The translations under genes were made by a program, and so were the position numbers. Below are positions 1 to 51,965 of a DNA stretch of 51,965 bases, one piece after another. Source of the DNA: Bacillota bacterium (lineage in GTDB: Bacteria > Sysuimicrobiota > Sysuimicrobiia > Sysuimicrobiales > Segetimicrobiaceae); contig JAJPJJ010000099.1 of assembly GCA_021324295.1 (NCBI GenBank), positions 1 through 51,965 on the forward strand, given 5' to 3'. The first letter of the stretch is position 1. Every line of letters starts with the position of its first letter. The notes beneath the pieces are model-generated. The model worked only from the letters and a program-made list of their open reading frames with translations. It was not told the DNA's origin and did no database searches.

Positions 1-114
1 GCTTCACCTCCCCTGCCACCTCCCCACGTGCGGTACCCGGGGCCCAAAGGCCCGGGCCCCCAGCGGCCGGGGCTCCGCGCTTCACCTCCCCTGCCACCTC
101 CCCACGTCCGGTAC
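1..114. repeat. Tandem-spaced direct repeat in the intergenic region after nuoM
   Basis: Bases 1-36 and 79-114 are the same 36-base segment with one mismatch (position 30 versus 108), so the period is 78. The first copy may be cut by the window edge. Read on the minus strand, each copy contains purine-rich AGG-type stretches resembling ribosome binding sites. The segment lies just downstream of nuoM, where nuoN would be expected, so this may be a duplicated leader of the next gene. No gene is visible in 1-151. Confidence 0.6.
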
Positions 115-151
115 GCGCGCACGGCTGCCGCTTCCCGGCGTCGCGGCTGGG

Positions 152-1663
152 TCAGCGCAGCAGGCCCAGGATGTTGATCATCGCCAGGTTGATCATGCCG
201 ACGAGCGGCCCCGGATACACCCCCACGATGACCATGAGCGCGGCGAGCGGCACGAGCGTCCACCGCTCCCGCACGTCCACGTCGGGGAGCTGCGCCCATC
301 GCGGGTTGAGCGGCCCCCAGAAGATCCGGTAGATGACCCACAGGAAGTACGCGACGGTGATCACGACGCCGACGAGGGTGATCACGGTGAGCTCCGGGTA
401 GATCTGGAAGGCGCCGAGGAAGATCAGGAACTCCGCGACGAAGCCCATGAGCGCCGGGAGGCCGAGCGAGGCCAGCATCGCCAGCATCGTGATGCCCGCG
501 TAGACCGGCAGCCGGAGGCCGAGGCCGCCGAAGTCCAGGACGCCGCGCTCGTGCGCCCGGTAGTCATAGATCACGCCGACGAGGAAGAACAGCGCGCCGG
601 TGATGATCCCGTGGGCCAGCATCTCGACCGTGGCCCCCGATAGAGCGGTCGCCGCCGCGCCCTGCAGCCCGCCGCGCGCCCCGGTGGCCGCGGCCGCGGC
701 CACCGCGAGCATGACGTACGCCATGTGGCTGACGCTCGAGTACGCCACCAGCTTCTTGAGGTCCGTCTGCGCCATGGCGACCAGCGCCCCGTACACGGCG
801 CCGATCACCGCCAGGACCGCGACGAGCCCGGCCATCTCCCGGAACGCGTTGGGGAGGAGCGGCAGCGCGATCCGGACGAACCCGTACGTGCCGAGCTTCA
901 GGAGGACCCCGGCCAGCAGCACGCTCCCCGCGGTCGGCGCCTCGACGTGCGCGTCCGGCAGCCAGGTGTGAAACGGGAACATCGGCACTTTGATGGCGAA
1001 GCTCAGGAAAAAGCCCCACCACGCCAGGATCGCCAGCGGCAGGTCGTGCGCCAGAGGTTTCTGCTGGATCAGCGCGATGAGGTCGAACGTCCGCGGCGTC
1101 GCGTGGAAGTACAGGATCAAAATCGCCAGCAGCATCGCCAGCGACCCCACGAGCGTGTACAGGAAGAACTTGATCGCCGCGTAGGTCCGGCGGGGCCCTC
1201 CCCAGATCCCGATGATGAAGAACATCGGCACCAGGCTGAGCTCCCAGAACGCGTAGAACAGGAAGAAGTCGAGGGCCAGGAACACCCCCACCATCCCGAC
1301 CTCGAGGAGAAGGAACAGGATCATGTACTCCTTGACGCGCAGCTCGACGCGCCAGGAGTAGACGATGCACAGCACCGTGAGGAGCGTCGTCAGGATCACG
1401 AGCGGCAGGCTCAGCCCGTCCACCCCGAGGTGGTACGTGACCCCGATCGAGGGGATCCAGGGCACCCGCTCCACGAGCTGCATCATGCCGGCGTGCGCCC
1501 GGTCGAACGCGACGCCGGCCGCGACCGAGGCCGCGAGGTCGAGGATCGCGGTCACGAGCGCAACGCTCCGGATCGTCCGGACCTGCTCGCGCGGCACGGT
1601 CAGGAGCACGAGTGCCCCGGCCACCGGCAGCCACAGCGTCAGGCTGAGGATCCCGCTCACCAC
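152..1663 (-). CDS. nuoM: NADH-quinone oxidoreductase subunit M
   Basis: NuoM is an antiporter-like, proton-pumping subunit of the complex I membrane arm. The 503-residue product has the usual family length and about 14 hydrophobic segments. It carries the family's conserved blocks: the FYAFWELSLVPMF segment with its conserved Glu, the KVPMFPFHTWLPDAH segment with its Lys, and DLKKLVAYSSVSHM. The frame is open further upstream, but homology begins at a GTG-GTG pair (1663 or 1660) that overlaps the nuoL stop by a few bases, so I start it there. It is the last nuo gene in the window; nuoN may follow beyond the left edge. Confidence 0.95.
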   Translation of the reverse strand: MVSGILSLTLWLPVAGALVLLTVPREQVRTIRSVALVTAILDLAASVAAGVAFDRAHAGMMQLVERVPWIPSIGVTYHLGVDGLSLPLVILTTLLTVLCIVYSWRVELRVKEYMILFLLLEVGMVGVFLALDFFLFYAFWELSLVPMFFIIGIWGGPRRTYAAIKFFLYTLVGSLAMLLAILILYFHATPRTFDLIALIQQKPLAHDLPLAILAWWGFFLSFAIKVPMFPFHTWLPDAHVEAPTAGSVLLAGVLLKLGTYGFVRIALPLLPNAFREMAGLVAVLAVIGAVYGALVAMAQTDLKKLVAYSSVSHMAYVMLAVAAAAATGARGGLQGAAATALSGATVEMLAHGIITGALFFLVGVIYDYRAHERGVLDFGGLGLRLPVYAGITMLAMLASLGLPALMGFVAEFLIFLGAFQIYPELTVITLVGVVITVAYFLWVIYRIFWGPLNPRWAQLPDVDVRERWTLVPLAALMVIVGVYPGPLVGMINLAMINILGLLR

Positions 1664-3528
1664 GCCAGCCTCACGAGCACGATCAGCACGACGCCCAGGA
1701 ACACGATCAGCAGGTAGGTTTCGGCACGGCCGGTCTGGACGTAGCGCAGGCCGAGCCCGAGCTGCCGGGCGAGCCAGCCCAGCGCGTTCACGAGGCCGTC
1801 CACCACGTACTGGTCGAACGCCCGCGCCGCGCGGATGACGAGGGCGCCGAGGCCCAGGAACACGATCGCGTACAGGTCGTCCACGTAGTATTTGCGGACG
1901 AGCAGCCGGTACGCCCACGGGCACGCCCGCCGGAGGCCGGAGGCGGAGACGATCTTCCAGGCGTACACGGCGCCGGCGGCCACCCACCCCGCGAGCGCGA
2001 CCGCCGTCGCAACCGCGAGCATCCCCGGGCTCTCGGGAGCCGGCGCCACGCGCTCGAAGTGCACGAATCGCTCAAACGGGTTCCCGAGCGCCCCCGCGCC
2101 GACCCAGCCGAGGAAGACAGCAAAGAGGGCCAGGATCACGAGCGGGACGGTCATCACAGCGGGGCTCTCGTGGAGCGCGCCCCCGGGCGCGCCGTGGGCC
2201 GCCGGGACCTCGCCGCGGAACTCCCCCGCGAACGTGTACCAGCACAGCCGGCCCATGTAGAACGCGGTCACGAACGCGCCGGCCATTCCCAGCAGCCAGA
2301 GGATCTTGTCGTGCGCATACGCCGCCGCGAGGACCGCGTCCTTGCTGAAGAACCCGGCAAACGGCGGGATCCCGGTGAGCGCGAGCGTGGCCGCGAGGAA
2401 CGTCCAGAACGTCACGGGCATCGCCCGCGCGAGGCCGCCCATGCGTTTCATGTCGTTGGTCGCCACCACATGGATCACGCTTCCGGCGCCGAGGAAGAGC
2501 AGCGCCTTGAAGAATGCGTGGGTGATCAGGTGGAACATCCCGGCGCTGTACCCGAGCATCCCCAGCCCCAGCATCATGTACCCGAGCTGGCTGACCGTCG
2601 AGTAGGCGAGGACGCGCTTGATGTCGTCTTCCACCACTCCCATCGTCGCCGCGAACAGCGCGGTGACGCCGCCGACGTATGCGACGACCGTGAGCGCGGC
2701 GTGGTTGGGCGAGAGCAGGAACAGCGGATACGTCCGGGCGACCAGGTACACGCCGGCGGCCACCATCGTCGCGGCGTGGATGAGCGCGCTCACCGGGGTC
2801 GGGCCCTCCATCGCGTCGGGCAGCCAGACGTGCAGCGGCACCTGGGCCGACTTCCCGACGGCGCCGCCGAAGACCAGCAGCGCCGCCAGCGTCAGGGTCG
2901 GTCCCCCGATCCCCCCGAGATCGATGGCACGGAAGATATCGTCGAAGCGCAGCGACCCGATGCGCAGGAACAGGAGCAGGATCCCGATCATCATCGCAAA
3001 GTCCCCGATCCGGGTGACCACGAACGCCTTCACCGCCGCCCGGGCCGCCGAGGGCCGCTCGAACCAGAATCCGATGAGGAGGTAGGAGCACAGCCCGACG
3101 AGCTCCCACGCCATGTAAATGAAGAGAAAGTTGTCGGCCAGCACCAGGAAGAGCATCGAGAACTGAAAGAGCGAGAGGTACGCGAAGAACCGCGGGAACC
3201 GAGGGTCCCCCTGCATGTAGCCCACGGAGTAGATCGTGATCAGCGAGGCGACGACACCGACCATCGCCAGCATCGTCGCGCTCAGGGGATCGACCACGAA
3301 ACCCACGGTGAGGGGCCGGCTGCCCACGACCACCCACGTGTAGGTCAGGTCGGCGCGGGCGCCGCCGAGCGCCTCGCCGAGCACCCCGAGGCCGGCGAGC
3401 GCCGCGAGCACGATCGCGGCGATCGACACGGCGGAGCCGCGCGCCGGCAGCCGCTCTCCCCAAAACACTATCAGCGCAAACGCCGCCAGGGGAAGGAGCG
3501 GGATGATCCAGGCGATGTGGGTCAGCAC
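1657..3528 (-). CDS. nuoL: NADH-quinone oxidoreductase subunit L
   Basis: NuoL is the distal antiporter-like subunit of complex I and carries the long lateral helix. The product has 623 residues, normal for the family, and is hydrophobic throughout. Visible signatures are the MAWELVGLCSYLLIGFW block, the VPLHVWLPDAMEGPTPVSAL block and DDIKRVLAYSTVSQLGYM. The C-terminal part, after about residue 500, holds the amphipathic region and a final membrane helix. It begins 7 bases after the nuoK stop, and its stop overlaps the nuoM start, so it is translationally linked to nuoM. Confidence 0.96.
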   Translation of the reverse strand: MLTHIAWIIPLLPLAAFALIVFWGERLPARGSAVSIAAIVLAALAGLGVLGEALGGARADLTYTWVVVGSRPLTVGFVVDPLSATMLAMVGVVASLITIYSVGYMQGDPRFPRFFAYLSLFQFSMLFLVLADNFLFIYMAWELVGLCSYLLIGFWFERPSAARAAVKAFVVTRIGDFAMMIGILLLFLRIGSLRFDDIFRAIDLGGIGGPTLTLAALLVFGGAVGKSAQVPLHVWLPDAMEGPTPVSALIHAATMVAAGVYLVARTYPLFLLSPNHAALTVVAYVGGVTALFAATMGVVEDDIKRVLAYSTVSQLGYMMLGLGMLGYSAGMFHLITHAFFKALLFLGAGSVIHVVATNDMKRMGGLARAMPVTFWTFLAATLALTGIPPFAGFFSKDAVLAAAYAHDKILWLLGMAGAFVTAFYMGRLCWYTFAGEFRGEVPAAHGAPGGALHESPAVMTVPLVILALFAVFLGWVGAGALGNPFERFVHFERVAPAPESPGMLAVATAVALAGWVAAGAVYAWKIVSASGLRRACPWAYRLLVRKYYVDDLYAIVFLGLGALVIRAARAFDQYVVDGLVNALGWLARQLGLGLRYVQTGRAETYLLIVFLGVVLIVLVRLAW

Positions 3529-3535
3529 AGCGTCG

Positions 3536-3844
3536 CTACCACTTCATCACGTTGATCTCGTCGACGTAGACCGTCTCGAGGCTGCGGTAGGCGGCGAGCA
3601 CCAACGCAAGGCCGACGGCGGCCTCGCACGCCGCGAGCGTGATCACGATCAAGGCGAAGACCTGGCCCTGCATCGCCCCGGGCGCGGCGAACTTGTTGAA
3701 CGCGACCAGATTGACGTTGGCCGCGTTGAGCATCAGCTCGATCCCCATGAGGATCGCGACGCCGTTCCGGCGCGTCACGACCGCAAAGAGCCCCAGGCAG
3801 AACAGCAGCGCGCTGAGCACCAGGTAGTGCGTCAGGGCCGGCAC
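3536..3844 (-). CDS. nuoK: NADH-quinone oxidoreductase subunit K
   Basis: NuoK is a small three-helix subunit of the complex I membrane arm. The product is 102 residues, typical for NuoK. The second helix carries the conserved Glu in GIELMLNAANVN and the third has the conserved Glu in ACEAAVGLAL; both are needed for proton translocation in characterised homologues. Two GTG starts are possible: 3850, which overlaps the nuoJ stop, and 3844. I prefer 3844 because it sits about 7 bases after an AAGGAGG ribosome binding site, whereas 3850 is too close to it. Confidence 0.93.
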   Translation of the reverse strand: MPALTHYLVLSALLFCLGLFAVVTRRNGVAILMGIELMLNAANVNLVAFNKFAAPGAMQGQVFALIVITLAACEAAVGLALVLAAYRSLETVYVDEINVMKW

Positions 3845-3846
3845 CC

Positions 3847-4341
3847 TCACTCCTCCTTCCGGGCGATGACGATTGCGCCGACCAGCGACACCAGCAGGAC
3901 GACCGACGTCCCCTCGAACACGAGGAGGTTGGGGCCCAGGAAGCTCTGCCCGATCGCACCGGGCGTGTACGTCGGCAGGGTTCCGGGCAGGCGCGCCCAC
4001 GGTGTCCGTACCGCGACCGCGATCAGGAGCCCGGCCATCGCGGCGGCCACGGCCGCCCCGATCGCGCCCTGCTCGTTCCGCTGGCGCGCCCTGATCCCGG
4101 TCCCCCCCTCGGTGAGCATGATGACAAACAGGATCAGGACCGTGATCGCCCCCGCGTAGATCAACACCTGGATGACGGCCACGAACTCCGCGCTCAGCAG
4201 GACGTAGATCCCGGTGACCCCCAGGAACGTGGGCACGAGGGCCACCGCGCTGTGCACGACGTTGGGGCTGGTGACGACGACGACCCCGGAGCCGAGCGTG
4301 ACGGCCGCGAGCACGTAGAACGCGATTGCCTCGCCGCTCAT
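3847..4341 (-). CDS. nuoJ: NADH-quinone oxidoreductase subunit J
   Basis: NuoJ is a five-helix membrane subunit of complex I. The 164-residue product shows the family pattern: an N-terminal helix, then SAVALVPTFLGVTGIYVLLSAEF, the VQVLIYAGAI-like block (here VIQVLIYAGAI) and a C-terminal helix. The ATG at 4341 overlaps the nuoH stop as ATGA; the frame is open further upstream, but that part is the shadow of nuoH. NuoI, which normally lies between H and J, is absent here. Confidence 0.93.
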   Translation of the reverse strand: MSGEAIAFYVLAAVTLGSGVVVVTSPNVVHSAVALVPTFLGVTGIYVLLSAEFVAVIQVLIYAGAITVLILFVIMLTEGGTGIRARQRNEQGAIGAAVAAAMAGLLIAVAVRTPWARLPGTLPTYTPGAIGQSFLGPNLLVFEGTSVVLLVSLVGAIVIARKEE

Positions 4342-5318
4342 CGGTGCATGACCATCACGACGAACGCCGTGGCCACGAGGTTGAGCAGGCTCACCGGGAT
4401 CAGGACCTTCCACGAGAAGTTGAGGAGCTGGTCGATGCGGAACCGCGGGTAGGTCCACCGCACCCACATGAAGACGAAGATCAGCGCGTAGAGCTTGATC
4501 ACAAACCAGAGCACCGGCGGCAGCACTGGCCCGCGCCACCCGCCGAGGAACAGCGTCACGGCCATGCCGGCCATCGCAAACATCTCACCGTACTCGCCGA
4601 GCTGGAACAGCGCGAACCGCATCCCGCTGTACTCGGAGAAGTACCCGGCGACGAGCTCGCTCTCCGCCTCGACGAGGTCGAACGGCACCCGGTTGACCTC
4701 GGCCGTGGCCGCCGTGAGGAAGACCAGGAACGCCACGGGCTGCGCGACGATGTACCACAGGCCGGCCTGGGCGTTGACGATCGTCACCGTGGACAGCGAT
4801 CCCGCCATCAGCGCCACGGTGATGAGGGAGAGCCCCATCGGGATCTCGTAGCTCACCATCTGGGCCGCCGACCGCAGCCCCCCGAGCAGGGCGTACTTGT
4901 TGTTGGAGCCCCACCCGGCCATCAGGATCCCCACCACGACGAGCGACGAGGTCGCAGCGAAGTACACGACGCCGACGTTGAGGTCGCGGAAGATCAGGGG
5001 GCCCCAGCGGGTGGTGCCGAACGGGATGACCACGTAGTCGAGCAGGGCGGCGAGCGGGACGACGATCACGGCGGTGGCAAAGATCGCCCGGTCGGCCCGA
5101 TGCGGGACGATGTTCTCCTTCTGCAGCAGCTTGAGCGTATCCGCCAGGGTCTGGAGGAGCCCCTGCGGCCCCACGTGCTTGGGGCCGAGCCGGCTCTGCA
5201 TCCACCCGCTGATCTTGCGCTCCAGGAGCACGCCGAACATCGCCGCGACGACCGCGACCCCGGTGAAGAGGATGATCGTCCCGACGATCGCCCGGATCAG
5301 CTCGAGCCACCAGGGCAT
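4338..5318 (-). CDS. nuoH: NADH-quinone oxidoreductase subunit H
   Basis: NuoH forms the quinone-site interface between the peripheral and membrane arms of complex I. The 326-residue product has about eight membrane helices and the conserved loops: ERKISGWMQSRLGPKHVGPQG near residue 35, the EINRVPFDLVEAESELVAGY-like block around 205-225 (here EVNRVPFDLVEAESELVAGY) with its acidic residues, and YSGMRFALFQLGEY. The start is an ATG 19 bases after the nuoA stop. NuoA is directly upstream, so nuoB, nuoC and nuoD are missing from their usual place. Confidence 0.96.
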   Translation of the reverse strand: MPWWLELIRAIVGTIILFTGVAVVAAMFGVLLERKISGWMQSRLGPKHVGPQGLLQTLADTLKLLQKENIVPHRADRAIFATAVIVVPLAALLDYVVIPFGTTRWGPLIFRDLNVGVVYFAATSSLVVVGILMAGWGSNNKYALLGGLRSAAQMVSYEIPMGLSLITVALMAGSLSTVTIVNAQAGLWYIVAQPVAFLVFLTAATAEVNRVPFDLVEAESELVAGYFSEYSGMRFALFQLGEYGEMFAMAGMAVTLFLGGWRGPVLPPVLWFVIKLYALIFVFMWVRWTYPRFRIDQLLNFSWKVLIPVSLLNLVATAFVVMVMHR

Positions 5319-5337
5319 GGCCGGACCGCCCCCTCCG

Positions 5338-5694
5338 TCAGACCCACTCCAGCGCGCCTTTGCGCCAGGCGTAGACGAGACCGAGGGTGAGGATCACGAG
5401 GAAGATCAGGATCTCGACGAACGCCAGCGCGCCGCCGCTGCGCGCGACGACCGCCCACGGATAGAGGTAGATGATCTCCACGTCGAAGACGACGAACACG
5501 AGCGAAAAGAGGTAGTAGCGGACGTTGAACTGCGACCACGCCTGGCCGATCGTGGGGACCCCCGATTCGTATGTCTCGAGCTTCTGCGGGTACGCGCTGC
5601 GGGGTGCGATCAGCCAGATGACGAGGAGCGGAAGCGCCGCCAGGATGGCGCCCACGATGGCGAACACCGCCACGTATCCCCAGTCGAGCAGCAC
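5338..5694 (-). CDS. nuoA: NADH-quinone oxidoreductase subunit A
   Basis: NuoA is a three-helix subunit at the junction of the two arms of complex I. The product is 118 residues. It has the family loop KLETYESGVPTIGQAW, followed by QFNVRYYLFSLVFVVFDVE, the strongly conserved second helix with its acidic residues. The start is GTG at 5694, a few bases after a GGGGGGA ribosome binding site. It is the first gene of the nuo operon; a promoter is visible about 60 bases upstream. Confidence 0.95.
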   Translation of the reverse strand: MLLDWGYVAVFAIVGAILAALPLLVIWLIAPRSAYPQKLETYESGVPTIGQAWSQFNVRYYLFSLVFVVFDVEIIYLYPWAVVARSGGALAFVEILIFLVILTLGLVYAWRKGALEWV

Positions 5695-5760
5695 ACTCGT
5701 CCCCCCTCAGGCGGCAGGCGGCGCGCGGGAGAGCTGCGCCAGCGGCGAAGCACGGCCTTC

Positions 5761-5790
5761 ATCGTAGTATTCGTCGCGCGAGGGTGTCAA
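5761..5790 (-). promoter_or_regulatory. Probable sigma70 promoter of the nuo operon
   Basis: On the minus strand, TTGACA (5790 to 5785) is followed after 18 bases by TACGAT (5766 to 5761). Transcription would start near 5754, giving a leader of about 60 bases before the nuoA GTG. It lies in the 139-base gap between yvcK and nuoA. Confidence 0.6.
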
Positions 5791-5833
5791 GCCTTCCACG
5801 CACGAGGGCGCGGCGCCGGCACGCGGCCCGCGA

Positions 5834-7192
5834 TCACAGCACCGCCACGCTGCGCCGCGCTTCCGGCGCGGCGGTCGCGAGCAGCTGTAGCAACGCCCCG
5901 CCGAGCTTGCGCGGATCGTGCCGGACCAGCTCGTCCTCGCTGATGAGGGCTTCCGCCACCGGCCGGACGCCCAGGGCGCGGATCGCGTCGACGTCGGGCT
6001 CCACGGGCTCGGCCCCCTCCTCGCTGTACCGGGCGAGCAGCGCCTGGTTGCGAGGCCGGCGGGTGTTCACGAGCGCGTACTCAAACAGCCCGCGGCCACC
6101 CTGCTCCAGCAGCACACGGACGTGATCCGATGCGCGGAACCCGCGGGTCTCCCCGTACTGGGTCATGACGTTGCACACGTACACCTTGATGCCCCGCGCA
6201 CGCCGCAACGCGTCCACGACGCCGTCCACGAGGAGGTTGGGGATCACGCTCGTGTACAGGCTGCCGGGGCCCAGGACGATCAGGTCCGCCTCCTCGATCG
6301 CCTCCAGCACGTCCTGCAGGGCGGGCACGCGCGCCGGCTTCAGGAACACGCGGCGGACCGTCTTCCCGGCGCCGGTGATCGCCGACTCGCCCTCGATCAC
6401 GGTCCCGTCGCTGAACTCGGCGCACAGCGTGACGTCGTGGAGCGTGGTCGGGAGCACGCGGCCCCGGATCGCCAGCACACGGCTGCACTCCTTCACCGCC
6501 GTCTCCAGGTCGCCGGCGACCTGCACCATGCTGGCGATGAAGAGGTTGCCAAAGCTGTGCCCGTCCAGATCCCCGCCTCGGAAGCGGTGCTCGAACAGGC
6601 GCGTGAGCAGGGGCTCGGCCTCCGCGAGCGCGACGAGGCAGTTGCGGATGTCCCCGGGCGGCAGGATGCCCTGCTCGCGCCGCAGCCGCCCCGACGAGCC
6701 CCCGTCGTCAAAGACGGTCACGACCGCGGTGAGATTGGTGGACATCTTCTTGAGCCCGCGCAGGAGCGTGCTGAGCCCCGTGCCGCCTCCGAGGACCGTG
6801 ATCTTGGGCCCGCGCTGGAGCTGGCGCTGCTGGACGATCAGCTCGACCAGGCGCGGGTCGCCGCGGGGCAGGAAGACGTCGACGATCGATCGGATGGTCT
6901 CCCGCAGGCCGTACACGATCACGCCGGCGCCCAGGATCAGAAGCGCGAGGCCGCCGACCGCGGGGGAGACGACGTGACCCGTCACGACATACACCACGTC
7001 GACCGCGCGGATGACCGCCAGCTCGAGCACGCCGAGGAGCTTCACGTCGACGATGAGCGCGACGCCGGTGCTGAGAAGGAAGATCCCCACCGCCATGAGG
7101 CCGACCCAGCGCTTGATGCCAAGGCCGGGCTCGAGCCAGCGAAGCCACGCCCGGAACTGGTCCCGCGCTGGCCGCCTCGCCCCGGCGGTCAT
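5834..7192 (-). CDS. yvcK: YvcK/CofD-like protein with an N-terminal membrane domain
   Basis: YvcK proteins bind UDP-sugars and are needed for normal cell shape and gluconeogenic growth in Bacillus. In this 452-residue product the YvcK domain starts near residue 130 with the nucleotide-binding ITVLGGGTGLS motif. It continues with FDDGGSSGRLR, PPGDIRNCL, DGHSFGNLF and VLGPGSLYTSV, all characteristic of the family. Before it are about 125 extra residues with two likely membrane helices (roughly 28-48 and 78-95), which would tether the protein to the membrane. The ATG at 7192 overlaps the rapZ stop as ATGA. WhiA, the usual third partner, is not in the window. Confidence 0.92.
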   Translation of the reverse strand: MTAGARRPARDQFRAWLRWLEPGLGIKRWVGLMAVGIFLLSTGVALIVDVKLLGVLELAVIRAVDVVYVVTGHVVSPAVGGLALLILGAGVIVYGLRETIRSIVDVFLPRGDPRLVELIVQQRQLQRGPKITVLGGGTGLSTLLRGLKKMSTNLTAVVTVFDDGGSSGRLRREQGILPPGDIRNCLVALAEAEPLLTRLFEHRFRGGDLDGHSFGNLFIASMVQVAGDLETAVKECSRVLAIRGRVLPTTLHDVTLCAEFSDGTVIEGESAITGAGKTVRRVFLKPARVPALQDVLEAIEEADLIVLGPGSLYTSVIPNLLVDGVVDALRRARGIKVYVCNVMTQYGETRGFRASDHVRVLLEQGGRGLFEYALVNTRRPRNQALLARYSEEGAEPVEPDVDAIRALGVRPVAEALISEDELVRHDPRKLGGALLQLLATAAPEARRSVAVL

Positions 7193-8094
7193 TCCTTCCT
7201 CACATCCCGGTGCTTGATCCGGACCCCGTACCCGGATCCCCGGAGGAAGCGGGCCAGATCCTCGCCGATCACGACCGACCGGTGCTTGCCGCCCGTGCAC
7301 CCGATGCCGATCGTCAAGTGGGTCTTGCCCTCGGCCGTGTACTGCGGCAGCAGGTAGCCCAAAAGATCGTGCAGCCGGCGCTGGAACTCCCGCGTCTGAT
7401 CCCACCGGAGCACGAACTCCCGGACCTCCGGGCTGTTGCCCGGCAGGGCGCGCAACGTCTCGACGTAGTGGGGGTTGGGCAGGAACCGGACGTCGAAGAC
7501 CAGGTCGGCGTCGAGGGGGATCCCGTGCTTGTACCCGAACGTGACGACGCTCACCGTGAGGGCCCGCTCGCGCCGGGCCCGCAGGAACGCCTCCGCGAGC
7601 TCCTCCTTGAGCTCCCGCGCGCTCAGCGTGCTCGTGTCGATGATCTTGTGTGCGCGCTCCTTGAGCGGCTGCAGGCGCCGGCGTTCGCTCCGGATCCCAT
7701 CGAGGACGCTGCCGCCCAGCGGGTGCTTGCGGCGCGTCTCCTCGAACCGCCGGACCAGCACCTCGTCGGAGGCATCCAGGAACAGGATCTGGAAGCGGAT
7801 GCCCATCCCGTCCAGCGCAGTGAACGCCTGGTCGACGGCGTTGAAGAACTCGCCGCCTCGGACGTCGATGACGAGGGCGACACGCCGGATGCGCCCCTGG
7901 GACTCACGAACGATCTCCGCGAACTTGGGCACAAGCGCCGGCGGGAGGTTGTCGACGCAGAAGAACCCGAGGTCTTCCAGAAAGTGCGTGGCCAGCGACT
8001 TGCCGGCACCGCTGAGCCCGGTGACGATCAGGAACTCGACGTCGCCGGCGGCGATCCCCGCCGGGGAGCCCGCAGCGGGCTGCGCGCGTCCCAC
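7189..8094 (-). CDS. rapZ: RapZ-family nucleotide-binding protein (YvcJ)
   Basis: The family binds ATP/GTP and, in E. coli, is an RNase adapter that senses glucosamine-6-phosphate; in Gram-positives (YvcJ) the role is less clear. The product has 301 residues. Walker A GLSGAGKS is at about 26-33, FFCVDNLPPALVPKF follows, and the C-terminal half carries the conserved GIGCTGGKHRSV block. The predicted GTG start at 8094 lies immediately after the stop of the upstream small membrane protein. About 15 residues precede the usual family start, so a slightly shorter form is possible. Adjacent to yvcK, as in many Terrabacteria. Confidence 0.93.
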   Translation of the reverse strand: MGRAQPAAGSPAGIAAGDVEFLIVTGLSGAGKSLATHFLEDLGFFCVDNLPPALVPKFAEIVRESQGRIRRVALVIDVRGGEFFNAVDQAFTALDGMGIRFQILFLDASDEVLVRRFEETRRKHPLGGSVLDGIRSERRRLQPLKERAHKIIDTSTLSARELKEELAEAFLRARRERALTVSVVTFGYKHGIPLDADLVFDVRFLPNPHYVETLRALPGNSPEVREFVLRWDQTREFQRRLHDLLGYLLPQYTAEGKTHLTIGIGCTGGKHRSVVIGEDLARFLRGSGYGVRIKHRDVRKE

Positions 8095-8436
8095 CTACTC
8101 CGCCACCACGTGCGACAGGATGAAGCTGATGACGCTGAGGACGACGGCGCCGACGAGCGCCGAGAGAAAACTATCGATCCGCACCCGATGGGTCACCGCC
8201 GCGACGATGTACAGCATCGTCGCGTTGATGACAAAGGTGAACAGGCCGAGGGTGAGGATGTTGAGGGGCAGCGTGAGGAGCAGCGCGATCGGCCGGAGCA
8301 CCGCGTTGACGATGCCGAGGACCAGGCCCGCGACGACCGCGGCGCCAAAGTCCGCGACCCGGAGGCCGGGGACGACGACGGCGGTGAGGTAGAGGGCCAC
8401 GGCATTGACCGCCCAGCGGACCAACAGGCCGACCAT
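8095..8436 (-). CDS. Phage holin family 4 / YvlD-like small membrane protein
   Basis: The 113-residue product has four hydrophobic segments and the features of the YvlD/Mycobacteriophage-holin-like (PF04020) family: an N-terminal VRWAVNAVALYLTA helix, GLVLGIVNAVLRPIALLLTLPLN in the middle, and LGLFTFVINATMLYIVA. Its function is not known, and despite the family name it is not evidence of a phage. It is the first gene of the yvlD-rapZ-yvcK group, with its TAG stop directly abutting the rapZ GTG. It probably has a leaderless promoter. Confidence 0.85.
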   Translation of the reverse strand: MVGLLVRWAVNAVALYLTAVVVPGLRVADFGAAVVAGLVLGIVNAVLRPIALLLTLPLNILTLGLFTFVINATMLYIVAAVTHRVRIDSFLSALVGAVVLSVISFILSHVVAE

Positions 8437-8444
8437 CGTGCTTC

Positions 8445-8453
8445 ATTATAGCA
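8445..8453 (-). promoter_or_regulatory. Extended -10 promoter, near-leaderless start of the YvlD-like gene
   Basis: On the minus strand TGCTATAAT is an ideal extended -10 element (TGn plus TATAAT). Only 8 bases separate the hexamer from the ATG at 8436, so transcription would begin 0-2 bases before the start codon. No -35 hexamer is visible. Confidence 0.7.
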
Positions 8454-8571
8454 TCAGAACGTCCGGGCCGCCGGCGCGGCCTCCCGGGAGCGCGTCCGGG
8501 CCGGCCCCGCACCGCGCCCGCCCCGCCGAGCCGAGCCGCCGCGCCGGTGGGCCAGGAGATGAGCGCCGCGA

Positions 8572-8619
8572 CGACGCCTCGTTTCCAAGGCGTCGCGCGC
8601 GATCGGAGCGCGGCTCCGA
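8572..8619 (-). terminator. Two stem-loops downstream of sucD, possible terminator
   Basis: The 401-base gap 8437-8837 holds no gene. It contains a hairpin with stems 8572-8579 and 8588-8595 (8 bp, 8-base loop) and another with 7-bp arms at 8603-8609 and 8613-8619 (3-base loop). Both lie after the end of the TCA operon. Neither is followed by a T-run, so intrinsic termination is uncertain. Confidence 0.3.
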
Positions 8620-8837
8620 CCCCGTGGCTCCCGGGCCGTCCTCCACGCGATCCCGGTGTGGCGTACACCGGCGTGGAATGCCGCGGAGCGAGCGGGTCCC
8701 GCGGAGTCTTCTATGCCACGCCGGCGCCGCGGGCAAACGCGGACGGCACACGCTCCGGGAGGCGGTGCGACACGGGTACCCCAGGGGTGGCCCCGGGCAA
8801 GAGGAGGACACGGTCCGCTCGCGTGTCGAGGGAGCCC

Positions 8838-9704
8838 CTAGAGCCGCGCGGCGACGAGCGCCGGGACGCCGCTCACGATCGGCGCCACCGCCACCCCGGC
8901 CGCTTCCAGCGCCGCCACCTTGTGCTCGGCGGTCCCCTCCGTGCCTGAGATCACCGCACCGGCGTGGCCCATGCGCTTGCCGCGCGGTGCGGTCCGGCCC
9001 GCGATGTACGCGGCAACCGGCTTCCGAACGCGCTCGGCGATGTAGCGCGCCGCCTCCTCCTCGGCGCTCCCGCCGATCTCGCCGATCAGGACGATCGCGC
9101 GGGTGTCCGGATCGGCGCCGAACAGCTCGAGCGCATCGACAAACGACGTTCCCACGACGGGGTCGCCTCCGAGGCCGATGGCCGTGGACTGTCCCAGCCC
9201 GGCGCGGGTCAGCCCGGCGACGATCTCGTACGTCAGCGTCCCGCTGCGCGACACGATGCCGACGGGCCCCGGCCGGAAGAGGTGGGTCGGCATGATCCCC
9301 ACGCGGCACTGTCCGGGAGTCGTGACGCCGGGGCCGTTCGGACCGACGACCCGCACGCCCTGCCTGCGGGCGTAGGCGACCACCTCGATCGCATCGTGCA
9401 CCGGCATGCCCTCGGTGATCACCACGACGGGGTCGAGGCGGCTTGCGATCGCCTCCAGGGCGGCGTCGCGGGCGAACCGCGCGGGAACGAACACGACGGA
9501 GGCGTTGGCCCCGGTCCCGCGAACCGCCTCCTCCACCGTATCGAACACCGGCACGCCGTGCACCCGCTCGCCGCCCTTCCCCGGCGTCACCCCGGCCACG
9601 ACGCGGGTGCCGGCGTCCAGCATCAGCTGCGTGTGGAAGGCGCCCTGGTACCCGGTGATCCCCTGCACGAGGAGGCGCGTCTGCCGGCCGACGAGGACGG
9701 CCAT
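8838..9704 (-). CDS. sucD: Succinyl-CoA synthetase alpha subunit
   Basis: With SucC it interconverts succinyl-CoA and succinate with formation of a nucleoside triphosphate in the TCA cycle. The 288-residue product has the CoA-binding N-terminal half ([26 protein letters not shown]), the VVGPNGPGV block, and the phospho-histidine loop GHAGAVISG near residue 246. [12 protein letters not shown] and GDPVVGTSF are also typical. The ATG shares a base with the sucC stop (TAATG), so the subunits are made together. It is the last gene of the TCA operon. Confidence 0.96.
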
Positions 9705-10828
9705 TACCCGTCGCCCCGCCGCGGCGGGCGGCGGGCCAGTTCCACCGCGGCCCTGGCGGCCTCGTCGGCGTCGAGGCCCGCCACGATGCCGGCCTGCCGG
9801 AGGATCCGCTGTCCTTCCTCCTCGTTCGTGCCCGTCAGGCGGATGCTCGCCGGAACGCGGGGAGGGTTCTCGACGATGCCCCGGGCCACATCGTCGCAGC
9901 GCGTGATCCCGCCGAAGATGTTGATGAAGATGGCGCGGATGCCGCTCTTGCGCTGGGCGATCTCAAGGGCCGTCTGCATCGCCTCGGCGGACGCCCCGCC
10001 GCCGACGTCGAGGAAGTTGGCGGCCCTGCCGCCGAAGTGCGCCAGGAGATCGAGCGTGCTCATCACGAGCCCGGCGCCGTTGCCGATCACGGCGATGTCC
10101 CCGTCGAGCTCGACGTAGGCGAGGCCGTGGCTCCGCGCCTCCCGCTCGAGAGGCGTCATCTCCTCGGAGGCGGGCAAGTTCTGGTGACGGTACAGCGCGT
10201 TATCGTCGAGGACCAGCTTGGCGTCCACGCAGAGGAGGTGTCCACCCGCGAGCGCGAGAGGGTTGATCTCGGCGAGGTCCGCGTCTTCGTCCCAGTACAG
10301 GCGGTACAGCGTCGTGCAGATCCGCTCGAACTCCGCAAGGTGGGGCCCCGCGAAGCCCAGCCGCCGCCCGAGGGAGCGCGCCTGGAACGGCTGAAAGCCC
10401 AGGAACGGGTCCACGGCGCCGCGGACGATTTTCTCCGGCGTCGTGTGCGCGACGGTCTCGATCTCCACGCCGCCCGCCGCGGACGCGACCGCGGTGACGC
10501 CGCGCGCGCTCCGGTCGGTGACGAACGCCAGATAGTACTCCGCGTCGATCTCCGCGGCCTCCGCCACGAGCACGCGCGAGACACGCTCTCCCTGGATCTC
10601 CATCCCGAGGATCGCCCGGACCTTTGCTTCCGCCTCTGTGGGAGTCGAGGCGAGCTTGATGCCGCCGGCTTTGCCCCGGCCGCCCACGAGCACCTGGGCT
10701 TTGACGACGACCGGATAGCGGAGGTCGAGCCCGGCGACCTGCTCGGCCGCCTCCACCACGGCGCCCCGCTGCACGGGCAGCCCGTAGCGGGCGAAGATCT
10801 CCTTGGCCTGGTACTCGTGGAGCTTCAT
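9704..10828 (-). CDS. sucC: Succinyl-CoA synthetase beta subunit
   Basis: This is the ATP-grasp, nucleotide-binding subunit of succinyl-CoA synthetase. The 374-residue product opens with the family signature [19 protein letters not shown], has [20 protein letters not shown] for nucleotide binding, [10 protein letters not shown] for metal binding, [12 protein letters not shown], and the C-terminal [16 protein letters not shown]. Its stop overlaps the sucD start. It starts 7 bases after mdh ends, in one transcript. Confidence 0.96.
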
Positions 10829-10835
10829 CGACGTG

Positions 10836-11774
10836 CTACAGCTTGAGGAGCGCGACGTTCTCGCGGATGTTGGCGACCGCCCTGTCGAATGCCGCGCGCT
10901 CTTCTCCCTCGAGCGGGATCTCGAAGATCCGCTCCACCCCGCCGGCGCCGAGCACGGCGGGGACGCCCACGTAGAGGTCGCGCACGCCGTACTGTCCGGT
11001 GAGGTAGGCGGACAGCGGCAGCACCCGCTTGCGGTCCAGCAGGATCGCCTCGATCATCTGCGTGATCGCCGCCCCCGGCGCGAAGAATGCGCTCCCGGTC
11101 TTGAGGAGGTTGACGATCTCCGCGCCGCCAAGGCGCGTCCGCTCCACGAGGCGCGCGATTCGCTCCGGCGGCAGCAGCTGGCGGAGGGGGATCCCGCCCA
11201 CGGTCGCGAGGCTCGCGAGCGGCACCATGTGGGTGTCGCTGTGGGCGCCGATGACCATCGCAGAGACGTCCTGCACCGAAACGCCGACGGCCTCCGCGAT
11301 GAACGCCCGGAACCGCGTGCTGTCGAGCGCCCCGCTCTGCCCCACGACCTGCTCCGGCGGGAAGCCGCTGACCTTGTAGGCGAGGTAGACCATGACGTCG
11401 AGCGGGTTGGTCACCACGATGAGGCACGCGTGGGGGGACCGTTTCGTCACCTCCTGGGTCACCCCCTTGACGATGCCCGCGTTGACGGTGAGGAGGTCCT
11501 CGCGGCTCATCCCGGGCTTGCGCGCAACCCCCGCAACGATGACCACGACGTCGGAGTCCGCCGTCTCGTCGTAGCCGTTCGTGCCGGTGACCCGCAGGTC
11601 AAAGCCCTCGATCGGCGCCGCCTCGCTGAGATCGAGCGCCTTTCCCTGCGGCATCCCCTCGATCACGTCGACCAGCACGACGTCGGCGAGGCGGCGCGAC
11701 ACGATCCACTGCGCCGCGGAGTGGCCGACGTTGCCGGCCCCGACGATCGTCACCTTGGCGCGTCGTCTCCGCAC
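10836..11774 (-). CDS. mdh: Malate dehydrogenase (LDH-like type)
   Basis: It oxidises malate to oxaloacetate with NAD. The 312-residue product has the Rossmann motif VTIVGAGNVGHSAA at the N-terminus, VIVAGVARKPGMSREDLL, VVTNPLDVMVYL and the catalytic GAHSDTHMVP with its His. The arginine in KPGMSR and length match the lactate-dehydrogenase-like malate dehydrogenase group rather than the E. coli type. GTG at 11774 is preceded by GGAGGAG about 9 bases upstream. A 164-base gap separates it from icd. Confidence 0.94.
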   Translation of the reverse strand: MRRRRAKVTIVGAGNVGHSAAQWIVSRRLADVVLVDVIEGMPQGKALDLSEAAPIEGFDLRVTGTNGYDETADSDVVVIVAGVARKPGMSREDLLTVNAGIVKGVTQEVTKRSPHACLIVVTNPLDVMVYLAYKVSGFPPEQVVGQSGALDSTRFRAFIAEAVGVSVQDVSAMVIGAHSDTHMVPLASLATVGGIPLRQLLPPERIARLVERTRLGGAEIVNLLKTGSAFFAPGAAITQMIEAILLDRKRVLPLSAYLTGQYGVRDLYVGVPAVLGAGGVERIFEIPLEGEERAAFDRAVANIRENVALLKL

Positions 11775-11938
11775 CGTGCGTCTCCTCCTAGGGCTCCGTC
11801 TCGCAAGTCCGGCGGGAGGGGCGGGTGTGGGGCGGGGCCTGCCCTCCCGGCGCCCCTACCGGATATCGGCGACGCGCCGGCGCGCCATCGCAGGGCCCTG
11901 GCGGCGCACCCGCCGGGCGTGGGGGTCCGCCAGACGCG

Positions 11939-13182
<1,244 letters not shown>

Positions 13183-13183
<1 letters not shown>

Positions 13184-14016
13184 CAGGTCCCCCGCGGTTC
13201 CTTGCGGCCCCGCAGGCGGCGCAGCAGGGCGCGCCAGGGATCGTAGAACGCGTCCGCAACGCGCTCCTTCAGCGGGATGATGGCGTTGTCGGTGATGGTG
13301 ATGTGCTCGGGGCACACCTCTTCGCAGCACTTCGTGATGTTGCAGTAGCCGATGCCGCCCTTCCCGTGGAGCAGCTCCTCCCGCGACGCCGTATCCTTGG
13401 GATGCATCTCGAGCGCGGCGATGCGCACCATGAATCGGGGGCCGTAGTACCGGTCCGTGCCGCGGTGCTCGCGCAGGACGTGGCACACGTCCTGGCAGAG
13501 GAAGCACTCGATACATCGCCGGAACTCGAACAGCCGCTCCACGTCCTCGGGGTGCATCCGCCACGGCCCCGCGTCCCCGGGAGCGGGCGCAAACGGAGGG
13601 ATCTCCTTGTTCACCCGGTAGTTCCATGAGACGTCCGTGACGAGATCCTTGATCAGCGGGAACACCTTGATCGGCCGCACCGTGATCGGCTGCCCGCCAA
13701 ACTCGTCCACGCGCGTCTTGCACATCAGCCGGGGACGGCCGTTCACCTCCGCGCTGCACGAGCCGCACTTGGCCGCCTTGCAGTTCCAGCGGCACGCGAG
13801 GGTCGAATCGAGGTGGTGCTGGATGTAGTGGATGGCGTCCAGCACGACCATCCCCTCGGTAACCGGCACCTGGTACGCCCGCAGCTCCCCCCCGGTGCGG
13901 TCTCCCCGGAAGACCTGGAACGTGGCGACCGCGCGGGGGCCAGGGGGCGCCGCCTCCCAGCGCGCCTGCTCCGGCCGAGCCTCCACCGCGGTTCCGCGAC
14001 TACCGCCGTCGCTCAT
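13183..14016 (-). CDS. sdhB: Succinate dehydrogenase iron-sulfur subunit
   Basis: It carries electrons from SdhA to quinone in the membrane complex. The 277-residue product has the plant-type [2Fe-2S] ligands C79, C84, C87 and C99, then [11 protein letters not shown] for the [4Fe-4S] cluster and [14 protein letters not shown] near the C-terminus. The N-terminal 25 or so residues are polar and not conserved. I start at ATG 14016, preceded by an AGGGGGGA ribosome binding site; an in-frame start 7 codons upstream is less well placed. Confidence 0.95.
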
Positions 14017-14049
14017 CTCGTCCCCCCTGCGCCGCACGGCAAGGACCGG

Positions 14050-15771
14050 TCATGCCCTCGCCTCGAGCAGCCGCGCGAGCTCCGCCGGCATCGGCGGGAC
14101 GGGCCGCGTCCCGACCCGCATCTCCCCGTTTGCGCGCCTGACGACCACGTTCTTGCGCCCCCACTCGGGATCCTGATCGGGGTAGTCCAGCCTCCAGTGC
14201 GCGCCCCGGCTCTCCGTGCGCACGATCGCCGACCGGAAGATCGCCTCGCACAGCGTGAGCATGAAGCGGAGATCCCGGCACTCGTGCCACCCGGGATTGT
14301 ACAGCATCGATCCTGCGGAGCGGAGCCGCTCCGCCCGCTCCTGGAGCGCGAGGACTTTCTGGAGCCCCTCGGCGAGCCCGTCCCCGGTGCGGGCGATCCC
14401 CGCGTTCTGGCTCATGACCTCCTGCAGCTCCTCGTGGAGTTGATAGGGGTTCTCGCCCGTGTCCCGCTCGAACGGGCGCGCGAGGAGCGCGCGCTCCTCC
14501 GCGGCCTGCCCGTCGTCGGCGCGCGGTGCCGTCGCAAGCCCGAGGGCGTACCGAGCCGCGTGCTCGCCGGCCCGCTTGCCGAAGACCAGGAGGTCGCTGA
14601 GCGAGTTTCCCCCGAGCCGGTTCGCGCCGTGCAGCCCCGCGGCGACCTCGCCGGCCGCGTAGAGCCCGGGCACGGTGGTCGCCCCGGTGCCCGGTTCCAC
14701 CCGGACGCCGCCCATCACGTAGTGCACCGTCGGTGCGACCTCCATCGGTGACCGGGTGATGTCGATGTCCGCCAGCTTGAGGAACTGCTCGTACATGCTC
14801 GGCAGCTTCTTCTTGATGAAGTCCGGCCCCCGGTGCGAGATGTCGAGGTGGGCGCCGCCGTGCGGCGTCCCGCGCCCCTCCTGCACCTCCCTGTAGATGG
14901 CCCGCGCGACGACGTCCCGGCTCGACAGCTCCATCTTCTTGGGATCGTACCGCTCCATGAACCGCTCGCCGCGGGCGTTGCGCAGGATCCCGCCCTCCCC
15001 GCGCACCGCCTCCGTGACGAGGATGCCGCGCACGCCCGGCGGCCAGACCATGCCGGTGGGGTGGAACTGCACCATCTCCATGTCCATGAGCTCCGCGCCG
15101 GCCTCGTACGCCATGGCGCAGCCATCCCCGGTGCACTCCCAGGAGTTGCTGGTGACCTTGTAGACCTTGCCCCAGCCGCCGGTCGCGAGCACCACCGCCT
15201 TCGCCCGGAACAGGACGTAGCGCCCGTCCTCACGCCGGTACCCGAAGGCGCCGGCGATCCGCTCCGCATCCGTGAGCAGCCGGGTCAACGTGATTTCCAT
15301 GTGGACGTCGACCCCGCTGTGGACGACCGTGTCCTGAAGGGTGCGGATCAGCTCGAGCCCGGTCCGGTCCCCCACGTGACAGAGCCGGCGGTACGTATGC
15401 GCCCCGAACGGCCGCTGCAGGATGCGTCCGTCCGGGGTCCGATCGAAGAGCCCACCCCACCGCTCCAGCTCGTAGACGCGCTCGGGGGCCTCCTTGGCGA
15501 AGATCTCCACCATGCGGTAGTCGTTGATGCCCTGGCCCCCGCGCATCGTATCCGCGAAGTGAACCTCCCAGCTGTCCTGGGGGTCCACGTTGCCCAGCGC
15601 AGCGGCGATACCGCCCTCCGCCATCACGGTGTGCGCCTTGCCGAGCAGCGACTTGCACACGAGGCCGACCGACGCGCCGGCGGCCCGCGCGGCGATCGCC
15701 GCGCGCAGGCCGGCGCCCCCGGCGCCGATCACGAGCACGTCGTAGGCGTACGCGTCGTACCACTCAGCCAC
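14050..15771 (-). CDS. sdhA: Succinate dehydrogenase flavoprotein subunit
   Basis: It oxidises succinate to fumarate with covalently bound FAD. The 573-residue product has the FAD motif VLVIGAGGAGLRAAIAA, the HTVMAEGGIAAALGN flavinylation region (His at about 47), QFHPTGM, RGEGGILRNARGERFM, and SRDVVARAI. The dinucleotide-binding repeat is followed by PGLYAAGEVAAGLHGANRLGGNSL. GTG start. It follows the anchor gene by 15 bases; a 33-base gap precedes sdhB. Confidence 0.96.
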   Translation of the reverse strand: MAEWYDAYAYDVLVIGAGGAGLRAAIAARAAGASVGLVCKSLLGKAHTVMAEGGIAAALGNVDPQDSWEVHFADTMRGGQGINDYRMVEIFAKEAPERVYELERWGGLFDRTPDGRILQRPFGAHTYRRLCHVGDRTGLELIRTLQDTVVHSGVDVHMEITLTRLLTDAERIAGAFGYRREDGRYVLFRAKAVVLATGGWGKVYKVTSNSWECTGDGCAMAYEAGAELMDMEMVQFHPTGMVWPPGVRGILVTEAVRGEGGILRNARGERFMERYDPKKMELSSRDVVARAIYREVQEGRGTPHGGAHLDISHRGPDFIKKKLPSMYEQFLKLADIDITRSPMEVAPTVHYVMGGVRVEPGTGATTVPGLYAAGEVAAGLHGANRLGGNSLSDLLVFGKRAGEHAARYALGLATAPRADDGQAAEERALLARPFERDTGENPYQLHEELQEVMSQNAGIARTGDGLAEGLQKVLALQERAERLRSAGSMLYNPGWHECRDLRFMLTLCEAIFRSAIVRTESRGAHWRLDYPDQDPEWGRKNVVVRRANGEMRVGTRPVPPMPAELARLLEARA

Positions 15772-15786
15772 GAGGGGCCGGCCTCC

Positions 15787-16515
15787 TCAGAACAGCCTCG
15801 GGTCCGGCATCGCGCCGGCCATCAGGAGCCGGACGTACACGTCGGCGAGGGCGACCGAGAAGAGGCTCGCCCATGCCCACTGGGCATGGCGCTGGTTCAG
15901 CGCGGTGACGCGCTGCCAGAGGCCGTACCGGAGCCTCCCCCCGCGCGCGCACGAGAAGCAGTCCAGGTTCCCCCCGGCGACGTGCCGGAACGCGTGACAG
16001 CCGAACGTGTACCCTGAGAGGAGGACCACGTTGACCAGGAACAGCAGCGACCCTGCGTGCACCGCGAAGTGGCCCCCGGGGAAGAACGTCTCGACGGTGT
16101 CCCGCCATAGGAACGCCAGCACGATGATCGCAACGTAGAGGAAGTACCGGTGCACGTTGTTGACGATGAAGGGCCAGGCGGTCTCCCCGCCGTAGCGCCG
16201 GCGCGACTCGGGGATCATGCACGCGACCGGATCGAGGAAGTAGGAGCGGTAGTACGCCTTCCGATAGTAGTAGCAGGTGGCGCGGAACCCGAACGGCCCC
16301 CACAGCACCCACCACGCGGGGGAGATCGGGATCCCCGCGATCGTGACCGGCGGCGAGTAGAAGGGCGACAGGTACGGCGCGACGTACCCGTGGCCCTGCA
16401 GCGCGGCCCAGATGGCATAGAGGCCGAACGCGGTGAGGATCGTGACCGTCGCCGCGGGCTGAAGCCACCAGGGCAGGTCGGCAGCAGCGGAGTGCGTTGC
16501 GGTGTGCTCGGCCAT
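15787..16515 (-). CDS. sdhC: Succinate dehydrogenase membrane anchor (single-polypeptide type)
   Basis: A 242-residue membrane protein, first in the operon before sdhA and sdhB, so it very probably anchors the complex and binds heme. It has about five helices with histidines at likely heme-ligand positions (NNVHRYFLY, FAVHAGSLLF, GCHAFRHVAGG), and a CFSC pair near residue 190. Its GPFGFRATCYYYRKAYYRS segment resembles the one-chain anchors of actinobacterial Sdh1-type enzymes as I recall them, rather than separate SdhC/SdhD. The name rests mainly on context. Confidence 0.8.
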   Translation of the reverse strand: MAEHTATHSAAADLPWWLQPAATVTILTAFGLYAIWAALQGHGYVAPYLSPFYSPPVTIAGIPISPAWWVLWGPFGFRATCYYYRKAYYRSYFLDPVACMIPESRRRYGGETAWPFIVNNVHRYFLYVAIIVLAFLWRDTVETFFPGGHFAVHAGSLLFLVNVVLLSGYTFGCHAFRHVAGGNLDCFSCARGGRLRYGLWQRVTALNQRHAQWAWASLFSVALADVYVRLLMAGAMPDPRLF

Positions 16516-16541
16516 GGGATCTCCGGGTGTGCCCTCACATC

Positions 16542-16570
16542 ACTATCGCATACGGTCGATCATCTGTCAC
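16542..16570 (-). promoter_or_regulatory. Probable promoter of the TCA operon
   Basis: Minus strand GTGACA (16570 to 16565), 17-base spacer, then GATAGT (16547 to 16542) with a TGn extension. A leader of roughly 20 bases would precede the sdhC ATG. It lies in the 197-base divergent gap with the protease gene. Confidence 0.5.
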
Positions 16571-16712
16571 GCATTTCGGTTCGAGCATGGGCGTCTCCTC
16601 TCGCGCGGCAGGACGCGAAGGGCCGGTCCCGCACCCGGCGGTCTCCGGCGCGGCGCTTCTGCCATGCTGCGCCGGCGGGAGAGGCGGCCGGCAACCGCGT
16701 ATCATCTCTACC

Positions 16713-17564
16713 ATGAACCTGTCGGACGTCTTCTGGATCTTCTTCATCATCTCGCTGCTCCAGCCCGCGGTCAGCCGGCAGCTCCAGCAGGCGGCGCGCC
16801 TCCGGCTCCTGCAGCAGATCGAGCGGCAGCGGGGCAGCCGGGTGATCGCGCTGATCCACCGGGAAGAGACGATGAGCTTCCTCGGGTTCCCCATCGTCCG
16901 CTACATCGACATCCAGGACTCCGAGGACCTGCTGCGGGCGATCCGCCTCACCCCGCCCGAGCTGCCGATCGACGTCGTCCTCCACACGCCGGGCGGCCTG
17001 GTGCTCGCGGCCGAACAGATTGCGCGCGCGCTCCACGACCATCCCGGCCGCGTGACGGTGATGGTGCCCCACTACGCGATGTCGGGCGGCACGCTGATCG
17101 CGCTCGCGGCCGATGAGATCATCATGGACGAGCACGCGGTGCTGGGGCCCGTGGACCCACAGCTCGGCCACTATCCGGCGGTCTCCATCCTGGACGCGGT
17201 CGGGCGCAAGCCGATCGAGCGCGTCGACGACGAGACGCTCATCCTCGCAAACGTGGCGCAGAAGGCGCTCCAGCAGGTCCGCGCGACCGTTGTCGAGCTG
17301 GCCTCACGACGCCTCCCCAGCGCGCAGGCGGAGGCGCTGGCCGACAAGCTGACCGGGGGCGCCTGGACGCACGACTACCCGATCACCGTCGCGGAGGCCC
17401 GCAGCCTGGGGCTGGCGGTCTCGACACAGGTGCCGCGCCCGATCTACGACCTGATGCAGCTCTATCCGCAGGCAGGACGCCGGCGACCGTCCGTCGAGTA
17501 CGTCCCGCTGCCGTACCGAGCCCCCGCCGTGCCGCTGCCGCACGACCGCGAACGGCGGCCGTAG
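16713..17564 (+). CDS. Membrane-anchored ClpP-fold serine protease (SDH_sah/SppA-like)
   Basis: The 283-residue product begins with one membrane helix (residues 3-20), then a basic stretch. The ClpP/crotonase fold follows, with the oxyanion-forming HTPGG at 91-95 and the likely nucleophile Ser124 in PHYAMSGGT. IIMDEHAVLGPVDPQLG and the closing AWTHDYPIT block fit the serine dehydrogenase proteinase family (PF01972). Its substrate is unknown; such proteins probably process membrane or short peptides. It is divergent from sdhC and converges on the adenosyltransferase gene with 7 bases between. ATG at 16713 follows a TATCAT by 7 bases, so the mRNA may be nearly leaderless, but this is weak. Confidence 0.85.
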   Translation: MNLSDVFWIFFIISLLQPAVSRQLQQAARLRLLQQIERQRGSRVIALIHREETMSFLGFPIVRYIDIQDSEDLLRAIRLTPPELPIDVVLHTPGGLVLAAEQIARALHDHPGRVTVMVPHYAMSGGTLIALAADEIIMDEHAVLGPVDPQLGHYPAVSILDAVGRKPIERVDDETLILANVAQKALQQVRATVVELASRRLPSAQAEALADKLTGGAWTHDYPITVAEARSLGLAVSTQVPRPIYDLMQLYPQAGRRRPSVEYVPLPYRAPAVPLPHDRERRP

Positions 17565-17571
17565 GGCGCCG

Positions 17572-18132
17572 TCAGCGCGTCGGGCGCCAGACGGTGTCGG
17601 CGCGGCCGGCGGCGTGGTTGGCGCCCCGCGCGAGCACGAAGAGCAGGTCCGAGAGCCGGTTCACGAACCGGAGCAGCTCAGGGTTGAGCCGCTCACGCGA
17701 CGCGAGCGTCACGATCTCCCGCTCGGCGCGGCGGGCCACAGTGCGGGCGAGGTGCAGGGCGGCGGCGGCCGGGGTGCCGCCAGGGAGGATGAACTCGTGG
17801 AGCGGCGGAAGGCGGTCCTCGAAGCGGTCGATGTCGCGCTCCATCGCGTCCACCCACGCGGCCACGACCCGCGGGGCGTGCGCGGCCGCGCCGGCGGAGG
17901 CCGCTCCGGGGGTCGCCAGCTCGGCGCCGAGGTCCAGGAGGTGGTGCTGCAACCGCTCGAGGATCGCGTCGATCTCCGGACCGGGGTCTGCGGCGCGGGC
18001 CACGCCGAGCGCGGCGTTCAGCTCGTCCACCGTACCGTAGGCGCTGACGCGCGGGTGGTCTTTCCGGACGCGCGCGCCGCCGAAGAGGCCGGTCTCGCCC
18101 CCGTCGCCCGTCCGCGTGTAGATCCGGGTCAT
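17572..18132 (-). CDS. PduO-type cob(I)alamin adenosyltransferase
   Basis: It transfers the adenosyl group of ATP to cob(I)alamin, making coenzyme B12. The 186-residue product starts with the ATP-binding MTRIYTRTGDGGETGLFGG, followed by VSAYGTVDELNAALG, LQHHLLDLGAELATP, and the C-terminal NRLSDLLFVLARGANHAAG block. These are PduO family signatures. ATG at 18132 overlaps the peptidase stop (ATGA), so the two share a transcript. No cobalamin riboswitch is visible upstream. Confidence 0.94.
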   Translation of the reverse strand: MTRIYTRTGDGGETGLFGGARVRKDHPRVSAYGTVDELNAALGVARAADPGPEIDAILERLQHHLLDLGAELATPGAASAGAAAHAPRVVAAWVDAMERDIDRFEDRLPPLHEFILPGGTPAAAALHLARTVARRAEREIVTLASRERLNPELLRFVNRLSDLLFVLARGANHAAGRADTVWRPTR

Positions 18133-20171
18133 CTGCCATCCGCCGCGATCCCCTCGCGGCGCGCGGCCGGCCGGGGCGGGGCCGCCTCTGCGGCGGGGGC
18201 GAGGAGATAGGTGCGAAACCACGCCAGGATGTGCTCCAACCGTGCCACCCGGTGCCGCGGCTGCCCGCTGCGCGACAGGTCGTGGCTCTCGTTGGGGAAC
18301 CGGACGAAGAGCGTCGGGACCCCCTGTTTCTTGAGCGCGACGAAGAGCTGCTCGGCTTGCTCCATCGGGCACCGGTAGTCCTGCTCGCTGTGGAGGATCA
18401 GCAGGGGCGTCCGCATCTGCTTGACGTACGTGATCGGTGACCGCTCCAGGTAGAACTGCGGGGACTCCCACGGCTCCCCGGGGTACTCCCAGAACCCCTT
18501 CATGTACGCCAGGTCGGACGTGCCCCACTGGCTGTAGGCGTTGCTGATGCTGCGCATCGTGACGGCGGCCCGGAACCGCTGCGTGTGGCCGACGATCCAG
18601 TTCGTCATGAACCCGCCGTAGCTGCCGCCGGCCACCCCGAGCCGCTCGGGGTCGATCCAGGGGAACGCGGCCAGGCAGTGGTCGAGGCCCCGCATGAGGT
18701 CCTCGTAGTCCCCGCCGCCCCAGTCGTGCCGCGTGGCGGCCGTGAAGGCCTGACCATAACCCTGGCTTCCGCGCGGGTTCATGTAGATCACGCCGTAGCC
18801 CTGGGCGCACAGGAGCTGAAACTCGTGGAAGAACGCATGGCCGTAGGCGCCGTGGGGGCCGCCGTGGATCTCCAGCACCGCGGGCACCCGTGCGCCGCTT
18901 TCGGCCCCCGACGGCCGCAGCACCCACCCCTCCACGGTCCACCCGCCCAGGCTCTCGAACTGGAAGCGCTCGGGCGGCACGAGGGCGACACCGCGCAGCG
19001 CCGGAGCCGTCATGTCGGTCAGCCGGCGAAGCGGCGCCGGGCGCGAGCCGAGGTCTCCGACGACGACCTCGCCCGGCGTGAGGGGGGTGCTCTCGATGCA
19101 CGCGCACCGCCGGCCGCTGCGGTCCACCGAGCATCCGATCAGCGCGTGGTCGCCCTCCGTCTCGAGCCGGACCGGCCCGCCGGAGACGGCGACCGACGCG
19201 ATCTGCGTGCTGCCGCGGTCGGCGACCATGAAGAACACCCGGCGCCCATCCGGGCTCCAGGAGAGGCCGCCGGCGGAGGGGTGAGCGCGCACGTCGGTGA
19301 TCAGGTGGTGACCCACACTGCGATCGGACTCCCGGGTGAGGCACGTCACGTCTCCGCCGCCCGCGGGCACGAGCCAGACCCCCCAGTTCGTCGCGCCCCA
19401 GCAGGCGTTGTCGTGCCCCACGTACGCGATCCGGCTGCCGTCCGGCGACCACGCGGGGGACTGCGCGGGGCCGAGGCTCCGGGTCAGCCGGCGGCCGGCC
19501 GCCGCGCCGCCGCTCGCCCAGGCGGGAACGGTCCACACGTCGGCGACGTTCGTGAGATCCGCGTCCGGGTCGGGGTTGGCGGTGTACGCGATGTGCATGC
19601 CATCGGGCGACCACGCCGGCCACAGGTGGTCGCAGTCGCCCTGTGTCACCTGCCGCGCCTCGCCGCCGTCGGCGGGCACGATCAGCACCTGCTTCCAGCG
19701 GCCGTCCCAGAACCCCTCGCCGTCCTGCTTGTAGCGCAGCCGGGAGATCACCCGCACGTCGCTGTCCGCCCGCGTCTCGGGCGCCGGCTTCCCGACGAAC
19801 GCGATGTGCCGTCCGTCCGGGGACCACGCCAGGTCGGACGGGCTGAGCTTGCCGGAGGTCAGCACCCGCGCCTCGCCGCCATCCGCCCGGATGACCCAGA
19901 CCTGCTTGTCGCCGCCCCGGTCGGAGAGGAAGGCGATCCGCGTGCCATCGGGAGACCACCGCGGGCCGGTATCGCGGGACGGCGCGGTCGTGAGCTGCCA
20001 CGGCGCGCGGCCATCGACCGGGACGATCCAGAGGTGCGTCCTGTACGCGTTGGCCTCACGGTCGACCGTGGTCACGGTACAGACGATCCGCGAGCCATCC
20101 GGAGAGAGCTGCGGTTCGTTCAGGATCGGCACCGCCAGCAGGTCGTCGATGGTGATCGCGCGCGCGCTCAT
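18129..20171 (-). CDS. S9 family (prolyl oligopeptidase/acylaminoacyl-type) peptidase
   Basis: A 680-residue serine peptidase. Residues 1-400 form a beta-propeller with WD40-like PD40 repeats, seen as repeated WSPDG motifs near 72, 116, 187, 241 and 305. The C-terminal alpha/beta hydrolase has the triad Ser517 (GGSYGG), Asp598 (SEQDYR) and His630 (ESHDLS), and HGGPHGAYG forms the oxyanion region. No signal peptide is visible, so it is probably cytoplasmic and degrades short peptides. ATG 20171 follows GGAGG; the in-frame extension upstream looks non-coding. Confidence 0.93.
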   Translation of the reverse strand: MSARAITIDDLLAVPILNEPQLSPDGSRIVCTVTTVDREANAYRTHLWIVPVDGRAPWQLTTAPSRDTGPRWSPDGTRIAFLSDRGGDKQVWVIRADGGEARVLTSGKLSPSDLAWSPDGRHIAFVGKPAPETRADSDVRVISRLRYKQDGEGFWDGRWKQVLIVPADGGEARQVTQGDCDHLWPAWSPDGMHIAYTANPDPDADLTNVADVWTVPAWASGGAAAGRRLTRSLGPAQSPAWSPDGSRIAYVGHDNACWGATNWGVWLVPAGGGDVTCLTRESDRSVGHHLITDVRAHPSAGGLSWSPDGRRVFFMVADRGSTQIASVAVSGGPVRLETEGDHALIGCSVDRSGRRCACIESTPLTPGEVVVGDLGSRPAPLRRLTDMTAPALRGVALVPPERFQFESLGGWTVEGWVLRPSGAESGARVPAVLEIHGGPHGAYGHAFFHEFQLLCAQGYGVIYMNPRGSQGYGQAFTAATRHDWGGGDYEDLMRGLDHCLAAFPWIDPERLGVAGGSYGGFMTNWIVGHTQRFRAAVTMRSISNAYSQWGTSDLAYMKGFWEYPGEPWESPQFYLERSPITYVKQMRTPLLILHSEQDYRCPMEQAEQLFVALKKQGVPTLFVRFPNESHDLSRSGQPRHRVARLEHILAWFRTYLLAPAAEAAPPRPAARREGIAADGR

Positions 20172-20312
20172 GTGGCCTCCATCGCGGGGTCGCGGAGATC
20201 GCGAGCATGGGACGCCTCTCGGCTTCGCGCATGCGCGCGCCGCTCCCTGCACCACGCATCTGGGCGGCACCCGCGGCGCGGAAGCGCCTGGGACACCATC
20301 GGCCCCGTCGCC

Positions 20313-21047
20313 CTATAGGCCCGTGGACAGGCGGCGCGCCAGGAGCGACGGCAGGCCGCGGGAGGCGATCTTCGCCTGCGTGGTCGCCACCGGATACGGC
20401 AGACGGTGCAGGACGACGGTCCGAACCCGGGCGTCCAGCAGCAGGTAGCAGGCGCGGGGGTCGCCGTCCCGGGGCTGGCCGACGCTCCCGACGTTGACGA
20501 TGTACCGACACAAGGCGGCAAGCCCGACCACCTCGCCCGGGGGGAGGGCCCGCGCGCCGACGCGGCCGTCCTGCCCAAGCACGAATGCGCCGGGCACGTG
20601 CGTGTGCCCGACCAGGCACAGGGAGAACTCGCTCTCGGAGAAGACCGCGAGCGCCGTCGGTAGATCGAAGACGTACTCCTCCACGGGATCGCGCGGGCTG
20701 CCGTGGACGGCCAGGAACGCCGGCGTCGCCAGCCGGAGCGGCAGCGCGGCCAGGAAGCGGCGGGCGTCGTCGTCGAGCGTCCGCATCGTCCACTGGATCG
20801 CGGCGCGGGCCAGAGGGCTGAACGTCTCGAGGTCGACCTCCCCGATCGCCGCGCGATCGTGGTTGCCCGCGATCACCTGCGCATCCAGGGCGCGCACGCG
20901 GGAGACGCACTCGTTGGGATCGGGACCATACCCCACGACGTCTCCCAAGCAGACGTAGACGTCCGGATCCTGCCGCGCGGCGTCAGCCAGGACGGCGTCG
21001 AGCGCCTCCAGGTTGCCGTGCACGTCGGAGAAGACCGCGTAGCGCAC
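20313..21047 (-). CDS. Metallophosphoesterase (YfcE/diadenosine-type)
   Basis: A 244-residue calcineurin-like phosphoesterase. It has the metal-binding motifs in order: FSDVHGN (residues 6-12), GDVVGYGPDPNECV, GNHDRAAI, and GHTHVPGAF towards the C-terminus, with NVGSVGQPRDGDPRACY also typical. The substrate is not known; it could be a phosphodiesterase or protein phosphatase. GTG start at 21047, 14 bases after hisIE, so it is probably the last gene of the histidine transcript. Below it are 141 bases (20172-20312) with no recognised feature. Confidence 0.88.
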   Translation of the reverse strand: MRYAVFSDVHGNLEALDAVLADAARQDPDVYVCLGDVVGYGPDPNECVSRVRALDAQVIAGNHDRAAIGEVDLETFSPLARAAIQWTMRTLDDDARRFLAALPLRLATPAFLAVHGSPRDPVEEYVFDLPTALAVFSESEFSLCLVGHTHVPGAFVLGQDGRVGARALPPGEVVGLAALCRYIVNVGSVGQPRDGDPRACYLLLDARVRTVVLHRLPYPVATTQAKIASRGLPSLLARRLSTGL

Positions 21048-21061
21048 CGGCGCCCGCCGCC

Positions 21062-21772
21062 TTACCGCCTGCGCCGGCCGAGCTCCGCGAACACCTCGGC
21101 GGGGGCGATGCCCCGGAACACGAGCAGCGCCAGGGTGTGGAACCAGAGGTCCGCCGCCTCCTCGACCAGCCGGGCGGGTGTCTCTTTGCGAGCCGCCCGG
21201 GTCACCTCGGCCGCCTCCTCCATGATCTTCTCGTTGAGGCGCGCGAGGCCTTCCGCGAAGAGCCGGGCGGTGTACGACCCCGGGCGGGGGCGGCGCCGGC
21301 GGTCCTCCAGCACCGCGGCGAGCTCGCCGAGGACCTCCGGGCCCGCGCCCGACACCGGCGCGGCGCCTGTCCCGCGGGGTCCGGACGGCACCGGCGCGTC
21401 CTCGGCGGGGCCCTGCGGCGCTGCCCCGATGAGGCACACCTCGTTCCCCTCCACCGCGGCCACGCGGTAGAAGCAGGATCGGTGGCCGGTGTGGCAGGCC
21501 GGCCCCGCCTGCTCCACGGAGAGGACCACGGCGTCCCCATCGCAGTCCACGCGGACGCCGCGGACGCGCTGGGTGTGGCCCGACTCCTCGCCCTTCCGCC
21601 ACAGCCGCTTCCTGCTGCGGCTCCAGTACCACGCCTGCCCGGTGGCCAGGGTGCGCTCCAGCGCCTCCCGGTTCATATGGGCGACCATCAGGATCTCACC
21701 GGTGGCGGCATCCTGGGCCACGGCCGTGATCAGGCCCGCCGCATCGAAGGTGATCGAGCCGGCCTCGTGCAT
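21062..21772 (-). CDS. hisIE: Bifunctional phosphoribosyl-AMP cyclohydrolase / phosphoribosyl-ATP pyrophosphohydrolase
   Basis: It catalyses histidine steps 2 and 3. The 236-residue product joins HisI (residues 1 to about 118; [34 protein letters not shown], the [10 protein letters not shown] zinc site) to HisE (about 150-236; [29 protein letters not shown]). The linker of some 30 residues is rich in Ala, Pro and Gly. A GAGGAG binding site precedes the ATG. It is separated from hisF by 202 bases without a gene. Confidence 0.95.
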
Positions 21773-21796
21773 CGTTCAGGCTCCTCACTAATGTAG

Positions 21797-21888
21797 AGGC
21801 CCGGGCCCCCAGCGCACGGAGGCAGGCCGCTTCCACTCCAAAGCCGCTTGGCCTCGTCGCGACACCCGGGCATGAAGGGCCCGGGCCC
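21797..21888. repeat. GC-rich palindromic intergenic elements between hisF and hisIE
   Basis: The 202-base gap contains GGCCCGGGCC (21798-21807) and GGGCCCGGGCCC (21877-21888), both perfect palindromes. The 18 bases 21797-21814 also occur at 48-65, after nuoM. They could be processing or pausing signals, or remnants of a small repeat family. No gene is apparent. Confidence 0.4.
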
Positions 21889-21974
21889 ATCGGCCGGGAC
21901 GGCACGCTCCACGTCCAGGCCGTCTTCCGGCGTCGCGCCCCTCCCTTCGCGTGCGAGGTGCCGTGGGTCCTCCC

Positions 21975-22778
21975 TCACCGGCTCCGGCCGTCGGCAGGAG
22001 CCGCCCGGGGCTGGGGACCGACCGGGCGGACGGGGATGCCGTGCGCCGCCATACAGCTCTTGACCTCGGCGATGCTCGCCTTCCGGAAGTGGAAGAGCGA
22101 CGCGACCAGGACCGCGTCCGCGTCGGCCTCGCGGACGGCCTCCACGCAGTGCTGCGGGGCGCCCGCGCCGCCCGAGGCGATCACCGGCACACGCACCGCG
22201 CGCGTGACGGCGCGCAGCAACGCGAGGTCGTAGCCGTCCTCACGGCCGTCCCGGTCCATGCTGGTGACCAGCAGCTCGCCGGCGCCGAGCGCGGCGGCGA
22301 GCTTCGCCCAGGCGACCGCGTCGAGCCCGGTCGCCGTCCGGCCCCCGTGCGTCCACACCTCCCAGCGGGCCGGCGCCGCGCGCTTGGCATCGATCGCGAC
22401 CACGATGCACTGGCTGCCGAACCGCGCCGCGGCCTCCCGGATCAGCTCCGGACGCTGGACCGCCGCGGTGTTGATCGCGACCTTATCGGCGCCGGCCCGG
22501 AGCATCCGGCGCAGGTCGTCGACGGTCCGCAGCCCGCCCCCCACGGTGAACGGGACCGTCAGCGCCTCGGCCGTCCGGCGGACGACGTCCTCCATGATGC
22601 CGCGCCCTTCGTGGCTGGCCGCGATGTCGAGAAACACGAGCTCGTCGGCGCCCTCGCGATCGTACAGCACCGCCAGCTCGACCGGGTCCCCGGCGTCGCG
22701 CAGGTTCACGAAGCTCGTGCCCTTGACGACCCGCCCCGAGGCCACGTCCAGGCAGGGAACGACGCGCCGCGCCAGCAT
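21975..22778 (-). CDS. hisF: Imidazole glycerol phosphate synthase, cyclase subunit
   Basis: HisF forms imidazole glycerol phosphate and AICAR from PRFAR with ammonia from HisH. The 267-residue TIM barrel starts with [18 protein letters not shown] (catalytic Asp), and has [47 protein letters not shown] (second catalytic Asp) and [11 protein letters not shown] 22778 overlaps the hisA stop by one base. The C-terminus is about ten residues longer than usual. Confidence 0.96.
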
Positions 22779-23500
22779 CACGAGGCCGCCGCCAGGAGGT
22801 CCTCGAGCCGCACGCGTCCCTCGTACAGCGCGCGGCCGACGATCACGCCCTCGAGTCCCGCGGGCTCGAGCGCGCGGAGGCGGTGGACGTCTTCGACCGA
22901 CGAGACGCCGCCGGAGGCGATCACCGGGACGCCCACGCGGCGCAGCAGCGCCCGGAGCGCGGCGACATCTGGCCCCGCGAGCATCCCGTCCCTGCTCGTA
23001 TCGGTGTAGACGATGCGCCGCGCCCCCGCGCGCGCGACTCGGATGGCGGCCTCCAGCGCCGGCTCCGCGGTGGAGCTCACCCACCCCTCCGCCACCGCCG
23101 TGCCGCCGTGCGCATCGATCGCGACCGCGATCCGGTCGCCGAACCGCGTGCAGGCAGCGTCGAGCAGCGCGGGCGAGCCGAAGGCCGCGGTGCCCAGGAT
23201 GACCCGCGCCGCGCCCGAGGCAAGCGCCCGCTCGATCGCCTCCAGCGTGCGGATCCCCCCGCCCACCTGGACCGGCACCCGCACCGCGCGGAGGAGCCGC
23301 CCGATGGCCGCCTCGTTGACCGGCCGCCCGCCGAACGCCCCGTCCAGATCGACCACGTGGAGCCAGGGCGCGCCGCTAGCCTCCCACCGGAGAGCCTGGG
23401 CCGCGGGATCGTCGCCGTACACGCGCTCGCGGTCGGCCCGGCCCTGAATCAGCCGCACGCAGCGGCCGCCGCGGATGTCAACGGCCGGGAGCACCAGCAC
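22778..23500 (-). CDS. hisA: ProFAR isomerase
   Basis: HisA is the (beta/alpha)8 isomerase of histidine step 4. The 240-residue product has [14 protein letters not shown] (catalytic Asp), [35 protein letters not shown] and the [13 protein letters not shown] loop with the second Asp. The start GTG at 23500 lies inside the 3-prime end of hisH, an overlap of 23 bases; the frame remains open upstream but is not homologous. Confidence 0.94.
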
Positions 23501-24104
23501 CGACGGCCCACCGGGCGAAGTTTGCCAGGATCCGGGCCCCGACCGCCCCGGACTTCTCGGGGTGGAACTGCGTCGCCCAGACGTTGTCGCCTCCGACCAC
23601 CGCGGCGATCGCGCCGCCGTACTCCGCCGTGGCGGCAACCAGCGCGGGGTCGGCCGGGACGGCGTGGTAGGAATGCACGAAGTACACGTAGGCGCCGTCC
23701 TCGACCCCCTCCAGCAGGGGGGAGGGCCGGACGATCCGGAGCCGGTTCCAGCCCATGTGCGGGATCTTCACGCTCGCGGGGAGGCGCACGACCCGGCCGC
23801 CCAGCACCCCCAGCCCCACGTGGTTCCCGTCCTCCTCGCTCGCGTCGAACAGCAGTTGCATCCCCAGGCAGATCCCGAGGAACGGCCGGCCGGAGCGCAC
23901 GTGCGCCCGGATGCGCTCCTCGAACCCGAGCGCCCGCAGGCGCGCGGCCGCCGGGCCGAATGCGCCGTCCCCCGGCACGACGACGGCCTCGGCGCCGTCC
24001 AGCGGGCGCGGCGAGTCGATGACGCGGACGTCGAGGCCCAGCCGGATGAGCGCGCGCCGGATGCTGTGCAGGTTGCCCGCGCCGTAGTCGGTGATGGCGA
24101 TCAC
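23478..24104 (-). CDS. hisH: Imidazole glycerol phosphate synthase, glutamine amidotransferase subunit
   Basis: HisH hydrolyses glutamine and feeds ammonia to HisF. The 208-residue product has the class I amidotransferase triad: Cys in FLGICLGMQLLF (near residue 77), and His and Glu in TQFHPEKSG near the C-terminus. It starts ITDYGAGNLHSIRRAL. GTG at 24104 overlaps the hisB stop (GTGA). Confidence 0.96.
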   Translation of the reverse strand: MIAITDYGAGNLHSIRRALIRLGLDVRVIDSPRPLDGAEAVVVPGDGAFGPAAARLRALGFEERIRAHVRSGRPFLGICLGMQLLFDASEEDGNHVGLGVLGGRVVRLPASVKIPHMGWNRLRIVRPSPLLEGVEDGAYVYFVHSYHAVPADPALVAATAEYGGAIAAVVGGDNVWATQFHPEKSGAVGARILANFARWAVGAGAPGR

Positions 24105-24691
24105 CCGAGGGTCCCCTTCGTCGACGGCACGTCCCGGACGCGCGGGTCGACCTGCGTCGCTCCGTCGAGCGCGAGCGCCAGCGCCTTGAACGTCGCCTCG
24201 ATGATGTGGTGCGCGTTGCGCCCGTGCACGAGCATCGCGTGGAAGGTGATCTGCGCGTTCATCGCGAACGCCCGGAAGAACTCCTCGGTGAGGTCCGTGT
24301 CGTACGCGCCCAGGCGCTGGCGGGGCACCGGCACCGCGTAGTGCAGGTACGGCCGGCCGCTCACATCCACGACGGCCAGCACCAGCGCCTCATCGAGCGG
24401 CGCGTAGGCCGAGGCATACCGGGCGATCCCCTCGCCGCTGCCCACCGCCTCCCGCAGGGCGCGTCCGAGGGCGATCCCGACGTCCTCCACCGTGTGATGC
24501 GCGTCCACGTCGAGATCGCCGGTTGCTGACACGGCCAGGTCGAACCGACCGTGGCGGGCGAGCTGCGCGAGCATGTGGTCGAGGAACGGCAGCCCGGTCG
24601 AGATCTCACACCGGCCCGTTCCGTCGAGCTCCCACGCGACCTCCACGCGCGTCTCGGCGGTCCCCCGCGCGGCGCGCCCGGCGCGGCTCAT
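24101..24691 (-). CDS. hisB: Imidazoleglycerol-phosphate dehydratase
   Basis: It removes water from imidazole glycerol phosphate, using bound manganese. The 196-residue monofunctional product has the metal ligands in FLDHMLAQLARHG, DVDAHHTVEDVGIALG and FHAMLVHGRNAHHIIEATFK, plus YAPLDEALVLAVVD. ATG 24691 overlaps the hisD stop. The phosphatase domain found in E. coli HisB is absent. Confidence 0.96.
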   Translation of the reverse strand: MSRAGRAARGTAETRVEVAWELDGTGRCEISTGLPFLDHMLAQLARHGRFDLAVSATGDLDVDAHHTVEDVGIALGRALREAVGSGEGIARYASAYAPLDEALVLAVVDVSGRPYLHYAVPVPRQRLGAYDTDLTEEFFRAFAMNAQITFHAMLVHGRNAHHIIEATFKALALALDGATQVDPRVRDVPSTKGTLG

Positions 24692-25995
24692 CCTGCGCCT
24701 CCCCGCGCCGTCACGGCGAGGACGTGCGCCGGGAAGTCCTCGTACCGGCCCAACCGCTCGACCACCGGCCGCACGGTGGCCAGCCCCCGCGCGTCCAGGT
24801 GCGCCACCGAGGTGGCCTTCAGATAGCTCAGGACGGTCACCCCCGAGGCGACCCGCGCAAACCCGCCGGTCGGGAGCGCGGCAGGCACGCCGATGGCGTA
24901 GTTGCCCGCCGCGAAGGGGGTGTCCTGGCCGAGCAGGACCTCGCCGGCGTTGCGGACCTGACCGAGCAGCGCGAATGGGTCGCGGGTCGCGATTTGCAGG
25001 TGCTCCGGCGCGTACAGGTTGGCGAACGCGATCGCCTCCTCGATCGTCCGGACGACGATCGCGCCGCCGTTGTCGAGGGCCGCTTCCGCGAACGCGCGCC
25101 GTCCCTCCGGCAGCTGCGCCAAGTAGCGCGGCAACCGCTCCTGCACCTCCCGCGCCAGCGTCTCGGACGGCGTGACCAGGATCGCCGCCGAGTCCGCTCC
25201 GTGCTCTGCCTCGTTCAGCAGGTCGAGGGCCAGCCGGTCCGGGTCCGCGCTCTCGTCGGCGAGGATCATCGATTCGGTCGGCCCGAGGACCGAGAGCAGA
25301 CGCACCCCCAGGGTTTGGACGGCGATCTGCGCCGCCGTCACGTACGGGTTGCCGGGGCCGCCCAGCAGGTGCACGCGCGGCAGCGTGGCGGTGCCGGCCG
25401 CGAGTCCCGCGATGCCCGCGACGCCGTTGCAGCGAAACACCTGCGAGATCCCCAGGAGGTCGGCGGCGACGAGCACCGCGGGGTCCACGCTGCCGTCCGC
25501 ACGCGGCGGCAGGACCACCGCGATCTCGTCCACACCCGCGACGACGGCCGGCGTGGCCAGCGTGATGAACGTCGACGGGAACGCGCCTTTCCCGCTCGGA
25601 ACGTACAGGCCCACGCTCGCGACCGGCGTCCACCTGACCCCGGTCGTGATGCCCGGCTCGCGCTCGTCCAGCGTGAGGCCGGGGGGACGGAGCCATTCGT
25701 TGTGACGCCGACTCCGCTCGATGCTGGCCGCCAACGCCGCACGGAGGCCGTCGTCGATGGCCTCGTACGCCCGCCTCACCTCGTCGTGTCCGACGCGCAG
25801 ACGGCCGGCCGGCAGGGCGACGTGATCATATCGCTGCGTGTACTCGACGATCGCATCATCGCCGCGCCGCGCGACGTCCTCGATGATGCTCCGGACGTGC
25901 GCCTGCCGCTCTGGGTCGAGCACGTCGGCGCTCGACCGCCGCAGGATGCGCTGCAGGCGCTCGGGCGACGCCCCGTCGAGCCGGATGAGTTGCAC
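24688..25995 (-). CDS. hisD: Histidinol dehydrogenase
   Basis: It oxidises histidinol to histidine with two NAD and zinc. The 435-residue product shows VPSGKGAFPSTFITLATPA, GPGNPYVTAAQIAVQ, SMILADESADPDRLALDLLNEAEHGADS, NLYAPEHLQI and the C-terminal SYLKATSVAHLDARGL. I chose GTG 25995 because GGAGGA lies 5-6 bases upstream; a TTG at 26013 is also in frame. A 144-base gap separates it from hisG. The operon lacks hisC, which must be elsewhere. Confidence 0.94.
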   Translation of the reverse strand: MQLIRLDGASPERLQRILRRSSADVLDPERQAHVRSIIEDVARRGDDAIVEYTQRYDHVALPAGRLRVGHDEVRRAYEAIDDGLRAALAASIERSRRHNEWLRPPGLTLDEREPGITTGVRWTPVASVGLYVPSGKGAFPSTFITLATPAVVAGVDEIAVVLPPRADGSVDPAVLVAADLLGISQVFRCNGVAGIAGLAAGTATLPRVHLLGGPGNPYVTAAQIAVQTLGVRLLSVLGPTESMILADESADPDRLALDLLNEAEHGADSAAILVTPSETLAREVQERLPRYLAQLPEGRRAFAEAALDNGGAIVVRTIEEAIAFANLYAPEHLQIATRDPFALLGQVRNAGEVLLGQDTPFAAGNYAIGVPAALPTGGFARVASGVTVLSYLKATSVAHLDARGLATVRPVVERLGRYEDFPAHVLAVTARGGAG

Positions 25996-26139
25996 GCGCG
26001 TCCTCCGCGTCAATACGCCCTCTAGTCTAGTCAGCCCCGTGGCGGACCCGACCGGTCGCGCGGGATCGGCCCCTCGCGTCCTGTCGGGGAACAGATGCGA
26101 AAGCGCACCCGAAGCAGGTCCCCGCGCCCCGCGTACGCG

Positions 26140-26820
26140 TCACCGGAGCTCGACGCCGCCCTCGCGCCGCGACGATGCCCCTCCGGCCGCTCCCGCGGCC
26201 AGCCTGAGCTGCTCGACGACCGCGGCGACCGGCTCGGCGCGGCTCCGCAGGCTCACCCGGTTGACCACGAGCCGGGCGGTCGAGCGAAACACCTCGTCCA
26301 CCTCGACGAGGCGGTTCTCCCGCAGGGTGCGGCCCGTCATCACCACGTCGACGATGCCGTCGGCCAGACCGACCTGGGGGGCCAGCTCCACGGTGCCGTT
26401 CAGACCGATGATCTCGACCGGTCGCCCCCGGCGCCAGAAGTACCGTTCCGTGATCCGCGGGTACTTCGTCGCGATCCGGAGGTGGCTCTTCCGCTCCCAC
26501 GTCTCCACCGCGCCGGCGGGGACCGCGAGCACGCCCCGGCAGAAGCCGAAGCCGAGGTCAACGAGCTCGTAGACGTCACGGCCCTGCTCGAGCAGCATGT
26601 CCTTGCCGGCGATCCCGAGATCGGCCGCGCCGTGCTCGACGTAGGCGAGGAGGTCCACCGGCTTTGCGATCAGGCACCGCACGGCCCCGTCCGCGCAAGG
26701 GAGGATCAGGCGCCGCGTCGACCGCCATGTGCCCGCGGTCAGGTACCCGGCCGCCTCGAGCGTGCGCATCCCGCCTTCCAGGAGGCGGCCGGAAGGCACG
26801 GCCACCGTGACGACGCTCAT
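26140..26820 (-). CDS. hisG: ATP phosphoribosyltransferase catalytic subunit, short form
   Basis: This makes phosphoribosyl-ATP, the first committed step in histidine synthesis. At 226 residues it is the short HisG type, lacking the C-terminal regulatory domain and needing HisZ. Motifs include VAVPSGRLLEGGM, DLGIAGKDMLLEQG, TKYPRITERYFW, GTVELAPQVGLADGIVDVV and TGRTLRENRLVEV. Its ATG overlaps the hisZ stop (26817-26820), supporting complex formation. Confidence 0.95.
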   Translation of the reverse strand: MSVVTVAVPSGRLLEGGMRTLEAAGYLTAGTWRSTRRLILPCADGAVRCLIAKPVDLLAYVEHGAADLGIAGKDMLLEQGRDVYELVDLGFGFCRGVLAVPAGAVETWERKSHLRIATKYPRITERYFWRRGRPVEIIGLNGTVELAPQVGLADGIVDVVMTGRTLRENRLVEVDEVFRSTARLVVNRVSLRSRAEPVAAVVEQLRLAAGAAGGASSRREGGVELR

Positions 26821-28082
26821 CGCGGCTCCCGCGCCGCCCGTCCGAGCTCGAGGAGGCCGGCGAGCGGGATCTCACGCTCCGATCCGCCGGCCTCGCGCAC
26901 CACCGCGGCGGCGCGGCGCACCAGCACCGCGCGGCCCGCCCCTCCCTCGAGCGCCCGGCGCGCCACCTCGTCCCAGGGCCGCCCCGAGGCCTCGACGGTC
27001 ACCACGAGGTCCCGTTGCCGCAGGGCGCGGGCGCACGCCAGCGCGTCATCGCGGGCCCCGTCCGCGAACGCGATCACCACGTCCGGCGCCCACCGGTCGT
27101 CCTCCTGGGGGGAGGCGGCCAGCACCCGCTCGACCCGCACCGCGAACCCCGTCGCCGGGTACGCCACCCCGAACCGCTCCAGCAGCCGGTCGTACCGCCC
27201 GCCGCCGAGGAGCGGCACGCCCAGCGAGGGCGTGTGCCCCTCGAAGACGATCCCCGTGTAGTAATCGAAGTCCCGGATGATGCTGAGATCGACCGTCACC
27301 GCGTCCCCCACCCCGTACGCGTCCAAGATCTCGCCGAGGGTCGCGAGGTCCCGCAGGATGTCCTGGCTGTCCGTGGCCTCCACGAGGCGGCGCGCGTGCG
27401 CGAGCGCAGCAGAGCCCCGCAGCGTCGGCAGCGCGAGCAGCGCGTCCACGGTGCGGGCCGGAGCGCCGCGGCGATCGAGCACGTCGCGGATGCCCACGAA
27501 GTCCTTCTGGTAGAGCAGCGCGCGGACCCGCGCGGCATCCTCCTCGGGGAGGGCGAGGCCCGCCAGGATCGCGCGCAGGACGCCGACGTGCCCGAGGCTC
27601 AGCGAGAACGGGCGGACGCCGGCGGCCCTCAGCGATTCCACCGCCAGCGCGACGATCTCCGCGTCGGCCTCGAGCGTGCGGGCGCCGATCAGCTCGCACC
27701 CCACCTGCGGAAACTCGCGCAGGCCGCCCGGGCCGATCTCGCGTCCCCGAAACACCTGTCCCGCGTACGCCAGCCGCAGCGGGAGCGGCGCATCCCGCAG
27801 CCGCGTCGCGACCAGACGGGCGACCGGGGTCGTCATCTCCGGCCGCAGGGCCAGCAGCTCGCCCCCGCGGTCGATGAGCTTGAACAGGCGGTCCCCCGCG
27901 CCGCCGCCGTCCCCCCGGACGAGGACATCGAGGTACTCCAGCGTCGGCGTCGCGAGCTCCCGATATCCCCAGCGCGCCATCTCGGCGAGCACGGCGTCCA
28001 CCGTCGCCCGCACGCGCGCGGCCTCCCGGGGAAGGAGATCCTGCGTTCCCGGCGGAATCTGCTGCCATCGCTCGAGGGACAT
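26817..28082 (-). CDS. hisZ: ATP phosphoribosyltransferase regulatory subunit
   Basis: HisZ resembles histidyl-tRNA synthetase but lacks tRNA activity, and it makes short HisG active and histidine-sensitive. The 421-residue product has PPGTQDLLPREAARVRATV, the motif 2 region LALRPEMTTPVARLVATRL, FRGREIGPGGLREFPQVGCELIG, and GGGRYDRLLERFG. The anticodon-binding domain is reduced to a short C-terminal tail. The location directly before hisG supports HisZ over HisS. Confidence 0.94.
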   Translation of the reverse strand: MSLERWQQIPPGTQDLLPREAARVRATVDAVLAEMARWGYRELATPTLEYLDVLVRGDGGGAGDRLFKLIDRGGELLALRPEMTTPVARLVATRLRDAPLPLRLAYAGQVFRGREIGPGGLREFPQVGCELIGARTLEADAEIVALAVESLRAAGVRPFSLSLGHVGVLRAILAGLALPEEDAARVRALLYQKDFVGIRDVLDRRGAPARTVDALLALPTLRGSAALAHARRLVEATDSQDILRDLATLGEILDAYGVGDAVTVDLSIIRDFDYYTGIVFEGHTPSLGVPLLGGGRYDRLLERFGVAYPATGFAVRVERVLAASPQEDDRWAPDVVIAFADGARDDALACARALRQRDLVVTVEASGRPWDEVARRALEGGAGRAVLVRRAAAVVREAGGSEREIPLAGLLELGRAAREPR

Positions 28083-28146
28083 GCTCGCGGGCGACCCGCC
28101 TCTTCTTTCGTTCGATAAATGACTACAGCATCAAAGTACGCCGCCT

Positions 28147-28176
28147 ATGCTACCACAGCAGCCGGGACGCCGTCAA
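28147..28176 (-). promoter_or_regulatory. Probable internal promoter of the his operon
   Basis: Minus strand TTGACG (28176 to 28171) is followed after 18 bases by TAGCAT (28152 to 28147) with a TGn extension. It lies in the 123-base gap between ccmH and hisZ, with a leader of about 55-60 bases. A YerC/HisR operator might lie near here, but I recognise no clear site. Confidence 0.5.
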
Positions 28177-28205
28177 CGCCGCACGCGCTGCCCGCGCCCG
28201 GCGGC

Positions 28206-28736
28206 TCAGCGCTCGCGGGCCCCGAGGTCGCGGGCGAGGCGGTCCAGCTCTGCTGGATCGGGCAGGGGCTCCTCCGCGGGCGCGGCCTCGTCGCCATCGC
28301 CGGTCTCCGCGGGGAGACCGCGCGGCGGGGAGGCCCCGCGCGTCCAGCGGCGGATCGAGGCCGCGGCGATCGCGAGGCCGGTGGCCAGCGCGGCGGCGGG
28401 AGCGACGTAGAGGAGCAGCGAGACCCCGCGGCGGGGCGGCTCGGCGAGCACGCCCTCGCCGAACTGCGCCACGAAGTATCGCAGGATCTGGTCCTGCGTC
28501 TCGCCCGCGATCAGCTTCTCGCGGATGATCGCGCGCATCTGCTGCGCGACCGTGGAATCGCTCTCGGCGACTGTCTGCGCGGTGCACACCGGACACATGA
28601 GCAGCCGGGCGATCGCGTAGACGCGGTCGTCGAGGGACTCGGCGCGAGCCCCGGCCGTCGTCATCGCCCCGGCAAGCACCGCCAGCCACAGCGCCGCGAC
28701 GAGGAGTGCGGCGGGCCGCTCGCGAGGCGCGCTCAC
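28206..28736 (-). CDS. ccmH: CcmH-family cytochrome c maturation protein
   Basis: CcmH reduces apocytochrome c cysteines for heme attachment. The 176-residue product has a signal/anchor at 11-28, and then the family motif LMCPVCTAQTVAESDS with Cys48 and Cys51. It continues with MRAIIREKLIAGETQDQILRYF, an AQFGEGVL segment, and a second membrane helix near residue 105-125. GTG at 28736 is adjacent to the yerC stop. No other ccm genes are nearby, so its partners lie elsewhere. Confidence 0.9.
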   Translation of the reverse strand: MSAPRERPAALLVAALWLAVLAGAMTTAGARAESLDDRVYAIARLLMCPVCTAQTVAESDSTVAQQMRAIIREKLIAGETQDQILRYFVAQFGEGVLAEPPRRGVSLLLYVAPAAALATGLAIAAASIRRWTRGASPPRGLPAETGDGDEAAPAEEPLPDPAELDRLARDLGARER

Positions 28737-28737
28737 G

Positions 28738-29076
28738 TCAGCGCACGCGCGCAGCGCGTCGCCGGCGGGGGTGGGCTCCCCGCCCCCGGCTGCCGAGGCG
28801 CTCCAGCACGAGGGCGTAGCCGTCCGCGCCGTACGTCAGGAATCGCCTTACGCGGCTGATCGTCGCGGACGACGCGCCGGTCCGCGTGGCGATCTGCTCG
28901 TACGTCTTCCCCACGTGCAGCATGCGGGCAACGGTGAACCGCTGCGCGAGGGCCTTGACCTCGCCGACCGTGCAGAGGTCCTCGAAGAACCGGTAACACT
29001 CTTCCACGGTGCGGAGCTGCAGGATCGCCCGAAAAAGCTCGTCGGCCAGCGGGTCCCGGAGCTTCGGGTTGACCAC
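28738..29076 (-). CDS. yerC: YerC/YecD (HisR-like) TrpR-superfamily repressor
   Basis: A 112-residue protein of the TrpR fold: KLRDPLADELFRAILQL, RTVEECYRFFEDLCTVGEVKALAQRFTVARML and the helix-turn-helix segment KTYEQIATRTGASSATISRVRRFL. YerC homologues in Firmicutes have been reported to control histidine genes (HisR). Here it is directly upstream of ccmH and the his operon, so I infer a similar role. Start: GTG 29076 follows GGGGAG by 4 bases and gives normal family length; a longer form from GTG 29193 is possible. The C-terminal dozen residues are basic. Confidence 0.9.
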   Translation of the reverse strand: MVNPKLRDPLADELFRAILQLRTVEECYRFFEDLCTVGEVKALAQRFTVARMLHVGKTYEQIATRTGASSATISRVRRFLTYGADGYALVLERLGSRGRGAHPRRRRAARVR

Positions 29077-29201
29077 GGTGCTCCCCGCCTTCCCCCGGCG
29101 TCCGGTCGTACGGTACCGCGATAGCGCGTGAAACCGGGTACGAGATTCGGTCACAGCGGGACGGCTACCTCCCGGTGGCTGCTCATCGGTCACGGTGCGG
29201 T

Positions 29202-29903
29202 TCAGGAGGCCGCGGTCGGGCCCGGCTGCGGGCGCAGGCTGAGCAGGAATGCATACAGCAGGAGCAGCAGGGCGACCGCCACGCTCAGGAGCGTCCAGAC
29301 CGGGCTCGCGTAGACGCGCAATGCGAACAGCAGCCCGAGCGCGCTAAAGGCGCTCTCGCAGAGGATGGCCCCCAGCAGGTACGTGCCGAAGCGCCGCCGC
29401 AGCGTGCCGTAGGCGGCCAGCGCCGTCGTGGCCGCGCTCATGCAGACGAATGCGAACTGCTGGACGAGCGATGCGACGAAACCGCCCGCGGAGCTGATCG
29501 GAAGGGCGCGGGCCATGAGCGCGAGCAGGATCACCTGGTAGGCGCCGACGATGCCGAAGCCGGCGCCGGACGCCGCGCCGAACGCCAGCGCGTCGCCCTG
29601 CTCCCCGCTGAGGGACCAGATCAGGAGCGAGGACGCTAGCTTGAAGACCTCGTTCACCGATGCCGTCGCCACGACACCGACGAGGCCGATGCGCAGACTG
29701 GTGCTGTAGGCGTCCATGTCCCAGCCGAAGAGGGACGCGAACAAGGCCTGAATCGGGTTGGCGAGCAGCAGGGCGACCGGAAACGCGAGGGCTCCGGCCG
29801 CGCCCGCGGCCAGCAGCCAGGGCTGCCCGAGCCGGCGGCGCCCCAGCAGACCGAGCGCGGCCAAGCCGTAGCCGACGGCGATCGCGATGGCCGTGGGGCC
29901 CAT
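29202..29903 (-). CDS. Polytopic membrane protein resembling PrsW/YhfC intramembrane proteases
   Basis: A 233-residue protein with about eight hydrophobic segments. The ASVNEVFKLASSLLIW stretch near residues 82-97 and DALAFGAASGAGFGIVGAY, about 17 residues further on, are laid out like the catalytic helices of PrsW-type (and YhfC-like) intramembrane metalloproteases. The glutamate pair is reduced to NE and no clear catalytic His follows, so it may be an inactive relative or a different family. It stands between the leuB end and yerC, with its own promoter. Confidence 0.6.
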   Translation of the reverse strand: MGPTAIAIAVGYGLAALGLLGRRRLGQPWLLAAGAAGALAFPVALLLANPIQALFASLFGWDMDAYSTSLRIGLVGVVATASVNEVFKLASSLLIWSLSGEQGDALAFGAASGAGFGIVGAYQVILLALMARALPISSAGGFVASLVQQFAFVCMSAATTALAAYGTLRRRFGTYLLGAILCESAFSALGLLFALRVYASPVWTLLSVAVALLLLLYAFLLSLRPQPGPTAAS

Positions 29904-29938
29904 CAGAGAGCACGACCCATCATCAGCACAGCACCGGT

Positions 29939-29968
29939 ATTGTATGCCTCAGGGGAGGGGCGGTGCAA
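29939..29968 (-). promoter_or_regulatory. Probable promoter of the PrsW-like membrane protein gene
   Basis: Minus strand TTGCAC (29968 to 29963), 18-base spacer, TACAAT (29944 to 29939). Transcription would begin near 29932, about 30 bases before the ATG at 29903. Confidence 0.55.
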
Positions 29969-29989
29969 GCAACCCCGGGGCGATGCCCT

Positions 29990-31063
29990 CTAGGGAAGCC
30001 GCGCCAGGACCGCGTCCGCCATCGCGGCGGTCCCGAGCGCCCCGCCCATCTCCGTGGTCCGGCACCCATCCGCGAGCGCGCGCCACACCGCGGTCTCGAT
30101 CGACGCGGCAGGCGCCTCGCAGCCCAACCCGTAGCGGAGCAGCAGCGCGCCGGTGAGGATCGCGGCCAGCGGGTTGGCGATGCCCTGTCCGGCGATGTCG
30201 GGAGCCGTCCCGTGCACGGGTTCGAACAGCCCGGGCGGGCGATCGCCCAGGCTCGCCGACGGCATCAGGCCGAGCGTTCCCATCACGCCCGCAGCCTCGT
30301 CGCTCAGGATATCCCCGAATGTGTTCTCGGTCACGACGACGTCGAACTGACGCGGGTTGCGGACGAGCTGGAGCGCGCAGTTGTCGACCAGCATGTGCTC
30401 CAGGGCGACGTCGGGAAACTCGCGCCCCACCTCCGTCGCGACCTCCCGCCAGAGCCGGGACGTCTCCAGCACGTTGGCCTTATCGACCGACGTGACCTTC
30501 CGCCGGGGGCGCGTCCGTGCGATCTCGCACGCCCGGCGCACGACCCGGCGGATCTCCGCAGCGGAGTACGGCAGCGTGTCGGTCGCAACGGCGCGCGCGC
30601 CCTCGCCGGTCCGGGACTGCGCGCCGAAGTACAGGCCGCCGGTCAGCTCGCGGACGATCAGCAGGTCCGTGCCCTCGACGACCTCGCGGCGCAGAGGCGA
30701 CGCGTCGGCGAGCGGGGCCGACACGACGGCCGGGCGAAGGTTGGCGTAGAGCTCCAGCGTCCGGCGCAGCGTGAACAGCGCCTGCTCCGGACGAAGGTGC
30801 ACCGGCAGGCGCTCCCAGCGGGGCCCGCCGCAGGCGCCAAGCAGGATCGCGTCGGAGCGCCGGCACAGGTCCAGTGTCTCGGGCGGGATCGGGTGGCCGC
30901 GCGCATCGAGCGCGGCGCCGCCGGCAAGGCCCTCCTCGAAGGTCAAGGCCAGCTCGTGCCGGCGGGCAACCTCCGCGAGCACCCGGACGCTCTGCGCGAT
31001 GACCTCCGGGCCGATCCCGTCGCCGGGGATGACCGCGATCCGCCGTGCGTCCCGCCCGGTCAC
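29990..31063 (-). CDS. leuB: 3-isopropylmalate dehydrogenase
   Basis: It catalyses the third leucine step, and can also act on 3-methylmalate in the citramalate route to isoleucine. The 357-residue product has [56 protein letters not shown] (with Tyr), [45 protein letters not shown] as overlapping landmarks, and [18 protein letters not shown] 31063 overlaps the cimA stop (GTGA). It is the last gene of the operon. Confidence 0.95.
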
Positions 31064-32643
31064 CGGGGCACCCCGGCGCGCTCGAGGAGGACGTACTCCA
31101 GGCTGTCCGCGAGAGCCTGCCAGGACGCCTCCACGACGTTCTCCGAGACGCCCACCGTCCCCCACGTCCGCGTCCCGTCGGTGGACTGGATCAACACCCG
31201 GACCCGCGCCGCGGTCGCCGCGTCCGCGTTCAGCACCCGCACCTTGTAGTCGACGAGACGGACGCGTCCGATCTCAGGATAGAACCGCTCCAGCGCCTTC
31301 CGCAGCGCGCGGTCCAGCGCGTGCACCGGTCCGTTGCCCTCGGCCGCGGTGTGCTCCTCGCGACCATCGACCGCGACCCGGATCGTCGCCTCGGCGGCGC
31401 ACTCGCCTGCCTCGCGCTTCTCGACCATGACGCGGAGGCCCTTGAGCGTGAAGGACGGGCGATGCTGGCGGAGGATCCGGCGCATGAGCAGCTCGAACGA
31501 CGCCTCCGCCCCCTCGAACTGGTACCCCTCGTGCTCGAGCCGCTTGAGCTCCTGGAGGATCTCGCGCACCTCGGGGCGGTCGCGGCCGAGGTCCACGCCC
31601 ATCTCCTGTGCTTTGTAGAGCACGCTGGCGCGGCCGGACAGGTCGCTGACGACGACGCGCCGCTGGTTCCCCACCGCCTCGGGCGGGATATGCTCGTAGG
31701 TCGGCGGGTGCGCCATGACCGCGCTCACGTGCACGCCGCCTTTGTGCGCGAACGCGTTCCGCCCGACGAAGGGCTGGTACTCGTTGGGCGCCATGTTGGC
31801 CAGCTCGGAGACGTAGCGCGCGAGCTCGCCCAGCCGGCTGAGCGACCCATCCGGCACGCACCGGTAGCCCATCTTGAGCTGGAGGTTGGGGATGATCGAG
31901 ATCAGGTTGGCGTTGCCGCACCGCTCGCCGATCCCGTTCACCGTCCCCTGCACGTGGACGGCGCCGCTCTCGACGGCGATCAGGGTGTTGGCCACGCCCA
32001 CGTCGCCGTCGTTGTGGGCGTGGATCCCGAGGGGCCCGTCCACCACGCGCCGGGCCGAGGCGACCCCGGCGCGGATCTCGAACGGCAGGCGTCCCCCGTT
32101 GGTGTCGCAGAGGACGACGACGCCGGCGCCGCCCCGGCGCGCGGCCCGCAGCGTCTCGAGGGCGTACTCGGGGTTGGCCTTCCAGCCATCGAAGAAATGC
32201 TCGGCGTCGTAGACGACGTCGATGCCGTGCGCACGGATGAAGCGCACGGACTCCTCGATCATCCGGAGATTCTCGTCCAGGGTCGTGCGAAGGGCCTCGC
32301 GCACATGGAGGTCCCAGGATTTCCCGAACACCGCCGCGACAGGCGTCTGCGCGGCCAGGAGCAGCCGGAGGTTCTCGTCCTGCTCGGGCGGGATCCCGGC
32401 CCGCCGGGTGCTGCCGAACGCCGTGATCCGGGCGTGCCGCCAGGCCCGGTGGCGGGCGCGCTCGAAGAACTCCATATCCTTCGGGTTGCTGCCGGGCCAG
32501 CCCCCTTCGATGTAGTCGATGCCAAACTCGTCGAGCCGCTCGGCGATCCTGAGCTTGTCGTCGGCCGACAGCGCGATCCCCGCCCCTTGGGTGCCGTCCC
32601 GGAGCGTCGTATCGTACAGCGCGATGCGCGTGGGCGCCGTCAC
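31060..32643 (-). CDS. cimA: (R)-citramalate synthase
   Basis: CimA condenses pyruvate and acetyl-CoA to citramalate, starting a threonine-independent route to isoleucine. The 527-residue product has the DRE-TIM metallolyase site [44 protein letters not shown] and [15 protein letters not shown]. It ends with a LeuA-type allosteric domain ([20 protein letters not shown]). The GxQGAG variant and [10 protein letters not shown] mark the CimA rather than LeuA branch. GTG 32643; the next gene upstream, leuA, ends 10 bases earlier. Confidence 0.92.
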
Positions 32644-32653
32644 CCGCCCGCCC

Positions 32654-34264
32654 TCATCCGGAGACCGTCGTCCCGGCCTGCGGTCGCCTCGCGTCTGCGG
32701 ACGCGCCCCGGCCCTCCCCGCCGGGGGCGTCCGGCGTTCCGGCGGCCGTCCAGCGCCGGCGTTCGTGGAGGATCTTGTTGACCGCGGCCAGGTAGGCGCG
32801 CGCGCTGGCTTCGACCACATCGGTGCTCGTCCCGCGTCCGACGAACAGGCCGTCGCCGTCCCGCACCTTGACCGTCGCCTCGCCGACGGCATCGGTCCCG
32901 CCGCTGACCGCCTTGATCGCGTAGTCCGCGAGGGTGGGGCACAGGCCGACGATCTTGTTGATCGCGTTGTACATCGCGTCCACCGGGCCGTCCCCGGACG
33001 CCTCCTCGGTGAACAGCACCTCGCCGCGCGCGAGCGTGACCGAGGCCATCGGCGGCAGCGTGCTACCCGTGGAGACGTGGAACGCCCGGAGGTCGAACGT
33101 CTGCGGCGCGGCGCGGACCTGGCTCTCCACGAGGGAGAGGATGTCCTCGATCGAGATCTGCTTCTTCTTGTCGCACAGCGCCTTGAACTCCTGGAACGCC
33201 CGGTGCACCTCATCCTCGGACAGGCGCAGGCCGTGGTCCTCCAGGACCTTCTTGAACGCGTGGCGTCCGGAGTGCTTGCCCAGCACGAGCTTGTTGCTGG
33301 GGATGCCGATCGTCTCCGGCGTCATGATCTCGTACGTCTCCCTGTTCATCAGCACGCCGTGCTGGTGGATGCCCGCCTCGTGGGCGAAGGCGTTGTCCCC
33401 GACGATCGCCTTGTTGGGTTGCACCGGCACGCCCGAGATGGCGCTGATCAAGCGGCTCGTCCGGTAGATCTTGGTCGTATCGATGCGGGTCTCGAGGTTG
33501 TAGTGGTTCCGGCGGGTATGGAGGGCCATCACGATCTCTTCCAGCGACGCGTTGCCGGCCCGCTCGCCGATGCCGTTGACGGTGCACTCGACCTGCCGCG
33601 CGCCGGCCTGCACCGCCGCGAGCGAGTTGGCCACCGCGAGGCCCAGGTCGTTGTGGCAGTGCACGCTCCACACCACCCGATCGCTGCCCGGGATCCGCTC
33701 CCTGAGCAGCCGCAGCAGGCGCGCGTACTCCTCGGGGGTCGCGTACCCGACCGTGTCGGGCACGTTGATCGTGGTGGCCCCGGCGGCGATCACCCCATCG
33801 AAGACGCGGCACAGGAACTCCGGGTCCGAGCGGCTGGCGTCCTCGGCCGAGAACTCGACATCGTCCACGAAGCGGCGGGCGTAGCGCACGGCTTCCACGG
33901 ACGCCTCGTACACCTGATCGGGACTCATCCGGAGCTTGTGCTCCATATGGATCGCCGAGGTGGCGATGAACGTGTGGATCCGCGGCCGCTCCGCCCCCCG
34001 CACCGCCTCCACGACCGCATCGATGTCCGCCCGGTTGGCGCGCGCCAGCCCGGCGATGATCGGCCCCCTCACGTCCCGCGCGATAAGCTGCACGCCCTCG
34101 AGGTCCCCCGGGGAGCTCGCCGGGAACCCCGCCTCGATGACGTCGACGCGCATCTCCGCGAGGGCCCGCGCGGCTTCGAGCTTCTCCTGCGTGTTCATCG
34201 TGAAGCCGGGAGACTGCTCCCCGTCCCGCAGCGTCGTATCGAAGATCCGAATCGCCTCAGCCAT
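32654..34264 (-). CDS. leuA: 2-isopropylmalate synthase
   Basis: It condenses 2-oxoisovalerate with acetyl-CoA in the first leucine-specific step. The 536-residue product has [68 protein letters not shown] and the [17 protein letters not shown] linker, then the C-terminal leucine-sensing domain ([15 protein letters not shown]). ATG 34264 follows GGAGGG by 7 bases. A 154-base gap to ilvC holds no recognised signal. Confidence 0.96.
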
Positions 34265-34418
34265 CGCCGTTCCCTCCGCAGACACGCATCCATGTCCCAG
34301 CGCGCTGATCAAGACTCGGGAGGAGGCGCGGACCCTGTCCTCCGCTCCCGGGCGGCGCGGTCTTCGGTTGGGCACCGCGGTCGGGCGGACGGACGCGATG
34401 GCCGGGCCTCACACCCCG

Positions 34419-35474
34419 CTAACGCTTCGCCCTCGCCTCGGGCTTGCGCGGCGCGGCGGCCGGCGCCGCGGGTCCGCCGTCCCGCCGCAGCCACGGCATC
34501 ATCGCGCGGAGCTGCCGGCCGACCTCCTCGATCGGGTGGTCCCCCTCCTGCCGCGCGCGGGCGTTGAAGACCGGCCGGCCGGCCTGGTTCTCGAGGATCC
34601 ACTCCTTCGCGAACGCGCCGCTCTGAATCTCGCCGAGGATGCGCCGCATCTCGGCCCGCGTCTTTGGGGTGATGATGCGCCGTCCCCGCGTGAAGTCGCC
34701 GAACTTCGCCGTGTTGCTCACCGAGTAGCGCATGAGGCCCAGCCCGCCCTCGTAGATCAGGTCCACGATCAGCTTCATCTCGTGCAGGCACTCGAAGTAG
34801 GCGATCTCCGGCGCGTATCCGGCCTCCACCAGCGTCTCGAATCCCGCCTTGATCAGCTCCGAGATCCCGCCGCAGAGGACCGCCTGCTCCCCGAACAGAT
34901 CGCTCTCGGTCTCCTCCCGAAACGTCGTCTCGATCACGCCGGCCCGAAGGCTGCCGATCCCGTGCGCATACGCCAGCGCGATCGCCTTCGCCCTGCCCGT
35001 GAAGTCCTGATGGATCGCCAGCAGCGAGGGGACGCCCTTGCCCTCCGTGTACATCCGCCGGAGCAGGTGGCCCGGGCTCTTCGGGGCGATCATGAACACG
35101 TCGACGTCGGCCGGCGGCACGATCTGATGGAAGTGGATGCTGAACCCGTGCGAGACGCCCAGCGCCTTCCCCGCGCGCAGGTGGGGCCGGATCTCCTCGG
35201 CGTAGACACGCGCCTGGATCTCGTCGGGGATGAGGAGCTGGATGATGTCGGCGTCCGCGGAGGCCTGGGCCACCGTCGCCACCGGGAGGCCGTCGGCCTC
35301 CGCTGCCGCCCAGGACCGGCTCCCCTTGTACAGCCCCACGGTCACCGCGATGCCGCTGTCCTTGAGGTTCTGCGCCTGCGCGTGGCCCTGGCTGCCGTAG
35401 CCGATCACGGCCACGCGTTTCCCGCGGAGGACATTGAGATCGGCGTCCTGCTCGTAGTACACTCTGGCGGGCAT
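34419..35474 (-). CDS. ilvC: Ketol-acid reductoisomerase (class I)
   Basis: It isomerises and reduces acetolactate and acetohydroxybutyrate with NADPH and magnesium. The 351-residue class I product opens with [39 protein letters not shown], the dinucleotide site whose GYGSQGHA is clear. It has [58 protein letters not shown], and [15 protein letters not shown] 35474 is preceded by AGAGGAGG. Confidence 0.96.
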
Positions 35475-35569
35475 TCCGGGCCTCCTCTGGCGGGGCGGCC
35501 TGATGCCGCCCCTGCGTGCTTAGACGAACCGCGATGGGCGCGGGAACGGGACGCGCGCCGGCGGCCCGC

Positions 35570-36055
35570 TCATGTGGGCTGGGTCCCGCGGACCAGCGTG
35601 ACCTGCCCGGTGCGCACCATCTCGCGAATCCCGTACTTCTGCACGAGCGACAGGATCGCGTCGATCTTGTCCGACCGCCCCGTCACCTCCAGCGTCATCG
35701 TCTTTTCCGTCAGGTCGACCACGCTGGCGCGGAAGACGTTGCAGATCTCCATGATCTCCATGCGGCTCGCGGGCGTGGCGTTGACCTTGATCAGCGCGAG
35801 CTCCCTGTCCACGGTGTTGAAGCCCGTGACATCGTTGACCTTGATCACCTCGATCAGCTTGTTGAGCTGCTTGATGATCTGCTCGAGGACCTCGGGCTCG
35901 CCCTCGACGACGATGATCATGCGCGAGACCGAGGGCTGCTCGGTCACGCCGACCGCCAGGCTGTGGATGTTGTAGCCGCGGCGCCGGAAGAGCCCGGCGA
36001 CCTTCATGAGCACGCCGGGCGAGTTGTCGACCAGCACCGAGATCGTGTGCTTCAT
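35570..36055 (-). CDS. ilvN: Acetolactate synthase small (regulatory) subunit
   Basis: It gives feedback control to IlvB through ACT domains. The 161-residue product starts with MKHTISVLVDNSPGVLMKVAGLF, has RRGYNIHSLAVGVTE, MIIVVEGE, and the second domain ELALIKVNATPASRMEIMEI. I begin at ATG 36055, the family's usual start, with GGGGG a few bases upstream; an in-frame ATG at 36115 overlapping ilvB by 20 bases is possible. Confidence 0.94.
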   Translation of the reverse strand: MKHTISVLVDNSPGVLMKVAGLFRRRGYNIHSLAVGVTEQPSVSRMIIVVEGEPEVLEQIIKQLNKLIEVIKVNDVTGFNTVDRELALIKVNATPASRMEIMEICNVFRASVVDLTEKTMTLEVTGRSDKIDAILSLVQKYGIREMVRTGQVTLVRGTQPT

Positions 36056-36095
36056 CGGCCCCCGCCGTGCCGGCGCGGGCGCCCCGGCCGCCAGT

Positions 36096-37838
36096 TCAAT
36101 CGCGGATGCGGTCATCCTCGATGATCATCTCCTTGACCGACTGGCCGGACGGGATCATCGGGTAGCAGTTTTCGTTCGGATCGCAGACGATATCCACGAC
36201 GCACGGGCGGTCGCGCACCTCGAGGGAGCGCCGCAGCGCCGGGCCGACCTCCTCGGGCCTGCGGGCGGTGATCCCCACCGCGCCAAAGGCCTCCGCGAGC
36301 TTGGCGAAGTCGGGGTTGGCGAGCCACACGTGCGAGTACCGCTCGCGATAGAAGAGCTGCTGCCACTGGCGGACCATGCCCAACGAGGCGTTGTTGATGA
36401 TGTAGATCTTGATCGGCAGCCGCAACTCGACGGCCGTCGCCAGGTCCTGCATCGTCATCTGGAAGCCACCGTCGCCCACGATCGCGCACACGAGCGCATC
36501 GGGCCGGCCGACCTGGGCGCCGAGCGCGGCCGGGAACCCGAACCCCATCGTGCCGAGCCCCCCGGACGTCACCCACATCCGCGGCTCGGTCGTGAGGTAG
36601 AACTGGGCGGCCCACATCTGGTGCTGCCCTACGTCGGTCGTGACGATCGCCGCCCCCCGGGTGGCCTTGTAGATCTCCTCGATCACAAACTGCGGCTTGA
36701 TTTGGTCGCCGTTCTGCTGGTAGCGGAGCGGGTACCGCTCCTTCCACTCGGCGACCTGCCGGTGCCAGGCCTCGCACGCCGGCGGCTTCACCTGAAGCGC
36801 CAGCACGCGCAGCGCCTCCCGCGCGTCGCCGACGATCGGGACGTGGGCCGGCTTGTTCTTTCCGATCTCGGCCGGGTCGATGTCGATGTGGATGAAGCGC
36901 GCGTGCGGAGCGAAGTCGGACAGGCGGCCCGTCACCCGGTCATCGAACCGAACGCCCACGGCCAGGATCACGTCGGCCGCGTTGATCGCGTAGTTGGCAT
37001 ACGCGGTGCCGTGCATCCCCAGCATGCCCAACGACAGCGGATCGGTCTCCGGGAACCCGCCCTTCCCCATGAGCGTCGTGGTCACGGGGATTCGGGCCAG
37101 GCGGGCGAGCGCAGCCAGCTCGGACGCCGCGTTGCTGGTGATCACGCCGCCGCCCGCGTAGATGACCGGCCGCGACGCCTGGCTCAACAGCTGGGCCGCC
37201 GCGGCGATCTGGTTGGGGCTGGGCACCGCCGGCGGCATCTTGCCGCTGCGCAGCGTCACCTGCTCCGGAAACGTAAACTCCGCCTCGGCCGCCGCGATAT
37301 CGCGCGGGATATCCACGAGCACCGGTCCCGGCCTTCCCGTGCCCGCGATGAGGAACGCCTGCAGGACCATGCGGGGCAGGTCGGCCGGCGTCTGGACGAG
37401 GCAGTTGTGCTTCGTTACCGGCATCGTGATGCCCGTGACATCGGCCTCCTGAAACGCATCGCGGCCGATCGCGAGCGTGCTCACCTGCCCGGTGATCGCT
37501 ACGATGGCTGCGGAGTCCATCATCGCGTCGGTGATGCCGGTAATCAGGTTGGTCGCACCGGGCCCGGAGGTCGCCATGCAGACGCCGACCTTTCCGGTGA
37601 CCCGGTGGTAGCCCGTCGCCGCGTGCGCGGCTACCTGCTCGTGCCGCACGAGCACGTGCCGGATCGCGCGCGCATCATAGAGGGCGTCGTACAGCGGGAG
37701 AGCCGCGCCGCCGGGGTGTCCGAAGATGACCTCGACGCCGGCCCGGTGGAGACACTCGATGAGCGCCTGCGCCCCGGACATCCGTCTCGTGGCGAGGGCG
37801 GGCGCCGGTCTCGCGACGGGCATCGTGTGCCGTCCCAT
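36096..37838 (-). CDS. ilvB: Acetolactate synthase large (catalytic) subunit
   Basis: A TPP- and FAD-dependent enzyme joining two pyruvates (or pyruvate and 2-oxobutyrate). The 580-residue product has [32 protein letters not shown] with the catalytic Glu, [46 protein letters not shown] and the TPP-binding [17 protein letters not shown][13 protein letters not shown] region. ATG 37838 follows AAGGAGAG by about 8 bases; codons before it are leader RNA. First gene of the operon, controlled by the T-box. Confidence 0.96.
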
Positions 37839-37885
37839 GGACGTGCTCTCCTTTCGCGCGTAACCCGCAAGATCACGCAAACACG

Positions 37886-38200
37886 AACCGCGGGGCGTCC
37901 TCTAAGGACGGGACGCCCCGCGGTACCACCTTAGTTCCGCCCGGACGTCGCGGCCCGGGCGGCCCTCATCCCTGTCTCGGAGGGCTCCGGCGGGTGCTAC
38001 TGGGCGCGGCCTCGCGCCTTTGGTCCCCGCGGCTCGGAGACGAGTCCCCGCAGCTCCGGATGCTGGCTCCCACCTGGCCCAGCTCTCTCGGATCCGGGGC
38101 GCTGCGGACGGCTCTCCTCATCGCCCCTATCCGTCCCGGGCTCCGCGCGCTGGAGCATGCGATGCTGCGGCGGACGCGAACGAAGCCCTGGACTTGGTAA
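37886..38200 (-). promoter_or_regulatory. T-box leader (riboswitch) of the ilv-leu operon
   Basis: On the minus strand the 15 bases 37932 to 37918 match the T-box consensus AAGGTGGTACCGCGG, whose bulge pairs with the free CCA end of uncharged tRNA. Upstream is a Stem I with arms CGCAGC and GCTGCG and an AGAGAGCTGGG/GGTGGGAGCCAGC apical part typical of T-boxes. A terminator hairpin lies directly downstream and overlaps the antiterminator. The specifier is likely CUC (Leu, 38044 to 38042) or GUC (Val, 38041 to 38039); I cannot resolve which. High uncharged tRNA would allow read-through into ilvB. Confidence 0.9.
37891..37920 (-). terminator. T-box terminator hairpin
   Basis: Perfect 10-bp stem (37920-37911 with 37900-37891) and a 10-base loop, followed on the minus strand by CGGTTCGTGTTT. 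Its 5-prime arm partly overlaps the antiterminator that the T-box sequence would form, so the two are exclusive. Confidence 0.8.
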
Positions 38201-38203
38201 GTG

Positions 38204-38232
38204 ACGTTACCAGACCTGGCCCGCTTTGTCAA
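38204..38232 (-). promoter_or_regulatory. Promoter of the ilv-leu operon
   Basis: Minus strand TTGACA (38232 to 38227), 17-base spacer, TAACGT (38209 to 38204) with a TGn extension. Transcription would start near 38197, giving a leader of about 360 bases that holds the T-box. Confidence 0.65.
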
Positions 38233-38272
38233 GGTTGCGGCCTCCCTCGCCGGCACGCCCCGCCCGCGCCGC

Positions 38273-38686
38273 TCATCGGCTCCCCAGCCCCGTCATGTAT
38301 GCCCGCCCGACGAGCGCGGCGAGAAACAGGCAGAGGAGCAGAAGCCACCGTGATTCGCGGTACTCCCGTTCGTCCGCGACGAACGCCCGCCGCAGGACGC
38401 CTCCGGGCCGCAGCCCGGCGAGGGCGAGGACCGTCAGCACGATCAGCCCGCCGTACATGAGGTGCAGCGGCGCGCGCGGCCGCGCGCCGGCGGCCAGGAC
38501 GGCGATGCCGGTCGCCAGCTGGATGCCCAGGGGAATCTGGGCGAGCCACAGAATCCACCAGAACAGGTGCGGCATGCGGTAACGGCCGGTCGCATCACCG
38601 AAGGCCGCGAACGCAAGCGCCAGGACGTCGCCGATCAGCGTGAGCTGAAGCAGCAGCGCCGACCCGTGCCAGTGAGAGAGGCTCAC
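38273..38686 (-). CDS. Small four-helix membrane protein of unknown function
   Basis: A 137-residue hydrophobic protein that I do not recognise. Four likely membrane helices lie at about 9-28, 40-60, 75-90 and 112-130. Histidines in HLFWWILWLAQ and HLMYGGL could bind a cofactor. It ends near residue 137 with a short basic tail. GTG 38686 is chosen because the hydrophobic domain begins there; a longer form from ATG near 38824 is open in frame, but that part is Pro/Arg-rich and overlaps a diverged repeat. It is upstream of, and on the same strand as, the ilv T-box. Confidence 0.6.
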   Translation of the reverse strand: MSLSHWHGSALLLQLTLIGDVLALAFAAFGDATGRYRMPHLFWWILWLAQIPLGIQLATGIAVLAAGARPRAPLHLMYGGLIVLTVLALAGLRPGGVLRRAFVADEREYRESRWLLLLCLFLAALVGRAYMTGLGSR

Positions 38687-38789
38687 AGCCCGAGGGGTTC
38701 GTGGCGGCGCGATCCGGTCCTGCCCGGGCAGGCCCGTGCGCCATCGCGTGCGGTGGGCAGCAGGCGCGAAGGGGTGGGGGGACTGGCCT

Positions 38790-38869
38790 GAGCGCGCGGT
38801 GGTCTCGGGCTTGGTCACACGCATCAGCGGAAGACCTCGACCCCGTCGGGCCTGCGGCCCTCCGGTCGA
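38790..38869. repeat. Diverged interspersed element, copy A
   Basis: This lies in the 323-base gap 38687-39009. Bases 38790-38808 match 50426-50444 at 18 of 19 positions, and 38826-38850 match 50462-50486 or so at 20 of 25, with a variable 17-18 base centre between. A further short match (TCCGG then CGA) follows near 38861. The pattern is too long for chance in this composition, but it is only two copies. Nothing else is seen in this gap apart from the start of the methyltransferase. Confidence 0.5.
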
Positions 38870-39009
38870 ATCCGTTACTCCGAGGAAGGCGAGCCCCCAC
38901 ACCCCACCGGAGCTGCCACGGAGCTCTTGCGGTGCTGCGCCAGGGGGGCGTCCTCGGGCGGCGACGCGGCCGGCGCGATCGAGTGGACGACACGCACGCG
39001 GGGGGACGG

Positions 39010-39783
39010 ATGAGCGAAGACGCCAAGCGCGCGGTGCGATCGCAGTTCGGCCGGCAGGCCTCGTGGTACACGGTGAGCCGGGTGCACCGTCAGTCCAGCG
39101 GCCTCGCAGAGCTGCTGCGCCTGGCGTCCCCGGCCCCCACCGACCGCGTGCTCGATGTGGCCACCGGGACCGGCTTCACCGCGCTCGCGCTCGCGCCCCG
39201 CTGCCGCGAGGTCGTCGGCGTGGATTTGACGCCGGGCATGGTGAGCGAGGCGCATGCCCTGCGGGAGGCGCGCGGCGTGACGAACCTCCGCTTCTGCCTC
39301 GGTGACGCGGAAGCCTTGCCGTTCCGCGACGGCTCCTTTGACATCGTCACGTGCCGGCACGCCTCGCACCATTTCCCGTACCTGCCCCTCGCGCTCGCCG
39401 AGATGACCCGGGTTGTCAGGCCCGGCGGCCGCGTCCTGCTGGACGATACCTGCGCGCCCGAGGATCCGGGCCTCGCCGCGCTGATGAACGAGTGGGAGCG
39501 CCGGCGGGACCCCTCTCACGTCGCCGACCATCCGCCGAGCCTCCTCATCCACATGCTGGAACGGGCCGGGCTGCGCGTCGCCGACACCGCGCTGACCTCT
39601 GTCCCTCTGGAGTTCGGCGACTGGACGAGGCGGAGCGGCGTCCCGGAGGCGGAAGCGGCGGCGCTGCGCGAGAGCTTCGTGCGCGCGTCGCCCGACGCCG
39701 CCGCCGCGTTCGGGATCCGCGTCGGGGAAGGCGACATCCATTTTTCGTGGGACGAGATCGTGATCCTCGGGATCAAGCCGTAG
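39010..39783 (+). CDS. Class I SAM-dependent methyltransferase
   Basis: A 257-residue UbiE/Methyltransf_11-like protein. Motif I VLDVATGTGFTALAL is near residue 46, the acidic end of strand 2 is VVGVDLTPGMVSEA, then GDAEALPFRDGSFDIVTCRHASHHF and RVVRPGGRVLLDDT follow. The C-terminal part (LEFGDWTRRSGV) is found in methyltransferases acting on small molecules. The substrate is unknown. GGGGGA just before ATG 39010. It ends 221 bases before terC. Confidence 0.85.
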   Translation: MSEDAKRAVRSQFGRQASWYTVSRVHRQSSGLAELLRLASPAPTDRVLDVATGTGFTALALAPRCREVVGVDLTPGMVSEAHALREARGVTNLRFCLGDAEALPFRDGSFDIVTCRHASHHFPYLPLALAEMTRVVRPGGRVLLDDTCAPEDPGLAALMNEWERRRDPSHVADHPPSLLIHMLERAGLRVADTALTSVPLEFGDWTRRSGVPEAEAAALRESFVRASPDAAAAFGIRVGEGDIHFSWDEIVILGIKP

Positions 39784-39805
39784 CGCAGCATGAGGCCCCC
39801 CGCCG

Positions 39806-39835
39806 TTGACAGGGAGGGTCGGTCTCTGCTAGGGT
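39806..39835 (+). promoter_or_regulatory. Promoter of terC
   Basis: TTGACA (39806-39811), 18-base spacer, TAGGGT (39830-39835) with TGC before it. A start near 39842 coincides with the first base of the riboswitch. Confidence 0.6.
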
Positions 39836-39841
39836 AGCGGC

Positions 39842-39946
39842 GACGAGGGGAGTACTCGGGAGCCCGGACGGGCTTCGGCGACGGCCGTCAGGACGGCGGG
39901 AGACCGCCCGGCCCCGCCCAGAGAAGACGCTGCGACGAGACCTCCG
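39842..39946 (+). ncRNA. yybP-ykoY manganese riboswitch
   Basis: The RNA has the two conserved ends of this class: GAGGGGAGTA at 39845-39854 and ACGAGACCTC at 39935-39944, whose GAGG and CCTC pair to form P1. Between them is the CCGTCAGGACGGCGGGAGACCGCC stretch resembling the P3/P4 region. yybP-ykoY aptamers bind Mn2+ and commonly sit before TerC/Alx-type membrane proteins, which is what follows. The 3-prime strand of P1 is also the start of a terminator hairpin. Confidence 0.88.
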
Positions 39947-39980
39947 ATACGACATGGCCGTGTCGGAGGTCTCTTCCTTT
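39937..39980 (+). terminator. Riboswitch terminator hairpin
   Basis: An 11-bp perfect stem (39937-39947 with 39963-39973), 15-base loop, then TTCCTTT. Its 5-prime arm includes the 3-prime strand of P1, so ligand binding would prevent termination and switch terC on. Confidence 0.85.
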
Positions 39981-40004
39981 CCGGCCCGGCCGCAGGAGCG
40001 GAGC

Positions 40005-40931
40005 ATGAGCGCGCAGGCGGCTCTGTGGGTCGTGTTCCATCTGGTCGTGGCCGGGCTGATCGCGCTCGACCTCGGCGTCCTCACCCGCACGCCACACGTC
40101 CTGTCCACCCGCGAGGCGGGGCTCCGCAGCCTCGCCTGGGTGCTGCTGGCGCTCCTCTTCAACGCCGGCGTGTGGTGGGCGCGCGGCCCTCACGACGGCC
40201 TCGCGTTCTTCACCGGGTACCTGCTCGAAGAAGCGCTCAGCGTCGACAACATCTTCGTCTTCCTCCTGATCTTCCGGCACTTCGCCGTCCCGCCGCGACT
40301 CCAGCCGAAGGTCCTGAACTGGGGGATCCTCGGGGCGGTCGTGATGCGCGCCGCCTTCATCGCAACGGGCGTGACGCTGCTGCACACCATCCACTGGATC
40401 GTGTACGTGTTTGGCGGCCTGATCATGTGGGCGGGCTTCCGCATGCTCCGCGCCCCGGAGAGCGCCCCGGCCGCGGAGCGGCTGGCCGCGATGCGGGCCC
40501 TCGGTGCCCGCATCGCCCCGGAGGCGGAGGCCGCGGACGCTCTGGTGCTGCGCCGCGGCGGACGGTTGTACGCGACGCGGTTATTGCTCGTGCTGGTCGT
40601 GATCGAGATCACCGATCTCGTGTTTGCGATCGATTCGATCCCGGCCATCCTGGCTGTGACGACCGATCCGTTCCTCGCGTACACGTCCAACGTCTTCGCG
40701 ATCCTGGGGCTGCGCTCGCTGTACTTCCTGCTGGCCGGGGTGATGCACCTGTTCCGCTACCTGAAGACGGGGCTGGCCATCGTGCTGATGCTCGTGGGTC
40801 TCAAGATGCTGCTGAGCGGCATCGTGGCGATCCCGGTGGGGGCCATGCTCGGCCTCGTCGGCTCGATCCTGGGACTCAGCGTCGCCGCGTCCCTGTTCCA
40901 CCGGCCGCGCGGGGCCGGCGTCCTTCAGTAA
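40005..40931 (+). CDS. terC: TerC-family membrane protein (Alx/MeeY-like, probable Mn2+ exporter)
   Basis: A 308-residue polytopic protein with seven or more helices. It carries the family motifs GYLLEEALSVDNIFVFLLIF (near residue 72-91), and VVIEITDLVFAIDSIPAILAVTTDPF (near 205), which hold the acidic residues thought to bind metal, and RSLYFLLAG. TerC/Alx proteins export excess manganese or load secreted enzymes. The riboswitch supports the Mn2+ role. ATG 40005 is preceded by AGGAG at 39994-39998; earlier ATGs lie inside the terminator. Confidence 0.9.
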   Translation: MSAQAALWVVFHLVVAGLIALDLGVLTRTPHVLSTREAGLRSLAWVLLALLFNAGVWWARGPHDGLAFFTGYLLEEALSVDNIFVFLLIFRHFAVPPRLQPKVLNWGILGAVVMRAAFIATGVTLLHTIHWIVYVFGGLIMWAGFRMLRAPESAPAAERLAAMRALGARIAPEAEAADALVLRRGGRLYATRLLLVLVVIEITDLVFAIDSIPAILAVTTDPFLAYTSNVFAILGLRSLYFLLAGVMHLFRYLKTGLAIVLMLVGLKMLLSGIVAIPVGAMLGLVGSILGLSVAASLFHRPRGAGVLQ

Positions 40932-40987
40932 GGCGTGTCGCGACGTGGGCAGCCGGCAAGGGACGTGAAGCGCGGCGCCCGGCCGAT

Positions 40988-41050
40988 GGGGGCCCGGGCG
41001 GGCCTGCTCTTTCGAATCCGTCCTCGACCGGAAGCGAAGGCAGGGCCCCC
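40988..41050. terminator. Possible bidirectional terminator between convergent genes
   Basis: GGGGGCCC at 40988-40995 can pair with GGGCCCCC at 41043-41050 (8 bp, 47-base loop), between the ends of terC and the BtuF-like gene. No T-run; weak evidence. Confidence 0.25.
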
Positions 41051-41093
41051 GCGGCCGACTCGTCTCGCTGCAACGCTCGCCAGGCTCCGGCGA

Positions 41094-42041
41094 TCATGCG
41101 CTCGGCGGCCCGGCCCTCCGGCGCGAGGACTCGCCGACGGGCGCCCACGCGTCCGGGGGTGTCGCCCACCTGGCGGCCTCCGGGTGCAGGATCGCCGCGA
41201 GGATCTCCAGCCCATCGACGACGCGGGGACCCGATCGGCTGAAGTAGCTGCTGGCGTCGGTCGCGTAGACGCGGCCGGCCCGGACCGCCGCGAGGTCCCG
41301 CCACTCCGGACGGGCCTCGAGCAGCGGCAGCTCCTGCTGGGTCCTCGCGACATCGAACCCACACACGGTCAGCACGATGACCTCGGGCGACGCCCGGACG
41401 ATCGCATCCCACCCGACGCGGCTGGAGGGCCGGCCCGCCTGCCCGAGGAGCTCCCGACCGCCCGCCAGGGCCACGAGCTCGGGCATCCAGTGGCCACCGC
41501 AAAACGGCGGGTCCAGCCACTCCATGCAGAAGACGCCGGGCCGCGGCCGGCCCCGAACGGCGGCCTCGACACGGGCGATCCGCTCGCGCAGACGGCCCAC
41601 GAGGCGGTGCGCCTGGGCCGCCCGGCCCGTCGCAGCGCCGACGGCCACGATATCGTCCAGGATCTCGTCGAGCCGGTGTGGGTGCAGGCGGAGCACCCGG
41701 GGAGCGCCCGGGAGCGCGGCCACCGCGGCATCGACGTCCATGCTCGGCAGCGCGCAGACACGGCAGAGGTCCTGGGTGATCAGGAGATCCGGCCCCGCGG
41801 CCGCCAGCGCCTCTACGTCGATCTGGTAGAGGCTCTCACCGCGGCGCGCGGCCCCCTCCACCCGGGCGTCGATCTCCCCGCTGGCCAGGCCGGCCGCGTC
41901 GATGAGCGAGCGCACCACGACCGGGCGGCCGCGGATCTCCGGAGGGTAGTCGCACTCGTGCGTCACCGCGACGATCTCGTCCGCGAGCCCCAGGGCACAG
42001 ACGATCTCCGTCGCGCTCGGCAGTAACGTCGCGATCCGCAC
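41094..42041 (-). CDS. BtuF-like cobalamin-binding protein without signal peptide
   Basis: A 315-residue periplasmic-binding-protein type 3 fold. Features: the start VRIATLLPSATEIVCALGLAD, VTHECDYPPEIRGRPVVVRS, ALAAAGPDLLITQDLCRVCAL (Cys pair), MEWLDPPFCGGHWMPELV, and ASSYFSRSGPRVVDGLEILA. These fit the cobalamin-binding group of BtuF-like proteins that lack a signal peptide. Its role is not defined; it may bind corrinoids in the cytosol, or a short N-terminus may have been lost. GTG start. The HAD gene ends 6 bases upstream. Confidence 0.82.
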   Translation of the reverse strand: MRIATLLPSATEIVCALGLADEIVAVTHECDYPPEIRGRPVVVRSLIDAAGLASGEIDARVEGAARRGESLYQIDVEALAAAGPDLLITQDLCRVCALPSMDVDAAVAALPGAPRVLRLHPHRLDEILDDIVAVGAATGRAAQAHRLVGRLRERIARVEAAVRGRPRPGVFCMEWLDPPFCGGHWMPELVALAGGRELLGQAGRPSSRVGWDAIVRASPEVIVLTVCGFDVARTQQELPLLEARPEWRDLAAVRAGRVYATDASSYFSRSGPRVVDGLEILAAILHPEAARWATPPDAWAPVGESSRRRAGPPSA

Positions 42042-42047
42042 GGCCCC

Positions 42048-42734
42048 TTACCTCGTGGGCGGCCTCCGCGCGCCGCGCAGGCCGCCGACCGTCGCGAGCA
42101 TCTCGGCCGTCACCTCGGTGAGGCTGCGCACGACGAGGTCCGCGGCCGAGAAGTCGAGCCCCCGCGTGAGCGCCGAGGGGACGGCGATGCACCGCATGCC
42201 GGCGGCCTTCGCCGCCCGGACGCCGTTCTCGCTGTCCTCGAGCGCCACGCACGATGCGGGCGTAGCGCCTAGGCGCGAGGCGGCCAGCAGGTAGACATCG
42301 GGAGACGGCTTGCCGCGCGCGACCTCATCGCCGCCGGCTACGGCGACGAACCGGGACGCCAGGCCGAGCGTCGCGAGGAGGCCACGGACCCGCGCGATCC
42401 GCGACGAGGAGGCGACGCCGGCGCGCACGCCGCCGCGGCCCAGCCCCTCCAGCAGATCCACGACCCCGGGCAGCGGCCTGAGGTACGCCTGCTCGAGCAC
42501 GGCATGGTGGCGCCGCCAGAGGGCGACCACGGCGTCGGGAGGGCCCGGGCCCCCCTCGAGCCGGAACGGCCCGAGCGGATCGAAGGGGCCATCGTTGCGG
42601 CCGATGTTCGCGCGCCAGGACGCGAGCGGGAACCGCAGGCCGAACGTCGCGTACGTGGCCCGCCACGCGAGATACTCCGGCGTCTCGCTGTCCACGATCA
42701 GCCCGTCCATGTCGAAGATCACGGCCTCGATCAC
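42048..42734 (-). CDS. HAD-superfamily phosphatase (beta-phosphoglucomutase-like)
   Basis: A 228-residue hydrolase. Motif I is VIFDMDGLIVDSETPE (nucleophile Asp at residue 8), motif II VASSSR, motif III KPSPDVYLLAASRLG, motif IV VALEDSENGVRAAKAAGM, with a helical cap in residues 20-85. Members remove phosphate from small sugars; the substrate here is unknown. GTG 42734 has GGGGGG just upstream. It is followed by the BtuF-like gene on the same strand. Confidence 0.88.
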   Translation of the reverse strand: MIEAVIFDMDGLIVDSETPEYLAWRATYATFGLRFPLASWRANIGRNDGPFDPLGPFRLEGGPGPPDAVVALWRRHHAVLEQAYLRPLPGVVDLLEGLGRGGVRAGVASSSRIARVRGLLATLGLASRFVAVAGGDEVARGKPSPDVYLLAASRLGATPASCVALEDSENGVRAAKAAGMRCIAVPSALTRGLDFSAADLVVRSLTEVTAEMLATVGGLRGARRPPTR

Positions 42735-42837
42735 GCCAGCCCCCCGATAGCCAGAGCATAGCGAACGGCCCGCGAGGAGAAAAGACCGACGGAACGCTCC
42801 GCGCGGCGTGGGCGTTACCCGTCTGTGAAGTGTCGCC

Positions 42838-42846
42838 TGGTATAAT
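42838..42846 (+). promoter_or_regulatory. Extended -10 promoter of the ketosynthase operon
   Basis: TGGTATAAT at 42838-42846, with only 9 bases to the ATG at 42856. Transcription would start 0-3 bases before the start codon, so the mRNA is leaderless or nearly so. The surrounding CTGGTATAATG also occurs before the secreted FAD oxidoreductase on the other strand. Confidence 0.75.
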
Positions 42847-42855
42847 GAGGCTCCG

Positions 42856-43569
42856 ATGAAGGCGCCCGGACAGCCGGCAGCAGGGGAGCGGATGGACGAT
42901 CCGGCGTGCCCGGAGCGCGAGCTGCGGCAGGCCCTGCGCGACCTGGGCTGGATCAACCGGTGGTTTGGCGGTCGCGCGTTCGTGCGGGCGTATCTGGACC
43001 GGGTGCTCCCGGCCTGGCGGCGGCGGCGCCGGGGACAGGCGCCGTTCGCGCTCCTCGATGTGGCCACCGGGGGCGCGGATATCCCGCTGGTGGCTGTCGC
43101 CTGGGGACGCGACCGCGGCGTCCCGGTTCGTGTCGTCGCGGTCGACCGCCACGCGACGACGGCGCGCCTCGCCCGCGAGGCCGTCGGCGCGTCCGCGGCG
43201 ATCACGGTGATCCAGGCGGACGCGCGCGCGCTGCCGTTTGCCGATGGCAGCTTCGACGTCTGCCTGTGCACGCTCGCGCTGCACCACCTCGCCCCCGCGG
43301 AGGGCCCGGAGCTGCTCCGCGGCCTGCACCGCCTCGCGCGCGCTGGCTTCCTCGTCGTGGACCTCGTCCGCGGCCCGCTCGCCTACGCCGGCGTGTGGTT
43401 GCTCACGCGATGCGCGTCGAGCCCTCTGATCCGCCACGATGGTCCGCTGTCCGTGCGTCGCTCACGATCGTGGGACGAGTACCGGCGACTGGCCGCGGCC
43501 GCGGCGATACCCAACATGCGCGTGCTGCCGCTGGCGCCGTTTCGCGCGGGGCTGGAGTGGATCGGCTGA
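42856..43569 (+). CDS. Class I SAM-dependent methyltransferase, ketosynthase operon
   Basis: A 237-residue methyltransferase, first of the four-gene operon. It starts with a conserved ELRQALRDLGWINRWFGG region; SAM motif I is LLDVATGGADIPLVAV, then VVAVDRH, QADARALPFADGSFDVCLCTLALHHL, and a C-terminal RHDGPLSVRRSRSWDEYRRLA. Similar proteins sit beside geranylgeranyl-reductase-like flavoproteins in lipid and polyketide clusters, as here. O- or C-methylation is unproven. The flavoprotein gene begins 49 bases later. Confidence 0.85.
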   Translation: MKAPGQPAAGERMDDPACPERELRQALRDLGWINRWFGGRAFVRAYLDRVLPAWRRRRRGQAPFALLDVATGGADIPLVAVAWGRDRGVPVRVVAVDRHATTARLAREAVGASAAITVIQADARALPFADGSFDVCLCTLALHHLAPAEGPELLRGLHRLARAGFLVVDLVRGPLAYAGVWLLTRCASSPLIRHDGPLSVRRSRSWDEYRRLAAAAAIPNMRVLPLAPFRAGLEWIG

Positions 43570-43618
43570 GCGCCGTCCCGGCGCCGGCGCGGCCGCCGCG
43601 ACCGCGGGCGGGCGAGCG

Positions 43619-44833
43619 ATGATGGACGTGATCGTCGTCGGCGCCGGCCCGGCCGGCAGCGCGGCCGCGGCGATCCTCGCGCGCAGCGGATGCCGCGTCG
43701 CGGTCCTCGACCGCGCGCGGTTTCCGCGGGCGAAACCGTGCGGGGACTATCTCAACCCCGGCTGCGACGCCGTGCTCGACCGGCTGGGCGTCCGCGAGGC
43801 GTTGGCCCGGCAGGCGCGCCCGGTCCGCGGGATGCGCATCGTGCCGGCGCGCGGCGACGCGGTCGCCCTGCCGTTCCCGCGAGACGTGGGGTGGGCGATC
43901 CCGCGCCGGCTGCTGGACCACGTGCTCCTCGCGCACGCGGCCGCCTCCGGCGCGCACGTCGTCGAAGAGGCCAGGGTCGTGGGCCTCGAGCAGGAGGCCC
44001 GTGCCGTCCGCGTCCGCGTCGAGCGGCCCGGCCCGCGGCACGAACAGCACGCAGCTCGCCTCCTGATCGGGGCGGACGGCCTTCGCTCGACGATCGCCGG
44101 GATGACGGGCGCGGGCGGGCCGCCGCGCCGGGGCCGGTACACGGTCGGCGCGTACCTCGAGGGCCTCCGGCCCGAGCCTGGTGATCCCCGCGGGGAATAC
44201 GGCGAGCTCCACCTCGGCGTGGATCGGTACTGCGGCGTCGCGTACCTTGCCGGGGGATTGGCGAACGTGACGATCGCGCTGCCCCGCGGGGGTCTCCGGG
44301 CGTGGCGGGGCGCGCTGGAGGCGCGGTACTGGGACGCCCTGCGGGCGTTTCCCGGTCTGGCGGGCCGCCTCGCGCACGCCCGGCGGGCGAGCGAGTTTCG
44401 AGCCAGCGGGCCGCTCGCCTACTGGCGGCGGCGCGCCGCTTGCGGACGGGTGCTGCTGGCCGGGGACGCCGCCGCGTACATCGACCCGCTCACCGGACAG
44501 GGGATCTACCTCGCCCTGCGCGGCGCCGAGTTGGCCGCATCGTACGCCCACCGGGCGCTCGCCGGCGGGGCCGCCGTGCCGGCCCCGCGCGCGCCGCTGC
44601 CGGCCCTCCGGGAGTACGAACGCGCGCGCCGCCGCGAGTTCGGCCCGGTGTTCCTCCTCTCCCGCGTCCTCCAGCGCCTGGCGTTCTCCCCCGCGCTCCA
44701 GCACCGCGCCACGCAGCGGATCGCGGCGCAGCCCGACCTCGGCGTCCGCCTGATCGGCGCGCTGGGGAACCTCGAGCGCGCGGGGACCGTGCTGTGTCCC
44801 GGGTTCGTGGCCCGGGTGCTGGGGATCGGGTGA
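43619..44833 (+). CDS. Geranylgeranyl-reductase-family FAD-dependent oxidoreductase
   Basis: A 404-residue flavoprotein. The FAD motif VIVVGAGPAGSAAAAILARSG is at 4-24. The PRAKPCGDYLNPG block holds the family's Pro-x-Cys-Gly, and DVGWAIPRRLLDHVLL plus LIGADGLRSTIA follow. The second FAD signature GDAAAYIDPLTGQGIYLAL is near 290-305. Such enzymes reduce isoprenoid double bonds or oxidise/halogenate polyketides. ATG 43619 (the next ATG follows immediately) is preceded by GGCGAGCG only. Its stop overlaps the SRPBCC start (TGATG). Confidence 0.87.
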   Translation: MMDVIVVGAGPAGSAAAAILARSGCRVAVLDRARFPRAKPCGDYLNPGCDAVLDRLGVREALARQARPVRGMRIVPARGDAVALPFPRDVGWAIPRRLLDHVLLAHAAASGAHVVEEARVVGLEQEARAVRVRVERPGPRHEQHAARLLIGADGLRSTIAGMTGAGGPPRRGRYTVGAYLEGLRPEPGDPRGEYGELHLGVDRYCGVAYLAGGLANVTIALPRGGLRAWRGALEARYWDALRAFPGLAGRLAHARRASEFRASGPLAYWRRRAACGRVLLAGDAAAYIDPLTGQGIYLALRGAELAASYAHRALAGGAAVPAPRAPLPALREYERARRREFGPVFLLSRVLQRLAFSPALQHRATQRIAAQPDLGVRLIGALGNLERAGTVLCPGFVARVLGIG

Positions 44834-45345
44834 TGCGCGCCGGGCGGCCGGCCGAGGCGGGGCTCCCGGGCGCGATGCACACGGAGACCGCGATCCGCAT
44901 CCGGGGCTCGCTCGACGCGGTCTTTGCGTACGCGGCGCGGGTGGAGGACTGGCCCCGCTGGTTGCCCCACTACCGGAGCGTCCGCGTGATCGCCTCCGAC
45001 GGTCCGGACAGGATCGTCGAGATGAGAGCGAGGCGAAGCGGGATCCCGGTCCGGTGGCGGGCCAGGCAACGGATCCTCACGGAGCAGCGGCGCATCCGGT
45101 ACACGCACCTCCGCGGCGTGACGCAGGGCATGGAGGTGGAGTGGCGGCTCGTCCAGGAAGCCGGCGGGCTGGTCCTCGTGACGATCGTGCACGATCTGGA
45201 CCTCCGGTGGCCGCTGATCGGGCGGCCGGTCGCCCGCTGGATCATCGGGCCGCTGTTCGTCGAGGCGATCGCCGGACAGACGCTCAGCCGGATCAAGGCG
45301 CTTGCGGAGCGGGCGCCTGGCGCCGGGGGTGGAGGTGAGCCATGA
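44833..45345 (+). CDS. SRPBCC (START-like) protein, aromatase/cyclase-like
   Basis: A 170-residue protein of the START/polyketide-cyclase/RatA-like fold. From about residue 15 it runs MHTETAIRIRGSLDAVFAYAARVEDWPRWLPHYRS-like (split here: MHTETAIRIRG, then VFAYAARVEDWPRWLPHY), with a C-terminal amphipathic helix (IAGQTLSRIKALAERA). It may bind a hydrophobic intermediate. ATG 44833 shares bases with the previous stop; ATG 44875 is an alternative. Its stop overlaps the ketosynthase ATG, and GGAGGTGA precedes that ATG. Confidence 0.82.
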   Translation: MRAGRPAEAGLPGAMHTETAIRIRGSLDAVFAYAARVEDWPRWLPHYRSVRVIASDGPDRIVEMRARRSGIPVRWRARQRILTEQRRIRYTHLRGVTQGMEVEWRLVQEAGGLVLVTIVHDLDLRWPLIGRPVARWIIGPLFVEAIAGQTLSRIKALAERAPGAGGGGEP

Positions 45346-46592
45346 AGCGGCAGGTCGTGGTGACAGGCATCGGCGCGGTGACGCCCATCGGGTGCGGAGC
45401 CGCCGGCCTGTACGAGGGGCTCCGGCTGGAGCGCTCGGCGATCGACCGGATCACCCGGTTCGATCCCACGCCGTTCTCCTGCACGATCGCGGGGGAGGTG
45501 CGGGACTTCGACCCGGGAGCCTACATGGACGCCCGGCGGCTGCGCCGCCTGGACCGGTATTCGCAGCTCGCCCTGGCCTGCGGCCGCATGGCGCTCGAGG
45601 ACGCCCGCCTCCGCCTGACCGAGGAGAACCGGGACGCGATCGGCTGCTTCATCGGCTCCGCCATCGGCGGGGCGGCGTTCGCCGAGGAGCAGCACGCCAT
45701 CTTCATGGCCCAGGGGATTCACAAAGTCAAGCCCCACCTGGCCCTCTCGGTGTTCTGCGGCGCCGCCTCTTGCAACATCGCGATCGAGTTCGACCTGCGC
45801 GGTCCGTCGAGCGCCAACTCCGATAGCTGCGCGAGCGGGGCGATCGCGATCGGCGAGGCGTTCCGCGCGGTGCGCGACGGCTATGCGGACGTCATGCTGG
45901 CGGGCGGCGTCGAGGCGCCCCTGACCCCGCTGATCTTCGGCGCGTTTGCGATCATCCGGGCGATGTCCACCCGCAACCATGACCCGGCCCGCGCGTGCCG
46001 GCCGTTCGACCGCGGCCGGGACGGGTTCGTGATGGCCGAGGGCGCCGCCCTGCTCGTCCTCGAAGAGCGCGAGCACGCGCTCCGGCGCGGCGCGCCGATC
46101 TACGGCACGGTGCTCGGATACGGCACGAGTAACGATGCGCACCACATGACGGCCCCGCTCCCGTCCGGGGCGCAGGCGGCCCGCGCGATCCGGGATGCGC
46201 TCGCGGAGGCGGAGGTGCTGCCCCACCAGATCGACTACATCAATGCCCACGCGAGCAGCACGCCGCTGAACGACCCCGCGGAGACGCTCGCGATCAAGCA
46301 GGTCTTCGGAGAGCACGCCTACCGGATCCCCGTCAGCGGCACGAAGGCGATGCATGGCCACGCGCTCGGCGCGACCGGCGCGATCGAGGCGGCGATCTGC
46401 ATGCTCGCGCTCCGGCACGCCTACGTGCCCCCCACGCTCAACCTCGAGGAGCCGGACCCCGCCTGCGACCTCGATTACGTGCCCGGGACGGGGCGCGAGC
46501 GCGAGGTCCGCTACGCCCTGAGCAACTCCTTCGGCTTCGGAGGGATCAACGCGGCGCTGGTGTTCGGGCCGGCTCCCGCCGGGAGCACGTGA
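45342..46592 (+). CDS. FabF-like beta-ketoacyl synthase
   Basis: A 416-residue KAS II-type condensing enzyme. Active-site residues align with E. coli FabF numbering: Cys163 (SDSCASGA), His303 (NAHASSTPLND), Lys335 (GTKAMHGHALGA) and His340. It ends with NSFGFGGINAALVFG. This is not in a fatty-acid operon: no acyl carrier protein, malonyl transferase or ketoreductase is near. It is the last gene of the methyltransferase-flavoprotein-SRPBCC operon, so it probably makes a specialised ketide or lipid. The ATG overlaps the SRPBCC stop (ATGA). Confidence 0.92.
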   Translation: MKRQVVVTGIGAVTPIGCGAAGLYEGLRLERSAIDRITRFDPTPFSCTIAGEVRDFDPGAYMDARRLRRLDRYSQLALACGRMALEDARLRLTEENRDAIGCFIGSAIGGAAFAEEQHAIFMAQGIHKVKPHLALSVFCGAASCNIAIEFDLRGPSSANSDSCASGAIAIGEAFRAVRDGYADVMLAGGVEAPLTPLIFGAFAIIRAMSTRNHDPARACRPFDRGRDGFVMAEGAALLVLEEREHALRRGAPIYGTVLGYGTSNDAHHMTAPLPSGAQAARAIRDALAEAEVLPHQIDYINAHASSTPLNDPAETLAIKQVFGEHAYRIPVSGTKAMHGHALGATGAIEAAICMLALRHAYVPPTLNLEEPDPACDLDYVPGTGREREVRYALSNSFGFGGINAALVFGPAPAGST

Positions 46593-46622
46593 GCCGGTGC
46601 CCAGCGCCGACCGTGAGGACCG

Positions 46623-47948
46623 TCATGCCAGCGTCCGCCGGTCGAGGACCCGCCGGAGCTTGCCCCCCTCGCTGCGCGGCAGCGTGCCGGGGGCCACGAG
46701 CGAGACCTGGACGTGGATCCCGGTGACCCCGCGCAGCCGCTCCGCGACCCGGGCCCGAAGCGCGGCGACTGCGGCGCCGCCGGCGCCCGACGCCCCCAGC
46801 GCGTCGGCGAGCGCGGGCGCAACCTCGATCCTGACCTCCAGCGCGTCGAGGGTGCGCTCCCGCGTCACGACGAGCTGGTAGTGCGGAGACAGCTCGGCGA
46901 ACTGGACGACCACGGATTCGACCTGGGACGGGAAGACGTTGACACCGCGGATCACAAGCATGTCATCGGTGCGGCCGACGACGAGGGACATGCGGGCGTG
47001 CGTCCGGCCGCAGGGGCAGGGCGACGGGTCGAGGGACGCGATGTCGCCGCTGCGGTAGCGGACGACCGGCAGGGCCTCCTTGGTGAGGGTGGTGAAGACG
47101 AGCTCGCCGGGCTCGCCGGGACGGACCGGCTCCAGGCTGACGGGGTCGAGGGCCTCCACCAGGAAGTGGTCCTCGAAGACGTGCGAGCCCCGTTGGACCT
47201 CCACGCACTCGTTGCTGACGCCCGGGCCGATCACCTCGCTCAGGCCGTAGATGTTCACGGCCCTCAGCGGCAGCCGCCGCTCGATCTCCCGACGCATCTC
47301 CTCGGTCCAGGGCTCCGCACCGAGCACGGCGGAGCGCAGCGGCAGCTCCTCCGGCGCCAGGCCTCGCGCCGCGGCCGCCTCCGCGAGCGTCAGCAGGTAG
47401 GAGGGCGTGCAGGCGATGATGCGCGGGGCGAAGTCCTGGATCAGCAGGAGCTGCCGCTCCGTGTTGCCCCCCGAGGCGGGCACCACCGTGAGCCCCATCA
47501 GCTCGGCGCCGTAGTGCATCCCGAGCCCGCCGGTGAACAGACCGTACCCGTACGCGTTGTGGAAGACGTCCCCCGGCCGCGCCCCGCTCGCCGCGAGGCA
47601 CCGCGCGCAGACCTCCGCCCACACCCCGAGGTCGCCGCGCGTATAGCCCACGACGGTCGGCTTGCCGGTCGTGCCCGAGGAGGCATGGATCCGGATAACC
47701 TGCTCCCGCGGCACCGCGAACATCCCGAACGGGTAGTGGTCGCGGAGATCGGCCTTGCGCGTAAACGGCAGGCGCCGGAGGTCGTCGAGCGAGCGGAGGT
47801 GCTCGGGCCGCACGCCGGCCCGGTCGAACGCCTCGCGATAGAACGGCACCCGCGCGGCAAGACGCTGCACGAGATCCCGGAGGCGCGCGAGCTGAAGCGC
47901 CTGCAGGTCCTCGCGGGGCATCGTCTCGACCGGAACGTTCCAGATCAT
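46623..47948 (-). CDS. paaK: Phenylacetate-CoA ligase (PaaK-like)
   Basis: An AMP-forming acid-CoA ligase of 441 residues. It has HASSGTTGKPTVVGYT for ATP binding, FHNAYGYGLFTGGLGMHYGAE, ALGAEP-like VLGAEPWTEEMR, NIYGLSEVIGPGVSNEC, LVVGRTDDMLVIRGVNVFPSQVE and the C-terminal KLRRV Lys. All are typical of PaaK. Phenylacetate is the likely substrate, but no other paa gene is near. It converges on the ketosynthase gene with 30 bases between, and follows the sulfite-oxidase-like gene on the same strand. Confidence 0.88.
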   Translation of the reverse strand: MIWNVPVETMPREDLQALQLARLRDLVQRLAARVPFYREAFDRAGVRPEHLRSLDDLRRLPFTRKADLRDHYPFGMFAVPREQVIRIHASSGTTGKPTVVGYTRGDLGVWAEVCARCLAASGARPGDVFHNAYGYGLFTGGLGMHYGAELMGLTVVPASGGNTERQLLLIQDFAPRIIACTPSYLLTLAEAAAARGLAPEELPLRSAVLGAEPWTEEMRREIERRLPLRAVNIYGLSEVIGPGVSNECVEVQRGSHVFEDHFLVEALDPVSLEPVRPGEPGELVFTTLTKEALPVVRYRSGDIASLDPSPCPCGRTHARMSLVVGRTDDMLVIRGVNVFPSQVESVVVQFAELSPHYQLVVTRERTLDALEVRIEVAPALADALGASGAGGAAVAALRARVAERLRGVTGIHVQVSLVAPGTLPRSEGGKLRRVLDRRTLA

Positions 47949-48015
47949 GCGGATCCCCAGCGCCCGGGGCCGGCCGCGCCGCCGTGTCGCGGCCGGCGAC
48001 CGTCATCCCCGCAGA

Positions 48016-48594
48016 CTACCAGGGGTCTGAGTAGCGCTCCTCCTTCCAGGGATCGCCACGCATGTGGTAGCCGTTCTGCTCCCAGAAACCGGGCCTGTCC
48101 TCGCGCAGGAGCTCGAGCCCGCGCACCCACTTGGCGCTCTTCCAGAAGTACAGCCGGGGCACGACAAGGCGGCACGGCCACCCGTGCTCCGGCGCGAGCG
48201 GCGCGCCATCGTGCGAGAAGGCGAAGAGGACGTCGGGCTCGAGGAGGGCGGCGAGTGGCAGGTTGGTCGTGTAGCCGCCATACGCGTGCACCATCACAAA
48301 CGCGGCGTCCGGGCGGGGGCGGACGTGCCGCATCACCTCGCCGGACGCGACGCCCTCGAACACGTTATCGAACCGGGACCAGGCCGTGACGCAGTGGACA
48401 TCGCACCGGACGGTGGTGCGCGGCAGGCGCGTGAACTCCTCCCAGGTCCAGCGAACGGGCGCCTCCACCTCCCCGGTGACGGTGAACTCCCACGTCGCCA
48501 GGTCGATCCGCGGGATCCCGCCGTAGTGGAGCACCGGCCACTTCGCGGTCCGGTACTGGCCGGGCGGGAGCTTCGCGCGCGTGGCGTCCGGCAT
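48016..48594 (-). CDS. Sulfite-oxidase-like molybdopterin protein (YuiH/MsrP-type domain)
   Basis: A 192-residue single-domain oxidoreductase of the sulfite oxidase molybdopterin fold. The motifs are WTWEEFTRLPRTTVRCDVHCVTAWSRFDN (split: LPRTTVRCDVHCVT then AWSRFDN), whose Cys is the likely Mo ligand, LEPDVLFAFSHDGAPLAPEHGWPCRLVVP, and WKSAKWVRGLELL. No signal peptide, so it is probably cytoplasmic, unlike MsrP. ATG 48594 follows GGGAGG. It sits 30 bases after the FAD oxidoreductase and on the same strand; substrate unknown. Confidence 0.85.
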   Translation of the reverse strand: MPDATRAKLPPGQYRTAKWPVLHYGGIPRIDLATWEFTVTGEVEAPVRWTWEEFTRLPRTTVRCDVHCVTAWSRFDNVFEGVASGEVMRHVRPRPDAAFVMVHAYGGYTTNLPLAALLEPDVLFAFSHDGAPLAPEHGWPCRLVVPRLYFWKSAKWVRGLELLREDRPGFWEQNGYHMRGDPWKEERYSDPW

Positions 48595-48624
48595 CAGCCC
48601 TCCCTAACGCGCTTCCCGGTTGCG

Positions 48625-50160
48625 CTAGTGCCGTCGGATCTCGGCCGCCGGGGGGAGGGGATGGCTCCGGTCCGCCCAGGGCGCCGGGGGTCGGCCGATC
48701 GAGGAGACCGTCTCCGGCAGCAGGTACGCGCCCTGCGTGTAGAGCATGCCCTGCAGCGCCCGCACCAGCGCGGGGCGCTCGGCGAGCTGCCGGATCGAGA
48801 CCCGCGCCTCGATCGACAGGACCGCCGCCACGCCGGCGGCCTGGCCTTCTTCCATCGTCGTGGGCACGACCCGCGCCGACGCCGCCGCCTCCCACGTCGC
48901 GGAGATCGACCGACTGGCACAGATCACGTTCCCCACTCCCACCGGCACGAGCGAACGCAGCGGGATGGTGTAGATATACCGGTGGGCGGCGTAGGCGTTG
49001 TGCTCGCCGGGCCGGTACGGGTGGATATCGATCGGATAGCTCGCCACGCCGACCGCGTCCCAGAACACGCGTCCGTCGATGATGTCCTGCGCGGTGAGCG
49101 TGTACAAGCCGTGGATGTGGCGGGTCTCGCGGATATACAGGTAGTCCGCCGGGCGGATCAGATACGCGTGCGAGAACCCGGGCGCCATCTCTCGCAGGAA
49201 CTGGACGAGGGACGGCAGCTCCGCGCGCCCGCGGCGCATGCCGTCCGCGACCGACGCCGGGTCGGTGCCATCCACGCCGAAGATCAGCAGGCCGTTGACG
49301 AGGACCGAGCCGTCGTGCTGCAGGCCGAGGTTGAGGTCGTAGATGCCGACGCCCGGCTGCGTCGGGTGGTACACCCGCATGATCGGGCCGTATCCCCAGA
49401 TGTTGCCGTGGTAGACGCCGCCCCGGAGGATGTGCTTGGTCGTCACGCCGTACATCGCCGCGGCCACCTGGCGCCAGTCCACGCCGCCCAGCTCGAAGAC
49501 CAGGGTGGCCGACATCATCTCGCGCCCGAAGCCGGGCCCTTCCCGCCCCAGCGTGTACGGCACGCCGGCCATCGCCGCGATGTCCGCGTCGTCGGTGGCA
49601 TCCACGATCCGGCGGGCGCAGATCGTCTGCGTTTCGTGGCTGCGGGCGTCCTCGAACACCACCCCCGTGACCCAGGAGCCGTTCATCACCACGGCGACCG
49701 GACGGGTGTGCAGCCGCAGGGTGATGAGCGGCTCGTGCCGCACCTCCTCCCGGAAGACCTTCTTGGCGTACTCCACGTCGAAGGTCGTCCCGAGCCGATC
49801 GTAGATCTCCAGGAACACGCCGCGCGCCAGGTGGCGCCCGTCGAGATCGAAATCCATGTCGAGCATGTTGAGCATCGCCCCCGTGAGGTCGCCGCCGAGG
49901 TAGGGCCGGGCCTCGGTCTCGATCACGGGGGTGCCCAGCCGGGCCGCCGAAACGGCGGCGGCGACCCCGGCCGGGGTGCCGCCGACGACGAGGACGGGCA
50001 CGTGCACCGAGCACTCCGAGGACTGGGGCGAGACCGCACCCGCCCCGGCCGCGCCCGGCGCGGCGGGCGCGAGCAGGAGAAGGCCGACCAGCACGGCAAC
50101 CACGGCCACGGGCCTGGTGGGCCGGTGGGGCTCCCCGGCATGGTCCGGGTGACGCAGCAT
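48625..50160 (-). CDS. Secreted FAD-dependent oxidoreductase (PF12831-like)
   Basis: A 511-residue protein. Residues 1-45 look like a Sec signal peptide: a hydrophobic VAVVAVLVGLLLLAPAAP core and an AGA-like cleavage site. The FAD motif VLVVGGTPAGVAAAVSAARLG follows near residue 57, then EARPYLGGDLTGAMLNM, RRIVDATDDADIAAMAG and SISATWEAAASARVVPTTMEEGQA. No twin-arginine pair is present, though a folded flavin protein would normally need Tat. ATG 50160 is chosen because the -10 box lies 10 bases upstream; the ATG at 50172 lies inside it. The same-strand sulfite-oxidase-like gene follows. Confidence 0.85.
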   Translation of the reverse strand: MLRHPDHAGEPHRPTRPVAVVAVLVGLLLLAPAAPGAAGAGAVSPQSSECSVHVPVLVVGGTPAGVAAAVSAARLGTPVIETEARPYLGGDLTGAMLNMLDMDFDLDGRHLARGVFLEIYDRLGTTFDVEYAKKVFREEVRHEPLITLRLHTRPVAVVMNGSWVTGVVFEDARSHETQTICARRIVDATDDADIAAMAGVPYTLGREGPGFGREMMSATLVFELGGVDWRQVAAAMYGVTTKHILRGGVYHGNIWGYGPIMRVYHPTQPGVGIYDLNLGLQHDGSVLVNGLLIFGVDGTDPASVADGMRRGRAELPSLVQFLREMAPGFSHAYLIRPADYLYIRETRHIHGLYTLTAQDIIDGRVFWDAVGVASYPIDIHPYRPGEHNAYAAHRYIYTIPLRSLVPVGVGNVICASRSISATWEAAASARVVPTTMEEGQAAGVAAVLSIEARVSIRQLAERPALVRALQGMLYTQGAYLLPETVSSIGRPPAPWADRSHPLPPAAEIRRH

Positions 50161-50170
50161 ACTGGCCGCC

Positions 50171-50179
50171 ATTATACCA
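50171..50179 (-). promoter_or_regulatory. Extended -10 promoter of the secreted FAD oxidoreductase
   Basis: Minus strand TGGTATAAT (50179 to 50171) is 10 bases from the ATG at 50160. Transcription would start about 0-4 bases before the start codon. No -35 hexamer. The 11 bases CTGGTATAATG are the same as before the methyltransferase at 42856. Confidence 0.7.
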
Positions 50180-50425
50180 GAAGACCGTCGTGAAGTGGGG
50201 CCGCGACCATAGAAGGTCCCCGCATGGTTCGGCCCGCTGGAAGGCGTCTCCTCTTTGGTATATCCCCCCGTCTCACGCCGGACACCTCCCGGGCCCGCCG
50301 CCAGGGGGTCCTGGCTCAGGGGCGCTCCCGGTGTGGGCCTGCCCTCCGCTCCCAACCGGCGCGGTCCCATCAGCGTGCAGCGACGGGTCTGCGGCACGGA
50401 GACCAAGGGGCGCGCAATCTTCGCG

Positions 50426-50511
50426 GAGCGAGCGGTGGTCTCGGCATCGACCGAGCAGAGTCGGCGGAAGGTCTCCGCCCCGTCGGGGGCGCCAGGGCGC
50501 CGTCCGGCCGA
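50426..50511. repeat. Diverged interspersed element, copy B
   Basis: Second copy of the element at 38790-38869, in the 511-base gene-free region 50161-50671. It can fold into two small hairpins (CTCGG/CCGAG near 50440 and GGCGGA/TCCGCC near 50462-50478). A 13-base piece (50423-50435) also occurs at 8683-8695. Function unknown. Confidence 0.5.
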
Positions 50512-50562
50512 CGCCGGGGCGGGCCGGTCTCTTTGCCGCATGCCGTGCGGGGATGGGACCGG

Positions 50563-50588
50563 CGGCGACGACGCCGGCGTCGTCGCCG
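50563..50588. repeat. 26-bp perfect palindrome after tatC
   Basis: Bases 50563-50588 are a perfect 26-base inverted repeat without spacer (GGCGACGACGCC and its complement, with one more pair outside). It lies about 84 bases after tatC, in a gene-free region. It might be a protein-binding site or a hairpin ending the tatC transcript; no T-run follows on the minus strand. Confidence 0.7.
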
Positions 50589-50671
50589 AGCGCCGGGAGG
50601 ACCTCGCGCCCCGCTCCGGGCAGGTCCCCGCCGCCTCCCTGTACCACCACCGGATGCCGGTAACGGGGGGC

Positions 50672-51421
50672 CTAGCTCGCCTGGGTGCTGGGGCGCGCCG
50701 GCTGGGGGGCGGGCGGCCGGATGAAGATCCGGCAGAGGACGATGCTGAACTCGTACAGCAGCCCCATAGGGATCGCGACGAGAGCCATCGTCACCGGGCT
50801 CCAGTCCGGGGTCGCGAACACGGCGATGGCCGCGATCACCATGTAGGCGATGCGCCACTCCCGGCGCAGCGTCTGCGGCGTCACGAGACCCAGCGCGGCG
50901 AGCGACAGGATCACCAGCGGTGTCTCGAACGTCCCGCCCACGATCAGCAGGAAGAACAGCACGTAGTTGATATAGGCGTTGGCGGTGAGGAGCACGTGGA
51001 ACTGGTTCCCCGCCTGCGAGAGCAGCCACCGGGTGCTCACCGGCAGGACGATCCAGTACCCGAACACGATCCCGACCGCAAAGAGCGCGCCCGAGAGCAC
51101 GGCCAGCGGCACGACTCGCCGCCGCTCGTTCTCCGTCAGCGCCGGATCGACGAACGCGAACAGCTGGTAGAGGATCCACGGCATGCTCACCGCGATCCCG
51201 AAGAGCATGGCGACCTTCACCTTGACGAGGAACGGCTCGAGCACCGTGAGCGTCGTCAGCTTCATCTCGCCCGTCGGGCGCAGCAGCAGGTGCAGCAGCG
51301 GATCCACGAACACGAGCCCGAGGCCGGTCGCGATGAGCAGACCGAGGACCGCGTACTGGAGGCGCTGGCGCAGCTCCTCGAGGTGCTCGATCAGGGTCAT
51401 CTCTCTATCGCGCGTGGTCAT
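50672..51421 (-). CDS. tatC: Sec-independent protein translocase TatC
   Basis: TatC recognises twin-arginine signals. The 249-residue product has six membrane helices, MTLIEHLEELRQRLQYAV near the N-terminus, LTTLTVLEPFLVKVKVAMLFGIAVSMPWILYQLFAFVDPALTENERR (seen in parts: LEPFLVKVKVAML, SMPWILYQLFAFVDPAL), and FETPLVILSLAALGLV. The ERRRVVP loop is typical. tatA is not in the window. It follows the deacetylase gene by 6 bases, on the same strand. Confidence 0.94.
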   Translation of the reverse strand: MTTRDREMTLIEHLEELRQRLQYAVLGLLIATGLGLVFVDPLLHLLLRPTGEMKLTTLTVLEPFLVKVKVAMLFGIAVSMPWILYQLFAFVDPALTENERRRVVPLAVLSGALFAVGIVFGYWIVLPVSTRWLLSQAGNQFHVLLTANAYINYVLFFLLIVGGTFETPLVILSLAALGLVTPQTLRREWRIAYMVIAAIAVFATPDWSPVTMALVAIPMGLLYEFSIVLCRIFIRPPAPQPARPSTQAS

Positions 51422-51427
51422 ATCACG

Positions 51428-51965
51428 TCACTCGGCATCCCGTGCCAGCTGCGACAGGGTCACGAGCGTGTAGCCCCGGTGGCGCAGTTGCACGATGATC
51501 GCAGGCAACGCCTGCGCGGTGTTCAGGGTCGTGCTGTGGAGCAGGATGATGGACCCGGGCTCAGCCCGGAGCGGCACCTGCGCCACAAGTGTCTTCGCCG
51601 GCGGCTGGGCCCAGTCCCCCGAGTTCTCGGTCCACATCGCGAGCCCCATCCCGGCGCGCCGGGCGGCGTCCGCGACAGCCACGGTGTAGTCGCCCCCCGG
51701 CGGCCGGAACCACCGCGGAGCGCGCCCCGTGATCCCGCGGATCACCGCGGCCGTGGCGTCGATCTCCTCGGAGGCCTTGGCTGGGGCCAGGCCCGTCAGG
51801 TTCGGGTGGTCGAACGTGTGGTCGCCCACCTCGTGGCCGTCCGCGGCCATCTCGGCCACGAGATACGGATAGGCGCGGGCGTGCTCCCCGATCACGAAGA
51901 ACGTGGCGACGGCGTGGTACCGCCGGAGGATCGCAAGCAGCAGCGGCGTGACAAGTGGGCTCGGG
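51428..51965 (-). CDS. Polysaccharide deacetylase (NodB-like), 5-prime end cut by window
   Basis: The 3-prime part of a NodB/CE4 deacetylase, about 178 residues visible. It has AVATFFVIGEHA, HEVGDHTFDHPNLTGL with the metal His pair, WFRPPGGDYTVAVADAARRAG, WTENSGDW, and GSIILLHSTTL. The frame is open to the window edge, and the residues just inside it (PSPLVTPLLLAIL) are those that normally follow the TFDDG motif. Likely substrate: peptidoglycan or chitin-type sugars. Cut by the edge, so start and signal peptide are unknown. Confidence 0.9.
   Translation of the reverse strand, partial: PSPLVTPLLLAILRRYHAVATFFVIGEHARAYPYLVAEMAADGHEVGDHTFDHPNLTGLAPAKASEEIDATAAVIRGITGRAPRWFRPPGGDYTVAVADAARRAGMGLAMWTENSGDWAQPPAKTLVAQVPLRAEPGSIILLHSTTLNTAQALPAIIVQLRHRGYTLVTLSQLARDAE

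Follow-up and report, generated by a model that had tools for sequence, protein, structure and literature searches.

The window, that is, the whole analysed stretch of 51,965 nucleotides, contains a terC gene (40005-40931, start codon ATG at 40005) encoding a 308-aa TerC-family membrane protein (PF03741, E 1.2e-49); this gene and all features described below lie on the forward strand. Upstream, a methyltransferase ORF of the same strand ends at 39783. A promoter (39806-39835) composed of TTGACA (39806-39811), an 18-nt spacer and TAGGGT (39830-39835) was found exactly where a preliminary description of this DNA had placed it, and the predicted transcription start is at approximately 39842. This promoter was not listed by a consensus scan because its -10 element, TAGGGT, has three of the six consensus bases, while the scan demanded at least four. 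A comparable pair (TTGxxx-17/18-TAnnnT) was present upstream of 19 of the 19 related aptamers; in a few of these leaders, taken singly, it was no better than in shuffles. A probable Shine-Dalgarno region, assigned by sequence and inference, is located at 39993-39998, outside the terminator described below.

The leader of terC contains a yybP-ykoY aptamer spanning 39845-39944. The preliminary description had put GAGGGGAGTA at 39845-39854, ACGAGACCTC at 39935-39944 and CCTC at 39941-39944, which agreed with the sequence letter by letter, and the yybP-ykoY core that it had recognised there was borne out by profile homology, covariation and the conservation of L1 and L3. Helix P1.1 is formed by GAGG (39845-39848) and 39941-39944, and its pairing was supported by covariation: 19 of the 29 homologues have G-C in the outer column and 9 have A-U. 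The 5' strand of L1, GGAGTA (39849-39854), belongs to the conserved core GGGGAGTA (39847-39854); the four bases of its 3' strand, GAGA (39937-39940), also begin the terminator stem. Both GGGGAGTA and GAGACC (39937-39942), which closes P1.1, were invariant in 17 leaders; the arrangement GGGGAGTA-N75-100-GAGACC occurred once in the window, compared with 0.01 expected from shuffles. The 5' strand of P1.2 is CTCG (39855-39858), in which UCG (39856-39858) pairs with CGA (39933-39935) and C39855 stands opposite C39936, a mismatch specific to the window's family.

Beyond P1.2, a P2 hairpin of 7 bp with a GGAC loop (39859-39876) was supported by covariation. The P3 arm (39877-39918) consists of P3.1 (39877-39887/39909-39918) and P3.2 (39895-39899/39904-39908, GAGA loop), with L3, TCAGGAC (39888-39894), on the 5' side between them. 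The TCA of L3 was invariant in alignment A1. Since TCAGGAC matches L3 of Lactococcus lactis, UCA41AUUC (PMC6754395), A39890 is the expected Mn2+ ligand and, judged by this match, the putative counterpart of the Mn2+-sensing A41 of L. lactis and A48 of X. oryzae. In one genus (L006, L008, L009, L063), L3 was TCAGTCC instead of TCANNAC, so that the otherwise conserved loop A was C. The last arm, P4 (39919-39932), which would make the junction a four-way one, is a weak hairpin, CAG...CTG, with 3 bp in the window, and it was variable or absent among relatives: it was lacking in L011, L016 and L019, and 54% of P4 cells were paired. A three-way junction form of the yybP-ykoY aptamer of Streptococcus pneumoniae has been reported in a review (PMC9495176).

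The upstream regions of TerC homologues in the order were read, and most of them carried the same element. Pattern search and a covariance model together gave 19 leaders in the order, including that of the window (18 homologues). No second copy of the aptamer was seen in the window's genome in the covariance-model search, and a separate TerC search of genome contigs gave two loci, both without the leader; within the window's family, matches were found in only 4 of 12 genomes. A covariance model built from 17 aligned leaders (R1), with the Escherichia coli alx and mntP leaders outside the training set, matched the alx leader at 41.6 bits (E 5.6e-8). It matched the mntP leader weakly, at 21.5 bits, unrelated matches reaching up to 17.7 bits; this match coincided with that of the Rfam model RF00080, and the two models also coincided at a leader in genome G208. 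Therefore, R1 and RF00080 describe the same class. A second model (R2), built from twelve leaders outside the window's family, matched the window at 59.9 bits (E 1.1e-13), and R2 alone did not separate alx (17.4 bits) from background (17.6 bits). The alx leader shares GGGGAGTA, CGTCAxxACG, CCGG and GAGACCT with the window and precedes a gene for a related protein, a TerC-family exporter, but has a longer P4.

The P1.1-P1.2-P2-P3 secondary structure was backed by covariation. Among 29 sequences, two-sided changes were found in 27 of the 32 pairs, and 88% of cells could pair; no shuffle reached the observed values of pairing and two-sided change. Compensated cells numbered 190, compared with 67 +/- 7 in shuffles and 24-57 in slid controls, in an alignment that was fitted to the model and thus favours the structure. 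An alignment produced by MAFFT before any model had been built agreed, with 57 compensated cells versus 28 in shuffles. It could be supposed that the hairpin before terC is merely the terminator of the methyltransferase gene, accompanied by a chance GGGGAGTA and no aptamer, as the same-strand methyltransferase ORF ending at 39783 and the silence of RF00080 would permit. However, the methyltransferase stop and the hairpin are separated by the promoter, the homologues covary, and both R1 and R2 match the locus. On the strength of the promoter position and the covariation, this explanation was rejected as highly improbable.

An intrinsic terminator hairpin (39937-39973) with a 7-nt loop and an energy of -27.5 kcal/mol overlaps the end of the aptamer and is followed by an imperfect U-tract, TTCCTTTCC (39974-39982). 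It was the sole terminator found in 39700-40060, where 0.1 would be expected by chance. An 11-bp stem beginning at 39937 had been proposed; the start was correct, but the stem has 15 bp (39937-39951/39959-39973), the 11 bp being its first 11 Watson-Crick pairs. The CCTC at 39941-39944 is at once the 3' strand of P1.1 and part of the 5' arm of the terminator, as had been proposed for P1, and this arrangement was kept in all 19 leaders of the order, including the window. In leaders with AAGG/CCTT in P1.1 instead of GAGG/CCTC, the hairpin still paired with that strand, one base being unpaired in L019; L017 had no T-rich tail behind the hairpin.

The sharing of this strand bears on the direction of control. 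Some yybP-ykoY switches act on translation, as does that of E. coli mntP (PMC11647493), and an OFF switch or translational control via the terC ribosome-binding site could be imagined here. Nevertheless, the ribosome-binding site is outside the predicted helices, and the shared strand makes P1.1, the ligand-stabilised helix of the family, and the terminator mutually exclusive, so that either of these modes was considered very improbable. Aptamer homology, covariation, the conserved shared strand, promoter placement and gene context form the basis of the preferred reading, according to which the locus is, with high probability, a transcriptional ON riboswitch of the yybP-ykoY (Mn2+) class located before terC. 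Points against this reading are the shortness of P1.1 (4 bp) and of P1.2 (3 bp, with the C.C mismatch beside L1), the imperfect U-tract, the background-level score of alx with R2, and the folding energies and the silence of RF00080 described below.

The mechanism has already been established in L. lactis and was carried over to this locus rather than discovered here. In the yoaB leader of L. lactis, a transcriptional ON switch, the 3' segment of P1.1 lies in the terminator stem, and it was shown experimentally that Mn2+ stabilises P1.1 and thereby causes read-through (PMC11087558). The window shares with that leader the L1 and L3 core and the shared P1.1 3' segment; it differs in being GC-rich, with a P1.1 of 4 bp and a P4 of 3 bp, and in controlling terC. 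Read-through is predicted for the window by analogy, because it has been demonstrated in this relative. Accordingly worded for this locus, the transcript would begin near 39842, and when Mn2+ is absent, CCTC (39941-39944) would join the 15-bp terminator and RNA polymerase would halt at approximately 39980. When Mn2+ is present, L1 (GGAGTA/GAGA) and L3 (TCAGGAC, with A39890) would dock around the metal. P1.1 (GAGG/CCTC) would be stabilised, leaving the terminator stem short of part of its 5' arm, and the weakened terminator would let the polymerase read through into terC. The TerC product might then export Mn2+ or load it onto secreted enzymes. Mn2+ as the ligand, read-through and the activity of TerC were thus deduced for this locus.

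Nearest-neighbour energies favoured the terminator fold (-72.9 kcal/mol) over the aptamer (-42.3 kcal/mol), metal-dependent docking being ignored in this calculation. Energy folding of the pre-terminator transcript gave a shifted P1. As a confirmation of the aptamer, energy folding was set aside as uninformative: either the shifted P1 prevailed or a GCGGCG/CGCTGC helix formed upstream instead, and that helix draws on bases 5' of the predicted transcription start.

A variant of the switch may be considered for the window's family. In four of its four leaders, the base after GGGGAGTA was C or U, mismatched with C39936, and P1.2 had three pairs. G39847 offers this base a pairing partner in the hairpin CGAG-GGGAGTA-YTCG (39844-39858), and the hairpin appeared when the terminated transcript was folded to minimum energy. 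It is conceivable, although rather doubtful, that this hairpin is an added anti-P1.1 helix that holds the 5' strand of P1.1 and L1 in the ligand-free state. If so, it would represent a switch variant with a competing helix on either side of P1.1; this proposal rests on four sequences, too few to judge its importance.

The preliminary description had suggested scanning with the RF00080 covariance model, which failed to recognise the aptamer: it gave no match at this place, whether the gathering cut-off was applied or E values up to 10 were admitted. Rfam scans of the window at gathering and permissive thresholds gave only unrelated weak matches. Over 43 genomes of the order, RF00080 gave nothing above its cut-off; the maximum was 17.6 bits, and none of these matches was at a leader. 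Thus RF00080 (Manganese, yybP-ykoY) represents the same class as the window, yet matches neither the window nor the order's leaders. In the positive control with the same library, RF00080 recovered the mntP leader of E. coli at 41.6 bits, less than its cut-off (45); at E<=0.01, RF00080 (Rfam 15) did not report the alx leader of E. coli (L046 2375-2500). Because RF00080 also misses alx, its silence does not refute the assignment; a match to it is a database criterion, not a biological one. When both models were run at one cut-off on a sample of 340 genomes, R1 had matches in 28, of which 19 belonged to the training order, against 2 for RF00080. The current Rfam model therefore overlooks most such switches, and a negative RF00080 scan does not mean that a Mn2+ riboswitch is absent. 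The printed structure line of RF00080 has no P1 helix. The locus is new solely as a divergent, Rfam-invisible member with an ordinary mechanism, and it extends a known metal-sensing switch into a GC-rich, little-studied order.

Genes behind the leaders of the order encoded TerC (13 leaders), a shorter TerC-family protein (two, L041 and L042), a P-type cation ATPase (two, L044 and L063/L068, the latter then followed by terC), a zinc metallopeptidase (L066/L069) and an unrecognised product (L039/L067). In other lineages, R1 matches preceded genes for P-type ATPases, an M48 peptidase, an MFS transporter, a carbonic anhydrase, an outer-membrane efflux protein and, as in the order, the zinc metallopeptidase; the gene behind the RF00080 match L081 was GDT1. 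The TerC proteins of Bacillus subtilis show Mn efflux activity and serve in the metalation of exoenzymes; a Mn-responsive riboswitch regulates meeY (ykoY) there (PMC10550928). Downstream TerC and P-type cation ATPases are consistent with control of Mn2+ homeostasis. The aptamer might instead have drifted to another divalent ion, such as Ca2+, Ni2+/Co2+ or Cd2+, while still being an ON switch for a transporter, since a review (PMC9495176) reports tighter in vitro binding of Ca2+ than of Mn2+ by a yybP-ykoY aptamer of S. pneumoniae, and the window's family shows an altered border between L1 and P1.2. Given the conservation of L1 and of the TCA in L3, and the place of TerC and P-type ATPases in the usual Mn2+ regulon, such a drift appears unlikely.

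Several leaders preceded other genes. In L067 (2098-2200, genome G008), aptamer and terminator were both complete and no adjoining gene was recognisable as a Mn2+ gene; the 167-aa ORF after it had no Pfam match. Two unrelated lineages, represented by L069 (aptamer 1218-1320, PF04298 gene from 1431) and L074, had Mn2+-type aptamers before a membrane peptidase of the Zn_peptidase_2 (YugP-like) type, and in L071 such an aptamer preceded an M48 (HtpX-like) peptidase. A literature search on Mn2+-type aptamers before Zn_peptidase_2 or M48 peptidase genes found no report; in B. subtilis, HtpX has been co-purified with TerC proteins (PMC10550928). In L079, an aptamer (1501-1606) was found before a beta-carbonic anhydrase gene (PF00484).
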